From: Methylocapsa acidiphila B2 | GTDB taxonomy: Bacteria > Pseudomonadota > Alphaproteobacteria > Rhizobiales > Beijerinckiaceae | Reading direction: 5' to 3' | Length of the DNA stretch: 64,000 nt | Assembly (NCBI RefSeq): GCF_000427445.1 | Contig: NZ_KE386496.1 | Span: 868,001-932,000, forward strand | Shown here: positions 1 to 64,000 of the stretch, in pieces | Numbering within the stretch: the stretch's first letter is position 1 | How the letters are laid out: the number at the start of each line of letters is the position of its first letter | Position numbers and translations under genes: made by a program | The notes under the pieces: model-generated | Told to the model about the DNA's origin: nothing | The model's database searches: none | Seen by the model: only the letters and a program-made list of their open reading frames with translations

Positions 1-153
1 CAGCATTTCAAGGGCGGCGACGCGCATAAGGCGTCGGTGACCGGCGACACGGTCGGCGATCCTTACAAGGATACGGCCGGTCCTGCGGTGAACCCCGCGA
101 TTAAGATCACCAATATTGTCGCGCTGTTGCTGCTCGCCGTCCTCGCGCATTGA
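1..153 (+). CDS. hppA: Membrane-bound proton-pumping pyrophosphatase, C-terminal end only
   Basis: This is the last 50 residues of a membrane pyrophosphatase whose start lies before the window. The frame is open from base 1 and stops at TGA 151-153. The tail shows the conserved cytoplasmic stretch [18 protein letters not shown] and then a final hydrophobic helix ending in AVLAH, the usual C-terminus of the family. The enzyme hydrolyses pyrophosphate and moves protons (some members Na+) across the membrane. The residues that decide ion choice and K+ dependence are outside the window. It converges with bamE; the space between them holds two hairpins. Confidence 0.93.
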
Positions 154-194
154 GCCGAGCGCCTGCTCGCGCGAAGGATAGTTCGATGGAACGA

Positions 195-233
195 CGTCGC
201 GATGTTTTGGAGCAATATCCAAATGTCGCGACG
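195..233. repeat. Inverted repeat between convergent hppA and bamE
   Basis: The arms CGTCGCGA (195-202) and TCGCGACG (226-233) pair perfectly, and TTTGG/CCAAA inside them extends the stem. No T-run follows on the plus strand, so it is not a classical intrinsic terminator for hppA. It could still be a 3'-end stabilising hairpin. Confidence 0.55.
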
Positions 234-237
234 CTTC

Positions 238-280
238 AAAAAACGCCGCCATTGATCCGATAATTTTCGGCGGGCGGCGT
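238..280 (-). terminator. Intrinsic terminator of bamE
   Basis: Read on the minus strand, ACGCCGCC (280-273) pairs with GGCGGCGT (250-243) around an 18-22 base loop, followed by six T (A238-A243 on the plus strand). The stem begins at the bamE stop codon, so it fits a terminator for that gene. Confidence 0.65.
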
Positions 281-768
281 CAGCTGAACTTGAGCAAGTT
301 GAGGAACATGCCTTTCAGGAAGGTCGACTCGGCTCCGGCCGTCGGCGTCGTGCGCGAGACGAAATCGAACAATTTGCCGTCCTGCATGCCGTAATTCGCG
401 ATTCGATCGACCTTTTTCGCCTTGGTGAAATAGACCGCGAAGACGCGCTGATCGACCACCGTCGGTTTCATGAACTGGAATCCGCGATCGGTTTTCTGCG
501 TGATATAATACCAAGCGTCGCCGCCGACCGTCGATGTGGTCGTCGGCGTGCCCAGCAAGACCAGGATCTGCTCGGCCGAGGCGCCGGGTTTAACCTGATC
601 CACGGCTTTTGAATCGAGCTGATACCCGTGGACGACTTCTCCATTGTATCCGAGGCAACCGCCGAGTCCCGACGCGAGAGCCGCTACGAGGGCGAGTTTG
701 GCGCCCGCTGATCCCAGTCGCAAAGCGCGAGTCCTAAAACAGGCGGCCGACGCATCATCGAACCACAT
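280..768 (-). CDS. bamE: Outer-membrane protein assembly lipoprotein BamE (SmpA/OmlA family)
   Basis: A 162-residue lipoprotein of the BamE/SmpA/OmlA family, a small subunit of the BAM complex that inserts beta-barrel proteins into the outer membrane. The ATG at 768 is chosen because GGAGG lies 8 bases upstream; the frame itself runs on to 831. A hydrophobic segment ends in the lipobox SGLGGC with the lipid-bearing Cys at about residue 38. After it come the family features: a glycine/valine-rich QVKPGASAEQILVLLGTP block and a WYYITQKT strand. It is divergent from the chaperone gene at 1137 and convergent with hppA. This neighbourhood is the usual one for bamE in Hyphomicrobiales. Confidence 0.85.
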   Translation of the reverse strand: MWFDDASAACFRTRALRLGSAGAKLALVAALASGLGGCLGYNGEVVHGYQLDSKAVDQVKPGASAEQILVLLGTPTTTSTVGGDAWYYITQKTDRGFQFMKPTVVDQRVFAVYFTKAKKVDRIANYGMQDGKLFDFVSRTTPTAGAESTFLKGMFLNLLKFS

Positions 769-1136
769 TCTTCGAGCCTCCGGCCTGGCGCGCAATCGCC
801 TGCTGATTGCGGCGCGCGCTTGTCTTCTCATCGGTGCGCCGCAATGCTAGCGGGGCAATCCTAACGTTTCGTATTCGACTAAAAAGCGAAACCTCAAGAC
901 CGGGCGCGCCGCCGTTTTCGTTCCCGCGCGAGGACAAGACCTTGCGCGAGGGCGAGAAGCTTCGACCAAATCTGCGCTTACGGGTGATATTGCGGTTGCG
1001 CCAACGCCAGCCGATGCCTAACTCCATGCCATATCAAATGCAAGCACGGCGGCCAAACCAGACTCCGGGACAAGATTTTGGACCGAGTCGCACCAAATCT
1101 GGCGTCCGATCTTTAGGATCAAGAAACTCAAGCAGC
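769..1136. other. Divergent intergenic region, bamE / cytochrome chaperone
   Basis: There are 368 bases between the divergent starts. An in-frame extension of the plus-strand gene back to 807 exists, but it encodes an Arg/Pro-rich stretch without similarity to the chaperone, so I treat it as non-coding. It must hold both promoters; I could not fix convincing -35/-10 pairs. Confidence 0.4.
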
Positions 1137-1664
1137 ATGCTTTTTCCGTTCGTCCGCCGCGCCGCTAACCGAAAAATGATTGATCGCCTCCATGGCGAGA
1201 TCGTTGCCGCCGCCCGTAACCCGATTTTGTTTACGGATTATGCGATCGAAGACAATTTCGAGGGGCGCTTCGAGGCGGTCACGCTCCACGCGGCGCTCGT
1301 CCTTCGGCGCCTCAATGCGATGCCGCGCCCGGGACCGGAATTGGCGCAGGACCTGATTGACGCCGTCTTTCGTCATTTCGATATCGCCTTGCGCGAGACG
1401 GGGATCGGCGACATCGCGGTGCCGAAACGAATGAAAACCTTGGCCGAAGCCTTTCTCGGCCGCGGCGCCGCCTATGACCGCGCTCTCACCAGCGGCGAAG
1501 AAGTCCTCGCCGCGACGCTCGCCCGTAATGTCTATGCGGATCGCACAAACGCGATCCGTCTTTCACGCTATGTCAAAGCGACGGATCGCGCGCTTGAAAC
1601 GGCTCAGCTCGAGGTCTTTTCCATCGGGCCTGTCCCGTTTCCGGAACCGTCGGCGATCGCTTGA
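1137..1664 (+). CDS. Ubiquinol-cytochrome c chaperone family protein (CBP3-like)
   Basis: A 175-residue protein of the ubiquinol-cytochrome c chaperone (CBP3/UQCC1-like) family. Mitochondrial relatives help cytochrome b assemble into the bc1 complex; the bacterial role is inferred from that. Features seen are an N-terminal FPFVRRAANRKMIDRLHGEI block, then a helical core with ALVLRRLNAM, DLIDAVFRHFD and the strongly conserved GIGDIAVPKRMKTLAEAF segment. The ATG at 1137 is taken because protein-like sequence begins there. It lies upstream of yceD in the same direction, as in many alphaproteobacteria. Confidence 0.82.
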   Translation: MLFPFVRRAANRKMIDRLHGEIVAAARNPILFTDYAIEDNFEGRFEAVTLHAALVLRRLNAMPRPGPELAQDLIDAVFRHFDIALRETGIGDIAVPKRMKTLAEAFLGRGAAYDRALTSGEEVLAATLARNVYADRTNAIRLSRYVKATDRALETAQLEVFSIGPVPFPEPSAIA

Positions 1665-1836
1665 GCCAATCTCGTCGCCTACCTTTGGCCAATTCAGCCC
1701 CCAGCCCACCGATTCTGTGCGCGCGACATAAAATCAAGCGGGACATTTGAGTGTTCGTTATCTATTTGCAACGGCGAGGGGCGGCGGGATCGCGCGATCA
1801 AGCGCTTTCGCCGCCAGCGCGATTGAGGCGACTGCG

Positions 1837-2460
1837 ATGAAGTCGAAAGGCGATCTTGGTTCAAGATCTCAACGGACTGACGCCGGCAAAGCGCCGCCGC
1901 TTCCGCGCGGAGAAAATTTTTCGCGGCTGCTGTCTGTCGACGACGTGCCGGACGAGGGGCTTAAGATTTCCTTCCGCGCAGACGAAGGCGAATGCGGGGC
2001 AATGGCGCGGCGCGCTGGACTGATCGGGATCTCTGATCTCGAAGCAGACCTGACGGTGAAGAAGCTGCCCGGCATGCTGTTCAATGTCGGCGGCGTCTTG
2101 CGCGCGCGCGTGACGCAGGCTTGCGTCATCAGCCTCGATCAATTCGAGACCGAGCTCTCCGCCGAAATTGACGTTGATTTCGCGCCGGCCGCAACTGCGA
2201 AATCTCTCCGCGCTTCTAGCGCAGATGACGAGATCGCAAGCGGCGCAGTGGAGTCCTCTGGCCAGGTTCGCGACCCGCCTGATCCGATCGTCGATAGCCG
2301 CATCGATCTCGGCGCCTTGGCCGAGGAATTTCTGATACTCAGCCTCGATCCTTATCCGAAAAAGCCCGGCGTGAGCTTTGACGAGGCCGAAATATCGGGC
2401 GACGCCGTCGAGAAGGAGTCGCCTTTCGCGGTCTTGAAAAAGCTTACGGATGAAACCTGA
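1837..2460 (+). CDS. yceD: DUF177 / YceD family protein
   Basis: A 207-residue protein of the DUF177 (YceD) family. In other bacteria yceD is linked to 23S rRNA maturation and ribosomal protein L32, normally next to rpmF; here rpmF is absent. The conserved features are the central GVLRARVTQACVISLDQFET segment and the acidic C-terminal half with EEFLILSLDPYPKKPG, where acidic residues in this position are typical. I use the ATG at 1837; a TTG at 1747 is also in frame but adds a low-complexity Ala/Ser stretch. It lies 172 bases after the chaperone gene. Confidence 0.78.
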   Translation: MKSKGDLGSRSQRTDAGKAPPLPRGENFSRLLSVDDVPDEGLKISFRADEGECGAMARRAGLIGISDLEADLTVKKLPGMLFNVGGVLRARVTQACVISLDQFETELSAEIDVDFAPAATAKSLRASSADDEIASGAVESSGQVRDPPDPIVDSRIDLGALAEEFLILSLDPYPKKPGVSFDEAEISGDAVEKESPFAVLKKLTDET

Positions 2461-3127
2461 AGAAGCGGCGTCAAAAGATCAGATTTCCGCGATCTGGGCC
2501 CGTAAATGCTCCGGGTCGACGCGCTGGTCTTGAGCTTCGGGAGAAAAAAGAGCTTGAACAAAAGGGATTTCCCAGTGTTTACCCATGATTGAAGCGGCCA
2601 AGGGACGCCGCACCTCCAAAGCGCCATCGTGGCGCGCGTCCACAGCTACGCGTCAGAAGGTGCGCATCGAACCGAATGATTAAAGGAAAAATCGCTTGGC
2701 CAAATCCCCCACGGCTCGAGTTGAAAAGACCTGCGCGACGCTCCGACTGTTTCGGCTGCGCAGCCGCGCATAGACGAAAGCCGCCCCGAACGAACCTCGC
2801 TGCGAAAGCGAGGGGCCAAAACCAAGATGCGCATGCAGCGAGCGTTGTCGTCAGAACTTTTCTTTCCTCGCGCGGCGCCGGCGGCCAATGGCGGTCGAAT
2901 CGCGTTGCGCGTTCTCGTCTCGGCGCATTTACGAAGAGGCATGGCCGCGCTCGTAAAAACGACCGATTCCAAGACTTCCTTTTTGGACCTGACGCGGCTT
3001 CTCCTCGCCGCCCTGCTGAGATCCCCGGGCCACGAGATCCGCGGATGAGCCAAATTCCGTCAGTCCCATTGGTTTCGCTAGGCGGCGACTGCGAGATCTT
3101 CCTCCGTCGCCCGGAGTCCGCGGCAAT
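2461..3127. other. Long intergenic region between yceD and plsX, no gene supported
   Basis: This 667-base stretch sits where many bacteria carry rpmF (ribosomal protein L32). No L32-like reading frame is present in any frame. Open frames exist on both strands (for example 2589-3131 plus and 2646-3053 minus), but their products are Arg/Pro/Ala-rich with no domain or plausible start signal. It probably holds the plsX promoter; nothing more can be supported. Confidence 0.5.
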
Positions 3128-4228
3128 ATGAATATGACGAAGCCAGTTCGCATAGCGCTCGACGCCATGGGCGGAGACCATGGCCCTGAGGTGATCGTTC
3201 CGGGCGCCGCGCTCGCGCTCGATCGCCGCCCGGATATGGAATTCATATTCTTCGGCGACGAGGCCCAGATCCGGCCGCATCTCGACGCCCTTCCGAAGCT
3301 CGCCGCTGTTTCCACTCTGCATCATACGAGCGTCGCGGTTCGCATGGACGACAAGCCGAGCCAGGCCCTTCGCGCGGGGCGGCGGGAATCGTCCATGTGG
3401 CTTTCGATCGATGCGGTGAAGAAAAATCACGCCGACGCCGCGGTTTCCGCCGGCAACACAGGCGCGCTTATGGCGATGGCCAAGACCTGTTTGCGGATGA
3501 TGCCCAATATCGACCGGCCGGCGATTGCAGGGATCTGGCCGACCATTCGCGGCCGGAGCATCGTGCTCGATGTCGGCGCGTCGATCGGGGCCGATGCGAA
3601 GCATCTCGTCCATCTCGCGATCATGGGCGCAGCGATGGCGCGCATTGTCCTCGGGGTCGAGCGCCCGACGGTCGGGCTGTTGAATATCGGCGTCGAGGAG
3701 ATCAAGGGGATCGAGGAGGTGAAGTCGGCTTCGCGGCTTTTGCGTCAGATCGCGCTTCCAGACCTTGATTATCTCGGCTTCGTCGAAGGCGGCGACATCG
3801 GGCGCGGCGTCGCCGACGTGGTCGTCACCGAAGGCTTCGCCGGCAATATCGCTCTGAAGACGGCGGAGGGAACCGCCAATCAGATGGCAAAATATCTGCG
3901 CGACGAGCTCGGGCGCGATTTCATGTCCAAGATCGGCTATTTTTTCGCCCGGCGCGCCTTCGCGGCGCTCAAAGCGAAAATGGACCCGCGCAACGTCAAC
4001 GGCGGGGTGTTGCTCGGGCTCGAAGGCGTGGTGATCAAAAGTCACGGCGGCGCGGACGTCGTCGGAACCGCTGTCGCCATTGAAATCGGCTATACGATCG
4101 CCCGGCATCAGCTTCTCGGCAGGATCCGGGCGGCGCTCGCTCGGTCTCATGATGGGCAAGCCTGGCCGCCGAAGATTTCAACGGCCGATGAGGAAAAGCC
4201 TGCGCAAGCAGCGCAGTCGGGAATATAA
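3128..4228 (+). CDS. plsX: Phosphate acyltransferase PlsX
   Basis: A 366-residue acyl-ACP:phosphate acyltransferase. It makes acyl-phosphate from acyl-ACP, feeding PlsY for the first acylation of glycerol-3-phosphate. Visible family signatures are [19 protein letters not shown] near the N-terminus, [28 protein letters not shown] and the C-terminal [22 protein letters not shown] lies 11 bases before the ATG at 3128; a second ATG at 3134 is possible. The C-terminal 25 residues are an extra tail beyond the core. fabH follows 29 bases later, the usual plsX-fabH pair linking phospholipid and fatty-acid synthesis. Confidence 0.96.
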
Positions 4229-4257
4229 GAGGCTTTGGTTTTTATGGATCAACTATT

Positions 4258-5250
4258 GTGACCGATGCGGCGCAAGGCAGGCTTCGTTCCGTCGTCGTTG
4301 GGCTTGGCTCCTATCTTCCCAAGCGCATCGTCAGCAACGCCGATCTCGAAAAGGTGCTGGAGACAACCGACGAATGGATCGTGCAGAGGACCGGCATCAG
4401 GCAGCGTCACGTCGCCGCCGAGGACGAGCCGACCTCTCAGCTCGGCCTTCACGCGGCCAGGGCCGCGCTTGCCGACGCAGGTTTGACGGCTGAGGATCTC
4501 GATCTCGTCATTGTGGCGACATCCACGCCGGACTTCACTTTTCCGTCGGTCGCCACCCAGATCCAAGCCGCGCTCGGGATGAACCATGGCGCGGCCTTCG
4601 ATGTGCAGGCGGTATGCTCGGGGTTCGTCTACGCTTTGGCGACCGCGGACAAATTTCTTCTCTCAGGTTCGCATCGCCGGGCCCTGGTCGTCGGCGCCGA
4701 GACTTTCTCGCGCCTCGTCGATTGGAGCGATCGCTCGACTTGCGTGCTTTTCGGCGACGGCGCGGGCGCGGTGGTCCTCGAGTCCCGGCCGGGGGATGGG
4801 ACAGCGCGAGATCGCGGCGTCCTTACCTCTCACCTTCGCTCGGACGGACGCCATCGCGACAAGCTTTATGTGGACGGCGGGCCTTCTACTACGAAAACCG
4901 TCGGCCATTTGCGGATGGCGGGCCGCGAGGTCTTTCGCCATGCAGTCGGAATGGTCGCGGACGTCGTGACGGAAGCATTCGAAGCGACAGGCACGACTGC
5001 CGCGGAGCTCGATTGGTTCGTGCCGCATCAAGCCAACAGGCGCATTATCGAAGCTTCGGCCGAGAAGCTCGGGATTGCGTCGAGCAAGGTCGTCGTTACG
5101 GTCGATCTGCACGGCAACACATCAGCAGCTTCAATTCCTCTGGCTCTCGCCGTAGCGCGCGACGATGGTCGGATCAAAGCGGGCGACCTCGTGATGATTG
5201 AAGCAATGGGCGGTGGATTTACATGGGCTTCCGCACTGATCCGCTGGTGA
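4258..5250 (+). CDS. fabH: Beta-ketoacyl-ACP synthase III
   Basis: A 330-residue KAS III that condenses acetyl-CoA with malonyl-ACP to start fatty-acid synthesis. The catalytic triad is visible: Cys120 in AVCSGF, His257 in PHQANRR and Asn287 in HGNTSAAS. The glycine-rich [11 protein letters not shown] loop is also present. The start is GTG 4258; the nearby ATG at 4244 is out of frame, so no better start exists. It follows plsX closely and is probably cotranscribed with it. Length and motif order are normal for the family. Confidence 0.95.
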
Positions 5251-5289
5251 GGCCGACAAGGAATCGCCGAGACTCCGAGACGCCTTGAT

Positions 5290-5318
5290 TTGACATGAAA
5301 TTTGTACCAAACTTCGAA
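5290..5318 (+). promoter_or_regulatory. Possible promoter for ihfA-merR
   Basis: A perfect -35 hexamer TTGACA (5290-5295) is followed after 17 bases by a weak -10 candidate TTCGAA (5313-5318). The surrounding stretch 5285-5360 is clearly AT-rich against its neighbours. The -10 is poor, so this is tentative. Confidence 0.3.
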
Positions 5319-5549
5319 AATCGCGCATTTGTGGTAAAAATGATCCAATAATTATTGCGCGCAAAAGTCATATTCCTGTCGCAAGTTCCGAAAGACCTTA
5401 ACGGCTCATGGATTTGCACTGACGACGAGAGATTGCCCAGCCTCATCCGCCAATTGGCGGCTGTTGGTTGGGGTCGCGTCATCGGATTTGTTGCGCTGCG
5501 CGCAAGCCGTTCAGCTGGGTGTGGACGGACCGATTTTCGAGAATGAAGA

Positions 5550-5945
5550 ATGACAAAAATTGCAGCCATGTCCGCTGCCGGGGAGCATGAGGCGCAGCCC
5601 GCCAAACCGGCAAAGGATTCTTTGGCGCCCATGGGCTCGCGCACGATCACGCGCGTCGATTTGGCGGAAGCCGTTTACCGCAGCGTGGGATTGTCGCGCA
5701 AGGAATCGGCCGTCTTGGTTCAAATGGTGCTCTCCGAGCTCGCCGACGCCTTGGCCGTCGGTGAGACAGTCAAACTTTCCTCTTTCGGCTCCTTCGTGGT
5801 AAGGGCCAAATCGGAACGCATCGGACGCAATCCGAAAACCGGAATTGAAGTGCCGATAACGCAACGCCGCGTCATGGTGTTCAAGCCTTCGAGCGTGCTC
5901 AAGGCCCGGATCAACGGACATGCGGCGCCGGACGAGGCGGATTAG
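5550..5945 (+). CDS. ihfA: Integration host factor alpha subunit
   Basis: A 131-residue HU/IHF-family DNA-bending protein. The core starts at about residue 32 ([20 protein letters not shown]) and contains the typical [15 protein letters not shown] arm base, [12 protein letters not shown] at the DNA-intercalating tip and [14 protein letters not shown] at the end. It therefore matches IhfA rather than HU by position before a MerR gene, the conserved fabH-ihfA-merR order. The N-terminal extension of about 30 residues (Ala/Glu/Pro-rich) is longer than in enteric IHF-alpha; starting at ATG 5568 would shorten it by only six residues. Confidence 0.92.
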
Positions 5946-6057
5946 ATTCTGATCTTTGGTAAGACGTCGCGCCCGGTCGCTTTTCCGTGAATCATGACGC
6001 AGAGTGGCGAGCGCCGTCGTACCGGCCTCGCCATACGTTCGCCGGAGCGCCTGCAAG

Positions 6058-6651
6058 ATGGAGAAAAGCGCCGAAGCCTTTCGGACCATCAGCGAGGTCG
6101 CCGAAGATCTCGGCCTGCCGCAACATGTCCTTCGGTTCTGGGAAACGCGCTTTTCCCAGATAAAGCCCTTGAAGCGGGCCGGCGGTCGCCGTTTTTACCG
6201 CCCGCACGACATTGAGATTTTGCGTGCGATCAAGCGTCTGCTTTATGCCGAAGGCTACACGATCAAGGGCGTGCAGCGGCTGTTTCGGGAGCAGGGCGCC
6301 CGCGCCGTCGCCGCCGCCGGCCAACCGCCGGAGGACGGCGGCCCGGGATTAGCCGTGGCCGGAGCGACGAAGACGTCGACGGCACTAAGCGAGGCGAATC
6401 GCGGGGCGGGCGCGGCCTGGCGCGATGATGAAGCGCAGGACCCGAACGACGAGATCGAGCCGTTGGCCTCGGACGATAGACGGCCGGCGTACAGCAATCT
6501 TGCAAGCGCCGCGGGAGCAAGTGACGGGGACGCCCGTCCAGAGATGGCTTGGCCGAGTTCCCTGCTCATCAAGGATGTCGCCATCCTCCGGGCCGCCGTC
6601 GCCGAATTGGAGGAATGCGAGCGCGTCCTAGCGATGGTTCGCCGGCCATAA
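6058..6651 (+). CDS. MerR family transcriptional regulator
   Basis: A 197-residue MerR-type regulator. Residues 6-75 form the winged helix-turn-helix: [20 protein letters not shown], then WETRF and the [20 protein letters not shown] wing. The rest is low in conservation, rich in Ala/Glu/Asp, and has no metal-binding cysteines, so a classical metal sensor is unlikely. Start ATG 6058 places the HTH at the N-terminus as expected. The ihfA-merR pair is common in Hyphomicrobiales, but the regulon is unknown. Confidence 0.85.
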
Positions 6652-6699
6652 GCGACGCGTCGGGCTTTCGTCGCCCTTGCGCGAAATCACGGCGAAACG

Positions 6700-6728
6700 T
6701 TGCGCGCCCGTCCAGCTTTCTCTATAAC
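6700..6728 (+). promoter_or_regulatory. Promoter of tRNA-Pro
   Basis: The -35 TTGCGC (6700-6705) and -10 TATAAC (6723-6728) are separated by 17 bases, and the tRNA begins 10 bases after the -10. The spacing and position fit a sigma-70 type tRNA promoter. Confidence 0.65.
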
Positions 6729-6737
6729 CGCCGCAGT

Positions 6738-6815
6738 CGGAGTGTAGCGCAGCCCGGTTAGCGCACTAGTCTGGGGGACTAGGGGTCGTGGGTTCGAATC
6801 CCGCCACTCCGACCA
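6738..6815 (+). tRNA. tRNA-Pro (anticodon GGG)
   Basis: A complete cloverleaf is present. The acceptor arms CGGAGTG (6738-6744) and CACTCCG (6805-6811) pair. The anticodon arm is CTAGT / ACTAG around loop CTGGGGG, giving anticodon GGG. The T-arm is GTGGG-TTCGAAT-CCCGC, and CCA is encoded at 6813-6815. It reads proline CCC/CCU codons. It sits directly after the ihfA-merR block. Confidence 0.95.
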
Positions 6816-6980
6816 TCTTTATTCCGGCTCGATCCCGGAGCGCGCCGTTTCGCGCTGAACCGATCCGTTCCACTCACAAAATTTCTCTCGGGCGAGAGCT
6901 GCGGCCTTGGTTTTGCTTGCAAGACGGGGCCGCTGCGCCGACTGGCCGCGCGGTCGAATCCGTTCCGGCCGAGTTTGCTC

Positions 6981-7280
6981 ATGAGGAATTTGAAAAAGCA
7001 GCTCGATTGCTTCGACCGCTTGCCCGCGTCGCTTAGAGCCACGCTCGCTAACGCCGCATTCGACTGGGATGCGACCTTGGTCGCCTCAGCCCTCGAAGTC
7101 GGGGCGGCCGCCGAAGGCGTCATTGCGCGCATCCTCGATGACGAGCAGCGGAGGCTTCCGATCGACGCTTATGTGATGTATGGGCCGGATCATCCGGGCG
7201 CCGCGCGCAGTGTCCAAGCGAATTGGCTAAGATACTACCACTATCCGGCGCGGTCCGGCGGCTATTGGTGGAATCGTTGA
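6981..7280 (+). CDS. Hypothetical protein (99 aa)
   Basis: A 99-residue protein that I cannot assign with certainty. It starts MRNLKKQLDCFDRLPASLRA, continues with an Ala-rich helical segment and ends in an aromatic tail (NWLRYYHYPARSGGYWWNR). The layout 'DxLPxxLRxxLAxAAxxW' recalls a short uncharacterised alphaproteobacterial family (DUF6525-like), but that is memory, not a search. No strong ribosome binding site precedes the ATG. It stands alone after tRNA-Pro. Confidence 0.5.
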   Translation: MRNLKKQLDCFDRLPASLRATLANAAFDWDATLVASALEVGAAAEGVIARILDDEQRRLPIDAYVMYGPDHPGAARSVQANWLRYYHYPARSGGYWWNR

Positions 7281-7534
7281 GGCGCGGAGCTTGCGGGGAG
7301 ACGCAATTTGCGCTTTGGGCGTTGCAGAGGCGGCGCCGTTCTTGCTCTCTGCTTAATGCCAAATAGATGTCTCGGATTATGAGCGCCGTCTCGCGCAGCG
7401 CAATCGGGACATCCCGGATATAGATAGGATCGGAACGGTTAGAATATTCAAATCATCGGACTACCGGTCGTAAGAACAGCTCATGCGGCCTTTAAAGATT
7501 GGGCCTCCAAAGGCGCGAATACGGGAAATATAAA

Positions 7535-7771
7535 ATGTTCGAAGGATGGCTGATACAGGTGACCTCGGGAAATCCCGCCGAAGGGGAGCAGGAAGTGGAG
7601 CTCTATGCTTCCTGGGTGCCCAAGGAGGACGACGCGGTCTTGAACGTGATTAAGACGTTCAATCTGAACGATGATCATATCGTTTCAATGGTCATTGATC
7701 TTCCCAAAGAGACCTTTGAGAAGCTCGGCCTGAAGCCCGGCGAGGCGGGGCCCTACCGCGAAGTCGACTGA
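7535..7771 (+). CDS. Hypothetical small acidic protein (78 aa)
   Basis: A 78-residue acidic protein beginning MFEGWLIQVTSGNPAEGEQE. There is no signal peptide, membrane segment, cysteine or recognised motif. GGGA lies 8 bases before the ATG at 7535, supporting that start; an in-frame upstream start at 7499 is less likely. Codon use looks like the neighbouring genes. It stands alone between other unknown genes, so context gives no function. Confidence 0.5.
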   Translation: MFEGWLIQVTSGNPAEGEQEVELYASWVPKEDDAVLNVIKTFNLNDDHIVSMVIDLPKETFEKLGLKPGEAGPYREVD

Positions 7772-8127
7772 TTACCGGCCTTCTGATGGCTTGACTGCCG
7801 CGCGCCTTGACCGCCTGACGCGCGCGGCCTGGATCATGGCCTTGGACGCGTTCTAACGAATGAACGCATTCGGGCCAGTTGCCGAAACGTCAGAACTTAA
7901 GCATATGAAGCTTTCCAGAGGCGTCCGGGGACGCGGCTCAACCGCAACACCCTCGGCCCTGGACTCCGTTGCCAATGTTCACGCCGGCAAATAGGCGCAG
8001 TCGAGAAGGGCGCTATTTACGAGAGCGTCCAATGGAGCCGAGCAGGCTTTCTCGCTTGGCGCGCGGGGGCTGGCCAAATCGATGAAAGCCTGTTTCACGG
8101 ATAGCGATGGATTAAACCCCGTAGCCG
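7772..8127. other. Intergenic region, nothing recognised
   Basis: This is 356 bases between two unknown genes on opposite strands (convergent). I found no reading frame with plausible protein sequence, no tRNA and no clear terminator. Confidence 0.4.
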
Positions 8128-8358
8128 TCAGCCATTGGTTGCCTTGAAATCAGAAACGACAAATTCAAAGAATTTTGCGATGTCATATGTCGCACCCTTT
8201 TCTTTGAATTTCTGATTCTGGACTGTATAGCTGCCCAATCCCTTCTGTGTCGATTTGTCGATGAACATTACCTCATAGCTACCATTGCTGAGATCATCAA
8301 GAGTAAAAGCTTCGATGTCTTTTCCAGCAACCTGAAATTCTAACCGTGGTAAAGCCAT
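8128..8358 (-). CDS. Hypothetical small protein (76 aa) with lower GC than its neighbours
   Basis: A 76-residue protein (MALPRLEFQVAGKDIEAFTL at the start) with alternating hydrophobic strands and a helical end; no family is recognised. A perfect AGGAGG sits 6 bases before the ATG (8365-8370 on the plus strand), so translation is well supported. Codon use is markedly richer in A/T than the surrounding genes, which suggests a different origin or strong selection for expression. No signal peptide is present. It is followed on the same strand by nothing in an operon. Confidence 0.6.
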   Translation of the reverse strand: MALPRLEFQVAGKDIEAFTLDDLSNGSYEVMFIDKSTQKGLGSYTVQNQKFKEKGATYDIAKFFEFVVSDFKATNG

Positions 8359-8364
8359 GTCTTG

Positions 8365-8370
8365 CCTCCT
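8365..8370 (-). promoter_or_regulatory. Perfect Shine-Dalgarno for the 76-aa protein
   Basis: AGGAGG read on the minus strand, with 6 bases before the ATG at 8358. It is the strongest ribosome binding site noticed in this region and decides the start. Confidence 0.75.
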
Positions 8371-8429
8371 GGCTTAGAGATTGAAAGCAAAGGCGACATA
8401 CACCAGGTTGACGACTTAAGCCAGACCAG

Positions 8430-8486
8430 AGCAGGTCTTCCAAATGAAAAAGTCGAACGGTCTTACGGCGCGTCGGAGAATGCTTG
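8430..8486. repeat. Possible degenerate copy of the palindromic repeat at 50741-50794
   Basis: The order of blocks AGAGCA, TTCC, GAAAAAGTCGAACG, CGG and GAGAATGC matches the reverse complement of the well-formed element at 50741-50794, but the stem is decayed. The match is by eye and only partial. Confidence 0.35.
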
Positions 8487-8499
8487 CAGTAACCCGCGT

Positions 8500-10449
8500 C
8501 TATTCATTGGCGGTCGCTTCGACCTGGAGCTTGGTCAAAAGCGCACCTGGCGCCTGGATCGCAGTCAGGTCCGCGAGGCTCAGGCCCTCGGGGGCCGCCA
8601 CGACCATGTGAAATGTCTTTGGATTCGCGATAAACTGGGCCAGCGCAGCGCTGATCGTTTGCGCCGCTGGTCCATTTTCAAGCAGCATCGGCAGGTAGAC
8701 GCCCGCCGCTCTTGCATAGGTCCGGCGCATATCGGCGATGGATTTATGTTGCCGCTCAGCTTGCGAGACTAGAAGTCTGTCGAAAAAACCTGTGTTTTCA
8801 ATAGATAAGTCGATCTTTTTCACCGTCGCCGCCAAGGCGGCGACGATCGCCGTCGTCCGCTCGGTTGTGAAGAGATCCCGCGACACATTGCTCAAAAGCC
8901 CGGAGAGCCGCAGGCTTCCCATATCGGCGCCTTGAAATGTGATCGTTTCGACGGCGAGGTCGCGGCTCTTCTCATCCCACGCCATCGCGATGTGACTCGA
9001 GAGGTCGAGTTCCGAATAGCCCATAGAGGCGAGAGCCTTTGGCGCGGCGTCGCCGCCTTGATCGAGCCTATAGGTTAAATGCTCGAGCAAAGCGTCGATC
9101 CGCGCAGGAGCCCCATCCGCGTGATAGGCGCCGCGAAATTCCAGCCGGCTAGCAGCGAACTCGCAGCGAGATCCTTCACGCCCCGGCCTCGCATCCGCCA
9201 CGGCCGCGTGGAGGCCGTTCAAAGCCAGCACCTCAAAAGGGGGGGCCGAATCAGGACCGACTGCGCCCACCGCGGTCTCTAGGCTCTTTCCCTGCATTGG
9301 GCCGAGCGCATTCTGCAATCGCGCGACGCCGATCCCTTGAAAAGCCAGCTTTTCGACGCCGATCTTGGCCGCATGCGACGCGAAATCCAAATTCTCGATT
9401 TCCAGCGCTTCGATCCGGCGGTCTCGGAAACCTTTGATCGCAATTTCGCCGATCGAGACACGCGCCGGTCGATCGCCGTCCGCGTTGAATTTCAGATCGC
9501 TGATTTTCAGCTGGTCGATTGCGACCGAATCGAAAAGATCGGCATAAAAAGAAGGGAATGACCTCTCTGCCTCTTGCACCGCATCAGCAGCCGCTCCGGC
9601 GCGGTCCGCGCGCATTGGCCGGCCGCGCACGCCGGCCGCCTTTATCGCACCGGCTCCGATCTCGAAATGAGCGCGCGTGTTTGAAAGATGAAACCCTTCA
9701 ATCTCGGCTTCATCGTAGAGCAGCGACTTGGCTTCCGCCGGATCGGATATCGAGCCGGCCATGATCCGCGCCGCGAGGACGAGATCGACGGCTTTCGCGA
9801 TCATGCGTCCATAGGCGCCCTCGGATTCACCGAGTTCCGCGCCGTTGATCGAAAAGCTCGCGCCCTCGACGGTTACGGCGGCCGCCTTGCCTCGGACGAC
9901 GTCCTTCAGCAAAATGTCGCGATAGGTCGTTGTTTGCTCGATGGAGGCGAACTTCGTCGAGGCGATAAGCTCGGGAATCGCGACAGTCGCCGCCGAGAGG
10001 CCGGCGAGCCTATCGGCGAACGGCGTCGAGCTTTGAGGATCAAAAATCAGCGCCAATTCACCGGCGGAGTTGGACGCGCCGGCGAGATCGATGCGGCGGA
10101 TCTTGAAGCTCTCGAACGCCGTGTCGATCGCGACATTCTCGAGGCTCAGAGACCCAGAGGCATCGAGCGCCCAGGCCGAGCCACCCAAAAACGAATTCTT
10201 GGCGTCAGGACTGAGCCGAACAGATCCGATGCGAACCGACGCGCCGGCCATCGTCCATTTGAGGCCGCGCAGGAGCAGAGCGCCAGACTCGACGCTGACC
10301 TGATCTGCCGTGGGTGACTTGCCGAGCGCCCCGACGCGGTCGAATGCGGCGCGGACCACCCGGTCGGCAAGAATATCGACCGAACCGATCGCTCCGGCGG
10401 CCGCAACGCAAAGACAGGCTCCGACGCGGGCGACGGTCTTCCAGCGCAT
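8500..10449 (-). CDS. Large exported protein of unknown function (649 aa)
   Basis: A 649-residue protein with a typical signal peptide (MRWKTVARVGACLCVAAAGA, cleavage probably near residue 28). The mature part alternates short beta-rich phrases such as LLLRGLKWTMAGASVRIGSV, LENVAIDTAFESFKIRRIDL and AIDQLKISDLKF, each of the form 'xIxxLxIxxLxF'. This repetitive strand pattern resembles AsmA/DUF-type bridge or beta-helical periplasmic proteins, but I recognise no specific family. Only one cysteine remains after the predicted cleavage site and there is no second membrane segment. It is transcribed alone; divergent from nothing close, with erpA further upstream on the same strand. Confidence 0.7.
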   Translation of the reverse strand: MRWKTVARVGACLCVAAAGAIGSVDILADRVVRAAFDRVGALGKSPTADQVSVESGALLLRGLKWTMAGASVRIGSVRLSPDAKNSFLGGSAWALDASGSLSLENVAIDTAFESFKIRRIDLAGASNSAGELALIFDPQSSTPFADRLAGLSAATVAIPELIASTKFASIEQTTTYRDILLKDVVRGKAAAVTVEGASFSINGAELGESEGAYGRMIAKAVDLVLAARIMAGSISDPAEAKSLLYDEAEIEGFHLSNTRAHFEIGAGAIKAAGVRGRPMRADRAGAAADAVQEAERSFPSFYADLFDSVAIDQLKISDLKFNADGDRPARVSIGEIAIKGFRDRRIEALEIENLDFASHAAKIGVEKLAFQGIGVARLQNALGPMQGKSLETAVGAVGPDSAPPFEVLALNGLHAAVADARPGREGSRCEFAASRLEFRGAYHADGAPARIDALLEHLTYRLDQGGDAAPKALASMGYSELDLSSHIAMAWDEKSRDLAVETITFQGADMGSLRLSGLLSNVSRDLFTTERTTAIVAALAATVKKIDLSIENTGFFDRLLVSQAERQHKSIADMRRTYARAAGVYLPMLLENGPAAQTISAALAQFIANPKTFHMVVAAPEGLSLADLTAIQAPGALLTKLQVEATANE

Positions 10450-10717
10450 CGAACCTCTCGCGGGCCGAAGGAGGCGACGGAATGTCGCTAGATTAGCATT
10501 GATAACATATCATAGCACAAAGCGGCGCTGGTCTCGCTCCGTCCCGCGCTGTGTGGAATGAGTTCTCATCAGCGCCACCGTCACGTCAGCTTTGCGACGT
10601 GGAACTCACGAGCCGCAATATCCATCATGCGGGCTCTCAGCCTGCGACTGGCGTGGACCTAGGAAAAGAGCTAGCGACCGAGTCCCGCCGCTAGCAAAGC
10701 TGGGCGTTGGGAAGGGC

Positions 10718-11062
10718 CTAGACTGCGAAGCTCGAGCCGCAGCCGCAGGAGGCGGTGGCGGCAGGATTGCTGATCTTGAACATCCGGCCCATCAGATCGT
10801 CGATGAAGTCGATCCGGCAACCACGCAGATATTCAAGCGAAATCTGATCGACCAGGACAGTTGCGCCCTCCCGCTCCAGTACGAGATCGTCCTCGGCGCG
10901 TTCGGTCGTGACGTTATACGTATAAGTAAAGCCGGAGCAGCCTCCGCCATCGACCCCGACACGCAGACACGAGCCTTCTGGCTCTGTTTTCAAGATCTCG
11001 GCCACCCGGCGGGCGGCGGCGACGGTCAGTTCGACAGGGGCTTCGAGGGCGACTTCAGTCAT
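10718..11062 (-). CDS. erpA: A-type iron-sulfur cluster carrier (ErpA/IscA family)
   Basis: A 114-residue A-type carrier that passes Fe-S clusters to client apoproteins. The three ligand cysteines are visible: Cys42 in GGGCSGFTY and Cys106/Cys108 in SCGCGSSF. The ATG at 11062 is preferred; an extension to 11104 adds 14 residues outside the family. The location just upstream of, and divergent from, dgt is a conserved alphaproteobacterial arrangement for the ErpA-type member. The clients may include lipoyl synthase LipA, also encoded in this window, though that is only inference. Confidence 0.9.
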   Translation of the reverse strand: MTEVALEAPVELTVAAARRVAEILKTEPEGSCLRVGVDGGGCSGFTYTYNVTTERAEDDLVLEREGATVLVDQISLEYLRGCRIDFIDDLMGRMFKISNPAATASCGCGSSFAV

Positions 11063-11204
11063 ATTGAAAACCTCTGCTGGATATTTGCCCAGATTAGCAA
11101 GCAAAACTCATGCTAAAGATGGGGGCGCTTGCCTGGATATTGAATAGGGAACATATGACGCGGGCCCGGCGACCACAATAAGCCGGAAAAAGGAATCGGA
11201 ATTC

Positions 11205-12422
11205 ATGCCGGCTTTTGAGTTTTTGCCTAAGCGCGCGCCCTATGCCGCGGACGCCACGCAAACGCGCGGCCGGCAGATCGTCGAGCCGAGTTCGCCGACC
11301 CGAACGGAATTCCAGCGCGATCGCGACCGAATCATCCATTCAACCGCCTTCCGCAGGCTCGCCCACAAGACGCAGGTTTTCGTCCCGCATGGAGGCGATC
11401 ACTTTCGCACGCGGCTCACCCATTCGATCGAGGTTGGCCAGATCGCCCGCGCCCTCGCCCGCGCCCTCGGCCTCGACGACGATCTGGCCGAGGCGCTGGC
11501 TCTCGCGCATGATCTCGGCCATACGCCCTTCGGACACACTGGCGAGGACGTTCTCGACGAGCTGATGGGTCCTTATGGAGGATTCGATCACAATGCGCAG
11601 GCGCTGCGGATCGTGACAAAGCTGGAAAGGCGCTATGCGACTTTCGACGGGCTCAATTTGACCTGGGAAACCTTGGAGGGGCTCGTCAAGCATAATGGGC
11701 CGCTCTTAGGGCCAAATGGCGATCCGCTCGGACGCTACGCCAAGCGCGGGCTTCCCGTGGCGATCCTCGAATTCGACGCCGTTCAGCCGCTCGATCTTTC
11801 GCATCATTCAAGCGCCGAGGCGCAGGCGGCGGGCCTCGCCGACGACATTGCCTATAATGCGCATGACATTGACGATGGCCTGCGCGCCGGATTGATCGAT
11901 TTTTCGCAAATCGCCGAGGTCGATTTCCTTCGTGATATCGGAAGTGAAATCGAATCGCTTCATCCAGGATTGGAGCCCGCCCGCGTCGTTCACGAGATCG
12001 TCCGCCGCCTCATCACCCATTTCATCGAGGATGCGATCGAAGAGAGCCGGCGGCGCATCGCGGCGACCGGCGTCGCCGGCGCATCGGACGTCCGCGCCCA
12101 AAGTCTGCCCGTGATCGGATTTTCGCAGGCGACGACAAGCGTCGATCGGATGATCAAAAGCTTCCTCTACAAAAACATGTATCGGCACCATCGCCTGACC
12201 CGCATTCGCGATCAGGCGGCGGAAGTTATCAGAAACCTGTTTCCGAGATTTTTCGAGACGCCGCATTTGATGCCCGAGGAATGGGCCGAGGCGGCGGCGA
12301 GGATCGGCCCTGAGGAGGCACGACGCGCGCGTCTCGTCTGCGATTATATTGCAGGCATGACCGATCGTTATGCCGTCGCCGAACATCGCAGGCTTTTTGA
12401 CCAGGCGCCCGATTTGCGTTAG
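11205..12422 (+). CDS. dgt: dGTP triphosphohydrolase-like protein (HD domain)
   Basis: A 405-residue HD-domain dNTP triphosphohydrolase, which cleaves deoxynucleoside triphosphates into nucleoside and tripolyphosphate. The metal-binding motif is complete: His73 in [10 protein letters not shown] and His102-Asp103 in [11 protein letters not shown], with a later Asp in [14 protein letters not shown]. The N-terminal [20 protein letters not shown] is characteristic of the short Dgt-like subfamily. The start is ATG 11205. It precedes argS in the order dgt-argS-SPOR-scpA-scpB, well known in this bacterial order. Confidence 0.93.
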
Positions 12423-12469
12423 AGCGCGCCAGCAACGCCGGAGCTTGAAATTTCAATTCAAAGATACGC

Positions 12470-12502
12470 TATAACACTTTGATCAAGATATTTTTTTATC
12501 TT
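12470..12502 (+). promoter_or_regulatory. AT-rich leader before argS with -10-like box and inverted repeat
   Basis: TATAAC (12470-12475) resembles a -10 element; TTGAAA at 12445 is 19 bases upstream, longer than ideal. Just after it, AAGATA (12485-12490) and TATCTT (12497-12502) form an inverted repeat around six T. TTGAAATTTCAA (12445-12456) is also a perfect palindrome. Confidence 0.35.
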
Positions 12503-12536
12503 AGCTAAAGCTGCTCGTCATGCAGAGTTGGACCAA

Positions 12537-14309
12537 ATGAACCTGTTCGCCGAGTTTCACGACCGCATCGCGGAAATCTTGCAAAGGATCGTCGCCAGCG
12601 GCCGTTTGCCGAAGGATCTCGATCTAAGCCGCTTCGTGGTCGAGCCGCCGCGCGACCCCTCGCATGGCGATCTCGCTTCCAACGCGGCAATGGTCTATGC
12701 GAAGGAGGCCAAAGCCTTTTTCTTCAATCCGCGCCAACTCGCCGTTGAGGTCGCCGTCGCACTCGCGGAGGATCCCGATGTCGCGGAAGCGGAAGTGGCC
12801 GGGCCCGGCTTCATCAATATTCGGGTCAGGCCTCATGTCTTCACGCGCGTCTTGCAGGCCGCGCTAGATCAGGGCCCGCGTTTCGGCAAGCCGGCCGGCG
12901 GCGGCGCCCTGAAAGTCAATGTCGAATATGTCTCGGCGAACCCGACTGGCCCCATGCATGTTGGCCATGGCCGCGGCGCGGTCTTTGGCGACGCGCTCGC
13001 CAATTTGCTCGAATTCGCCGGCAACTGCGTGACGCGCGAATATTATATCAATGACGCCGGCGCCCAGGTCGACGTGCTCGCCCGCTCCGCTCATTTGCGT
13101 TATCGCGAGGCGTTGGGCCAGACGATTGGAGCGATCCCTGAAGGCCTCTATCCCGGTGACTATCTGAAGAGCGTCGGCGCGGCTCTCGCGGAAAAATATG
13201 GCGACCGGCTCGCCGCCTCTCCCGAAAGCAAATGGCTGGAGGACGTCCGCGCGACGGCGATCGACGCCATGATGGGGATGATCCAAGACGATCTCGCGGC
13301 GCTCAACATCGCGCATGAAGTATTTTTTTCGGAGCGCTCGCTGACCCGAGGTCCGGACGGCGACCAAGTCGCTGCCGCAATCGCCGAACTGCGGCGGCGC
13401 GGTCTCGTCTATGAGGGACGCCTCGCGCCGCCCAAGGGGCAGGCGATCGAGGATTGGGAGGATCGCGAGCAGGTCTTGTTCAGGTCGACTTCTTTCGGCG
13501 ACGACGTCGATCGGCCGCTTCTGAAATCGGACGGCGCCTATACCTATTTTGCATCCGACATCGCCTATCACAAAGCCAAAATCGATCGCGGTTACGCCGT
13601 CCTCATCGATATTTGGGGCGCCGATCATGGCGGCTATGTGAAACGCATGCATGCCGCGGTCGACGCCTTGTCAGATGGGGGCGTCAGTCTCGACGTGAAA
13701 CTTTGTCAGCTCGTCAAATTAATGCGTCGCGGCGAGCCGGTGAAAATGTCCAAACGCTCGGGCGATTTCGTCACTTTGCGCGAGGTCGTCGACGAAGTCG
13801 GCGTCGACGCCGTGCGCTTCATCATGCTTTTTCGCAAGAACGATGCGCCGTTGGAATTCGATCTTGCAAAAGTCATCGAGCAGTCAAAGGACAATCCGGT
13901 CTTCTATGTCCAATATGCCCATGCGCGAGCGAAATCGGCTTTGCGCCAGGGACTTGCGATAATTCCCGGACTCGATCTGTCAGCCGGCGCGCTCGGCAGG
14001 GCGGATCTCGGCCTTTTGATCGATCCGGGCGAACAAGAATTGATCCGGCTCATCGCGCAATTTCCGCGCGTTATCGAGGCGGCTGCTCATGCGCATGAGC
14101 CGCATAGAATCGCCTTCTATCTGCATGATCTGGCGTCAAGCTTGCATTCGCACTGGACTCGCGGCAAAGATCGACCACAATTACGATTTCTTAATGAAGA
14201 ACAGCCAGATCTTACGGTTGCAAGGCTAGCTTTAGTAAGTGCTTTGGCGACGGTCCTTGAGTCTGGGCTTGGCGTTTTGGGAGTCGGCGCCCCAGACGAA
14301 ATGCGATAG
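12537..14309 (+). CDS. argS: Arginyl-tRNA synthetase
   Basis: A 590-residue class I arginyl-tRNA synthetase, charging tRNA-Arg in the cytoplasm. The N-terminal additional domain is followed by the signature [13 protein letters not shown] (HVGH at residues 141-144 is the HIGH motif). The second signature [12 protein letters not shown] corresponds to KMSKS. The C-terminal anticodon-binding DALR-type helices end in [23 protein letters not shown] 12537 is used rather than an upstream TTG at 12528. Length is normal. The SPOR-domain gene follows after 233 bases. Confidence 0.96.
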
Positions 14310-14542
14310 TTTAGATCGTTTCACGTTTTTGATTGGACTGTTCTTGATTGGTGCGCGCCGAGAGCTGAACTCGCGGCGCGGAGAGGCCAGAGGCTTGCCG
14401 GCGCTGGAGTTCGCCGGCGAGGAGTAGCGTCCGCAATGCGCGTCGACCCTATGGGCGAAGCCGACAGCGGGCTCCACAATCGCGGCGACGTCGAGAGCGG
14501 CGAACCGGCCCGAGACGCCAAAGCGGCAGGAGGTAGAAGAAC

Positions 14543-16018
14543 ATGCGCGAGCCTGTTGCGAAACGGCGTCCCTTGATCGATTTAGAGGAATTTGAACGAC
14601 GCTTGCGCCAACCGAAGGCGGTTGAGCGGCATGGCGATGATCCGCTTGTCGAGCTCGCGCGCCTTTCCGGCGGGCGGGAAGACCCATTCAAATCCGTGTT
14701 CGAGCCGCCGCCACATCAGGGGGAGAAGCTCTGGGACCAGGGTGAATTCCCGGACCTTCATTCTCGAGAGGCTCATCTGCAGGACGCCCATTTTCACGAC
14801 CAGCATTTTCAGGACGCCGACCCGCAGGACTCGCATCTGAGGGGGCATTTCGACCTGCATGATGCGCAGGCGAGCGATGATTTCGCGGCGATAGAAGCGG
14901 GCTTGCTCGGGGCGCGCCGCCAGGATCCTCAGTCGATTTTCTCGGAGCGCGACACGCTCGACGCCTTCAGCCAGAAGGATTTCAATGAGACGCATTGGGC
15001 GGACGAGGGCCGCCAAGGCGCGCATGGGCGCGACGGCGGCGACGACGAAATCCGCTCCAAAAAGCCGCTTTATCTCATGGCGGGCATTATCGTCGTCGGC
15101 ATCGTCGGCATCGGCGCCAGTTTCGCGTTCAAAGGCAGCGTCTCCGGTCCACGGGAAATCGCGACCATCCGAGCGGCGGACGGGCCGGTGAAGATTCAGC
15201 CTGAGGCCAACGCGACCGCTGACGCCCCGGCTCAGGATGCGTCCATCCTGAACAGAAATTCGCAACCGATGCCGGTTTCTCTCGCGAATAACGTCGAGCA
15301 GCCGGTTGATCTTTCGAAGGCCGATAAGGATCCATATGGCGCGAATGCGGGCGGGCGGGGGCGCTCCGACGACGGAGCGATGGTTGGGGCGGCCAGCGTG
15401 CCGGTTCCGCCGCCGCCGGAGCCGACTCAACCGCGGGCTCAGGCGCAACGTGAGCCGCTCAGCATAACCAGCTTGATCGAGCCCAAAAAGGTTAGAACCG
15501 TCTCCGTCCGGCCCGACCTAACGATTTTGCCAAATGACAAGCCGCCGCCATCTGCGGTAGCGCGCGCGCCGCAGGCAGACCAACGCGCCGCAGGGGACGC
15601 AAGCCGAGTCGCAACGCCCAAGTCCACCGCCCGCGTCGCCACGACGCCCAAACCTGCTGCGGCCGCCGAATCGGGCCAGCGAGCGTCGAGCGCCGGGGCG
15701 AATGCAGCACCGGTCCAAGTGGCCGAGGCCACCCCAGGAGCCGCGCCGTCCAAGGCGGCTCAGACGGCGGCCGCTGGAGCCTTTGCGGTGCAATTGGCGG
15801 CGCCCGAATCAGAGCAAGAAGCGCGCGATATCCAGACTCGTCTGATGAAGAAGCTCGGCAGTCAATTGGCGGGATTCCATCCGGCGATTCGCAAGGCGGC
15901 TGTCGGGGCCAAGACCGTCTATCGCGTCCGCGTCCCGAACTTGTCGCATGAAGAAGCCGTGGCGCTCTGCCAAAAGATCCAGGGTGGTGGCGGCGCCTGC
16001 TTCGTCGCCAAGAATTGA
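14543..16018 (+). CDS. SPOR-domain membrane protein with His/Asp-rich N-terminal region
   Basis: A 491-residue single-pass inner-membrane protein with a C-terminal SPOR domain (about residues 410-491), which binds denuded peptidoglycan at division sites. Residues 176-196 (LYLMAGIIVVGIVGIGASFA) are the membrane helix, placing the first 170 residues in the cytoplasm. Residues 72-106 are unusually rich in His and Asp (HLQDAHFHDQHFQDADPQDS) in short degenerate repeats. The periplasmic linker 200-405 is Ala/Pro-rich and probably disordered. GGAGG lies 9 bases before the ATG. It is in the usual argS-SPOR-scpA context but the expected nagZ does not follow. Confidence 0.82.
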   Translation: MREPVAKRRPLIDLEEFERRLRQPKAVERHGDDPLVELARLSGGREDPFKSVFEPPPHQGEKLWDQGEFPDLHSREAHLQDAHFHDQHFQDADPQDSHLRGHFDLHDAQASDDFAAIEAGLLGARRQDPQSIFSERDTLDAFSQKDFNETHWADEGRQGAHGRDGGDDEIRSKKPLYLMAGIIVVGIVGIGASFAFKGSVSGPREIATIRAADGPVKIQPEANATADAPAQDASILNRNSQPMPVSLANNVEQPVDLSKADKDPYGANAGGRGRSDDGAMVGAASVPVPPPPEPTQPRAQAQREPLSITSLIEPKKVRTVSVRPDLTILPNDKPPPSAVARAPQADQRAAGDASRVATPKSTARVATTPKPAAAAESGQRASSAGANAAPVQVAEATPGAAPSKAAQTAAAGAFAVQLAAPESEQEARDIQTRLMKKLGSQLAGFHPAIRKAAVGAKTVYRVRVPNLSHEEAVALCQKIQGGGGACFVAKN

Positions 16019-16112
16019 AGCGATCGCCGGAGCGCACGGCCGCGTGGCTTCGACTTAGCGACAAGCTTGTGGAAAGGCGGGTGGAGCGCGCGAGCCGTGT
16101 TGCGACGCCCGC

Positions 16113-16970
16113 GTGAACCCGTCAAAGTCTCGACGCCGGGAGTTTTTCCGGCGGGGAGCACGTCCGTTGGACTCAGAGTTCGAGCAAAATATCGATCAAG
16201 GGAGGGCCGACGCCTCCTTTGTAGTCGATGTCGAAGGCTTCGAAGGGCCTTTGGACCTTCTGCTCGATCTCGCGCGGCGACAGAAGGTCGATCTTCAGAA
16301 AATTTCGGTTCTGGCCCTAGCCGAGCAATATCTCGAATTCGTCGAGGCCGCCCGCAGCCTTCGGCTCGAACTCGCCGCCGATTATCTCGTCATGGCGGCT
16401 TGGCTGGCTTATCTGAAATCTCGCCTGCTTTTACCGCGCGTTGAAAAAGGTTCGGAGCCTCCGGCGGAAGAGCTCGCCGAAGCCTTGCAGATGCGGCTGC
16501 GTCGGCTCGAAGCGATCCGCGCCGCCGCCGATGCGCTGATGAACCGGCCTCGCCTCGGGCGCGACGTCTTCGCGCGCGGGCGGCCGGAATCGATTGATGA
16601 ACCAGCCGCGCCGCTATGGCGGGCGAGCATTTTCGATCTTCTGACGGCCTATGCGCAGCGGCGCCAGAAACATGCTTTGACGCGTGTGACAGTCAGGCAA
16701 CGCTTCGTTTGGTCGCTCGCTCAGGCGCGTGGCGAAATGGAGAAACTGGCCGGCATGGCCCTGGATTGGACCGCGCTCGATCAATTTCTTTTGGACTATT
16801 GCGCGACGCCCGAGATTCGCAGGACGGTGCGGGCGTCCACTCTGTCGGCTTCACTCGAAATGGCGCGCGAGGGCGTCATTCTGATCCGTCAAGACGAGGC
16901 CTTCGCGCCGCTTTGGGTCAAACGTAAAGGGCCGGCTTCAGAACAGTATCCGGCCGCTGTCGGCGACTAA
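16113..16970 (+). CDS. scpA: Segregation and condensation protein A
   Basis: A 285-residue kleisin that bridges the SMC heads together with ScpB to compact and segregate the chromosome. The N-terminal signature VVDVEGFEGPLDLLLDLARR is clear, followed by ISVLALAEQYLEFVEAAR and LAADYLVMAAWLAYLKSRLL. The C-terminal winged-helix region is present. The frame opens at GTG 16113; TTG 16167 would give a shorter and perhaps more natural N-terminus, as residues 1-18 are Arg-rich without conservation. scpB follows 12 bases later. Confidence 0.92.
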   Translation: MNPSKSRRREFFRRGARPLDSEFEQNIDQGRADASFVVDVEGFEGPLDLLLDLARRQKVDLQKISVLALAEQYLEFVEAARSLRLELAADYLVMAAWLAYLKSRLLLPRVEKGSEPPAEELAEALQMRLRRLEAIRAAADALMNRPRLGRDVFARGRPESIDEPAAPLWRASIFDLLTAYAQRRQKHALTRVTVRQRFVWSLAQARGEMEKLAGMALDWTALDQFLLDYCATPEIRRTVRASTLSASLEMAREGVILIRQDEAFAPLWVKRKGPASEQYPAAVGD

Positions 16971-16982
16971 AAGAGGGGAACC

Positions 16983-17777
16983 ATGGTGGCGGAAATCGCC
17001 AGACTTTTTCCAAGCGGCCAAGGCGAGGCCCTTGCTCTCGTCGCGCCTAAAGAGCGCGACGCGGCTTTGGCTGAAGCTATTCGGATTGCCGAGGCGCTTT
17101 TGTTCGCAGCTTCGGAGCCGCTCTCGGAGGGAGACATCGAGAAGCGCATGCCACGCGGCGTGTCCGTGTCAGCCGCTCTTGTGGAACTGCAAGCGGATTA
17201 CAGCGCTCGCGGCGTGAACCTCGCGCGCGTCGGCGGCAAATGGATGTTTCGCACGGCGGCGGATCTCGCTTGGCTCCTAGCGGCAGGCGAGGGCGAGCCG
17301 AAGAAACTCTCTCGGGCCGCGCTCGAGACGCTGGCGATCGTCGCCTATCATCAGCCGGTGACGCGGGCCGAGATCGAGGATATTCGCGGCGTCGCCATTT
17401 CAAAAGGGACGCTCGACGTTCTGCTCGAGACTGGTTGGGTTCGTCTGCGCGGCAGACGGCGCGCGCCGGGCAGACCAATCACCTATGGCACGACCCAGGG
17501 CTTTCTCGTCCAATTCGGGCTCGACGCCATCACCGATCTTCCGGGGCTCGAGGAACTGAAAGGGGCGGGGCTTTTCGACGGTCGTCTGCCGACGGATTTG
17601 CGCATTCCTCAACCATCGGATGCTGAGGAGCTCGCGGCGGACGAGGATCCGCTGACCGACGAGCCGGCCGATGCTCCAGCCGCTGCGCTTTCGACGACGT
17701 TGGAGGCCTCCGAGGCGGCCGCGCCAGCTGACGATGCTGCGCTTTCGTCAGACGAGGATCAGCCCTCGGATGGGTGA
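16983..17777 (+). CDS. scpB: Segregation and condensation protein B
   Basis: A 264-residue ScpB, a dimer of tandem winged helices that binds ScpA. Family blocks visible are EALLFAASEPLSEGDIEKRM, then FRTAADLAWLL, RAALETLAIVAYHQPVTRAE and IEDIRGVAISKGTLDVLLET. The last 60 residues are an acidic Asp/Glu/Ala tail beyond the core, common in alphaproteobacteria. GAGGGG is close before the ATG at 16983. It is translationally linked to scpA. The tatABC genes that often come next are absent; the next gene is on the opposite strand. Confidence 0.93.
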   Translation: MVAEIARLFPSGQGEALALVAPKERDAALAEAIRIAEALLFAASEPLSEGDIEKRMPRGVSVSAALVELQADYSARGVNLARVGGKWMFRTAADLAWLLAAGEGEPKKLSRAALETLAIVAYHQPVTRAEIEDIRGVAISKGTLDVLLETGWVRLRGRRRAPGRPITYGTTQGFLVQFGLDAITDLPGLEELKGAGLFDGRLPTDLRIPQPSDAEELAADEDPLTDEPADAPAAALSTTLEASEAAAPADDAALSSDEDQPSDG

Positions 17778-17788
17778 CGATCCCGCAA

Positions 17789-18820
17789 TCAGATGAAATC
17801 CGGCTTGATCGAAGGCTTGCGCTCCATCCAACCAGGGACGGGGAGGCCTTTCGAGCGCAGAAATTCGGGATTGAAGAGTTTCGATTGATAGCGCGCGCCG
17901 GAATCGCAGAGCATAGTCACGATCGTATGTCCTGGTCCGAGGTCCTTGGCGAGGCGGATCGCGCCGGCGACATTAACCCCGGACGAGCCGCCCAGTAGAA
18001 GCCCTTCGTGCTCGGAGAGATCGAAGACGATCGGCAGCGCCTCCTCGTCTGTGATCTGGTAGGCGACGTCGATCGGCGCATCCTCGAGATTGGCGGTGAT
18101 CCGACCTTGGCCTATGCCTTCGGTGATCGAGGAGCCGGATGATTTAAATTCGCCTGTCGTGTAATAGGAAAAGAGCGCCGCGCCCAAAGGATCGGAAATG
18201 GCGATCTTGACGTTGGCGTTCTTGGCCTTGAGCGCCATGGCGACGCCGGCGAGCGTCCCGCCCGTGCCAACGGCGCAGGTGAAGCCGTCGACCTTGCCTT
18301 CCGTTTGGGCCCAGATCTCCGGACCGGTGGTGTCCAGATGACCTTGGCGATTGGCGACATTGTCGAATTGATTAGCCCAGATCGCGCCTGAAGGCTCTTC
18401 CTTGGAAAGCCTTTCAGCGAGCCGGCCGGATAGCTTCACGTAATTATTGGGATTGGAATAGGGAACGGCGGGCACTTCGATCAGTTCGGCCCCTTGTAGG
18501 CGTAGCAGGTCCTTTTTTTCTTGGCTCTGCGTGTCCGGAATGACGATCACGGTCCTATAGCCGAGCGCATTTGCGACAAGCGCGAGACCGATTCCGGTAT
18601 TTCCGGCGGTGCCTTCGACGATCAGCCCGCCCGGCTTCAAGGCGCCGCGCTTGACCGCATCCTGAATAATGGCGAGAGCGGCGCGATCCTTCACCGACCC
18701 GCCCGGATTCATGAATTCAGCCTTGCCTAGTATGTTGCAGCCGGTGGCCTCGGAGGCATGCCTCAGCTTGACGAGAGGCGTATTGCCGATCGCGTCGATC
18801 ACATTTGCCGCATAGCTCAT
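17789..18820 (-). CDS. cysK: Cysteine synthase (PLP-dependent)
   Basis: A 343-residue fold-type II PLP enzyme making cysteine from O-acetylserine and sulfide. The PLP lysine is Lys44 in NPGGSVKDR. The phosphate-binding GTGGTLAG loop and the substrate loop VEGTAGNTG are visible; the latter is the 'TAGNTG' form of this bacterial branch rather than 'TSGNTG' of E. coli CysK. The C-terminal GARYQSKLFNPEFL is typical for the branch with about 340 residues, close to CysK2/cystathionine-synthase-like members. It is convergent with scpB, 11 bases apart. Confidence 0.87.
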   Translation of the reverse strand: MSYAANVIDAIGNTPLVKLRHASEATGCNILGKAEFMNPGGSVKDRAALAIIQDAVKRGALKPGGLIVEGTAGNTGIGLALVANALGYRTVIVIPDTQSQEKKDLLRLQGAELIEVPAVPYSNPNNYVKLSGRLAERLSKEEPSGAIWANQFDNVANRQGHLDTTGPEIWAQTEGKVDGFTCAVGTGGTLAGVAMALKAKNANVKIAISDPLGAALFSYYTTGEFKSSGSSITEGIGQGRITANLEDAPIDVAYQITDEEALPIVFDLSEHEGLLLGGSSGVNVAGAIRLAKDLGPGHTIVTMLCDSGARYQSKLFNPEFLRSKGLPVPGWMERKPSIKPDFI

Positions 18821-19030
18821 GAAAGGAAGTCCTGTAATTTTATCGAAATACTGTAAAGCGGACCTGTGCGCCCTGTCGAGCTATCAAGCCCCATGCCAAG
18901 CAAGCGGCGCAAGGGTAGAAAGCTTGACGAAAACGCAAAATCCGGAGTGCTTATGCTCCGGATCCGCTTGGCCGCTTATTCCCGCGGAATCGCTAAATCA
19001 TAACAAGCGCGGGCGCGTGCGCTTGGCTTT

Positions 19031-19732
19031 TTATAGGCTGCGTGGCTCCCGATAGAGCAGGCGGCCGACGAGGCCTGCGATCACCGCCCCGCCAATGGGG
19101 GCGGCCCAGAAAAACCAAAGCTGCTTGATATAGGCTGCGCCTGCGAAGAGTGCGGGCCCGGTGCTGCGCGCGGGATTGACCGACGTGTTGGTGACCGGGA
19201 TCGAGATGAGATGGATGAGGGTGAGGGCGAGGCCGATGGCGATCCCGGCGAATCCGGCTGGCGCATTCGGCGACGTCGCGCCCAAAATGACGATCAAGAA
19301 GAAGAAGGTCAAAATCGGTTCGATGACGGCGGCGGACAGGAGCGTGTAATGTCCGGGGCTCAACTCGCCATAGCCATTCGAGGCGAACCCGCCGAGGACG
19401 AAACCAGGATGGCCTTGCGCGATGATCTTGAGAACCGCCGCCGCTGCGACCGCGCCGATGACTTGGACTACGACATAAGGCAAGACCTCCAAGGTCGAGA
19501 AGCGCCCGGCGGTCCAAAGCCCAACGGTGACAGCCGGATTGAAATGTCCCCCTGAAATATGGCCGACGGCATAGATCCCCGTCAGCACTGTGAGGCCGAA
19601 AGCGAAGGCGACGCCCATGAAGCCAATGCCTAATTCTGGGTAGGCGGCCGAGAGGACCGCGGCGCCGCAGCCGCCGAAAGTAAGCCAGAAGGTACCGAGA
19701 AATTCCGCGCTCGTGCGCCTCAAAAGACCCAT
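19031..19732 (-). CDS. aqpZ: Aquaporin Z
   Basis: A 233-residue six-helix aquaporin. Both NPA boxes are present: [11 protein letters not shown] (residues 62-72) and [10 protein letters not shown] (183-192). The selectivity filter residues Phe43, His174, Thr183 and Arg189 fall at the same numbers as in E. coli AqpZ, so this is a water channel rather than a glycerol facilitator. The start at ATG 19732 gives that numbering; the frame reaches back to 19756. It stands alone between cysK and moeA, where lexA would often be found. Confidence 0.95.
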
Positions 19733-20002
19733 TGCCGCCGCCTCCCCAAAAGCCATAATGAAATTCTTGGCGATCCCACCCAGCGATCGCCTCTCTACAG
19801 CCCGCCGAAATGCGGCCCGCAGAATTCCGCTTGTCAGTCTAATGACGGCTGAAAACGAAGCAGCCCGACATCGCCGCGCGAAGCTTAGAAAATGATGTGC
19901 ATCCTCAATTCTGACGCCAGGCCTAAGGTTCCCACATTTCGGATTTAATTGGCCTTTCGAGCCGCGCTCGAAGCTCGGACCGAGGCCATCGGAAAATGTT
20001 GC

Positions 20003-21226
20003 TCAGGGCAGGCGAATGATGCGGCAGCGCTCGCCGGCCTCGGCCGCCGGCGCGTGTGGCGCGCGAATGAGGAGGCATTGCGCCCGCGCGAGAACTCCAA
20101 GAAGCGAAGAATCCTGCGCCTTGAACGGCGTCGCAGTCGGCAATCCATCGGGGGATGCGCTCAGAGCCGCCCGGAGATAATCCTCACGGCCGTCGTTCTC
20201 ACCAATGGCTTCGCCCAGCGCCGCGGGTTCACTTGGATCATCCGCCGCGGTCGGATCGCCAGATAAGGCACGCACAAGCGGCGAAAGGAAAAGCAACCCG
20301 GCCACAATGGTCGAGACGGGATTGCCCGGTAAGCCAAGAATCGCCATGCCGCCGAGCCGGCCGTGGATCAAAGGCTTTCCCGGCCGCATGGCGATGCGCC
20401 AGAAACCGAACTCCATGCCCTCCTTGGCGAGAGCCGGCCTGACAAGATCATGATCGCCGACCGATGCGCCGCCCAGGGTCACAAGAACGTCCGCGCCGGC
20501 GTCGCGCGCGGCCTGGATTTTGGCCTCGAGCGCGGCGAGCGCATCCGCCGCGATCCCGAGGTCAATTGGCTCGCCGCCAGCTGCTTCCACGAGGGCCGCG
20601 ACCGCAAAAGAATTTGAGGCGACAATCTGATCCGGACCGATGGCCCCACCCGGAGCGACGAGTTCGTCTCCGGTCGCGAGAATGCCGACCCGGGGGCGGC
20701 GAGCGACCTTGATTTCGGCATGGTTCATCGCGGCGGCTAGCGCCATTTCCGACGGTCCGAGGCGCGTTCCGCGCCGAAGCAGGGTTTCTCCGGCGGTAAA
20801 GTCGAGGCCTTTCGCACGAATGAAGCGGCCGGCGCCGACGTTGCGCAACGGCTCGATCACGCCGTCCTCCGCCTTTGCGTCCTCTTGCATGAGGATCGCG
20901 TCGGCCCCGTCCGGCAAAGGCGCGCCAGTGAAGATCCGCACCGTCTCGCCCGCCCCGAGTCGGCCCGAAAAACCATGGCCGGCCGCGCTTTCCCCGATCT
21001 GGCGCAGCTTGGTCGGCAATACTGCAAGATCGACGGCGCGCACGGCGTAGCCGTCCATGGCGGACACCGCTTTGGACGGCTGAGTGCGCGTCGCGGCCAG
21101 ATCTTCCGCCAAGGTGCGGCCATAAGCGCGCGCCAACGGAACGAGCTCGGTCGGGCGATCCGGAGAGACGCCGGCCAGGATGCGCGCGCGCGCCTCGGCC
21201 ACCGAGATCGCCGCCGAGACGTTCAT
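20003..21226 (-). CDS. moeA: Molybdopterin molybdenumtransferase
   Basis: A 407-residue MoeA, which inserts molybdate into adenylylated molybdopterin. Visible blocks are [13 protein letters not shown] at the N-terminus, [36 protein letters not shown] and [16 protein letters not shown] in the catalytic domain, and [17 protein letters not shown] near the C-terminus. The ATG at 21226 overlaps the moaC stop (ATGA), so the two are translationally coupled. The chain moaC-moeA downstream of trpC is a conserved alphaproteobacterial order. Confidence 0.95.
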
Positions 21227-21714
21227 TGCGGCGAAACCTCCGCGCGGACCCAATCTCCCGACTTTCCTCCCGACTTTTGCGTGAGCCCAATCGCCTCGAT
21301 CCGCATGCCGCGGTCGGCGGCCTTCAACATGTCATAGATGGTCAGGCAAGCGATCGAGACGGCGGTCAGAGCCTCCATCTCTACGCCGGTCGGACCCGAG
21401 ACCTTGGCGAGGGCGCGAACATGAAAGCCGGGCAGTGAGGCGTCGGGCGTGAAATCGACCGCCACTTTCGTCAAAGCGAGCGGGTGGCAGAGCGGGATGA
21501 GCTCATGGGTCTTCTTTGCCGCCATGATTCCGGCAATCCGCGCGGTGGCCAAGACGTCGCCTTTTTTGGCGTCGCCGGAGAGGGCGAGCTCGAGCGTCTC
21601 CGCCCGCATGACGATCCGACCTTCGGCGATGGCGACGCGTTCGGTCGCGGGCTTGCCAGAAACATCGACCATATTGGCTTCGCCCTCGGGCGAAAGATGC
21701 GTGAGCCTAGTCAT
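21223..21714 (-). CDS. moaC: Cyclic pyranopterin monophosphate synthase
   Basis: A 163-residue MoaC converting 3',8-cyclo-7,8-dihydro-GTP to cyclic pyranopterin monophosphate in molybdenum cofactor synthesis. The signature [13 protein letters not shown] (residues 68-80) and [20 protein letters not shown] (110-129) with the catalytic Asp128 are present. Length is normal. It overlaps moeA by four bases and follows trpC by 44 bases on the same strand. Confidence 0.96.
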
Positions 21715-21758
21715 GGGATGCTTATCGCCGCAATTGCATCGCGCGAAGACGCGCGCCG

Positions 21759-22601
21759 TCAGGTCCGGCCATGTTCACGCCTGTCCGCCGCATGCTCGGC
21801 CTGCGGCAAAGGCCCGATCAGGAGATCGCGGGTCGCCGCCGTCACATCCTTTTGACGCATCAAGGCCTCACCGACAAGAAATGTCGATATTCCATGAGCT
21901 TGCAAGCGTATGCAATCCTGATGCGTGAAGATACCGCTTTCGCCGACGATGATCCGGTCAGACGGAATTTTTTCCGCGAGCCTCTCGCAAACCTCGATCG
22001 ACGTCTTGAACGTATGCAGATCGCGATTATTGACGCCGACGAGTTTTGTCTCCAGCCGCAACGCGCGGGCGAGCTCGACCTCTTCATGGATCTCGACAAG
22101 AATATCCATGGCAAGATCATGCGCGGCGCGGGTGAGTGCGCTCGCTTGCTCGTCGCTGACGCAGGCCATGATGATCAAGATGCAGTCCGCGCCGTTGGCG
22201 CGCGCTTCATAAACTTGATAAGGATCGAACAGGAAATCCTTACGCAGGCAAGGTAAATGCGTGGCGCGACGCGCCGTTTCAAGATCCCCCAGATCGCCCT
22301 GAAACGAGGGCCCGTCGGTCAGCACCGAAAGACAAGCCGCGCCGCCGGCCTCATAGGCGCGGGCGAGCCCGGGGGGATCGAAATCGGCGCGAATCAATCC
22401 TTTCGAGGGGCTGGCTTTCTTGATCTCGGCGATCAGCGCCAGATGCCCCGTCTCGTGCTTGGTCTCGATGGCCTTGAGGAAGCCGCGCGGCGGATCATGA
22501 TCATGCGCCTTGCGCTCCAAGGTCTCAAAGGGCATCCGCACTTTCGCCGCAGCGATTTCACGGCGCTTATAGGCCTCGATCGTTTTCAAGATGTCGGTCA
22601 T
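21759..22601 (-). CDS. trpC: Indole-3-glycerol phosphate synthase
   Basis: A 280-residue monofunctional TIM-barrel enzyme closing the indole ring in tryptophan synthesis. Catalytic residues sit in [13 protein letters not shown] (Glu/Lys), [13 protein letters not shown] (Lys) and [11 protein letters not shown] (Asn-Asn-Arg), with [12 protein letters not shown] near the C-terminus. No PRAI (TrpF) domain is fused. The start ATGA overlaps the trpD stop (22598-22601). Length is slightly above the family mean because of a polar C-terminal tail. Confidence 0.96.
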
Positions 22602-23668
22602 GAGCTCACCTTGTCGCGCTGGCCTGAGGAAACGAATGCGTCGGGACGCGTTGCGGAGCGGTTGGAGACTTTCACGAGCTTGGCGAGCGTGTCGGCGGCG
22701 GCGCCTCGATCGATGGCTTCGGACGCCAGGGCCGCGCCCTCTCGGAGGTCGACGGCTTTTTCGGCGACCACCAGCGCGGCCGCCGCGTTTAGGACCGCAA
22801 TGTCCCGATAGGGCGTCCTTGCTCCGTCCAGCACCGACTTGAGCGCCGCTGCATTGGTCGCGGGATCGCCGCCGATGAGATCGGACAATGACGCGCGCGG
22901 CAGCCCGGCCGCTTCGGGCGTGATCTCGAAAGAGCGGATCGCGCCGCCCTCGAGAGCGGTGACGAAGCTCGGACCGGTGGTGGTCGCCTCATCGAGCCCG
23001 TCGGTCCCATGGATGAGCCAAACCCTCTCCGACCCAAGGCGACGCAGGACCTGCGCCAGCGGCTCGAGCCAGCGCGCCGCAAAAACGCCGAGGAGTTGCC
23101 GCTTGACGCCGGCCGGATTGGCGAGCGGACCGAGCAGGTTGAAAATCGTCCGCGCGCCGAGTTCGGCTCGCGCCGGCGCGACATGGCGCATGGCGGCGTG
23201 ATGCGTCTGCGCCATCATGAAGCCGATGCCAGCCTCGGCGACGCAGGCGGCAACCTCTTCAGGCGGAAGTCCGGTTCGGACGCCCAGCGCCGAGAGCACG
23301 TCGCTCGCGCCCGAGCGCGAGGAAGCGGCCCGATTGCCGTGCTTCGCCACTGGCACGCCGCATGCTGCGACGATCAGGGAAGCCAAGGTCGAGACATTGT
23401 AAGTGCCGTGGCCGTCGCCGCCGGTCCCGACAATGTCGATCGCGCCAGTCGGCGCCTCGACCGCCAGCATTTTCGCGCGCATCGCCATGACCGCGCCGGA
23501 GATTTCCTCGACGGTTTCGCCGCGCACGCGCAAGGCCAGAAGAAAGCCGCCGAGCTGCGCCGGGGTGACCTCGCCCGAAAAAATATGATGAAACGCCGCC
23601 TCCGCCTCGCTCTCGGTCAGGCTCGAGCCTGTCGCGACCTTGGCGATCAGCGGCTTGAACGCGTCCAT
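22598..23668 (-). CDS. trpD: Anthranilate phosphoribosyltransferase
   Basis: A 356-residue TrpD joining anthranilate to PRPP. The PRPP-binding loop [14 protein letters not shown], the [17 protein letters not shown] segment and [15 protein letters not shown] are all visible. It is the separate form, not fused to the glutaminase. It overlaps trpC by four bases and lies 9 bases behind trpG, so trpG-trpD-trpC form one transcription unit. Confidence 0.96.
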
Positions 23669-23677
23669 ATCAAAGCC

Positions 23678-24283
23678 TCAATGTCCGGCCCGCCTTTGGG
23701 TCTTGTTCCATTGCGCCGCCAAATCGAGAAAATTCTGAAAGATCCGCAACCCGTGCTCGGAAGCAATGCTTTCGGGATGAAATTGCACGCCATGGGCGGG
23801 ATAGCGCCGATGCGACAGGCCCATCACCAAGCCGTCGGTCTCCGCCGTGACGCCCAAGTCATCCGGCAAGGTCTCCGCTTTCACAACCAATGAATGATAT
23901 CGCACGGCTTGGAAAGGGCCGTTGATGCCACGAAAAACCGCTTCGCCCTGATGGGAGATCGACGCCATCTTGCCATGGACGGGAGTCGGCGCTCGGACAA
24001 CTTCGCCGCCATAGGCTTCCCCTAGGGCCTGATGACCGAGGCAGACGCCGAATATTGGAATCGTCGCGCCGGCCGCCTTGATGAGATCGAGACAGATCCC
24101 GGCGTCGCTCGGCCGACACGGACCTGGAGAAAGGACGATGGCGTCGGGTGAGTCCGCAAGGATCTCGGCGACGGTCGTCTTGTCATTGCGATGCACAGCG
24201 ACTTCCGCGCCGAGCGACCCGAGGCCATGCACGAGATTCCAGGTGAAACTGTCGTAATTATCGATGAGCGTGATCGCGGTCAT
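23678..24283 (-). CDS. trpG: Anthranilate synthase glutaminase subunit
   Basis: A 201-residue class I glutamine amidotransferase supplying ammonia to TrpE. The catalytic triad is complete: Cys81 in FGVCLGHQA, His169 and Glu171 in VQFHPES. The oxyanion LSPGPCRPSD loop is intact. The neighbouring trpD makes anthranilate synthase the likely partner, although such subunits can also serve p-aminobenzoate synthesis. Its promoter must lie in 24284-24529, since the gene upstream (24530) runs the other way. Confidence 0.95.
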   Translation of the reverse strand: MTAITLIDNYDSFTWNLVHGLGSLGAEVAVHRNDKTTVAEILADSPDAIVLSPGPCRPSDAGICLDLIKAAGATIPIFGVCLGHQALGEAYGGEVVRAPTPVHGKMASISHQGEAVFRGINGPFQAVRYHSLVVKAETLPDDLGVTAETDGLVMGLSHRRYPAHGVQFHPESIASEHGLRIFQNFLDLAAQWNKTQRRAGH

Positions 24284-24529
24284 GGATGAACTGTCCCCGG
24301 GACGGCTGTTTTGGGCCGCTCCGGCACTGAGGTCAAGGCGGGTGCCCGGCAGATGCTGGGACTAAGCGGTTTGTGCTTGTTTCAGCAAAACGAAACGAGC
24401 AAATCTAAATGCAGCTGCTTTCGGTGATTCCGACATTGAAGGATCGAGGATTATGGCGATCCAATCGCCTGCGTCGATGTCCTACCCGAGGTCGTTTAGG
24501 GAACGATACTCAAAGATAGGTAACCGCAG

Positions 24530-25195
24530 ATGGGGGTTCTCGCAGGCCTATTGGGATGCCTTTTCGGTGTCCTCGGAATTCTGACTTGGGGACTAGTGTT
24601 TATTCCGCTGGCGGCGATATGCGCCGTCATAGGTCTCGCCCTAGGTATCATCGGGAAGAATGCGGCGGGCATCGGAACATCCCTATTGGCTGGAGTGCTC
24701 AGCGCGATAGGAGTCGTCACCTCTCCGGCTCTATTAATTGTAATCGGCGGCGTACTGGTTGCACTCAGTGGCGCGCTAGATTCTTCTCATTCCAATCAAT
24801 CGACGACCCGCGCAGACACGGCGATGCAAGTAACATCCACTCCCGCTGGAGAGCTTTTAATTCCTGTCCCATCCCGACACGGGAAAGAATCCGAAAATAG
24901 AAGCAATTTGCCCAGTCGACCAGCACTCAAAAATACGGACGCAAAAGACAGCGGCAAGCCATTAGTCGAAGGTCATATTGTGCAGCATAGCAAGGTCATT
25001 GAGCCCGTAATCGCGCCTTGGAAAATCGAAGGCTATACATCCGTAGCAGAATGCCACGAAGCTTTCGATCGCGCGTTGGCAACCTTCTACACCTGCACAA
25101 AAGAAGAAGTTCGGGCTTGGAGCAAAGAACATCCGGGGGCATGTTTACGCTTGTGGTTCCGCGATGGCAGCACAATTGGAGCCTTATGTCCTTAA
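24530..25195 (+). CDS. Membrane protein of unknown function with four-cysteine C-terminal domain
   Basis: A 221-residue protein with three closely packed hydrophobic segments (about residues 4-19, 21-41 and 47-80), rich in Gly/Ile/Leu, then a polar Ser/Thr/Lys linker (85-165) and a short C-terminal domain with four cysteines (175, 189, 205, 220) that could form two disulfides if exported. No family is recognised; the N-terminal part resembles small DUF4190-type membrane modules only in general style. Codon use is clearly more A/T-rich than in the trp genes on both sides. It is the only plus-strand gene between 19 and 29.9 kb, which suggests insertion into the trp region. Confidence 0.65.
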   Translation: MGVLAGLLGCLFGVLGILTWGLVFIPLAAICAVIGLALGIIGKNAAGIGTSLLAGVLSAIGVVTSPALLIVIGGVLVALSGALDSSHSNQSTTRADTAMQVTSTPAGELLIPVPSRHGKESENRSNLPSRPALKNTDAKDSGKPLVEGHIVQHSKVIEPVIAPWKIEGYTSVAECHEAFDRALATFYTCTKEEVRAWSKEHPGACLRLWFRDGSTIGALCP

Positions 25196-25304
25196 TTGAA
25201 TTGATTTTTTTAAGCTCTCTATCGCGTTTGTGGAGAAACTCTTCGGACTTGAATAGAAGTTTCTTAGTAACCACAGCCTGTGCGCCGCGGCGCTAGAATT
25301 CCGC

Positions 25305-26207
25305 TTATTGCGCGCGCTTGCTCGCTGTCGCGGAACGCACTGCCCCTCGCGCTTCCAAAACCCGCTCCGCCGCTGCAACATATCCCTCGCGCCTTTCCGC
25401 GATCGCGTGGACAGGAGAGGGGCGATGGTCATTCGGCGGACGCGAGCGGCCGTAGACGATCCCGTCGTCCTGTCTGTAGCTCGCAATTATGTTGATCAGG
25501 CTTCGCCGGACGCCGGCGCGGTTCGGCGGCGCGATCGAGCCCATGTCGGCAATCAAGGCATGCGCCAAATCCGGCGCCGCATGCAGCGTATTCTCGCTGA
25601 AGCGGATGATGGCGCCGCCCGGCGCCGCGACAATTCCAAGATCCGCGAATTTACGTTGGAAATCCGTGGGCGACGCAGCTCTTTGCGCGCGGTTGATGCG
25701 CTTGCCCAAGACCTCCGGCGCGTAGAATTCGGTGCCCAGGGCTTCCGGATCTCCGTCTTCGCCGGAGTCGATGGCGGTCGCGACATAAATCACCATCTTC
25801 CCTTCCGTCGCATGGCGATGAATGCGATCGAACAGAAGATGCTGTCCATGTTCATAGCTCATGCGAAAGAACTGGAGGCTCACCTGGCATTGCCATGCGG
25901 CGGACGTGCCGGCATGGCTGTAGAGATCGTCGAGGATGAGTTTTGTCGTCGGCAAAAGCCAAGCGATATTGCTCGGAACGCAGACGACGTCGCTCTCCTG
26001 CGCCTTGATTTCGAAGGCCCCGATATCGCAATCGTCGCCGATCGTAAAATCCGACAAATTGGGCACAAAACCGACAATCTCTGGAAAGTCTCGGTCCCTG
26101 TCCAAGAAATCCCGCGCGGACAGGCTCGGCGCTCCGTCGGTCGCGGAGAAAATGTCCGGATAGACGACCAAGCCATCCTTTGAGAGCGTGGAATAGTCGA
26201 GCTTCAT
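25305..26207 (-). CDS. Unknown protein, possible 2-oxoglutarate/Fe(II) oxygenase fold
   Basis: A 300-residue soluble protein with no signal peptide. Residues 105-215 look like a double-stranded beta-helix: QVSLQFFRMSYEHGQHLLFD, then HRHATEGKMVIYVATAID, and IVAAPGGAIIRFSENTLHAA, where His209 resembles the distal iron ligand of prolyl-hydroxylase-like oxygenases and His130/His132 could be the proximal pair. The usual HxD is not clear (HRH instead), so catalysis is uncertain and a cupin-like non-enzyme is an alternative. Arg234/Arg235 in GVRRSLINI could bind 2-oxoglutarate. It lies 96 bases downstream of trpE on the same strand, separating trpE from trpGDC. Gene function is unknown. Confidence 0.6.
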   Translation of the reverse strand: MKLDYSTLSKDGLVVYPDIFSATDGAPSLSARDFLDRDRDFPEIVGFVPNLSDFTIGDDCDIGAFEIKAQESDVVCVPSNIAWLLPTTKLILDDLYSHAGTSAAWQCQVSLQFFRMSYEHGQHLLFDRIHRHATEGKMVIYVATAIDSGEDGDPEALGTEFYAPEVLGKRINRAQRAASPTDFQRKFADLGIVAAPGGAIIRFSENTLHAAPDLAHALIADMGSIAPPNRAGVRRSLINIIASYRQDDGIVYGRSRPPNDHRPSPVHAIAERREGYVAAAERVLEARGAVRSATASKRAQ

Positions 26208-26303
26208 TGGCGACGGCCTTAGGCCGCGCCGCTCCGCCAGGACCGACGTCGGCTCAGAAAAAATGATCCGAGCCGCTTAGCAAGAATTTGGCCTCTACTT
26301 CCT

Positions 26304-27821
26304 TCATTGTCCCCGTTTCGACCGCGTCGCGAAGCGCACCGCCTCTTCGGCTGCCCGAAACAAGGCTTGGGCCTTGTTGACGCATTCGCGCTGCTCATAG
26401 GCCGGGTCTGAATCATAGACGACGCCGGCGCCCGCCTGGACATGCATGACGCCGTCCTTGACGACGGAGGTGCGCAGAATAATGCAGGTGTCCATTTCGC
26501 CGGACGCGCCGAAATAGCCGATGCAGCCGCCATAGACGCCGCGCTTGTCCGTCTCCAGCTCGTCAATGATCTCCATCGCGCGGACTTTCGGCGCCCCGGA
26601 CACCGTGCCAGCCGGAAAGCCGGCGCAAAGCGCGTCGATCACGTCATGCGCGGGATCGAGCGCGCCCTCGACGTTCGAGACGATGTGCATGACATGGCTA
26701 TAGCGCTCGACCACGAATTGGTCGGTCACCTCGACGCTGCCGATCTTGGCGACGCGGCCGACGTCATTGCGGCCAAGATCGAGCAGCATCAAATGCTCGG
26801 CGCGCTCTTTTTCGTCGGCGAGTAGATCCGCGGCCAGGCGCTCGTCTTCCTCTTTCGTCTTGCCGCGCCAGCGCGTGCCGGCGATAGGGCGGATGGTCAC
26901 CTTGCCGTCGCGCGCGCGGACGAGAATTTCCGGGCTCGAGCAAACGATCTGGAACGGCCCGAAGTCGAGATAGCAGAGGAAGGGCGAGGGATTGACCCGC
27001 CGCAGCGCTCGGTAGAGCGAAAAGGCGGGCAGGGCGAAAGGCGCCGAGAAGCGCTGGGAGAGAACAACCTGAAAAATATCGCCGGCGCGGATATAGTCTT
27101 TCGCGCGCTCGACCATCTCATGGAAGCGCTTTTCGTCGGTGTTCGAGCGCGGCTCGCCGGCGGCGAGATAGGGGTCGGCGCAAACGGCATCGTGCGCAAG
27201 CGGCCCTTCGAGCGTGGCGACCACGGCGTCGATCCGCTCGAGCGCCCGGTCATAGGCTGCGCGAAACGGAGCGCCGGCCTCCGGCCGCAGGGGCGTGACG
27301 ACGAAAATTTCTTCCTTCACCGCGTCGAAGACGACCATGACCGTCGGGCGGATCAGCATCGCGTCCGGCGTCCCAATTGGGTCCGGCTTGGCGGGGCCGA
27401 GCCGCTCCATCTGGCGGACCATATCATAGCCGAGATAGCCGAAGACGCCGGCGGCCATTGGCGGCAAGTCCTCGGGCTCTTCGATGCGGGATTCGGCGAT
27501 GAGGGCGCGCAGCGAGATGAGGGGAGGTTCCCCGCAAGACTCGAAAGCATGCGGTTCGACGAGGGCGCGGCGATTGATCTCCGCCTTGCCGCCGAAGACA
27601 CGCCAGACGAGATCGGGATCGAGGCCGATCATGGAATAGCGGCCGCGCATCGCGCCGCCTTCGACCGATTCGAGCAAAAAGGCGCGACCGGGTCGGCTCG
27701 CCGAAAGCTTCAAAAAGGCGGAAACGGGGGTCTCGAGATCGGCGATGAGGCGCGCGAAGACAAGGCGCGGACGGCCGGATTCATAGCTCTTGGCGCAGGC
27801 CTCGATGGAAGGTTCGAACAT
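26304..27821 (-). CDS. trpE: Anthranilate synthase component I
   Basis: A 505-residue chorismate-using enzyme that, with TrpG, makes anthranilate. The feedback element LLES (residues 49-52) and the NPSPFLCYL block are both present, as in tryptophan-inhibited TrpE. The catalytic core shows PIAGTRWRG, DLGRNDVGRV and FPAGTVSGAPKVRAMEIIDE. I use ATG 27821; a TTG at 27839 that overlaps the ppiD stop would add six residues. It follows ppiD immediately and is separated from trpGDC by two unrelated genes. Confidence 0.95.
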   Translation of the reverse strand: MFEPSIEACAKSYESGRPRLVFARLIADLETPVSAFLKLSASRPGRAFLLESVEGGAMRGRYSMIGLDPDLVWRVFGGKAEINRRALVEPHAFESCGEPPLISLRALIAESRIEEPEDLPPMAAGVFGYLGYDMVRQMERLGPAKPDPIGTPDAMLIRPTVMVVFDAVKEEIFVVTPLRPEAGAPFRAAYDRALERIDAVVATLEGPLAHDAVCADPYLAAGEPRSNTDEKRFHEMVERAKDYIRAGDIFQVVLSQRFSAPFALPAFSLYRALRRVNPSPFLCYLDFGPFQIVCSSPEILVRARDGKVTIRPIAGTRWRGKTKEEDERLAADLLADEKERAEHLMLLDLGRNDVGRVAKIGSVEVTDQFVVERYSHVMHIVSNVEGALDPAHDVIDALCAGFPAGTVSGAPKVRAMEIIDELETDKRGVYGGCIGYFGASGEMDTCIILRTSVVKDGVMHVQAGAGVVYDSDPAYEQRECVNKAQALFRAAEEAVRFATRSKRGQ

Positions 27822-27835
27822 CTGATCGCGCGCGC

Positions 27836-29764
27836 TCAATAGTCGCTTGGCGATGCGCCGGCCGCCGCGGCGAAGGCGCGCATGTTGATCTTCACGCCAA
27901 GCTGATTTTGAAGTTTCGCCAGATATTGGGCGATGACGTCGTCAATGAATCCGCTCTTGATCTCGCCGGCGATTGCGACAAGGCCCGACGCATTGGCGTC
28001 GAAAGCAGGAACTTCGGCCGCCGCGACCTGAAACAGGATCCGGCCGCCGTCGTCCATCCGCGCGGAGCCTCCGCGATGCAGGCCGACATTGAAGATCTGG
28101 ACGATGATGGGAGGCGTGAAGCCCTTGGCGAGCAGTTCCGGATCCCCGCTTCGCTTGACCCCGTCGGCGCGCTTGACCGTGAGCTTTCCCTCCGCCGCTG
28201 CGATCGCCGCCAAGGATTCGCCTGCGTCGATTCGCTTCGTCAACTCGTCGGCTTTAGCGGCCAGCAGCTTCGTCGCCTCGTCGTCGCGCCAAGCTTTTTC
28301 GACTTCATCTTTGACCTCGTCGAAGCTCTTCTGGCGCGCTTTGTCCACCTTCGTGATCTCGAACCATTGATAACCTCCGTCGCCAATCCGCAAGGTGTCG
28401 TTGTCGACGCCGATGTCGGACGCGAAGGCGGCCTTCAGCAGCGGCTGGAGATTAGGTAGATCGGCGACGGAGACGCCTTGCGGGTCGCTTCCCGCCATGT
28501 CGATGGCCGGAACTGCGCGCGCTTCGAGGCCCGCGCTTTTCGCCGCTTCCGCCAAGGTCTTGCCCGAGGCGCGCTGGTCCTCGATCGCGTCATGAAGCCG
28601 TGCGATCTCCTCCTTGGCGCGTTGTTGGGCGATCTCACGCTTGAGATCGTCTTTGACCTCCGAAAACGGCTTGACGCTTGATGGGATCACCTTGGCGACG
28701 CGCAAGAGGACCGTGCCGAATTGCGCCTTGACCGGCGCGCTGACCTGACCTTCGGGAAGGGCGAAGGCGGCCTCGGCCACCGCCTTGTCGATCAAGGCGT
28801 CCCGCGTCACGACGCCGAGATCGACGTCTTTTTGCGTCAGATTCCTGTCCTTGAGTATGTCGTCGAAGTTTGCGCCGGCCGTAAGCTTGGCGCGAGCGGC
28901 GGCGGCTTGCGCCTCATCAGGAAAAAGGACCTGCTCGACAGCCCTTTTCTCCGGCGCGCCGAAACGGGCCGATTTGACCTCTTCATAGCGCTTCTGCGCG
29001 TCGGCGTCGGAAACCGTCCCGGGCTTCGCTATATCCGCCGGGGCGACGGTCAAGACCACGAGGCCCCGATATTCATGAGTGCTGTAGCTTTGCGCCCGAT
29101 CGTCAAAATATCTTTGCAGCGCCTCGGGGGAAGGCGCGGGAACGACGCCTCCCGCCGTCGCCGGTAGGACGACATAATCAACGCTTCTGCTTTCAGATTG
29201 AAAGCGATGAATGGCTTCGAGCATGGCTTTCGGCAATTGCAGGCCATGCGTCAAAGCGTCGGTGATCTCCTGACGCAGATAGACGGCGCGCTGTTCGCGA
29301 ACGAAGCCTTTCTCGCTGAGGCCGTTGTTGCGGAGGATCTCGTCGAAGCGCGCGCGGTCGAAATGACCGGTCGGCCCTTTCAGCGCTGGATCGTTCATGA
29401 TCGCCTTGGCGATCTCTTGGTCGCTGATCGCGAGGTCAAGCGCGCGCGCCTGCTGATCCAGGGCCGCCTCGCTGACGAGTCGGGAGAGGATCTGGCGATC
29501 GAGGCCGAACTGGCGCGCTTCTTCATTCGTGATGTTGCGCCGCAATTGTTGCTGTAGGCGCTGCAGCTGGTTTTGGTAGGCGCTGCGAAAGGCCTCGACG
29601 GTAATTTCCTCGCCGCCGACTTTGGCCAGCTTGTCGGCGCCGAAGCCGCGAAAAATATCGCCTATGCCCCAGATCGCGAAGCTCAAGATAATCAACCCCA
29701 TGACCACGCCCATGATGGCGCGGCCGATTAGGCCTTGGGTCGCAGCGCGCATTTTCTCGAGCAT
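27836..29764 (-). CDS. ppiD: Periplasmic chaperone / peptidyl-prolyl isomerase PpiD
   Basis: A 642-residue SurA/PpiD-type folding factor anchored in the inner membrane. One N-terminal membrane helix (residues 12-34, LIGRAIMGVVMGLIILSFAI) follows the typical MLEKMRAATQG start. The SurA-like N-terminal helical region and a parvulin-type PPIC domain around residues 250-360 (RAVEQVLFPDEAQAAAARAK then DLGVVTRDALIDKAV) come next. It helps newly exported proteins fold. The order ppiD-trpE is common in alphaproteobacteria; ppiD is divergent from tpiA with about 150 bases between the starts. Confidence 0.92.
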   Translation of the reverse strand: MLEKMRAATQGLIGRAIMGVVMGLIILSFAIWGIGDIFRGFGADKLAKVGGEEITVEAFRSAYQNQLQRLQQQLRRNITNEEARQFGLDRQILSRLVSEAALDQQARALDLAISDQEIAKAIMNDPALKGPTGHFDRARFDEILRNNGLSEKGFVREQRAVYLRQEITDALTHGLQLPKAMLEAIHRFQSESRSVDYVVLPATAGGVVPAPSPEALQRYFDDRAQSYSTHEYRGLVVLTVAPADIAKPGTVSDADAQKRYEEVKSARFGAPEKRAVEQVLFPDEAQAAAARAKLTAGANFDDILKDRNLTQKDVDLGVVTRDALIDKAVAEAAFALPEGQVSAPVKAQFGTVLLRVAKVIPSSVKPFSEVKDDLKREIAQQRAKEEIARLHDAIEDQRASGKTLAEAAKSAGLEARAVPAIDMAGSDPQGVSVADLPNLQPLLKAAFASDIGVDNDTLRIGDGGYQWFEITKVDKARQKSFDEVKDEVEKAWRDDEATKLLAAKADELTKRIDAGESLAAIAAAEGKLTVKRADGVKRSGDPELLAKGFTPPIIVQIFNVGLHRGGSARMDDGGRILFQVAAAEVPAFDANASGLVAIAGEIKSGFIDDVIAQYLAKLQNQLGVKINMRAFAAAAGASPSDY

Positions 29765-29917
29765 GTCGTCGCGGTCTCTTTGTCAGGGGAGGGCTTTTGT
29801 GCGGGGAAGGCGTCGTACCGGAGAAGCTTGGCGGCTTTCACAAATGCGGACGGGACTATAAGAAGGTGGTCCCGCGCATGCAACGCGGCTCCGACCTCCG
29901 CAATCGGAAACATATTC

Positions 29918-30691
29918 ATGCGAGATAGACAAGTTTCGCCCCGGCTGCGACCGCTCGTCGCCGGCAATTGGAAGATGAACGGATTGCGGAAGAATCTCCC
30001 GGAGATCGCCAAAATTTGCGCGGCGGCGGCCGAGGGCGGCGCGGGCGAGGCCGAACTCGTCATTTGCCCGCCCGCCACCATGATCATGGCCGCCGCGTCG
30101 ATTTGCGAGGGCGCTCCAGTCGCGCTCGGCGGCCAACATTGCCATGCCGAGCCCTCCGGGCCTTTCACCGGCGATATTTCGGCGGAGATGCTGAAGGACG
30201 CCGGCGCCAAATATGTGATTCTCGGTCATTCCGAGCGGAGATCCGGCCATAACGAAGGAAACGAAGCCGTCCGGGAAAAGGCCGTCGCCGCCTTTCGCGC
30301 CGGCTTGACTGCAATCGTCTGCGTCGGCGAGACCAAGGCGGAGCGGGAGGCGGGTGAGGCGCTGCCTGTCGTCGGCGCCCAGCTCGCCGGCTCGATCCCA
30401 CTGAACTCGAGCTCAGAAACCCTCGTCATCGCCTATGAGCCAGTCTGGGCGATCGGCACGGGCTTGACGCCAACGACCCATGACATCGCCGAGATGCATC
30501 GGTTCATTCGCGGCCAGATTCACGAGCATTTGCCGGGCCGAGGCGACGCAATCCGCATTCTTTACGGCGGCTCGGTGAAGCCCGGCAACGCCGGCGAACT
30601 GATGCGCGTCGAGAACGTCGACGGCGCGCTCGTCGGCGGGGCCAGCCTGACATCCGACGATTTCATGGCGATAGCGGGGGTCTATCGGTAA
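29918..30691 (+). CDS. tpiA: Triosephosphate isomerase
   Basis: A 257-residue TIM-barrel enzyme interconverting dihydroxyacetone phosphate and glyceraldehyde-3-phosphate. The catalytic Asn-Lys is in AGNWKMNG, the His in VILGHSERR and the Glu in IAYEPVWAIGTG; ILYGGSVKPGNAGE and the final DGALVGGASL are also present. The start ATG 29918 gives normal length; upstream codons in frame back to 29735 are not protein-like. It is divergent from ppiD. In most relatives secG follows directly, but here a three-gene minus-strand cassette intervenes. Confidence 0.96.
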   Translation: MRDRQVSPRLRPLVAGNWKMNGLRKNLPEIAKICAAAAEGGAGEAELVICPPATMIMAAASICEGAPVALGGQHCHAEPSGPFTGDISAEMLKDAGAKYVILGHSERRSGHNEGNEAVREKAVAAFRAGLTAIVCVGETKAEREAGEALPVVGAQLAGSIPLNSSSETLVIAYEPVWAIGTGLTPTTHDIAEMHRFIRGQIHEHLPGRGDAIRILYGGSVKPGNAGELMRVENVDGALVGGASLTSDDFMAIAGVYR

Positions 30692-30715
30692 CGCTTTGGG
30701 TTGTGACAAGAATCG

Positions 30716-31177
30716 CTATTCGTCGCGGTTTTTACCATCCCACTTGGCCGCCATCGCTTTGCTGCCCAAGGCCCGCTCAACTTTTGGCTTCGACGGTTTT
30801 GCTGACTTCGCAGCTTTTTGCTTGGGTTCTGCTTTGGCTTTCGCGGCCGGCTCGACGGAGCCTTGTGCGAGTTCGCTAATTCTCCGACGACGCCATTCCG
30901 CGGAGGCCGTCGCTATGTCGGGGTGGTTCTTGTCGAGCTTCTTTATGAGCGAAGCGGCGGCCGGATCGGCTAAGCCATCGAGAACATGCGCAAACGCGTC
31001 ACCGCCAATCGCATCATAAACCGCGCGCACTCGAGCAAGATTGATCGTCTTCGCCTTGAGTTGGCCTACGACGAGCGCGCGCGCGGCTTTATTGATCTCT
31101 GCCGCAATATCAGAAAAAATTTGTGGGTTTTCGGCGATTATGCGCAGCACGCCGAAGCCGTCTACGTCAATTGACAC
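30716..31177 (-). CDS. Small protein with histone-H1-like basic tail, third gene of ParA cassette
   Basis: A 153-residue protein of unknown family. Residues 1-105 are predicted mainly helical, with the block VRAVYDAIGGDAFAHVLDGL and ASLIKKLDKNHPDIATASAE. Residues 110-135 are Ala/Lys/Pro repeats (AKAEPKQKAAKSAKPSKPK), like histone H1 or other nucleic-acid-binding tails. The start is GTG 31177, with GGGAG 6 bases upstream. It overlaps the end of the ParA gene by 11 bases, so translation is probably coupled. By position it could be the DNA-binding or adaptor partner of the ATPase, but no ParB motif is seen. It converges with tpiA, 24 bases apart. Confidence 0.7.
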   Translation of the reverse strand: MSIDVDGFGVLRIIAENPQIFSDIAAEINKAARALVVGQLKAKTINLARVRAVYDAIGGDAFAHVLDGLADPAAASLIKKLDKNHPDIATASAEWRRRRISELAQGSVEPAAKAKAEPKQKAAKSAKPSKPKVERALGSKAMAAKWDGKNRDE

Positions 31178-32057
31178 GGAGCACTCCCTTCAGCTCTTGA
31201 ACGAGTTGGTCGAGCACAGAGATGACCTCCCCGTACTTTTGTTTGAATGTCGGCGCACCGTCATTCGCCAAGGCTCCGGCGAGCGCCGCTGCTTGCTGCA
31301 CCCTAGTATTGAGCAAGCAAATCCCCGGATCCTTGGCTTTGGCCTCGACTTTAAGCTGTGCGAGAATATCTTGGTGTTGTTTAACATTCTTCTGCCATCG
31401 GGTGACGAGAACATGCGGCAAAAGCCTCGGCTTCGGTAAAACGCCCGGCGGCTCCTTCCAGATGATCTGACAGAAGGCATCCAACCCGAGTATCGAGACG
31501 CGGTCGGGAATGGTGGGCACAATGACGAGATCGCTTGCTCTAATAGCAATCTCGGTTAAGGGAGAGATGCCTGGCGGACAATCAAAAATAACATAAGTAT
31601 AGGCCTCCTTGAGGGGCAGAAATTCTTGCTCGAAGAGCTTCCAGGTTTGCCCCTCAATAGCCCTCATGCTGTATTCTCGTTCAGTAAGATTATAGATAAT
31701 TTCGCGCTCCACGAGCCGGAGATGTGGCCCGCACGGCAAGAAAGAGATTTTTAGCGGGTCTCCTTTATGCGTCGTTCGGCTAACTGCATGACGAATTCTT
31801 GGCGCGAGCCGTGCTGGCTCCCGTGTAATCAGGCGAAGCGCGAGAAAAGCGTCTATCGTTCGACCTTCCTCGATCATCGTCGCCAAAAGACCGTCGCCCG
31901 CCAAGCACGCCGAGGCGCTGGCCTGGGGGTCGAGATCAACGACCAGAATCGAGGCCGTGGGATCGTCCGCCGCCAAGGCTTCGGCGAGGCTGACCACCGT
32001 CGTCGTCTTGCCGACGCCGCCTTTCATATTGGCGATCGCGATCATTTTTCCGGCCAT
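31167..32057 (-). CDS. ParA/MinD-type ATPase, second gene of cassette
   Basis: A 296-residue P-loop ATPase of the ParA superfamily. The deviant Walker A KGGVGKTT (residues 12-19) with both the signature lysine Lys12 and Lys17, the switch DLDPQ (41-45) and the Walker B-type YVIFDCPPG are intact, so ATP-driven dimerisation is likely. There is no N-terminal HTH, as in small type Ib or chromosomal ParAs. Between residues 95 and 165 it has an insert (SRTTHKGDPLKISFLPCGPH) seen in Soj-like orphan ParAs. The ATG 32055-32057 shares one base with the stop of the upstream nuclease-like gene (TAATG). No parS-like site or ParB gene is nearby. Confidence 0.9.
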   Translation of the reverse strand: MAGKMIAIANMKGGVGKTTTVVSLAEALAADDPTASILVVDLDPQASASACLAGDGLLATMIEEGRTIDAFLALRLITREPARLAPRIRHAVSRTTHKGDPLKISFLPCGPHLRLVEREIIYNLTEREYSMRAIEGQTWKLFEQEFLPLKEAYTYVIFDCPPGISPLTEIAIRASDLVIVPTIPDRVSILGLDAFCQIIWKEPPGVLPKPRLLPHVLVTRWQKNVKQHQDILAQLKVEAKAKDPGICLLNTRVQQAAALAGALANDGAPTFKQKYGEVISVLDQLVQELKGVLRVN

Positions 32058-32860
32058 TAGCGCTGTCCTTGCGTGGCGCGGATGAGAACGCTTTTCTGCG
32101 CCTCTGTGAGACGCGTCTCCAAAAACCCCTCGATCGTCGTCGTCAGCGTGGATTTGCGGACCGGATCGACCAGAATTTCGCAGCCGTCTCCAGCTGAAGG
32201 ATCGCGCATCCGGATCAAGCCGATTCCATGCTCGGCGCAATGATTTTCGATCTCGGCGAGCTTGGCTTCGGATTTCGTGCCTTCGGGCAAATGCCAAACC
32301 AAATGGCCGAAATGCGTGTAACGCGTCTGCGCGAGCGCTTCATGGACCGAAAGAACCGAACAGCCGGTCTCGGTCTTCAACTCGAAACTATGGACGTCGA
32401 CCTGCGCGCCGGGCAGGTACTTGAACCGCATCGCGCTGACCAGAATGAAGTCCGGCCGCGCCCAAAGGCCTCTCGCCGGGCCTTTCGCGGAGGTGTCTTG
32501 CACAATGGCGACGGAATCTGGCGGAAGGTCCAGCCCCTGCCGAAATCCGCCTTCGAGATAGGCCTGGAGCGGCTGCATCAGCTTGACTTCGGGCCAGGGC
32601 GCGGCGGTCTCGGCGGCGGCGGCAGGCTGCTGAGATCCATTCGTCGCGGCCAGGAAAATCTGGCCGTTTTGGCCGCGCAGTCGCCCAATCTTGCCTTTCT
32701 TGAGCAGAATATCGCGGGCCGCGAAATAAATCTCCGGGCCGATTTGATGCTCCAGTTGACGCGACAGCATCACCCGCATGACGCGGTTGAGGACCGGCGT
32801 CCCGTCGCGCGGCAACAAGGGCAGGATGTGGCTCGCCAAGGCCTCTGGCGTGAACTCCAT
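32057..32860 (-). CDS. Winged-helix plus PD-(D/E)XK nuclease-like protein, first gene of cassette
   Basis: A 267-residue protein of unknown family. Residues 1-72 look like a winged helix (VLNRVMRVMLSRQLEHQI, then ILLKKGKIGRLRGQNGQIFL as wing). The second part has the order of a restriction-endonuclease-like core: Glu91 in a helix (EVKLMQPLQAYLEG), Pro136-Asp137 in ARPDFILVS, Glu160-Leu-Lys162 in VHSFELKTE, and Gln178 in HEALAQTRYTHFGHLVWHL. This Glu...PD...ExK pattern is the PD-(D/E)XK signature, but it is assigned by eye. The ATG 32860 is preceded by AAGG at 8-9 bases. It is the first gene of an overlapping three-gene operon with a ParA ATPase. Confidence 0.7.
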   Translation of the reverse strand: MEFTPEALASHILPLLPRDGTPVLNRVMRVMLSRQLEHQIGPEIYFAARDILLKKGKIGRLRGQNGQIFLAATNGSQQPAAAAETAAPWPEVKLMQPLQAYLEGGFRQGLDLPPDSVAIVQDTSAKGPARGLWARPDFILVSAMRFKYLPGAQVDVHSFELKTETGCSVLSVHEALAQTRYTHFGHLVWHLPEGTKSEAKLAEIENHCAEHGIGLIRMRDPSAGDGCEILVDPVRKSTLTTTIEGFLETRLTEAQKSVLIRATQGQR

Positions 32861-32870
32861 GTGCCGCCTT

Positions 32871-32930
32871 GACTAAAATCGAATGAATAAAATGAATTGC
32901 GTTCAAACACGTATATAACAAACGTAGGCG
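32871..32930 (-). promoter_or_regulatory. AT-rich upstream region of the ParA cassette with near-direct repeats
   Basis: The 60 bases before the cassette are the most A/T-rich of the locus. CAAAC-AC-GTA (32904-32913) and CAAAC-GTA (32919-32926) form a near-direct repeat 15 bases apart on the plus strand, around TATATA. This could be an operator for the winged-helix protein or the promoter itself; no clean -35/-10 pair is seen. Confidence 0.3.
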
Positions 32931-33048
32931 GTGCAATAGAGAAAATCCTTGCGCCTGGAGGCGTCAACGTCCTCGGCGCCGACGCTTGCCGCGGCCGCTG
33001 CTTGCCGATAAAGAGCAGTTCCGAGGCATAGCGAGGCTATTTTTTTCC

Positions 33049-33426
33049 ATGCAGTCGATCTTGATCGTCATTCACCTTATGATTGTGGTCGCCTTGGTGG
33101 TGACCGTGCTCCTGCAACGATCGGAGGGCGGCGCTCTGGGCGTCGGCGGCAGCGGATTCATGACCGGGCGCGGCCAGGCCAATGTTCTGACGCGGGCGAC
33201 GGCGATTCTCGCTGGCTTGTTTTTCGCCACCAGCCTCGGCTTGACCGTTCTCGCGAAGCTGAATCAGGCGCCCCCCGTGATCATCCCGAGCGCTGCGACG
33301 AGCCCGGCCAATGAAGCGCCGGCTCAAGGCAATTTGCTGGATCAATTGAAACGGTTGGACAATCGCACCCCGGCGACGCCGCCTGACGGCCAGCCGAGCG
33401 CGCCGGAAACGCCGGCTCAAAAGTAA
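33049..33426 (+). CDS. secG: Preprotein translocase subunit SecG
   Basis: A 125-residue SecG of the SecYEG channel. Two membrane helices are visible: IVIHLMIVVALVVTVLLQRS (residues 5-24) and ATAILAGLFFATSLGLTVL. Between them lies the conserved GGALGVGGSGFMTGRGQANV loop. A long Pro/Ala/Gln-rich C-terminal tail is typical for alphaproteobacteria. The start ATG 33049 follows the T-rich TATTTTTTTCC leader. It is normally next to tpiA; here about 2.3 kb of accessory DNA separates them. pyrG follows 110 bases later. Confidence 0.93.
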   Translation: MQSILIVIHLMIVVALVVTVLLQRSEGGALGVGGSGFMTGRGQANVLTRATAILAGLFFATSLGLTVLAKLNQAPPVIIPSAATSPANEAPAQGNLLDQLKRLDNRTPATPPDGQPSAPETPAQK

Positions 33427-33524
33427 TCGCGGCCATTCGCCGACTTCGGTCCGCCGACGACAATTATGTGGATGAAAAGGGGACAGCCATAAAGCGGCTC
33501 CCCAAACCGGCGGAAACAGGATAA

Positions 33525-35165
<1,641 letters not shown>

Positions 35166-35338
35166 AACCAGCGCCAGATTCCTCAGCCAACCTCCACGAG
35201 CCGAGCCTCGCGCGGTCAGCTCGAGTCGGAACTTCCTTCTATTCGTCGCGTTCGAGCAATCCGACGCCTTGTCTTGTCGGACGGGCGAGACCCGGCGCGC
35301 CCGCGTCATGCGCGCGCCTTGGACCACGGAGAATGGTT

Positions 35339-35830
35339 ATGCAGGTCAAGTCGATGAACGACCTGTTCCTCAACACGTTGCGGGACATTTATTACGCCGA
35401 GAAGCAGATCTACAAGAACTTGCCAAAGATGGCGAAAGCGGCCGCCTCTCCCGAACTCAAGCAGGCTTTCGAGAAGCATCGCGACGAAACCGAACAGCAG
35501 ATCGAGCGGCTGGAGCTGGTTTTCGAACAATTCGGGGCCTCTCCGCGGTCGATACGATGCGAGGCGATGGACGGAATTATCGCCGAAGCGAAGGAAAGCA
35601 TGGGCGAGGTGGAAGACGAGGCCGTCTGTGACGCGGCCCTGATAGCCTCCGCGCAAACGATCGAGCATTACGAGATCGCTCGCTACGGCACGCTGATCGC
35701 GTGGGCCGATCGGCTCGGCAAGAAGGAGGCGAGCAAGCTCTTGGGCGAGACGCTGGAGGAGGAGAAGAAGACAGACCGCCTCCTGACCGATCTGGCCGAG
35801 AGCAAGGTCAACCAGGACGCCACGGCCTAA
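35339..35830 (+). CDS. yciF: Ferritin-like YciE/YciF (DUF892) protein
   Basis: A 163-residue four-helix-bundle protein of the DUF892 (YciE/YciF) family, ferritin-like proteins associated with general stress. The N-terminal MNDLFLNTLRDIYYAEKQIY is the family hallmark, followed by KHRDETEQQIERLELVFEQF and SAQTIEHYEIARYGTLIAWA; Glu and His residues in these helices could bind a di-metal centre. GGAG lies 7 bases before ATG 35339, which decides the start. It stands alone between pyrG and a small unknown gene. Confidence 0.88.
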   Translation: MQVKSMNDLFLNTLRDIYYAEKQIYKNLPKMAKAAASPELKQAFEKHRDETEQQIERLELVFEQFGASPRSIRCEAMDGIIAEAKESMGEVEDEAVCDAALIASAQTIEHYEIARYGTLIAWADRLGKKEASKLLGETLEEEKKTDRLLTDLAESKVNQDATA

Positions 35831-35927
35831 ATCGCGGCGGGTGCAGCTTGACTTAAACATGGCCCCGAGCCGAATGTCGCGTGAATCTGCTTCAATACAG
35901 GTCACGCGGCGTCTCGGTGCGCGCCAG

Positions 35928-36119
35928 CTAAGGGAGCCGAAGCACGAGTCGGCAGCCGTCGTAGAGCTCCAATATACGTCCGTCGGCGAGCATGCGCGCC
36001 GTGGCGACGGCTTCGTCGTCATCGGCGCAGGAAAGCGCCTTCGATTTTTGTATTTTGCCCTGGCCGTCCAGAAAAAAGACTCGGTAGGACGCCGGCTCTG
36101 CGGGGCAATCTGAGGTCAT
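35928..36119 (-). CDS. Hypothetical small protein (63 aa)
   Basis: A 63-residue protein (YRVFFLDGQGKIQKSKALSC in the first half, a helical ADDDEAVATARMLADGR and a final LELYDGCRLVLRL). Such 'FxLDxxGxIxxxxxxxxxDDxEAxxxA' proteins are frequent unknowns in Hyphomicrobiales; I assign no function. GGAG lies 8 bases before ATG 36119, better than the ATG at 36155. It is convergent with yciF and divergent from the aldo/keto reductase. Confidence 0.6.
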   Translation of the reverse strand: MTSDCPAEPASYRVFFLDGQGKIQKSKALSCADDDEAVATARMLADGRILELYDGCRLVLRLP

Positions 36120-36278
36120 TGGCAAAGCTCCGGTTGGACGATCGTTTGCAGCCATGATGCAGATATTGCGCCTGCTCGTACCGTAGATTACGCTTGGGTC
36201 TTAGCCGGGGCAGGGTCTAAGCGCGAGTGGTGGAATGTCCGCCGCGACCTGCGCCGCAAAATTTCAAAGGATGAAACT

Positions 36279-37322
36279 ATGGAGCGGCGTCAACTCGGCC
36301 GAACGGACTTGCACGTCTCGGCGATCTGCCTTGGGACGATGACCTGGGGGCAGCAGAACACCGAGGCCGAAGGCCACGCCCAAATGGATTACGCGCTCGA
36401 TCGCGGGATCAATTTCTTCGATACGGCGGAAATGTATTCGATCCCGCCGCGTGCGGAGACCCAAGGCTCGACCGAGCGGATCATCGGCTCCTGGTTCAAG
36501 GCGCGCGGCAATCGGGACAAGGTGATTCTCGCCACCAAAGTCGCCGGGCGGGGCCAGATGAGCTGGCTGCGCGGCGAGCCGACCGAGCTCAATCGAAAGC
36601 ACATCACAGCCGCCGTCGAGGGGTCGCTCCAAAGGCTCCAGACTGATTATATCGACCTATATCAGCTCCATTGGCCGGATCGTGCCCTGCCGCTTTTCAA
36701 CGACCGCACCACAACTTTTCGTGATCTTCCGAAAGGCTCCGAGAATCCGATCGAGGAGACGGTCGAGATTCTCGGCGAATTGGTGCAGGCCGGCAAAATC
36801 CGCCATGTTGGGCTTTCGAACGAGACCTCCTGGGGAACCATGCGCTTTGTCCAGGCGGCGGAAGCGGGCAAGGGGCCGCGCGTCGTCTCGATCCAGAACG
36901 CCTATCATCTGCTGAACAGAACCTTCGAGATCGGGCTCGCCGAGGTCGCTCTGCGGGAACAGGTCGGCCTGCTCGCCTATTCGCCGCTGGCGCAGGGCTA
37001 TCTCACCGGCAAATATCAGCGTGGCGCGCGGCCGCCGGGCGCGCGGACGACCTTGTTCGAGCGCGGCCAGCGCTATGAAAAGCCGGGCGTTGAGGCGGCG
37101 ATCGACGACTATCTGGCGCTCGCCAAGGAATTCGGCCTCGATCCCGTCCATCTCGCCTTGGCGTTCGTGACGACGCGGCCGTTCGTGACCTCCAATATCA
37201 TCGGCGCGACGACGCTCGAGCAATTGAAGAGCGACATCGATTCGATTGACGTGAAGATTCCGGCCGATCTCGAAAAGCGGATCGACGCGCTTCATCAATT
37301 GAGCGGCAATCTCGCGCCTTGA
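36279..37322 (+). CDS. Aldo/keto reductase (Tas-like)
   Basis: A 347-residue NADPH-dependent aldo/keto reductase. The family layout is clear: MERRQLGRTDLHVSAICLGT, the catalytic Asp-Tyr in FFDTAEMYS, a Lys in LATKVAGRG and the His in YQLHWPDR. The size and the SLQRLQTDYIDLYQLHWPD segment match the Tas/YajO-type subgroup acting on unknown carbonyls. AAGGATGAAACT precedes the ATG. No operon partner is apparent; queF follows on the opposite strand. Confidence 0.92.
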   Translation: MERRQLGRTDLHVSAICLGTMTWGQQNTEAEGHAQMDYALDRGINFFDTAEMYSIPPRAETQGSTERIIGSWFKARGNRDKVILATKVAGRGQMSWLRGEPTELNRKHITAAVEGSLQRLQTDYIDLYQLHWPDRALPLFNDRTTTFRDLPKGSENPIEETVEILGELVQAGKIRHVGLSNETSWGTMRFVQAAEAGKGPRVVSIQNAYHLLNRTFEIGLAEVALREQVGLLAYSPLAQGYLTGKYQRGARPPGARTTLFERGQRYEKPGVEAAIDDYLALAKEFGLDPVHLALAFVTTRPFVTSNIIGATTLEQLKSDIDSIDVKIPADLEKRIDALHQLSGNLAP

Positions 37323-37329
37323 AACCGGC

Positions 37330-37791
37330 TCACCCCCGCCCCCGATAGGGCGGCACCGCTTGGTCCGGCAGCCATGTTCCCGCCGGCAATTCGCCCGTAG
37401 CCCAAAACACGTCGATGGGGATTCCCCCTCGCGGAAACCAATAGCCGCCGATGCGGAACCATCGCGGCTCGAGCAGGGCGACCAGATCCTTGCCGATCCT
37501 CAAGGTGCAATCCTCGTGGAAAGCGCCATGGTTGCGAAAAGACGTGAGATAGAGCTTCAGGGACTTCGATTCGACGAGCCAGGCCCCGGGAAGATAATCG
37601 ATCACCAGATGCGCGAAATCCGGTTGGCCGGTCACCGGGCAGAGCGAGGTGAATTCCGGCGCCGTGAAGCGAGCAATATAAGTCTCACCGGGATGGGGAT
37701 TGGGCACGCGCTCGAGCGTCGCTTCATCCGGCCCGCGTGGGGCCTCGACCTGATGCCCGAGAAGACTCGCGCCCGTGTGAAACTTGACCAT
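37330..37791 (-). CDS. queF: NADPH-dependent 7-cyano-7-deazaguanine reductase
   Basis: A 153-residue type I QueF, reducing preQ0 to preQ1 in queuosine synthesis. The catalytic Cys51 is in [12 protein letters not shown] with Asp58, and the NADPH-binding motif ESKSLK is at residues 74-79. The single-domain length fits the B. subtilis-type QueF. It is convergent with the aldo/keto reductase, 7 bases apart. Other queuosine genes are not in the window. Confidence 0.95.
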
Positions 37792-37884
37792 CTCTCAGCC
37801 TTCGCGGACGGCGTCTCACCCCGTTCAGCGTGAGACAAAAATCCACAATTGCAGGCTTGAGTGAGAACGCGTCAAGCGGATGCT

Positions 37885-38655
37885 TCAGCGCGACGCCATC
37901 TTCCGCCATTTGGCCTCGATCCGGGCCGTGATCGCCTTGACCCTCGCGTCATGGGCCGCCCAAAAGGCGCGGCTCACGGCAGCGGTCCTGATGCGTGGAC
38001 CGCGTCTCGCCGCTTGCGGGCGAGGGCGGGGTTCAGCCCAGTCGAGCGCGATCGGGACCGAAACGCCATTCGCAAAAGAAGAGCCGATCGCCGCCAGATG
38101 CGCCCGCGCGCGACCGCAATAGGCGATAGAAAGGGCCGACATTTCCTCCTCGCCATGGCCGGCGCGATATTTCATCAGGGCTCGGCAGAGATCGCCATTG
38201 GCGAGCCGCCAGGCTTCGGCGAGATAGGCCACGCCGAAGCGAATATTCACCTCTGGCTTCGCCAACTCGACATCGTCTCCCTTGAATCCCAGCATTGCGG
38301 CCGTGGAGGGCATGACCTGCATCAGGCCGATCTCGCCGGCGGTTCCGATAGCGGAAGGGTCATAGCCGCTCTCGATCGCCATGACCGAATCGGCTATGTC
38401 GAGCGGCAATCCACGCTTTTCGGCTTCCTTTTTCAGAAGCGCGCGATAGACGTACCGCGCATCTGGATTCCGTGCCTCGGCGGCGTCGACGCTTTCCGCC
38501 GCGCCACGGACAGCCTTAAGCGCGTTGGTCGCTTCGCTCGGCCGCGCTGGCGGCTGGGGCGGATCGCCTTCGGCGGCGGCGATCTCCGACAGCGTCATCA
38601 AGCCGCCGAAGAGAAGGCCCATAATAGCGAAGTCTATGGCTCTTCCTGGAATCAC
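37885..38655 (-). CDS. Lytic transglycosylase (SLT domain), secreted
   Basis: A 256-residue murein lytic transglycosylase that cleaves glycan strands in the periplasm. The start GTG 38655 gives a good signal peptide (IPGRAIDFAIMGLLFGGLM) and has GGGGA 6 bases upstream; a longer frame to 38979 would run through the enolase gene and is rejected. The catalytic Glu95 is in MAIESGYDPSAIG, followed by GEIGLMQVMPSTAAMLGF and later VAYLAEAWR and YCGRAR. The C-terminal basic tail is poorly conserved. It is divergent from eno. Confidence 0.86.
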   Translation of the reverse strand: MIPGRAIDFAIMGLLFGGLMTLSEIAAAEGDPPQPPARPSEATNALKAVRGAAESVDAAEARNPDARYVYRALLKKEAEKRGLPLDIADSVMAIESGYDPSAIGTAGEIGLMQVMPSTAAMLGFKGDDVELAKPEVNIRFGVAYLAEAWRLANGDLCRALMKYRAGHGEEEMSALSIAYCGRARAHLAAIGSSFANGVSVPIALDWAEPRPRPQAARRGPRIRTAAVSRAFWAAHDARVKAITARIEAKWRKMASR

Positions 38656-38722
38656 CCGGCGTCCCCGCGCTCCAGCGTGCGAATTTGATGATGAGATCTC
38701 TTTATCAAATCCTTTAACGTGA

Positions 38723-40096
<1,374 letters not shown>

Positions 40097-40200
40097 TAGG
40101 CCCCGACGCCGCCTGTCGTCTAGCCAGGGCGTGAAGGTTGGAACTTTCAAGGCGTCGCGCATTTGACGCGCATTGAGCTTCTGCTCTCGGGCAATCTCCG

Positions 40201-41433
40201 ATGCGCTATGAACAATCGCTCGACGCCCTGAATTTCTTCCTTGCCGACGTCCGCCAAGGCCTCGGACCCTATCTGGCGATCTATCTTTTGACGGAGCGCA
40301 GCTGGAGCGAGGACAAGATCGGCCTGGTCATGAGCATCGGCGTCGCGGTCGGCCTGCTCGCGCAGACGCCGGCGGGCGCGATTACCGACGCCAGCCACGC
40401 CAAGCGCGCGATCATTATCGCAGCAGCCGTCATCGTGACCGGCGCTTCGGTCATTCTTCCCTTCATGCCTTCATTCATCCCGGTGGCGGGATCGCAAGCC
40501 GCAGCCAACGCCGCGGAAGCCTTCTTCGGTCCGACGATCGCCGCAATCACTCTGGGTATTCTGGGGCCGAAGGCCTTCACGCGCCGCATCGGCCGTAACG
40601 AGGCCTTCAATCATGCAGGCAATGCATTCGCGGCGACGCTTGCCGGCGTTTTCGCCTGGAGCTACGGCCCGTCCGTCGTCTTCTACGTCATCGCAGGCAT
40701 GGCTCTGCTTTCGATTGCCAGCGTCATGACCATCAGGCCGGAGGCGATCGACCATGATCGCGCTCGCGGGCTGCATGACGGCGATTCGGAATCGGCCGAC
40801 AAGCCTTCGACTCTTCGCGTGCTTTTGACCAACCGGAGCCTTTTGATCTTCTGCCTTTGCTGCGTGACGTTTCATCTGGCGAATGCGGCCATGCTGCCCT
40901 TGGTGGGCCAGAAATTAGCCTTGCAGAACACGAATGAGGGGACGGCCCTCATGTCTGGCTGCATCGTCGCGGCTCAGATCGTCATGACGCCCATGGCCAT
41001 GCTTGTAGGCCGAAGGGCGGATGTTTGGGGTCGAAAACCCCTGTTTCTCGTGGGATTCGGCATGCTCGCCTTACGCGGCTACCTTTACACCTTGTCCGAC
41101 GATCGCTTTTACTTGTTCGCGGTGCAAAGCCTCGATGGAGTCGGCGCCGGACTCTATGGCGCGCTTTTCCCGCTCATCGTCGCAGATCTGACGAGAGGAA
41201 CCGGCCATTTCAATCTGGCGCAAGGCGCCGTCATAACCGCGCAAGGCTTGGGCGCGGCGTTCAGCGTCGTCCTGGCCGAGACTGTCGTGACCCAGGCGGG
41301 CTATTCCGCGGCATTTCTTGTCCTTGCGTCGATCGCCGCCATTGGGTTCCTCACATATTTATTCGGCATGCGCGAAACGCTGCCGCCGGATCAGCGTGGG
41401 CCGAAAAAGGCCACGCCAGCGTTTGTCCAATGA
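40201..41433 (+). CDS. MFS transporter
   Basis: A 410-residue major facilitator with twelve hydrophobic segments in two halves. The loop between segments 2 and 3 (GAITDASHAKRAI) and the second-half copy (VGRRADVWGRKPLFLVGF) match the MFS loop motif. A polar central loop (about residues 178-205) splits the halves. The substrate is unknown; such MFS proteins in this order are often listed as drug or anion exporters. The stop overlaps the start of the next permease (ATGA), so both are coexpressed. Confidence 0.88.
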   Translation: MRYEQSLDALNFFLADVRQGLGPYLAIYLLTERSWSEDKIGLVMSIGVAVGLLAQTPAGAITDASHAKRAIIIAAAVIVTGASVILPFMPSFIPVAGSQAAANAAEAFFGPTIAAITLGILGPKAFTRRIGRNEAFNHAGNAFAATLAGVFAWSYGPSVVFYVIAGMALLSIASVMTIRPEAIDHDRARGLHDGDSESADKPSTLRVLLTNRSLLIFCLCCVTFHLANAAMLPLVGQKLALQNTNEGTALMSGCIVAAQIVMTPMAMLVGRRADVWGRKPLFLVGFGMLALRGYLYTLSDDRFYLFAVQSLDGVGAGLYGALFPLIVADLTRGTGHFNLAQGAVITAQGLGAAFSVVLAETVVTQAGYSAAFLVLASIAAIGFLTYLFGMRETLPPDQRGPKKATPAFVQ

Positions 41434-42665
41434 CGCTGACAGACGTCGACTGGCGCATGGCCGCCGCGGCGGTCGTCTTCGCCGCGACCTATCTCGGCGT
41501 CGCGCTCGGCCGCATCCCCGGCTTGCGAATCGATCGCGCAGGCATCGCGTTGCTCGGCGCGTGCCTGATGATCTCGCTGGGCGCGCTGAGTCTAGAAGAC
41601 GCCTTCAAGGCCATCGATCTCGATACGATCGCCTTGTTGCTCGGCATGATGATCATCGTCGGGCATTTGCGGGTCTCGGGCTTCTTTGAGCTCGCGAGCC
41701 GTTTTGCGATCCGGCGCGCGTGGGGGCCGCTCATGCTTTTGGCGGCGATCGTCGCCGTCACCGGCTTTTTCTCGGCCTTTCTCGTCAATGATGCGATTTG
41801 CCTGGTGATGACGCCGCTCGCGATCGAGATCGCGCGGGTCTTACGGCGCAACCCCATACCCTATCTGCTCGCGGTCGCAATGGCCTCGAACGCGGGAGGC
41901 GTCGCGACGATCACCGGGAATCCGCAGAACATGATCATCGGGATCGCATCGCAGATCCCTTATGCCGATTTCGCCGCCCGGCTCGCGCCCGTGGCGGCCG
42001 TTGGCCTGGCGTTGGCCGCAGGACTCATCGGCCTTGCTTACGTCCGCGAATTCCGAACGCCTTTCGGCGTCGCCGGCGGACAGCCGCGGCCGCGACGTCA
42101 TGTGCGCCAGATTGGCAAAGGTCTTATCGTCAGCATTTGCGTCGTCATCGCCTTTTTTGTCGGCGTTCCGATCGCCGAGGCGGCGATCGTGGGCGGCGCG
42201 GTGCTGCTCCTGTCGCGCGCGGTGAATCCGCAGAAAATTTATGCTCAAATCGACGGGAGGCTGCTGTTGATGTTCGCCGGGCTCTTCGTCGTCGTCGCCG
42301 CGGCCGAGAAATATCTTTTTTCGGAACCGGTCGTCGCGGCGGTCGCTCGGCTTCACCTCGACAACCCGTGGAGCCTCACCGCTGCGACGGCGGTGCTCTC
42401 CAATCTCGTCAGCAATGTCCCCGCCGTTCTGGCCCTAAAGCCCTTTGTCGCGGCCTTGCCCGACCCGCATCGCGCATGGCTCGTCGTCGCCATGGCCTCG
42501 ACCCTGTCCGGCAATTTGACGTTGATCGGCTCCGTCGCGAATCTCATCGTCGCGGAGCAGGCGAAAGCCGCCGGAATCCGGATTTCATTCCTAGCGCATT
42601 TGCGCGTCGGCTTGCCATTGACGGCTTTGAGCCTCGCCTTTGGCGCATGGCATCTCTCGCGCTGA
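41430..42665 (+). CDS. Ion-transporter superfamily permease (ArsB/NhaD/SLC13 type)
   Basis: A 411-residue membrane protein with about eleven hydrophobic segments, of the ArsB/NhaD/CitMHS (IT) superfamily. Typical helix-hairpin motifs occur in each half: VNDAICLVMTPLAIEI and ASNAGGVATITGNPQNMIIG in the first; NLVSNVPAVLALKPFV and STLSGNLTLIGSVANLIV in the second. The substrate could be an anion such as arsenite or a dicarboxylate; no arsR or arsC is nearby. ATG 41430 overlaps the MFS stop. Confidence 0.85.
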   Translation: MTLTDVDWRMAAAAVVFAATYLGVALGRIPGLRIDRAGIALLGACLMISLGALSLEDAFKAIDLDTIALLLGMMIIVGHLRVSGFFELASRFAIRRAWGPLMLLAAIVAVTGFFSAFLVNDAICLVMTPLAIEIARVLRRNPIPYLLAVAMASNAGGVATITGNPQNMIIGIASQIPYADFAARLAPVAAVGLALAAGLIGLAYVREFRTPFGVAGGQPRPRRHVRQIGKGLIVSICVVIAFFVGVPIAEAAIVGGAVLLLSRAVNPQKIYAQIDGRLLLMFAGLFVVVAAAEKYLFSEPVVAAVARLHLDNPWSLTAATAVLSNLVSNVPAVLALKPFVAALPDPHRAWLVVAMASTLSGNLTLIGSVANLIVAEQAKAAGIRISFLAHLRVGLPLTALSLAFGAWHLSR

Positions 42666-42732
42666 CAAAGCGCACGCCAATTTTGATGACCCTTTTAACG
42701 ACTCGCTAACCTTGAGCGGCGATCATAAAGCC

Positions 42733-43062
42733 ATGGTCACCCGCAGGCGCGTGCGCGCGGTTCTCTATCCTCTTTGCCTCTACTGCGTGTCGGGCGCCGT
42801 CGCCGGCTATTTCATCTGGCATGCGGTGAACGGCGAGCGCGGCCTGAAGACCAAGGATCAATATGAGCAGCGCATTGCGCAGCTGCGCGAGGAATTGCGC
42901 GGCTTGCAACAAGAGCGCTCGGTCTGGAGCCGCAAGATCGCTCTGATGCGGGGACAGACCATCGACCGCGATATTCTCGAGGACGAGGTTCGGTCTCTTC
43001 TCGGCCGCGTGGACCGCAACGATCTCGTCATCATGTTGCCAAGCAGGCCTCAGGCGCACTGA
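42733..43062 (+). CDS. ftsB: Cell division protein FtsB (septum formation initiator)
   Basis: A 109-residue bitopic protein of the DivIC/FtsB family, part of the FtsQLB complex at the septum. It has a short basic N-terminus, one membrane helix (PLCLYCVSGAVAGYFIWHAV, about 13-32) and a periplasmic coiled coil (QYEQRIAQLREELRGLQQER). The C-terminal EDEVRSLLGRVDRNDLVIML resembles alphaproteobacterial members. The position just before pdhA is conserved. Start ATG 42733 is chosen because upstream codons overlap the permease end. Confidence 0.88.
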   Translation: MVTRRRVRAVLYPLCLYCVSGAVAGYFIWHAVNGERGLKTKDQYEQRIAQLREELRGLQQERSVWSRKIALMRGQTIDRDILEDEVRSLLGRVDRNDLVIMLPSRPQAH

Positions 43063-43201
43063 GCTCCGCCCGGCCGTTCCCGACGGTCTCGCAAGCCTCG
43101 GTCAACTTCTCGGGAACAGGCTCAAAGGCTCGCTTTTACCAGCGAGCTGCGCTATTTTCCCATTGCTGCTCAGTTGTTTCGCCCGCACCCCGGGATCTCC
43201 C

Positions 43202-44236
43202 ATGGCCGCTGCCTCTTCCACCGCCCGCGCCAAGGCTGCGCCGCGGAAATCTTCCGCCTCGGCGCCGAAGATCCCCGCATTCACGAAAGACGAAGAACTC
43301 GCCGCCTATCGCGAGATGTTGCTCATTCGCCGTTTCGAGGAAAAGGCGGGTCAGATGTATGGCATGGGGCTCATCGGCGGCTTCTGCCATCTCTACATCG
43401 GCCAGGAAGCGATCGCAGTCGGCATGCGGATGGCCGCGAAGGAGGGCGATCAGACGATCTCCAGCTATCGCGACCATGGCCATATGCTCGCCTGCGGCAT
43501 GGACCCGAAAGCCGTCATGGCGGAACTGACCGGACGGCGCGGCGGCGCCTCCAAGGGCAAGGGCGGCTCCATGCATATGTTCTCGCGCGCGAAGGGATTT
43601 TTCGGCGGCCATGGGATCGTCGGGGCGCAAGTTCCTCTCGGCACCGGGCTCGCTTTCGCCGATCGTTATCTCGGCAATGACAATGTCTCCTTCACCTATT
43701 TCGGCGACGGCGCAGCCAATCAGGGGCAAGTCTACGAGAGCTTCAACATGGCCGAGCTCTGGAAGCTGCCGGTTATCTATGTCGTCGAGAACAATCTCTA
43801 TGCCATGGGCACATCGGTCGCGAGATCCTCGGCGCTTACGGACTTTTCCAAGCGCGGCCAGTCGTTCAACATTCCTGGCGAGCAGGTCGACGGCATGGAT
43901 GTGCGCGCGGTGAAGGCCGCCGGCGATCGCGCGGCGCAATGGTGCAGAGCCGGCAATGGGCCGATCATCCTCGAGATGCAGACCTATCGTTATCGCGGTC
44001 ATTCCATGTCCGACCCGGCGAAATATCGTCCCAAAGAAGAAGTGCAGAAAATGCGCGAGGAGCACGATCCGATCGAGCAGGTGCGCGCGCGCCTCATCGC
44101 CGGCAAGCAGGCGAGCGAGGAGGAGTTGAAGGAGATCGACGCCGAGATTCGCAAGGTCGTGGCGGAGGCCGCCGATTTCGCTTCGCATGATCAAGAGCCA
44201 GATCCAGCCGAACTCTGGACGGACGTGCTGCTCTGA
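43202..44236 (+). CDS. pdhA: Pyruvate dehydrogenase E1 component, alpha subunit
   Basis: A 344-residue E1-alpha. With E1-beta it decarboxylates pyruvate using thiamine diphosphate and passes the acetyl group to E2 lipoate. The ThDP motif begins FGDGAANQGQVYESFNMA and continues to VVENNLYAMGT. The loop RYRGHSMSDPAKYR, homologous to the phosphorylated loop of the mitochondrial enzyme, is present. The first 30 residues are Ala/Lys-rich and variable. ATG 43202 is used. pdhB starts 28 bases later. Confidence 0.96.
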   Translation: MAAASSTARAKAAPRKSSASAPKIPAFTKDEELAAYREMLLIRRFEEKAGQMYGMGLIGGFCHLYIGQEAIAVGMRMAAKEGDQTISSYRDHGHMLACGMDPKAVMAELTGRRGGASKGKGGSMHMFSRAKGFFGGHGIVGAQVPLGTGLAFADRYLGNDNVSFTYFGDGAANQGQVYESFNMAELWKLPVIYVVENNLYAMGTSVARSSALTDFSKRGQSFNIPGEQVDGMDVRAVKAAGDRAAQWCRAGNGPIILEMQTYRYRGHSMSDPAKYRPKEEVQKMREEHDPIEQVRARLIAGKQASEEELKEIDAEIRKVVAEAADFASHDQEPDPAELWTDVLL

Positions 44237-44263
44237 CGGGCGCGGCCATTTCAAGGACAAGAC

Positions 44264-45661
44264 ATGGCGACCAATGTTCTGATGCCCGCGCTTTCGCCGA
44301 CCATGGAGCAAGGCAAGCTCGCGAAATGGCTGAAGAAGGAAGGCGACGCCGTGCGCTCCGGCGACATTCTCGCCGAGATCGAGACCGATAAGGCGACGAT
44401 GGAGGTCGAGGCCATCGACGAAGGCACTCTGGCCAAGATCCTCGTGCCCGAGGGCTCCGATAATGTCGCGGTCAATACGCCGATCGCCGTCATCGCCGCC
44501 GATGGGGAGGATGCTTCGCGCCTCAACGTCGCCAGCGACGCGACTCAGGCGGCAAAAGGGAAAGACGCCGCTCAAAAGGGCGCTCCGCCGCCGCCTGCGG
44601 TCGCCACGGCGGCTTCTGTTCCTGCGACGGTTCACGCCGCGCCGCCGCCCGAGGCGCCTGAAGTTCCGGAAGGCGCGGTCATGGAGACCATGACTGTGCG
44701 CGAAGCGTTGCGCGACGCCATGGCCGAGGAAATGCGCCGCGACGAGAATGTTTTCGTTCTCGGCGAGGAGGTCGCCGAATATCAAGGTGCTTACAAGGTC
44801 ACGCAAGGCCTCTTGCAGGAATTCGGCGCGAAGCGCGTCGTCGACACGCCGATCACGGAACATGGTTTCGCGGGCCTCGGAGTGGGGGCAGCCATGGCCG
44901 GCCTGCGCCCGATCGTCGAGTTCATGACCTTCAATTTCGCTATGCAGGCGATGGATCAGATCATCAATTCGGCCGCTAAGACTCACTATATGTCCGGCGG
45001 CCAGATGAGCTGCCCAATCGTTTTTCGCGGCCCCAACGGCGCGGCGGCGCGGGTGGCGGCGCAACATAGCCAGGATTACGCCGCCTGGTTTTCCCATGTG
45101 CCTGGCCTCAAGGTTGTCGCGCCCTATACAGCCGCCGACGCCAAGGGCCTGCTCAAGAGCGCCATTCGCGATCCGAACCCCGTTATTTTTCTCGAAAACG
45201 AAATCCTCTATGGGCACACGTTCGAAGTGCCGAAGCTCGACGATTTTCTGGTCCCGATCGGAAAGGCCCGCATCGCGCGCAAAGGAGAGCATGTGACCAT
45301 CGTCTCCTTCGGCATAGGGATGACCTATGCGCTGCAGGCGGCCGCCGAATTGGAGAAGGAAGGCCTCGACGCCGAGGTCGTGGATCTCCGCACGATCCGC
45401 CCGATGGACAGCGCCACAATTATCGAATCGGTCAAAAAGACCGGTCGCTGCGTCACGGTCGAGGAGGGCTGGCCGCAAAGCGGCGTCGGCGCGGAAATCG
45501 TCGCGCGGCTCATGGAGGAGGCCTTCGACTATCTCGACGCGCCGGTCATGCGCGTAGCCGGACGAGACGCCCCCATGCCCTATGCGGCCAATCTCGAAAA
45601 ACTGGCTTTGCCGAGTGTCGCGGAGGTCGTCGCCGCCGCGAAAGCCGTTTGCTACCGATAG
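44264..45661 (+). CDS. pdhB: Pyruvate dehydrogenase E1 beta subunit with N-terminal lipoyl domain
   Basis: A 465-residue E1-beta. Residues 1-80 are a lipoyl domain with the lipoylated Lys43 in [13 protein letters not shown], joined by an Ala/Pro linker (about 90-135) to the E1-beta core. The core begins [20 protein letters not shown] and contains [20 protein letters not shown] and [19 protein letters not shown] lipoyl domain on E1-beta instead of only on E2 is an alphaproteobacterial trait. It lies between pdhA and pdhC in one operon. Confidence 0.96.
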
Positions 45662-45668
45662 GACGCGC

Positions 45669-45830
45669 ATGGCCGAGCGACGAGACGAGCGCATTCTCGA
45701 AATTCTTCGGCCTATCCAGTCGGATCCCGCCGATGTGAAGTCGGATATTCGCAAGGTCCGAGGCTGCGTAGGCGACGTGCAGATAGAGCACGGTCTGCAT
45801 CGTGTAGAACTCGCCGATCACTCACGATGA
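45669..45830 (+). CDS. Possible small protein (53 aa) between pdhB and pdhC
   Basis: A short open frame (MAERRDERILEILRPIQSDP at its start) fills the 180-base gap between pdhB and pdhC, beginning 8 bases after the pdhB stop and ending 11 bases before pdhC. The first half looks protein-like and charged, the rest does not resemble any family. No clear ribosome binding site is seen. It may be a coupling peptide or simply chance. Confidence 0.3.
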   Translation: MAERRDERILEILRPIQSDPADVKSDIRKVRGCVGDVQIEHGLHRVELADHSR

Positions 45831-45841
45831 AATGAGCCACC

Positions 45842-47167
45842 ATGCCCGCCAATATTCTCATGCCCGCGCTGTCGCCCACCATGGAGAAGGGCAATCTCGT
45901 CCGCTGGCTGAAGAAGGAAGGCGATAAGGTCAGATCAGGCGACGTGCTCGCCGAGATCGAGACCGACAAAGCGACCATGGAGGTGGAGGCGGTCGACGAA
46001 GGGATTCTCGCCAAGATCGTCGTGCCCGAAGGGACCGCCAACGTGCCGGTCAATGACGTTATCGGCTTGATCGCAGAGGAGGGCGAGGAGGCCGGCGAGG
46101 TCGCATCGCCGCAGCCGTCGGTCGCGGCCGCCCCCAGCGCTGCGCCAACTGAGCCTGAGCCGCGCTTGGAGAGGGCCCCGGCTCCGGCGTCCGCGCCCTC
46201 TCACAACGGCGAGGCCGGACCTCGCCTTTTCGCCTCCCCGCTGGCGCGCCGCATCGCCAAGGAGGCGGGGCTCGATCTCGCCGGCGTGACGGGGTCTGGG
46301 CCGCATGGCCGCATCGTCGAGCGCGACGTGAAGACGGCTCTGGCGCGGCCCTCGGCGCCGGCTCCCGCCGAAGAAGCGCGCCCGACATCGGCCCCGATGA
46401 GCCAGGCGCCGGCAGGCGAGCCCTCAGCGCGCGGCGACATGATCAAATCAAATTTCGCGCCCGGCTCCTTTGACGAAATTCCGCATGATTCCATGCGCCG
46501 GACGATCGCGCGGCGGCTCGTCGAAGCGAGCCAGACGATCCCGCATTTCTACCTTTCGATCGATTGTCGCCTCGATGCGCTTTTGAGCCTGCGCGAAGCG
46601 ATCAATTCAGTCGCGCCCAAGGACAAGGACGGGGCGCCGGCCTATAAAATCTCGGTCAATGATTTCATCATCAAAGCCTTGGCGCTGGCGTTGATTCGCG
46701 TGCCGGACGCCAATGTGACTTGGACCGAAACCGCCATGCTGAAGCATCACTCCGCCGATGTCGGCGTGGCGGTCGCCATCCCGGGCGGCTTGATCACGCC
46801 CATCGTTCGCGGCGCCGAGAGCAAGACGCTCTCCGTCATTTCCAATGAGATGAAGGATCTCGCGGCGCGCGCGCGCGCGCGCAAGTTAAAGCCTGCGGAA
46901 TATCAGGGCGGCTCGGCCTCGGTCTCCAATCTCGGCATGGTGGGGATCAAGAATTTCTCCGCCATCATCAATCCGCCGCAGGCTTCCATCCTCGCCGTCG
47001 GCGCGGCGGAGCAACGGGCGGTGGTGGAGAAGGGCGCGCTGGCGGTCGCCACGCTCATGAGCGTGACCCTTTCGACCGATCATCGCGCGATCGACGGCGC
47101 TTTGGGGGCGGAGCTTCTCGCCGTCTTCAAGAGTCTGATCGAGAATCCGATGGGGATGCTGGTTTAG
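45842..47167 (+). CDS. pdhC: Pyruvate dehydrogenase E2 (dihydrolipoamide acetyltransferase)
   Basis: A 441-residue E2 forming the core of the complex. Domains in order: one lipoyl domain (Lys43 in [13 protein letters not shown]), Pro/Ala linker, E1/E3-binding domain ([19 protein letters not shown], about 122-155), second linker, and the catalytic acetyltransferase from about 212. The active-site His414 is in [14 protein letters not shown] with Asp418. Its lipoyl domain is nearly the same as that of pdhB, which suggests exchange or duplication. It precedes lpd. Confidence 0.96.
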
Positions 47168-47247
47168 GCGACGACGTCAGACCGCTTCCGCGCCGGCTTG
47201 TCCGCGCGGAGGCCCCCGAATTTGGGACATGCATCAGCGAGGCGTCC

Positions 47248-48690
47248 GTGGCGAGCCCTTACGACATTCTGATCATCGGAGGCGGACCCGGCGGCTATGT
47301 CGCCGCGATCCGCGCGGCGCAGCTTGGCTTCAAGACCGCGCTCGTTGAGCGCGAGCATTTGGGCGGCATCTGCCTGAACTGGGGCTGCATCCCGACCAAG
47401 GCGTTGCTCCGCTCCGCCGAAATCTATCATTATTTGGCGCACGCCAAGGATTATGGCCTCACGATCGAAGGCAGGATCGGCTTCGATCCGGCCGCGATCG
47501 TCAAGCGCTCCCGCGCCGTCTCGGGGCAGCTCAATAGCGGCGTGGGCTTTCTCCTCAAGAAGAACAAGGTCGACGTCATCTGGGGCGAGGCGGAGATCGT
47601 CAAACCCGGCGAGGTCCTCGTCCGCCCCTCAAAAAAATCGCCGATGCAGCCGCAGGCGCCGGTTCCGAAGGGCGTTCTCGGCGCGGGGTCCTATCAGGCC
47701 AAGAACATCATCATCGCCACCGGCGCGCGGCCGCGCGTACTGCCCGGCCTCGAGCCGGACCGCCGGCTGGTCTGGACGTATTTCGAGGCCATGGTTCCCG
47801 AAAAATTTCCAAAATCGCTTCTCGTGATGGGCTCGGGCGCGATCGGAATTGAATTCGCGTCCTTCTATCGCACCATGGGCGCCGAGGTGACCGTCGTCGA
47901 GGTGCTTCCGCAGATCCTGCCGGTCGAGGACGCCGAGATCGCCGCCTTCGCCCGCAAGCAATTCGAAAAGCAGGGGATCAAGTTCCTCACTTCCGCCAAG
48001 GTGACGAAGATCGAGAAGCAGGCCGACGGGCTCGTGGCGACGGCGGAGGAAGCGGGCGGCCCGGTCCAAACGCTCGCCGCCGAGCGTATGATTTCGGCCG
48101 TTGGCGTCGTCGGCAATGTCGAAAATCTCGGGCTTGAAAAGCTCGGCCTCGCCCTGGAGCGGGGCCTCATCAAGACCGATGGCTTCGGCCGCACCAATTT
48201 GGCCGGACTCTACGCCATCGGCGATGTCGCGGGTCCCCCCATGCTCGCCCATAAGGCCGAGCATGAAGGTGTGATCTGCGTCGAGGCGATCAAGGGCCTG
48301 GGTCCGCACCCACTCGATAAATCGATGATCCCCGGCTGCACCTATTGCAATCCGCAGGTGGCTTCGGTCGGCCTCACCGAGGCCAAAGCGAAGGAGGCGG
48401 GCTTCCAAATCCGGATCGGCCGCTTCCCGTTCATCGGCAATGGCAAGGCGATCGCGCTTGGCGAGCCGGACGGGCTCGTGAAGACAATTTTCGACGCCAG
48501 CTCTGGCAAGCTACTCGGCGCCCATATGGTTGGCGCCGAGGTCACCGAATTGATTCAGGGCTTTGTCGTCGCCATGAATTGCGAGACGACTGAAGTGGAA
48601 CTGATCAATTCAATCTTCCCGCATCCGACAATTTCGGAGACCATGCATGAAAGCGTGCTCGACGCCTATGGACGAGTCATCCACATGTGA
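47248..48690 (+). CDS. lpd: Dihydrolipoyl dehydrogenase (E3)
   Basis: A 480-residue flavoprotein disulfide reductase that reoxidises dihydrolipoamide with NAD+. The FAD-binding ILIIGGGPGGYVAAIRA, the redox-active pair Cys42/Cys47 in GGICLNWGCIPTK, the NAD-binding GSGAIGIEFASFY and the C-terminal FPHPTISETMHE with catalytic His-Glu are all present. An insertion after residue 125 (VRPSKKSPMQPQAPVPKG) is a feature of PDH-linked alphaproteobacterial E3. GTG 47248 is the start. It completes the PDH operon. Confidence 0.96.
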   Translation: MASPYDILIIGGGPGGYVAAIRAAQLGFKTALVEREHLGGICLNWGCIPTKALLRSAEIYHYLAHAKDYGLTIEGRIGFDPAAIVKRSRAVSGQLNSGVGFLLKKNKVDVIWGEAEIVKPGEVLVRPSKKSPMQPQAPVPKGVLGAGSYQAKNIIIATGARPRVLPGLEPDRRLVWTYFEAMVPEKFPKSLLVMGSGAIGIEFASFYRTMGAEVTVVEVLPQILPVEDAEIAAFARKQFEKQGIKFLTSAKVTKIEKQADGLVATAEEAGGPVQTLAAERMISAVGVVGNVENLGLEKLGLALERGLIKTDGFGRTNLAGLYAIGDVAGPPMLAHKAEHEGVICVEAIKGLGPHPLDKSMIPGCTYCNPQVASVGLTEAKAKEAGFQIRIGRFPFIGNGKAIALGEPDGLVKTIFDASSGKLLGAHMVGAEVTELIQGFVVAMNCETTEVELINSIFPHPTISETMHESVLDAYGRVIHM

Positions 48691-48712
48691 CGCGCTGAAG
48701 TTGGAGGTTGAG

Positions 48713-49297
48713 ATGACGGCTCGCCATTTGGCTCTTGGTTTTGCACTCGCCGTCGCATGTTGGCGTGCTTCCTCGCCGGCGCTCGCTGAGGCGCCGAATT
48801 TCGCGAATGTGCTCTCCGCCGTCACCTTGGATTTTGCCGGCGGTGGACAGCAAGATCGCGCGGTGCTGGTGCAGAATGCGGATGACGGCGCCGATCTCTA
48901 TATTTATCTCGTCAAGGACGAGGCGGACTCCGAACGTAGTTGGACGCTTGCGGAGCTCAAGAAGAACCTGGTCTTCAGCGGGGCCATGTGGGGTCAACTC
49001 CCTTCGCTCGACGTCAATGGCAAAGGATCGCTGCTCATCAAATCGGAAAACGAGGGCGTTGGCCGGGACAGATGGAGCCAAACCCTGACCGTCGTTTATC
49101 GCAACAACGCGTTTCTCATTGGCGGGATCGCCTATACGGCAAGGGACACGATCGATCTCAAGGCCGGAGGCGCTTGCGATCTCAACCTTCTCTCGGGCAA
49201 AGGGACTCGCAACGGCAAGCCGATCGAAGGCAAGCTTGCGCCGATCAAGCTCGCCGATTGGTCGGATGAAAAGCTGCCCAAGGAATGCCAGTTTTGA
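48713..49297 (+). CDS. Exported protein of unknown function between lpd and lipA
   Basis: A 194-residue protein with a signal peptide (MTARHLALGFALAVACWRAS, cleavage near ALAEA). The mature part is beta-rich (LVQNADDGADLYIYLVKDEA, then LLIKSENEGVGRDRW and VVYRNNAFLIGGIAYTARDT) and holds two cysteines near the C-terminus (GGACDLN and KECQF) that may form a disulfide. No family is recognised. GGAGG lies 5 bases before ATG 48713, deciding the start over an in-frame upstream codon at 48647. Position 22 bases after lpd suggests cotranscription with it. Confidence 0.72.
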   Translation: MTARHLALGFALAVACWRASSPALAEAPNFANVLSAVTLDFAGGGQQDRAVLVQNADDGADLYIYLVKDEADSERSWTLAELKKNLVFSGAMWGQLPSLDVNGKGSLLIKSENEGVGRDRWSQTLTVVYRNNAFLIGGIAYTARDTIDLKAGGACDLNLLSGKGTRNGKPIEGKLAPIKLADWSDEKLPKECQF

Positions 49298-49349
49298 CCG
49301 CGCGGCCTCCGGACGTGGATCGTCGATAGGCGCGCCTGAACGCGTGGCT

Positions 49350-49559
49350 CTACGAGCTTGGCAGCCAGGTTTCGCCGGCCTTGTGATAGCTCTTCTTGAC
49401 GGCCGCCCAGGCGACCCGAAAGGCGATTTCTTCCTGGCGCCGATCGTCTCGATATTCTTCATAGGCGCTGTTGAACGCGGCGCGAAAAATATCCTGCGCA
49501 TGTGCCGGCAGATGATCGCGCACGGAGGGCGGCAGGTCGTCGTTGCTTGGATAGGGCAT
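49350..49559 (-). CDS. ChaB family protein
   Basis: A 69-residue ChaB-domain protein. The start MPYPSNDDLPPSVRDHLPAH and the middle AQDIFRAAFNSAYEEY, then EEIAFRVAWAAVKKSYHK, are the family pattern. E. coli ChaB is described as a putative regulator of the ChaA cation exchanger, but in this group ChaB-domain proteins also occur on their own. The ATG at 49559 gives the family N-terminus; the frame extends to 49676. It lies opposite to lipA and is divergent from it. Confidence 0.82.
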   Translation of the reverse strand: MPYPSNDDLPPSVRDHLPAHAQDIFRAAFNSAYEEYRDDRRQEEIAFRVAWAAVKKSYHKAGETWLPSS

Positions 49560-49744
49560 TGGGACGACTCGAAAGTGAATGCGGCGCTTTTGGGCGTTGG
49601 CCAACACTTCGCCTGCGCTCGGAGCGTCAATCGATGCGATGTCGCTATAGGTAGGTGAATTTTGCGTGACGCCCACTTATCTTTGTGGAGCGTAATGAGC
49701 CGCTCGGCGCGCCTCGGACTGCGCGGTCATGGAGAAAATGACAC

Positions 49745-50731
49745 ATGGCTTTGGACTCCGATGTGCTTCGCCCGAGCCGTGGCCTCGATGTTCCCCTGCG
49801 CCATCCTGAAAAGGCGCATCGGCCGGACCAGCCCGCGCCGCGCAAGCCCGACTGGATCAGGGTGAAAGCGCCAAATTCGCCGCAATGGGCTGAGACCCGC
49901 GCGATCGTGAAGAAGCATGGCCTCGTCACCGTCTGCGAGGAGGCGGGGTGCCCGAACATCGGCGAGTGTTGGGCTAAAAAGCACGCGACCTTCATGATCA
50001 TGGGCGACACCTGCACGCGGGCCTGCGCCTTCTGCAACGTCAAGACTGGACTGCCGCGCGCGCTCGATCCCAGCGAGCCGGCCTCTGTCGCCGACGCCGT
50101 CGCCAAGCTCGGCCTCTCCCATGTCGTCATTACTTCCGTCGATCGCGACGATCTCGCCGATGGCGGGGCAGGGCATTTCGCCGAGGTGATCAGAGCCATT
50201 CGCGCCGCGAGCGCGGCGACGATTGAGGTTCTGACGCCCGATTTTCTGCGCAAGCCGGGCGCGCTGGAGACGGTCGTCGCCGCCAAGCCAGACGTGTTCA
50301 ATCATAATCTAGAGACTGTGCCTTCGAAATATCTCGACGTCCGTCCCGGCGCCCGCTATTTCCACTCAGTCCGGCTCTTGCAGCGGGTCAAGGAGCTCGA
50401 CCCGGAAATGTTCACCAAGTCCGGAATCATGGTCGGCCTCGGCGAAGAGCGCCATGAAGTCCTGCAGCTCATGGATGATCTTCGCGTGGCGGATGTGGAT
50501 TTCCTGACCATCGGCCAATATCTCCAACCGACCAAAAAGCACCATTCCGTCGCGCGTTTCGTCGAGCCGGAGGAATTCGCCGGCTATGCGAGCCATGCCC
50601 TCGCCAAGGGGTTTCTCCTCGTCTCGGCCTCGCCGCTGACCCGCTCGTCTCACCATGCTGGGGAGGATTTCGCTCGGCTGCAGGCGCGGCGCTGGCGTCG
50701 TGACGCCCCGCCTGAACAGATCGAGCTCTAA
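49745..50731 (+). CDS. lipA: Lipoyl synthase
   Basis: A 328-residue radical-SAM enzyme inserting two sulfurs into octanoyl side chains of E2 and other lipoyl domains. The auxiliary cluster ligands Cys64, Cys69 and Cys75 ([14 protein letters not shown]) and the SAM cluster Cys90, Cys94 and Cys97 ([10 protein letters not shown]) are all visible. The C-terminal [18 protein letters not shown] with its Arg-Ser-Ser ligand is intact. It is encoded near the two lipoylated PDH proteins it serves. Confidence 0.97.
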
Positions 50732-50740
50732 CGAGACGCC

Positions 50741-50794
50741 GCATGTTCTGACCGAAAAAGTCGTTCGACTTTTCCGGAACATGCTCTAGAGCAT
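50741..50794. repeat. Palindromic repeat element downstream of lipA
   Basis: Nested inverted repeats follow the lipA stop. GCATGTTC (50741-50748) pairs with GAACATGC (50777-50784), and inside it AAAAGTCG (50756-50763) pairs with CGACTTTT (50766-50773). A perfect palindrome ATGCTCTAGAGCAT (50781-50794) closes the unit. The GCTCTAGAGC core is shared with abundant palindromic repeats in alphaproteobacteria. It may also serve as a terminator for lipA. Confidence 0.75.
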
Positions 50795-50869
50795 TGCCTC
50801 CTAAAGTCGAGCTTAACCCCTTGGCCGAGCGCCGAAACGCGTGGCCTCAATCTTATGCTGTGACGCCGC

Positions 50870-51358
50870 GTGCCTTCCTTTCAGACGATCCACAAGGTCC
50901 GCCACAGCGCGGCCGAAATGTTCGAACTCGTGTCCAATGTGGAGGCCTATCCGCAATTCGTGCCGCTTTGCCTCGCCCTGCGCGTGAAGCGCCGCAAGGA
51001 GGCGAATGAGGTCGTGATGCTGATCGCGGATATGCAGGTCGGCTATAAGGCGATCCGCGAAACCTTCACGAGTCGGGTGACCTGCGATCGAGCACAGCTC
51101 GAGATCCTCGTCGAATATATCGACGGGCCCTTCAAGCATCTTCAAAATCGTTGGAGCTTTCGCGATCTCGACGAGGGACGGGCCTGTCAGATCGGTTTCC
51201 ACATCGACTATGAATTCAGGAGCCGCGCTCTCGGACTGTTGATGGGCGGCATGTTCGACGCGGCGTTTCGGAAATTCGCAGATGCTTTCGAGCGCCGGGC
51301 GGATGTCGTCTATGGCGCGGCGCCAGCGGCGTCGCTCAATCACCGATCCGAAATTTAA
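50870..51358 (+). CDS. ratA: RatA/COQ10-type START-domain protein
   Basis: A 162-residue SRPBCC (polyketide cyclase/COQ10) protein. The N-terminal FQTIHKVRHSAAEMFELVSN and VEAYPQFVPLC are characteristic of the RatA/COQ10 type, and IDGPFKHLQNRWSFRDL follows. Mitochondrial Coq10 binds ubiquinone; E. coli RatA was reported to interfere with ribosome assembly, so the function here is open. The start is GTG 50870. It follows lipA, a conserved order, and its stop overlaps the stop of cinA on the other strand in TTAA. Confidence 0.85.
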   Translation: MPSFQTIHKVRHSAAEMFELVSNVEAYPQFVPLCLALRVKRRKEANEVVMLIADMQVGYKAIRETFTSRVTCDRAQLEILVEYIDGPFKHLQNRWSFRDLDEGRACQIGFHIDYEFRSRALGLLMGGMFDAAFRKFADAFERRADVVYGAAPAASLNHRSEI

Positions 51359-51846
51359 GCCGCGGCCTTGTGGAGCAGCTCAAGAGCCAGCGCAAGCGAG
51401 GCTAAGCGCACGCCGTCTCGCCCGAGATCGCCGAAGCGCCTTTCCACGGCGATGATCTCGCGGTCTTTGCGCCCGTAGGCAAAATGGACGAGGCCGACCG
51501 GCTTTTCGGCCGAGCCTCCGCCAGGCCCGGCGATTCCGGTGATGGAAACGGCGATGTCGGCGCGAGAATGCGCCAATGCGCCGGCCGCCATAGCGATGGC
51601 GACCTCCGGGCTGACCGCGCCACAAGCTTCAAGGAGGATAGGGGCGACGCCGAGTGATTCGATTTTCGCCGTATTGGAATAGGTGACGAAGCCGCGCTCG
51701 AAGACGTCGGAGGAGCCCGGGATCTCGGTGATCAGAGCGGCGACGAGGCCGCCGGTGCAGGATTCAGCCGTGGCCAAGGCCAAACCTGCCGAGCGGCACT
51801 GCGTGATGAGCGCCGCAGCCCTGTCTCGCAGATCTCGATCGAACAT
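51355..51846 (-). CDS. pncC: Nicotinamide-nucleotide amidohydrolase (CinA C-terminal type)
   Basis: A 163-residue single-domain CinA/PncC that converts nicotinamide mononucleotide to nicotinate mononucleotide. The signature ATAESCTGGLVAALITEIPG (residues 25-44) includes the active-site Ser, and VSITGIAGPGGGSAEKPVGL (100-120) follows. It is the short form without the N-terminal COG1058 domain. It lies 22 bases after ispDF on the same strand and converges with ratA. Confidence 0.93.
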   Translation of the reverse strand: MFDRDLRDRAAALITQCRSAGLALATAESCTGGLVAALITEIPGSSDVFERGFVTYSNTAKIESLGVAPILLEACGAVSPEVAIAMAAGALAHSRADIAVSITGIAGPGGGSAEKPVGLVHFAYGRKDREIIAVERRFGDLGRDGVRLASLALALELLHKAAA

Positions 51847-51868
51847 GGCGCGGATCCTTCGGCGAAAA

Positions 51869-53071
51869 TCAGATCGGCAGCCGGACGGTCGCGATCGCCA
51901 GCGAGGCGATGCCTTCCTCGCGCCCGGTGAAACCGAGCCGCTCGGAGGTCGTCGCCTTGATCGCCACGCGGTCGATCTGAATGTTCATGATCTCCGCCAG
52001 ACTCGCCCGGATGGCGTCGCGATGTGGTCCGACCTTCGGCCTCTCGCAAACCACGGTCGCATCGACATGGGCGATCATGCCGCCCCGCGCGCGCACTTTG
52101 GCGGCGGCGGCGGCGAGGAATATTTTCGACGCGGCGCCGCGCCATTGTGGATCGGAGGGCGGGAAATGGCTTCCTATGTCGCCGTCAGCCAGGGCGCCGA
52201 GCAGGGCGTCCGTGATCGCATGACTTAAGACATCGGCGTCAGAGTGGCCGAGAAGCCCATGATCATGCGGGACTTTTAACCCGCCGAGCCAAATATGGTC
52301 GCCGGGGCCAAAGGCATGGACGTCATAGCCTTGTCCGTTTCGGACATCCTGCAACTCGCGAATGAGCCGCGCCTCGGCGATTGCGAGATCTTCGGCGCTG
52401 GTGACTTTCATATTCGCGCTGTCCCCCTCGAATACATGGACGCGATAGCCCGCCCATTCGGCGATGGCGCCATCGTCCGTAAGATCGCATTCACCCGCCG
52501 CCGCCGCCTTTCGATGCGCGGCGAGAATGAGATCGAAGTGAAAGGCCTGCGGGGTCTGGACCGCCCGCAGGCGCGCCCGCGCCGGCGTGGCGACGACGCC
52601 GCTCTCTGCGTCGACCTCTTTGATCGTGTCCGTCACGAGGACGCCAGGAATGGCGGCGCCATGCGCCTTGGCGGCGGCGATGGCGCGCTCAATTAATTCA
52701 GAGCTCGCAAAAAGTCGTGCAGCATCATGAATTAAAACAAATTTTGGAATTTCTGCTTCGGCCGAGCGCAAAGCCTCAAGTCCGCCGAGCACGCTTGCCT
52801 GCCGGGTCGCCCCGCCAAAAGCCGGATCCCGCAACCGGCCGCGGAGCTTCGCATCGAGCCCGGCGATGCTCTCCAAATAGAGATCCTGATCGTCGGGGTG
52901 AATCACGGGCAGAATGATGGCGTCAGGCGCCGCCCGATGAAGCGCGGCTAGGCTGTGTGCAAGAATCGGCCGGCCGGCGAGGCTTCTATATTGTTTCGGA
53001 CGTCCGCCGCCGATGCGCGATCCGCGGCCGGCGGCGACGACGAGGATCGCTAAATCGGAGATGACGGTCAT
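51869..53071 (-). CDS. ispDF: Bifunctional IspD/IspF enzyme of the MEP pathway
   Basis: A 400-residue fusion. Residues 1-235 are IspD, the CTP-dependent cytidylyltransferase ([20 protein letters not shown], then HDAARLFAS and [10 protein letters not shown]). Residues 243-400 are IspF, the cyclodiphosphate synthase ([17 protein letters not shown] with metal ligands Asp and His, then [20 protein letters not shown]). The fusion catalyses steps three and five of isoprenoid precursor synthesis and is common in alphaproteobacteria. It is divergent from dusB. Confidence 0.96.
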
Positions 53072-53216
53072 GAGTCGGGCTTTAACGCCGTGGGTAAGGA
53101 CGCAAGATTGGGCCTTTCCTCTCTTTTTTGGCGGCCCCCGTCAAATTTTCGCTCGCTGACAATTATATGGGCGCCATCCCTATTGCGGCGCCGCACCAAA
53201 TGACTATGATCTAAGC

Positions 53217-54251
53217 ATGGATCGAACTGCTAACGATTTAGGCGATGCTTTTCAGGACTCTGCCTTGAAAATCGGCTCTGTGTCCGTGATCGGTCGCGCC
53301 TTCCTTGCACCCATGTCGGGCGTGACCGATGTCGGCATGCGCCGGATCGCGCATGATTTCGGCGCGGCGCTAACCTTCACGGAGATGGTCGCCGCCGATC
53401 AATATGCGCGGGGCGACGCCGCAAACAGGCTCAAGGCCGAAGGCGCTGGCGTCAACGTCCATGCCGTGCAAATTGCCGGTTGCGAGCCTTGGGCGATGGC
53501 GGAAGCCGCCCGCCTTGCGCAGGATTCGGGCGCCGCGATCATCGACATCAATATGGGCTGTCCGGCCAAAAGCGTGACAAACGGCTATGCCGGATCGCAT
53601 CTGATGCGTGATCTCGATCTAGCGCTCGCATTGATCCGCGCGACCGTCCAGGCGGCGCGCGTGCCGGTCACGCTCAAGATGAGGCTCGGCTGGGATCAAG
53701 GTTCGATGAACGCCGCCGATCTCGGCCGGATCGCCGAGGCTGAGGGCGTTGCGATGCTGACGGTGCATGGACGCACGCGTCAGCAGTTTTATGCGGGAAA
53801 AGCCGATTGGGCCGCCATTCGCCTCGTAAAGGAGGCGGTCGCCATTCCCGTCGTCGCGAATGGCGATTGCACGAGCGCGGCCGATGCCGCCTCCATGCTG
53901 GCGCAATCAGGAGCCGACGCGGTTATGATCGGTCGGTCCGCGATCGGCCGGCCCTGGTTCGTCGGCGAGGTCGCGCATTTTCTGGCGCGAAAGACTGAGC
54001 GCCGTCCGTTGCCGGGGGCCGTCCGCGGCGATGCGGCCATCGCTCATTATGAAAGCCTGCTCGAGAGGCTCGGGGCGGCGCAAGGCGTGCGCCACGCCCG
54101 CAAACATCTTGCCGCTTATGCCGAATGGTCCGGCGCGACCAACGCCGCGACGCTGCGCCGGCAACTCGTCGCGCTCGACCGACCAAGCTCGGTCAAAGCC
54201 ATTTTGCGCGAATTATTTGACCATCCTCCGTTGACCGAGGCGGCGGCATGA
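53217..54251 (+). CDS. dusB: tRNA-dihydrouridine synthase
   Basis: A 344-residue FMN-dependent enzyme reducing uridines in the tRNA D-loop. The FMN-barrel start [19 protein letters not shown], the catalytic Cys115 in [18 protein letters not shown] and the phosphate-binding [15 protein letters not shown] loop are clear. It belongs to the DusB branch by the ntr context. Its stop overlaps the ntrB start (ATGA), as in many bacteria where dusB heads the ntrBC operon. Confidence 0.94.
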
Positions 54252-55411
54252 CGACGAGCTTTTGCAATTCACCTGCTGACAGGGTGCCTATGGCTCCAAA
54301 TCCGGCTCCTCCCTCAGGCGATTCCGCTCAGCTTTTGAACGCCTTGCCGCATCCGGTCCTGGCCATTTTGCCAAATGGGGCCGTCGCCGAGGCCAACGCG
54401 GCGGCGGAGGCCTTTTTCGGCATGAGCCGGACCTCCTTGCGGCACCAGAAGTTGGCCGAGCTCGTGCCGGATGATTCGCCGGTTCTGTCGCTCATCTCTC
54501 AGGTCATGACGCGCGGCGCGGCGATCAATGAATATCGCGTCGATCTTGGCCTCGCGAAGATCCCGGGTGAAAAATTAGTCGACATCTTCGTGACGCCCTT
54601 GCCGCAAGTAGGAGAGGGCGTTGTGGTCATGCTGCAAGAGCGCTCGCTTGCGGAAAAAATCGATCGTCAGCTCACTCATCGCGGCGCCGCGCGATCGGTC
54701 GCAGCCATGGCTTCGACCCTCGCCCATGAAATCAAGAATCCTCTGTCCGGCATCCGCGGCGCTGCGCAATTGCTCGAGGCCGAGGCGAGCGACGCCGACC
54801 GGGCCTTGACGAGGCTCATCTGCGAGGAGACCGACCGGATCGTGAAGCTTGTCGACCGGATGAGCGCCTTTTCCGACGAGCGGCCGATCGAGCGGGAGAG
54901 CGTCAATATTCACGAAATACTGGATCACGTGAAGAAAGTGGCGCAAGTCGGCTTCGCGCGCCACATTCACTTCAAGGAGACCTATGACCCGTCGCTTCCG
55001 CCGGTGCTCGGCAGCCGGGATCAGCTCATTCAGATCTTTTTGAATTTGGTGAAGAACGCTGCGGAAGCCATTGGCGAAGAAAGCTCCGATGGGGAAATCG
55101 AACTCACCACCGCCTATCGGCCAGGGGTTCGCCTGCAGCTTCCCGGCTCGAGCGCGCCGGTTAGTCTACCTTTAGAGTTTTGCGTTCGCGACAATGGGCC
55201 GGGCATCGCCGAAGAAGTATTGCCCTGTCTATTCGATCCGTTCGTCACGACAAAGGTGTCCGGAACTGGCCTTGGACTTGCATTGGTAGCCAAAATAGTT
55301 GGCGATCATGGCGGCACCATCGAATGCGAAACAAACGCGCGCCGCACGACCTTCAGGGTGCTCATGCCCCGCTATGCGCCGCGTGATGGGCGTGGCGCAT
55401 CGCGCAGGTGA
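54248..55411 (+). CDS. ntrB: Nitrogen regulation sensor kinase NtrB
   Basis: A 387-residue cytosolic histidine kinase/phosphatase controlling NtrC in response to PII. A PAS domain spans about residues 28-130 ([20 protein letters not shown]), followed by the phosphoacceptor His160 in [17 protein letters not shown] and the ATP-binding boxes NLVKNAAEA (N), DNGPGI (G1) and GTGLGLALV (G2). No membrane helix is present. It overlaps dusB; ntrC follows after about 200 bases. Confidence 0.95.
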
Positions 55412-55617
55412 CGCCGGCGCTCTTCAAGAGCCATTGTCGAGCGCCTCGGCGGGATCGACTGGCGGACGCGCCAAATGCTGGGGGGTGGAGCGTGCTCTGA
55501 TCGTCCCTGCTTGAAATTATTACGCTGCGGCGATCTCGCTCCGCCGTTTCAAACCCGTGTCGGCGCCGCCTGGCGATTTGGCCGCGCTGATTTTACGCCC
55601 GCAGGAGACGCCTCGTG

Positions 55618-57093
55618 ATGGCAACCGGAAATATCCTGATCGCTGATGACGACACCGCCATTCGCACGGTCCTGAGTCAGGCCCTGTCGCGCGCGGGCTA
55701 TGACGTGCGCACAACCGGCACGGCGGCCACGCTTTGGCGCTGGGTGCAGTCGGGCGACGGCGATCTCGTCATCACCGACGTCGTCATGCCGGACGAAAAT
55801 GCGTTCGAGCTGCTGCCGAAAATGAAAAAGCTTCGGCCGGATCTGCCGATCATTGTGATGAGCGCGCAAAATACCTTCATGACGGCGATCAAGGCTTCGG
55901 AACGCGGGGCCTATGACTATCTGCCGAAGCCCTTCGATCTCCGGGAATTGGTCTCGATCGTCGGACGCGCGATGAGCGAGCCGAAAAATAGAGTCAGAGC
56001 GGAGCGCAATGAAGAACTCGAGGGCATGCCGCTCGTCGGCCGATCGCCCGCGATGCAGGAGATTTATCGCGCCCTGGCGCGGCTGATGCAGACCGACCTC
56101 ACAGTCATGATCACGGGCGAATCGGGCACGGGCAAGGAACTCGTCGCCCGCGCGCTGCACGATTACGGCAAGCGCAAAAAAGGCCCGTTTGTCGCGATCA
56201 ACATGGCGGCCATTCCGCGCGACCTCATCGAAAGTGAATTGTTCGGCCATGAGAAGGGCGCGTTTACCGGCGCCAATCAGCGCTCGGCGGGCCGGTTCGA
56301 ACAGGCCGAAGGCGGCACCTTGTTTCTCGACGAGATCGGCGACATGCCGATGGAGGCTCAGACCCGGCTCCTGCGCGTTCTTCAGCAAAGCGAATATACG
56401 ACAGTCGGCGGGCGCACCTCGATCAAGACCAATGTCCGCATCATCGCGGCGACCAATAAGGACTTGCGCATCCTGATCCAGCAGGGACTCTTCCGCGAGG
56501 ATCTGTTTTTCCGCCTCAATGTCGTGCCCCTGCGCCTGCCGCCTTTGCGTGAGCGCGCTGAAGACATTGGCGATCTGGCTCAGCATTTCTTCGCGCTCGC
56601 GGCGGCGGAAGGCCTGCCCTTGAAACATATTGAGCCCGACGCCTTGGAGCGGCTCAAGCGCTACCGCTGGCCGGGCAATATCCGGGAGCTCGAGAATCTC
56701 ACGCGGCGATTGGCGGCTCTTTATCCACAAGAGACCATCACGGCGCAGCTCGTGGACGCGGAGCTCTCCACCGACGCAGCTGAACTCGAGCAGGGCTTCG
56801 CCGCCGCCTTCAATTCAGCAGCGCCGATCAGGGACGGCGAGCATAGCGGATCGCTGGCGAGCGCGGTGGAGCAGCATCTTTCGGAACTGTTCCGCGGCCA
56901 TGGCGACAATCTGCCGCCGCCCGGCCTTTATCACCGCGTCTTGCGCGAGCTCGAATATCCGTTGATTTCGGCTGCGCTGGCCGCGACGCGCGGCAATCAG
57001 ATCAAGGCTGCCGAACTTTTGGGCCTGAACAGGAACACGCTACGTAAAAAGGTTCGCGACCTCGACATCAGGCTGATGCGGGCCCCGCGCTAG
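55618..57093 (+). CDS. ntrC: Nitrogen regulation response regulator NtrC
   Basis: A 491-residue sigma-54 activator. Domains: receiver (phosphorylated Asp54 in [11 protein letters not shown]), AAA+ with Walker A GESGTGKE and the sigma-54 contact loop GAFTGA, and a Fis-type HTH at the end ([16 protein letters not shown]). With NtrB it switches on nitrogen assimilation genes. GGAG lies 10 bases before ATG 55618; the GTG at 55615 directly before is an equally possible start. Partner of the ntrYX pair that follows. Confidence 0.95.
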
Positions 57094-57468
57094 ATCCGTG
57101 GAAGGCCGGCGAGGCGCGCCGCGTTCAAACGCGATGCGTTTCTGCGCGGGAGCGGTTCCATTGTTCACCGTTTTGATCGATCGCGCCCGCATGGTCATCC
57201 TGCGGTCGCCTTGTCGTCGGCGCTTCAGCGCCGGGACGTCGAGCCGCGGCTGCGTCTTGTGAAGCGCAAAGTGCGATGAGAAAAGTGTCGCTCGTTTCTG
57301 TCCTGACAGCATCGGAACATGGGTGAGCCTGAGAGAAAAGAGAAAATTTCAGCCCCGAAAATGTCGCAATTGCGCAACAGTGTGATATAAGCGCAACCTA
57401 AAGAAATTTATGCTGCATATTCTAGATATTTTGCAATATTTCCCCGACGGCCAATAGACGGCAAACAA
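57094..57468. other. Intergenic region ntrC-ntrY with small inverted repeats
   Basis: This 375-base gap becomes A/T-rich towards ntrY (57340-57450), so ntrY probably has its own promoter. AAACGC (57127-57132) and GCGTTT (57136-57141) form a short hairpin after ntrC. GCAATTGC (57366-57373) and TTGCGCAA (57370-57377) are overlapping palindromes that might be an operator. No gene is supported. Confidence 0.4.
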
Positions 57469-59724
57469 ATGGCGCCAAGTCCTTCGTCGGCCGGAACCAG
57501 CACCAAGGCGCGGTTCACCATCCGCTTCGGACCTGCGGCCGTGGTCATGGCCTTGGTCGTCGCCTTGGTCAGCTTTCTTATTTTCGCTGGCTTCACACCG
57601 ATCGCCCCGCGTCCCGGCGTCCTTTTCGGGCTGTTTCTGGCGAATATCCTTTGCATTCTGCTCGTTGTGTCCTTCGTGGCGGCCGAAGCCTATGCGCTCT
57701 TCAAAGCGCGCCGAGCCGGCGTGGCGGCGGCGCAGCTTCACATACGGATTGTCGGGCTATTTTCGATCATCGCCGCAGCGCCTGCGCTTCTCATGGCCGG
57801 GGTCGGATCAGTCACGCTCGACCGCAGTCTGAACCCATCCTTCATGGCGGACGGACGCGGCTTCGTCGCCAACACGATCGACGCCGCGCGGCTGTTTCGC
57901 GAAGCGCAATGCACCTCATTGTTTCAAGAAGCGAATCTCACGGCGGGAGATCTTGACCGAGCCAAACTCATGTTCGAGGTCGACCGGCCGACCTTTCGCG
58001 AATTTTTTCGCTCGCGGGCGCGCTTTCTCGGCTTCAGCGCCGCGGCCCTTTTGAAATCGAGCGGCGAGACCATCGAGAAAGTCGACACTGGGGCTTTGTT
58101 CGGCAACGCCGTCGTGCGGCCTGACGCAAGCGATTTCGCCTATGCTCAGAAAACCAAGGACCCATCCTGCTTGATCCTCGACGAGGGGCGAACCTTCGTC
58201 GCGCTGATCGCATTAGGCTCGTTCCAGGACACGTTTCTTTATGTCGCGAGGCCAGTCGATCCGTTCACGATTCAATTTGCGCGCTCCGCGGCCAAGCTTG
58301 TTTCCCTCTACGACGGTTTCGACAGCCATAGACGCAGCATTCAGATCGCCTTTGCGACGGTCTTCGTCCTGATCGCCTTGATCATGATTCTCTCGGCGAC
58401 GTGGCTCGGGCTCTCCTTCGCGAATCGCCTCGTCGCGCCGATCAGGCGCCTCATTGCGGCGGCGGACCAAATCTCGTCGGGCAATCTCGGCGTGAAGGTG
58501 CAGGTCCGCAAGTCCGAGGGAGATCTCGCCCATCTCGGCGAGACATTCAATAAAATGACCTCCGAGTTGAGGCTACAGCAGAACCGCCTCATCGCGGCGA
58601 GCAATCTCATCGATGAAAGGCGGCGCTTCACCGAAGCCGTGCTCTCCGGCGTTCCGGTCGCCGTCATCGGCGTCGGCCCCAAAGGCGAGATCACCGTGCT
58701 CAATCCTTCGGCCGAGCGCTTGATCCCGCAGGCGGGCGAGGGAGCCTCCGGCGCAGTCGGCCAGCCCCTCGAGGCGGTGCTGCCGGAAGTCAAGGAGGCG
58801 TTCGACGAAGCGCACTTCAGCCACGGACGCATAGCGCAAGGCCAAGTCTCACTTGATCGCGATGGCCTGGAACGGCTTTTCAACGTGACGGTGACCAGCG
58901 AGCCTACCGAGCGCGCTGATAAGAGCTATATCGTCACGCTCGACGACATCACGGACTTGGTGACGGCGCAAAGGACGGCGGCCTGGGCCGACGTCGCACG
59001 CCGCATCGCCCATGAGATCAGAAATCCATTGACCCCCATTCAGCTTTCGGCTGAGCGGTTGAAGCGTAAATATGGACGCCTGATCGTCCAGGATCGCGAC
59101 GTCTTCGACCAGTGCACCGACACGATCGTGCGGCAGGTCGACGACATCAAACGGATGGTCGACGAATTTTCCGCCTTCGCGCGCATGCCGAGGGCGAAAG
59201 TTGAGCATGACGACCTCGGCGAATGCGTCCGACGCGTCCTTTTTCTGATGCGGGTCGCGCATCCAGACATTGTTTTCGATGAGCATTTGCCCGAGGCTCC
59301 CCTTCTTGGACAATTCGATCGGCGCCTTTTGTCCCAGGCCCTGACCAATATCGTGAAGAACGCCTGCGAGGGGATTGCGGCCCTCGCCGAGCAAGGAAGC
59401 ATCGACGGACGCATCTCGGTGACGTTGTCCATGGTTGAAGGAAGCGTCGCCATCGACGTGATCGACAATGGCAAGGGTTTCCCGCGCGAGAACCGTCAAA
59501 GACTCCTTGAGCCCTACATGACGACAAGGGCCGAAGGCACCGGGCTCGGGCTTCCAATCGTCGCCAAGATCCTCGCCGATCACGGCGGCGGGCTCGAATT
59601 GCGCGACGCGCCTGAGGGCCGCGGGGCCTGGGTCAGGTTGTATTTCCCCTGGAACGACGAGACGCAGTATTTTACCGAGGCGTCGGATCAAGCCGCGGCG
59701 GTCGCGGCGCACCGAGGTTCGTGA
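57469..59724 (+). CDS. ntrY: Membrane-bound nitrogen sensor kinase NtrY
   Basis: A 751-residue sensor kinase. Two N-terminal membrane helices (about 23-45 and 52-72) and a third near 93-110 precede a periplasmic domain, then a further helix (about 288-315, FATVFVLIALIMILSATWLG), HAMP (RLVAPIRRLIAAADQIS), PAS and the kinase core. The phosphoacceptor His515 is in RIAHEIRNPLTPIQLSAERL; NIVKNACEG, DNGKGF and GTGLGLPIV are the ATP boxes. It phosphorylates NtrX and cross-talks with NtrC. ntrX starts 7 bases after its stop. Confidence 0.95.
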   Translation: MAPSPSSAGTSTKARFTIRFGPAAVVMALVVALVSFLIFAGFTPIAPRPGVLFGLFLANILCILLVVSFVAAEAYALFKARRAGVAAAQLHIRIVGLFSIIAAAPALLMAGVGSVTLDRSLNPSFMADGRGFVANTIDAARLFREAQCTSLFQEANLTAGDLDRAKLMFEVDRPTFREFFRSRARFLGFSAAALLKSSGETIEKVDTGALFGNAVVRPDASDFAYAQKTKDPSCLILDEGRTFVALIALGSFQDTFLYVARPVDPFTIQFARSAAKLVSLYDGFDSHRRSIQIAFATVFVLIALIMILSATWLGLSFANRLVAPIRRLIAAADQISSGNLGVKVQVRKSEGDLAHLGETFNKMTSELRLQQNRLIAASNLIDERRRFTEAVLSGVPVAVIGVGPKGEITVLNPSAERLIPQAGEGASGAVGQPLEAVLPEVKEAFDEAHFSHGRIAQGQVSLDRDGLERLFNVTVTSEPTERADKSYIVTLDDITDLVTAQRTAAWADVARRIAHEIRNPLTPIQLSAERLKRKYGRLIVQDRDVFDQCTDTIVRQVDDIKRMVDEFSAFARMPRAKVEHDDLGECVRRVLFLMRVAHPDIVFDEHLPEAPLLGQFDRRLLSQALTNIVKNACEGIAALAEQGSIDGRISVTLSMVEGSVAIDVIDNGKGFPRENRQRLLEPYMTTRAEGTGLGLPIVAKILADHGGGLELRDAPEGRGAWVRLYFPWNDETQYFTEASDQAAAVAAHRGS

Positions 59725-59731
59725 GGACTCT

Positions 59732-61099
59732 ATGGCGAGCGACATCTTGATCGTAGACGACGAGGCCGACATCCGCGACATCGTGTCTGGAATTTTGTCG
59801 GACGAAGGCCATGGCGCGCGGACCGCGAAAAATTCAGACGAGGCGCTGGCCGCCGTCGAGGCCAGACGGCCGAGCCTCGTCTTCCTAGACATTTGGCTGC
59901 AGGGCTCGCGTCTCGACGGCCTGCAACTGCTGAAGATCATCAAGGAGCAGAATCCGATGTTGCCGGTGGTCATGATTTCCGGCCATGGCAATATCGAAAC
60001 GGCGGTCTCGGCGATCAAGCTCGGCGCCTATGACTTCATCGAGAAGCCCTTCAAGGCGGATCGCCTTGTTCTCGTCGCCGAGCGCGCGCTCGAAGCCTCG
60101 CGCCTCAAGCGCGAGGTCATTGATCTTCGGGCTCGAACCGGGGCGGCCAACCGCATTATCGGACGTTCGACCGCGATCAACCAGCTAAGGCAGGTCATCG
60201 ACCGCGTCGGACCGGCAAATTCGCGGGTTCTCATCACCGGCGGGCCAGGGTCGGGCAAGGAGCTCGTGGCGAGAACCATCCACGAGGCGTCGGCGCGCGC
60301 CAGCGGTCCGTTCATCGTCATCAATTCCGCGACGATCGCGCCCGACACCATGGAGTTCGAGCTTTTCGGAGTCGAGAGCAAGGACGGCCGCAGCCGCAAG
60401 GTCGGCGCGCTGGAGGAGGCCCATGGCGGCACTCTTTACCTCGACGAGATCGCGGACATGCCGAAGGAAACGCAAGGTAAAATCCTCCGCGTTCTCGTCG
60501 AGCAGAATTTTCAGCGCGTCGGCGGAACGACCCGCGTCCATGTCGACGTCCGCATCCTGTCGTCAAGCTCGCGCGACCTGACGGCGCTCATCGCCGACGG
60601 ATCCCTTCGCGAGGACCTGTTCCATCGATTATCCGTCGTGCCGGTCCGGGTGCCTTCGCTCTCCGAGCGACGCGAGGACATCTCGGAACTGATCGCCTTC
60701 TTCATGGATCAGGTTTCGGCGACGACGGGAATGCCGCGCCGCGCCATCGCCGACGACGCCATGGCCGTTCTGCAATCGCATGACTGGCCTGGCAATATCC
60801 GACAGCTCCGCAACAATGTCGAACGCCTGATGATTCTCACCGCTGGCGACCCTGAGGCCGAGATCACCGCGGACATGCTGCCGGCAGAGATCGGCGCGCT
60901 TGTGCCTTCGACTCCGAATGGCGCTGGAGGAGAAAAGCTGATGAGACTGCCCATGCGCGAGGCCCGCGAGGTCTTCGAGCGGGAATATTTGGTCGCCCAA
61001 ATCAATCGCTTCGGCGGAAATATTTCGCGCACCGCTGAATTCATCGGCATGGAGCGCTCGGCCCTACATCGCAAGTTAAAGTCGCTGAGAGTCGATTGA
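59732..61099 (+). CDS. ntrX: Response regulator NtrX
   Basis: A 455-residue NtrC-family regulator. The receiver domain carries Asp53 in LVFLDIWLQGSRLDG. The AAA+ domain has the Walker A GGPGSGKE (a Gly-Gly-Pro variant), but the sigma-54 contact motif GAFTGA is missing and replaced by FGVESKDGRSRKVGALEEAH, as in other alphaproteobacterial NtrX proteins that do not activate sigma-54. The Fis-type HTH is at the end (ISRTAEFIGMERSALHRKLK). It works with NtrY, linked to nitrogen, redox and cell-envelope control. Confidence 0.95.
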   Translation: MASDILIVDDEADIRDIVSGILSDEGHGARTAKNSDEALAAVEARRPSLVFLDIWLQGSRLDGLQLLKIIKEQNPMLPVVMISGHGNIETAVSAIKLGAYDFIEKPFKADRLVLVAERALEASRLKREVIDLRARTGAANRIIGRSTAINQLRQVIDRVGPANSRVLITGGPGSGKELVARTIHEASARASGPFIVINSATIAPDTMEFELFGVESKDGRSRKVGALEEAHGGTLYLDEIADMPKETQGKILRVLVEQNFQRVGGTTRVHVDVRILSSSSRDLTALIADGSLREDLFHRLSVVPVRVPSLSERREDISELIAFFMDQVSATTGMPRRAIADDAMAVLQSHDWPGNIRQLRNNVERLMILTAGDPEAEITADMLPAEIGALVPSTPNGAGGEKLMRLPMREAREVFEREYLVAQINRFGGNISRTAEFIGMERSALHRKLKSLRVD

Positions 61100-61576
61100 T
61101 CGCCTCCAACGTTTTCACTGCGATCGAGTGAGATCAAAAAGTCTGCGCGGCGTCTTGCTTGTCAGGGTGAGCGGCGGGCATCGGCTGCAATCAAGCGGCG
61201 AGGATGCTTCAAAAGCCAACGGCGCAAGGCGCGCCGGACAGCCTAGAGAACCGCATGGGCGTCAGCTTCTGCGCCACCTTCGTGCTCGGAGATTCTGCTC
61301 GAACAAAAGGTGTTCTCAAAATAAAGTGAACAGAATTTCAACTCTCTCTTTCAGAAATGCCGCCAGTGAGAAACACGCTTCAGCTGCATTATTATTCATT
61401 GGAGTTTCATCGCTCGATCCAAGTTGCACGTAGAGATTGTCCGGAAAATCTCATTGAATTGATATATTTTTTAGACCATACGATGCTTGAATCGTATAGC
61501 GTTCCTCACTATAGCAGCAACTGTTGTTGCACCTGACTGAAGCAGCCCTGTAACGTTATGCTCGAAGGGTGGTTAG
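61100..61576. other. Intergenic region ntrX - GT-D-like gene
   Basis: This 477-base stretch holds no supported gene; an open frame at 61128-61433 is Arg/Ser-rich without motifs. The second half (61310-61560) is clearly A/T-rich relative to the window, as is the beginning of the next gene, and contains the inverted repeat at 61478-61497. In relatives this site leads on towards trkA, the D-amino-acid aminotransferase and hfq. Confidence 0.45.
61478..61497. repeat. Perfect inverted repeat upstream of the GT-D-like gene
   Basis: ATACGAT (61478-61484) and ATCGTAT (61491-61497) are perfect arms around GCTTGA. With 80 bases to the next start codon it could be an operator or a leader hairpin; there is no T-run to make it a terminator. 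Confidence 0.45.
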
Positions 61577-62542
61577 ATGTTTTATAGGCTGTATATTTTC
61601 GTTAGGGATACAATAAGGAAGTTCCCTTTTTTACATTTTTATGTATGGAGGTTGCGCAAAGCAATTTGGCGGCTGCAGGCCATTGCCGAGCCCAAACGGC
61701 CTCTTGTTCCGGGCGGCCCTCTTCTGGCGGAGGCCATCCGCTGCGCGCGGCCGCTGGCGGCGGGCAAAATCGGATTCACCGAATTATTGGCGCTCAATCA
61801 CTTTCTAAAGCGGGATGCGGCGCTGACGAAAAATAGGAAGCCGGAGCCTTATCCGCGCTACGCCTTCGAAACGCTTTATATAAATTCCGGCGTTTTCCCC
61901 CAGCAAGACGAGTTTTACGACAAATTCGGCGCGATCTATCGCAACGCCGTCTCTGACATGGACATATTGGTTTCGTGGGAGCTCCAAGGAGAATATAAAA
62001 TCTTCAACAGTTTGGGGCGGCGCGCGACGCTGGTGCCATGGGGCGCCGTAGACCCTTTTCTCTCGGACAAGCCTTGGAGCGAGGCGCTGCAGGGCAAGCG
62101 CGTTCTCGTCGTTTCTCCCTTCGCCGCGAGCATCCAAAAGCAATATGCTCGCCGGACGTCGATCTGGCAGGATCCGCGCGTGCTGCCCGAATTCACGCTC
62201 CTGACAATCCTTCCGCCCTTCAGCGCCGGCCTCGTGCCGCCCAAGCATCCTGATTGGATCGCGGCGCTGAACGATCTGAAAGCGCAGATGGATGCTCAGA
62301 ACTATGACGTCGCTTTGATCGGCGCCGGGGCTTTTTCACTTCCTTTGGCGACCCACGCCAAGCAACACGGCAAGGTCGGAATTCATATGGGGGGCACGCT
62401 TCAGGTCTTGTTCGGCGTCTACGGCAACCGCTGGAAAGATAATAAGGCCTTTCACCAATATATTAACGAGAACTGGGTGAGGCCGAGCCCGAGCGAGACG
62501 CCGGATACGGTCCAGAAGAACGAAAACGCCTGCTATTGGTGA
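61577..62542 (+). CDS. GT-D-like glycosyltransferase-fold protein, unknown role
   Basis: A 321-residue protein. The first 35 residues are basic and aromatic (MFYRLYIFVRDTIRKFPFLH), perhaps membrane-associated. Residues 243-286 hold the block NYDVALIGAGAFSLPLATHA and VGIHMGGTLQVLFGVYGNRW, and the C-terminus reads ENWVRPSPSETPDTVQKNEN followed by ACYW. These are typical of an uncharacterised GT-D-fold-like family found near polysaccharide clusters; the assignment is by memory of pattern. Codon use of the first 20 codons is A/T-rich. No neighbouring sugar gene is present. It was probably inserted between ntrX and the aminotransferase. Confidence 0.6.
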   Translation: MFYRLYIFVRDTIRKFPFLHFYVWRLRKAIWRLQAIAEPKRPLVPGGPLLAEAIRCARPLAAGKIGFTELLALNHFLKRDAALTKNRKPEPYPRYAFETLYINSGVFPQQDEFYDKFGAIYRNAVSDMDILVSWELQGEYKIFNSLGRRATLVPWGAVDPFLSDKPWSEALQGKRVLVVSPFAASIQKQYARRTSIWQDPRVLPEFTLLTILPPFSAGLVPPKHPDWIAALNDLKAQMDAQNYDVALIGAGAFSLPLATHAKQHGKVGIHMGGTLQVLFGVYGNRWKDNKAFHQYINENWVRPSPSETPDTVQKNENACYW

Positions 62543-62650
62543 TCGTCTCGGCCGACGAGCGATCCGCGTCGCGGCTGCGGAACGGACATTGGTTCGGCGC
62601 GCCCGATTCGCGAAAATTACGCGAGCCTCGCCGTAGCGCGCGGCGGAAAA

Positions 62651-62668
62651 GGGCGCCATAAGGCGCCC
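62651..62668. terminator. Hairpin after the GT-D-like gene
   Basis: GGGCGCC (62651-62657) and GGCGCCC (62662-62668) pair perfectly around ATAA. On the minus strand it is followed by TTTT; on the plus strand it is followed by TCATTC, so for the preceding plus-strand gene it would be a weak terminator. It lies just upstream of the chromate-transporter gene. Confidence 0.5.
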
Positions 62669-62688
62669 TCATTCACAATTCAGCGCGA

Positions 62689-63231
62689 TTGTTCATATTG
62701 GTTTCGCATCGCGATCTCTTTTCCGCTTTCTTCAAGCTCGGCCTTCTCGGCTTCGGCGGAGTCGCCGGCTGGGTCAGGCAAATCGTCGTCGAGGAGCGGG
62801 GCTTTCTCGATGAACGCGAATTCGCCGAATGGCTCGGCGTCGCGAGCATCTTGCCGGGAGCCAACACCGTCAATCTGGCTGTCATGCTCGGCGATTTTTA
62901 TAAGGGCCCGTCTGGCGTCCTCGCCGCGCTCCTCGGGCTTCTTCTGGCGCCGATCCTTATCCTGATCACGATCGTTTCGCTCTTCGATCAGTTTGCGTCT
63001 CAGCCGGACGTCAGCCGCGCGCTGGGCGGCGCCGCAGCGGCGACCGCCGGACTCGTGATCGGCAACGCCTATAAAATCATGCGCGCCATTCGCGGGGATT
63101 TCCGGGCGATGATCGTGGCCGGATCGACGTTCGCGGCCGTCGCCATCTGGCAATTCCCCCTCGCGGCGAGCCTGGCTGTTCTCGTCCCCTTGAGCATTCT
63201 CGGCTTCGCCGCATTCGGGCGGCGGTCTTGA
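62689..63231 (+). CDS. chrA: Chromate transporter family protein, N-terminal half (short-chain CHR)
   Basis: A 180-residue hydrophobic protein equal to one half of a ChrA (CHR family) transporter. The conserved start RDLFSAFFKLGLLGFGGVAG, then EFAEWLGVASILPGANTVNL, is the CHR signature with the GFGG and PG elements. About five membrane segments follow. The start can only be TTG (62689 or 62698), because a stop at 62659 lies upstream and no ATG is in reach. It overlaps the second half-gene by four bases (TTGA), so the two are a bicistronic split ChrA. Substrate may be chromate or another oxyanion. Confidence 0.82.
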   Translation: MFILVSHRDLFSAFFKLGLLGFGGVAGWVRQIVVEERGFLDEREFAEWLGVASILPGANTVNLAVMLGDFYKGPSGVLAALLGLLLAPILILITIVSLFDQFASQPDVSRALGGAAAATAGLVIGNAYKIMRAIRGDFRAMIVAGSTFAAVAIWQFPLAASLAVLVPLSILGFAAFGRRS

Positions 63232-63785
63232 CGCCGTCCAACTCCATGTGGGGTTTACTAGTCCAACTAGCTGCAACCTTTGCGCTCTTGTCGCTCACGG
63301 CGGTAGGCGGGGCCAATGCGACGCTCCCGGAAATTCATCGGCAGATCGTCGAACTCGCGCATTTCATGGATGACGCGACTTTCGCCAAATTGGTGGCCGT
63401 CGCGCAGACGGCCCCCGGCCCGAATGTCATCGTCATCAGCGCGATCGGCTGGCATATCGCGGGCCTCCTCGGGTTGGGAGTCGCTACGGCGGCGATGATT
63501 TTGCCATCGTCCCTCGTCGCCATAGGCGCGCGCCGAACAATGCAACATTTCTCCGCTAGCGCGCCTCTTTCGACAGTCAAGAAAGCCCTGGCGCCGATCG
63601 CGGTCGGACTCATGTTCGCAAGCGGCTATGTCATGGCTCGCGCGGCGGACCACGGCGGCTTGACGATCGCTGTGACAGCCGGCATGACCCTGATTGTCGC
63701 CCGAACTCGACTGAACCCGCTTTGGGGAATCGCGGCGGGCGCCGTCATAGGCTTGGCGTCCCACCCACTGGGCTTCGCCTTCTGA
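63228..63785 (+). CDS. chrA: Chromate transporter family protein, second half (short-chain CHR)
   Basis: A 185-residue partner of the preceding protein. It repeats the CHR pattern: LAATFALLSLTAVGGANATL in place of GFGG, and KLVAVAQTAPGPNVIVISAI with the conserved AQxxPGPN box, then about five membrane helices. The two halves would have antiparallel topology as in short-chain CHR pairs. The TTG at 63228 overlaps the previous stop; ATG 63246 is an alternative start. Both starts are weak, suggesting coupled low expression. Confidence 0.82.
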   Translation: MTPSNSMWGLLVQLAATFALLSLTAVGGANATLPEIHRQIVELAHFMDDATFAKLVAVAQTAPGPNVIVISAIGWHIAGLLGLGVATAAMILPSSLVAIGARRTMQHFSASAPLSTVKKALAPIAVGLMFASGYVMARAADHGGLTIAVTAGMTLIVARTRLNPLWGIAAGAVIGLASHPLGFAF

Positions 63786-63802
63786 TTGCCTGGAGCGCAC
63801 GG

Positions 63803-64000
63803 ATGAGCAGGATCGCCTATGTCAATGGTCAATATGTCATCCAACGCGACGCCAATGTCTCAATTCAGGATCGCGGCTATCAGTTCGGCGACGGCGTTTA
63901 CGAAGTCTGCGAAATCTTTCGAGGGGCGCTGATCGACGAGGCCCGCCATCTCGATCGGCTCGCGCGATCGCTCGAGGAACTGCGCATCGGCGCGCCCTTG
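63803..64000 (+). CDS. dat: D-amino-acid aminotransferase, N-terminal part (cut by window edge)
   Basis: The first 66 residues of a fold-type IV PLP aminotransferase: MSRIAYVNGQYVIQRDANVS, then IQDRGYQFGDGVYEV and the RxHLDRLxxSL block. The frame stays open at the right edge. The catalytic Lys is outside the window, so branched-chain and D-amino-acid types are separated only by context: in this order a D-amino-acid aminotransferase lies between the ntr genes and hfq. GGAGCGCACGG precedes the ATG at 63803. Confidence 0.88.
   Translation, partial: MSRIAYVNGQYVIQRDANVSIQDRGYQFGDGVYEVCEIFRGALIDEARHLDRLARSLEELRIGAPL

Follow-up and report, generated by a model that had tools for sequence, protein, structure and literature searches.

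ATPases of the ParA family dimerise on ATP and coat the nucleoid in a non-specific manner. In the VirC1-VirC2-relaxase set of conjugative and T-DNA systems, a ParA-like protein is found together with an enzyme that cleaves DNA and a small partner, a make-up that the three genes described here resemble. The partners of ParA/MinD ATPases are extremely diverse and engage the ATPase via a positively charged disordered terminus, according to one report (PMC10241942); the same text refers to many of these ATPases as orphans, since the diversity of their partners defeats recognition. The terminus that contacts the ATPase is the N-terminus in the partners described in two reports (PMC10241942, PMC11321042).

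The window, which is the whole stretch of 64,000 nucleotides from Methylocapsa acidiphila B2, contains three minus-strand genes coding for ORF1 (32057-32860, 267 amino acids), a ParA-type ATPase (31167-32057, 296 amino acids), and a small protein with a GTG start (30716-31177, 153 amino acids), which we propose as a ParA partner or adaptor. The stop codon of ORF1 and the start codon of parA have one base in common (TAATG), and the small-protein gene overlaps the ParA gene by 11 bases. The plus-strand flanks, which we take to be tpiA (stop at 30691) and secG (open reading frame from 32986) from their recognisable sequences, enclose the operon. The coordinates confirm this layout as given in the earlier note. 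The operon promoter likely lies in the gap that separates ORF1 from the divergently oriented secG (32861-32985, GC 0.488), and a promoter/terminator scan found no promoter-like consensus site in this region. The proposal that the genes were inserted between tpiA and secG held up as well. In all 10 other genomes of the genus that allowed both genes to be located, tpiA and secG are 150 to 465 bp apart, against an equivalent distance of 2,348 bp here; this comparison leaves out G004 and G013, whose stretches (L058 and L059) gave no tpiA match, as well as G007 and G012, which gave none for secG. Because the two genes are adjacent in 10/10 genomes measured, sequence comparison supports insertion of the cassette relative to the sister species.

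The window ParA is complete, with intact MKGGVGKTT and DLDPQ motifs. It displays the deviant Walker A motif with the signature lysine and the Walker A' and B motifs that define ParA/MinD proteins, and the signature Lys12, Lys17, Asp41, and Asp159 are invariant in 7/7 aligned sequences. The protein fits Pfam AAA_31 (98.7 bits, cut-off 27) far better than the VirC1 model PF07015 (28 bits, cut-off 24). Moreover, unlike in the VirC1-VirC2-relaxase set, ORF1 is a predicted PD-(D/E)XK protein instead of a relaxase, and no transfer genes were recognised near the window operon.

As in type I ParABS systems, the window ParA fits partition-type profiles, including the phage family phrog_164 in PHROGs (4.8e-40). 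However, it scored 87.9 bits against the ParA_partition equivalog NF041546, under the curated cut-off of 180. Neither the small protein nor ORF1, which with parA make up the operon, matched a ParB-type family indicative of a ParB-like DNA clamp, and no parS-like repeat array was present in 30600-33100, where just short two- or three-copy matches occurred, chance-like and mostly inside genes. These comparisons bear on the suggestion, made in the earlier note, of a partition-like device left from a mobile element, which would make the operon a former partition or maintenance function of a plasmid, a prophage, or an integrative element. Such an origin would agree with the phrog_164 match and with distant versions that adjoin tyrosine integrases, namely, a nuclease, ParA, and small-ORF set on an IMG/VR contig (L079) and a stand-alone ORF1 relative (L069); a further stand-alone relative, from a Paraburkholderia plasmid, is preceded by a gene with the annotation site-specific integrase. 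Apart from the missing ParB-like match and parS array, it is at odds with the absence of the small protein from plasmids (0/72,556), where ORF1 relatives occurred twice (2/72,556) without the other genes, and with the lack of ORF1 relatives on phages (0/50,697). Searches of plasmids with divergent queries and of phages with the L079 set returned no additional matches. It also sits poorly with the persistence of the operon at the same chromosomal site, such as between hprK and ahcY in four loci (L061, L062, L063, and L065), and with the absence of a tyrosine integrase (PF00589) within 60 kb on the same contig in 13/13 genomes; some of these contigs are short, and the check covers PF00589 only, not other recombinases or transposases, and leaves out G984, G876, G625, and loci L061-L067. 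On this evidence, a partition remnant appears unlikely.

The small protein was modelled as a helical head followed by a disordered basic tail. The head is helical from residue 7 (pLDDT about 80; the model is moderate overall), and pLDDT falls below 50 at residues 116 to 153. The tail (residues 106-153, 30719-30862, minus strand) has a net charge of +7 and is rich in Lys, Ala, Pro, and Ser, in line with the Lys/Ala/Pro tail first noticed. Whereas the canonical McdB-type partner has a positively charged disordered N-terminus, residues 1 to 25 of the window protein carry a net charge of -3 and are largely helical in the model, and the basic part is C-terminal. This polarity is general in the family collected below: a basic tail was present in 21/21 small proteins, and the net charge of residues 1 to 25 was zero or negative in 19/21 and +2 in the remaining 2. 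The tail further contains a motif, L-x4-[M/F]-x-A (LGSKAMAA in the window, residues 137-144, 30746-30769, minus strand), in 14 to 15 of the 21 proteins, compared with a mean of 0.13 after shuffling (0/2000 shuffles as high). The pattern was picked after viewing the alignment, and the script count of 15 becomes 14 without L117, in which the match falls where the helical part ends. Since the tail and motif occur in loci with and without ORF1, the tail is more likely to serve ParA or DNA than ORF1.

Library searches placed the small protein in no usable family of Pfam, NCBIfam, PADLOC, or PHROGs. PADLOC 2.0.0 returned a weak partial match to LmuA (E 0.0036), and in a Pfam scan of 20 members just 4 families were hit, none of them in more than one member. 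A fold search of the PDB gave no match below E 2.2, and the sequence search gave none that was convincing, the best being a designed protein (E 0.0097). In the divergent sets L079, L091, L093, and L097, the third gene is likewise a small ORF; its homology to the small protein was considered and is not claimed (hhalign probability 2.6).

The AlphaFold model of ORF1 (pLDDT 88.6, pTM 0.76) comprises a winged helix (residues 1-71, 32648-32860, minus strand; secondary structure H-H-H-E-E) and a PD-(D/E)XK domain (residues 90-250, 32111-32593, minus strand). In the latter, E91, P136-D137, E160, and K162 are invariant in 17/17 alignment rows, window included, and ORF1 thus shows both the fold and the E...PD...ExK pattern that make up the signature of this superfamily. 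In a fold search of the PDB, 3dnx (SPO1766, an uncharacterised protein; E 7.4e-4) alone scored better than E 0.001, and the next matches, at E 0.016 and above, included MspJI and, among winged-helix proteins, 2mh2 and F93; winged-helix matches to the N-terminal domain were found at E 0.02 and above. On the strength of the model, we confidently assign ORF1 a winged helix joined to a restriction-endonuclease fold, which substantiates the PD-(D/E)XK-like reading in the earlier note. SPO1766 and MspJI have the fold and the E...PD...ExK signature in common with ORF1; however, the structural similarity is weak (best E 7.4e-4), and the operon partner of ORF1 is a ParA. ORF1 matched no family in Pfam, NCBIfam, PADLOC, or PHROGs. 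By sequence, the single protein had no PDB match at E 1, and its profile retrieved four weak matches (E 0.46 and above), none convincing. A TnsA-like role in transposition was considered and dropped, as no transposase gene was recognised beside the intact operons.

Our collection comprises 21 intact operons that pair ParA with the small protein, drawn from several families within the order. Not counted in it are the degraded copy in G007, the divergent L122-L126 and L079, and L068, which a contig end truncates. The two genes are adjacent and overlap by 4 to 23 nt in 21/21 loci, a coupling to parA also seen for McdB-type partners. ORF1 lies beside the pair in 10/21 operons, all with the same gene order and the window among them, and is absent in 11/21. 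Because this order recurs in 10 intact loci, the three-gene set is, as judged from gene order, more than a chance association. The trio thus does occur elsewhere; its absence from other loci would, according to the earlier note, have told against the mobile defence idea. The proposal of an autonomous system in that note agrees with a recurring operon. In the ParA tree, the 21 operon ParAs group into a single clade (support 96/99) that is separate from the 14 other ParAs and 6 divergent nuclease-linked ParAs included; of 35 "other" ParA loci tried, 21 were dropped at extraction, and the L108 ParA, whose start the script did not place, entered as an over-long frame. The presence of ORF1 is interspersed on this tree and requires 6 changes, at least 5 of them forced by well-supported branches, so ParA and the small protein look like the core. 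The small-protein tree, which is weaker, implies 4 changes, 2 of them forced. ORF1 was probably lost repeatedly from the operon, as far as trees can indicate; gains in place of losses would also fit the scattered presence. No ORF1 remnant was found in the fetched stretches of the 11 operons without it. Here, absence means that none lies beside the operon, the genome searches having scored the best few candidates. In the closest set, which lacks ORF1, pN/pS was 0.16 to 0.25 for ParA and 0.22 to 0.24 for the small protein, values that place both under purifying selection in that set. The other closest pairs (best 7 pairs) were less constrained (0.19 to 0.51 and 0.42 to 0.59, respectively).

The optional presence of ORF1 weighs on a role in anti-phage or anti-plasmid defence, in which ParA and the small protein would patrol DNA and license or deliver the nuclease onto foreign DNA. 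Distribution would suit such a role: ORF1 was found in 3/60 genomes, its own included, and the small protein in 12/248 genomes of the family, its own and the degraded G007 included. Both the catalytic positions, kept in 10/10 trio ORF1s, and the integrase-adjoining L079 set also favour it. Further afield, a distant stand-alone ORF1 relative (L073) has DndC, DndD/PbeC, and HNH genes in its locus, and the ORF1-type winged helix also heads long DNA methyltransferase-type ORFs; the one scanned (L094) contains a Pfam N6_N4 DNA methylase domain. Conversely, 11/21 operons have no nuclease beside them, which also makes ATP-driven assembly controlling a nuclease, as advanced in the earlier note, unlikely as the core function. 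In the loci that were read, the flanks (those of L117 and L118 in part) have a housekeeping look, and inspection by eye recognised no defence genes among them. No PADLOC 2.0.0 family fits: the P-loop stretch of ParA gave weak partial matches to PDC-M28B (1.1e-5 and 0.0025) and mad8 (0.012), and ORF1 gave none. We regard defence as possible, if rather doubtful.

By these surveys the operon is patchy and chromosomal. Together with purifying selection and sites that are stable within families, its chromosomal location might point to a housekeeping factor in chromosome organisation, nucleoid-associated or accessory to segregation, in which the nuclease-fold protein would regulate by binding DNA rather than cleave it. 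The Lys/Ala/Pro-rich tail, whose composition we take to be histone H1-like, would be in keeping with this. Such a factor is hard to reconcile with a small protein found in 8/397 genomes of the order, with an ORF1 that keeps all catalytic positions, and with the decaying copy of the operon in the same-genus sister genome G007, and we consider it quite unlikely.

Together, these results suggest an uncharacterised ParA system to which the nuclease is an add-on. We favour a self-contained ParA-type positioning system, with the small protein as partner or adaptor and ORF1 as optional cargo or effector, at a probability of roughly 50%. As in Soj/ParA, McdA-McdB, PpfA, and ParC, a ParA with intact motifs is accompanied by a coupled, small partner-like gene and a charged disordered terminus; unlike in those systems, the small protein belongs to no partner family in the libraries searched, and the operon has an optional nuclease gene. 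In the positioning system we propose, ParA would dimerise on ATP and coat the nucleoid, and the small protein, presumably co-translated with it, would act as its partner or adaptor. The folded head may bind cargo or oligomerise, and the disordered tail with its terminal L-x4-[M/F]-x-A would touch DNA and trigger the ParA ATPase. ORF1, a putative nuclease, would be positioned or restrained on DNA by this core as its cargo or effector. A more speculative extension, which we think improbable, is spatial discrimination of self from non-self: the adaptor would tie the nuclease to the ParA carpet, and cleavage would be withheld on the chromosome coated by ATP-bound ParA and released on incoming, non-nucleoid DNA that is poor in ParA.

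Such a trio was not named in the titles and abstract openings of the literature searched, a scope mostly outside subscription papers and preprints, nor did these texts describe a positioning system of this make-up or ParA-based spatial immunity. The operon offers a candidate family of ParA partners, linked to their ATPase by gene overlap at every locus, with the charged tail at the end opposite to the reported rule. Natural operons with and without the nuclease are available for comparison; the trio is present in Methylobacterium trifolii (L067) and just the pair in Methylobacterium-like genomes, so the operon is amenable to testing. Should the nuclease indeed prove to be cargo of ParA, the reach of ParA positioning would widen to enzymes that cleave DNA and perhaps to immunity.

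The earlier note had described three overlapping minus-strand genes between tpiA and secG, and this arrangement was confirmed. The first gene of the cassette, ORF1 (32057-32860, 267 aa), overlaps the ParA gene (31167-32057, 296 aa) by 1 base, and ParA overlaps the small gene (30716-31177, 153 aa) by 11 bases; all three are window ORFs on the minus strand. From sequence recognition, we take the plus-strand neighbours on either side to be tpiA and secG. The source genome comprises 2 contigs (4.10 Mb), and the window lies on contig C2. GC3 in ORF1 (0.743) was close to that of the neighbouring genes (0.753-0.797) and was lower in the other two genes of the cassette, at 0.623 for ParA and 0.604 for the small gene. 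The composition of the three genes adds little to the question of mechanism. In the middle of ParA (31500-31800), GC falls to 0.492 vs 0.612 window-wide, possibly reflecting a mosaic history.

ORF1 matched no Pfam, NCBIfam, PADLOC or PHROGs family. Its AlphaFold model, built from a 17-row alignment (pLDDT 88.6, pTM 0.76), consists of a winged helix (residues 1-71) followed by the alpha-beta order of the restriction endonuclease fold. The only Foldseek match below E 0.001 was 3dnx (SPO1766, function unknown), followed at E 0.016 and above by MspJI and by several winged-helix proteins. E91, P136-D137, E160 and K162 are invariant in 17/17 aligned rows and in all 10 trio members. Model, match and site residues together back the nuclease-like fold previously proposed for ORF1. 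ParA scored 98.7 bits against AAA_31 (cut-off, 27), retains the signature lysine, the P-loop lysine and both aspartates, and fell below the NCBIfam partition equivalog cut-off (87.9 vs 180). The small protein obtained no assignment in the family search and no fold match below E 2.2; in its model, the head is helical (pLDDT about 80) and the tail stays below 50.

Whether the trio occurs elsewhere had been left to a genome search, and it does recur, in the same gene order, at 10 intact loci including the window. An ORF1 profile run against a collection of 84,980 species yielded 18 relatives. Six carry the whole trio in the same order (L061, L062, L063, L064, L065 and L067), one is a degraded copy in the same-genus genome G007, and in another (L068) ORF1 overlaps the start of ParA, where the contig ends; in the remaining 10, neither the ParA nor the small protein of the trio was matched at E 0.05. 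With ORF1 as a single query, 3/60 relatives (own genome counted) matched and, class-wide, 5/385 genomes, the four besides its own being weak (E 8.7e-5 to 3.5e-4). The small protein was present in 8/397 genomes of the order, in 3/8 genomes of the family of G603 and in 12/248 family genomes (own and degraded G007 counted), and the ORF1 profile matched 10/397 genomes, 3 of them by the winged helix only, within long ORFs; these genome-search counts are lower bounds, since scoring was limited to the few top candidates in each genome. Among the open-licence papers listed by the literature searches, no title or abstract opening named such a trio.

After 20 neighbourhoods were fetched, 21 intact ParA-small gene operons were available, of which 10 contain ORF1 and 11 lack it; the absence is less certain in L117, whose contig reaches only about 740 bases upstream from the ParA gene. 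The fetched sequence around the 11 ORF1-less operons showed no remnant of ORF1, the single match being at E 0.97. In a tree of 41 ParAs, which carries a tool warning for long branches among rows outside the 21, the 21 operon ParAs form one group (support, 96/99), separate from 14 other extractable ParAs and from 6 divergent nuclease-linked ParAs. ORF1 presence is scattered on this tree, with 6 changes, at least 5 of them forced by well-supported branches. The less resolved small-protein tree requires 4 changes (2 forced), and the 11-row ORF1 tree has no starred branch. In several Methylobacterium-like genomes, operons with and without ORF1 have groEL-side or transporter-side flanks in common, which fits loss of ORF1 at one old site; its gain is a possible alternative. 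The overlap between ParA and the small gene, 4-23 bases long, is present in 21/21 operons; that between ORF1 and ParA (1-4 bases) is present in 8/9 trios with a placeable ParA start, L121 having a 2-base gap. In the closest operons, which lack ORF1, pN/pS was low (ParA, 0.16-0.25; small gene, 0.22-0.24), so the two-gene form is maintained. Other pairs among the best 7 per gene gave 0.19-0.51 and 0.42-0.59, respectively. The more divergent ORF1 pairs gave 0.34-0.51, with synonymous changes partly near saturation.

The tail of the small protein is a common property of the operons. In 21/21 small proteins, the final 45 positions contain more basic than acidic residues, and the net charge from residue 106 on is +5 to +13. 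The pattern L-x4-[M/F]-x-A occurs in 15/21 tails (0.13 expected from shuffles; 0/2000 as high), a significance that is overstated because the pattern was picked after inspection and the sequences are related; 14/21 is the safer count, since the L117 match falls where the helical part ends. As the motif occurs with and without ORF1, it points to ParA, to DNA or to some other shared target. Two papers describe the partners of ParA/MinD ATPases as extremely diverse and report that a positively charged, disordered N-terminus engages the ATPase (PMC10241942, PMC11321042). Whereas the McdB-type and other partners in those papers are charged at the N-terminus, the small protein carries its charge at the opposite, C-terminal end; we therefore class it as a variant, not as an McdB-type partner.

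The tpiA-secG gap measures 150-465 bp in 10/10 same-genus genomes with both genes placed vs 2,348 bp in the window. In G007, a broken copy next to tpiA (L013, 909-3574) is decaying, with a stop in ParA and a truncated ORF1, and by eye it adjoins presumed transposase-like and HicB-like ORFs. Judged likewise, other copies presumably lie near groEL, lon, uvrD and other genes, and the divergent L122 near proB. In L061, L062, L063 and L065, the trio occupies one chromosomal site (ChvG-HprK side to AhcY; we take the flanking genes, by eye, to be hprK and ahcY) in genomes labelled as several families; among these, the Rhizobium sp. Q54 MAG label may be wrong. A search of 13 genomes, covering 12 of the 21 operons and also the divergent L122 (in G580), found no PF00589 integrase within 60 kb of any copy on the same contig; the nearest was 65 kb off, 6 of these contigs had no such integrase at all, and several were short. 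Among 72,556 plasmids, the small protein was absent and weak ORF1 relatives occurred on 2, without other trio genes; 50,697 phages contained no ORF1 relative. Viral contigs yielded one distant set and no match to the small protein.

That the cassette is a defence device is less likely in our view and ranks second. The main hints in its favor are a locus with a stand-alone ORF1 relative and the divergent nuclease-ParA sets. The former (L073, 7581-8777) is a distant relative at a locus holding DndC, DndD/PbeC and HNH genes, of the phosphorothioation defence type. Among the latter, L079 (5911-9971; IMG/VR, classed viral) combines an ORF of nuclease type with a ParA that overlaps it and a third ORF of 113 residues; a tyrosine integrase follows shortly after, and the set is possibly an integrative element. 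Similar sets occur in G713, G754 and G625, and their third ORFs resemble one another (27-33% to the first). No similarity of these third ORFs to the small protein of the window was apparent (hhalign probability, 2.6). In the divergent trio of G580 the small protein can still be recognised (E 4e-10), and this genome also has a second ORF1-ParA pair. Long ORFs (about 1,050-1,110 aa) in L094, L095, L096 and L044 likewise start with the winged helix of ORF1 at their N-terminus; in L094, which was scanned, an N6_N4 DNA methylase domain follows, and the other three presumably have the same build, judging by eye.

We consider the most likely reading, with a probability of about 0.5, to be that ParA and the small protein form an ATPase/adaptor pair. 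What the data establish is the cassette's anatomy and evolution; DNA binding, ATPase stimulation, positioning and cleavage would be the activities of such a system, in which the nuclease would serve as an optional cargo or effector.
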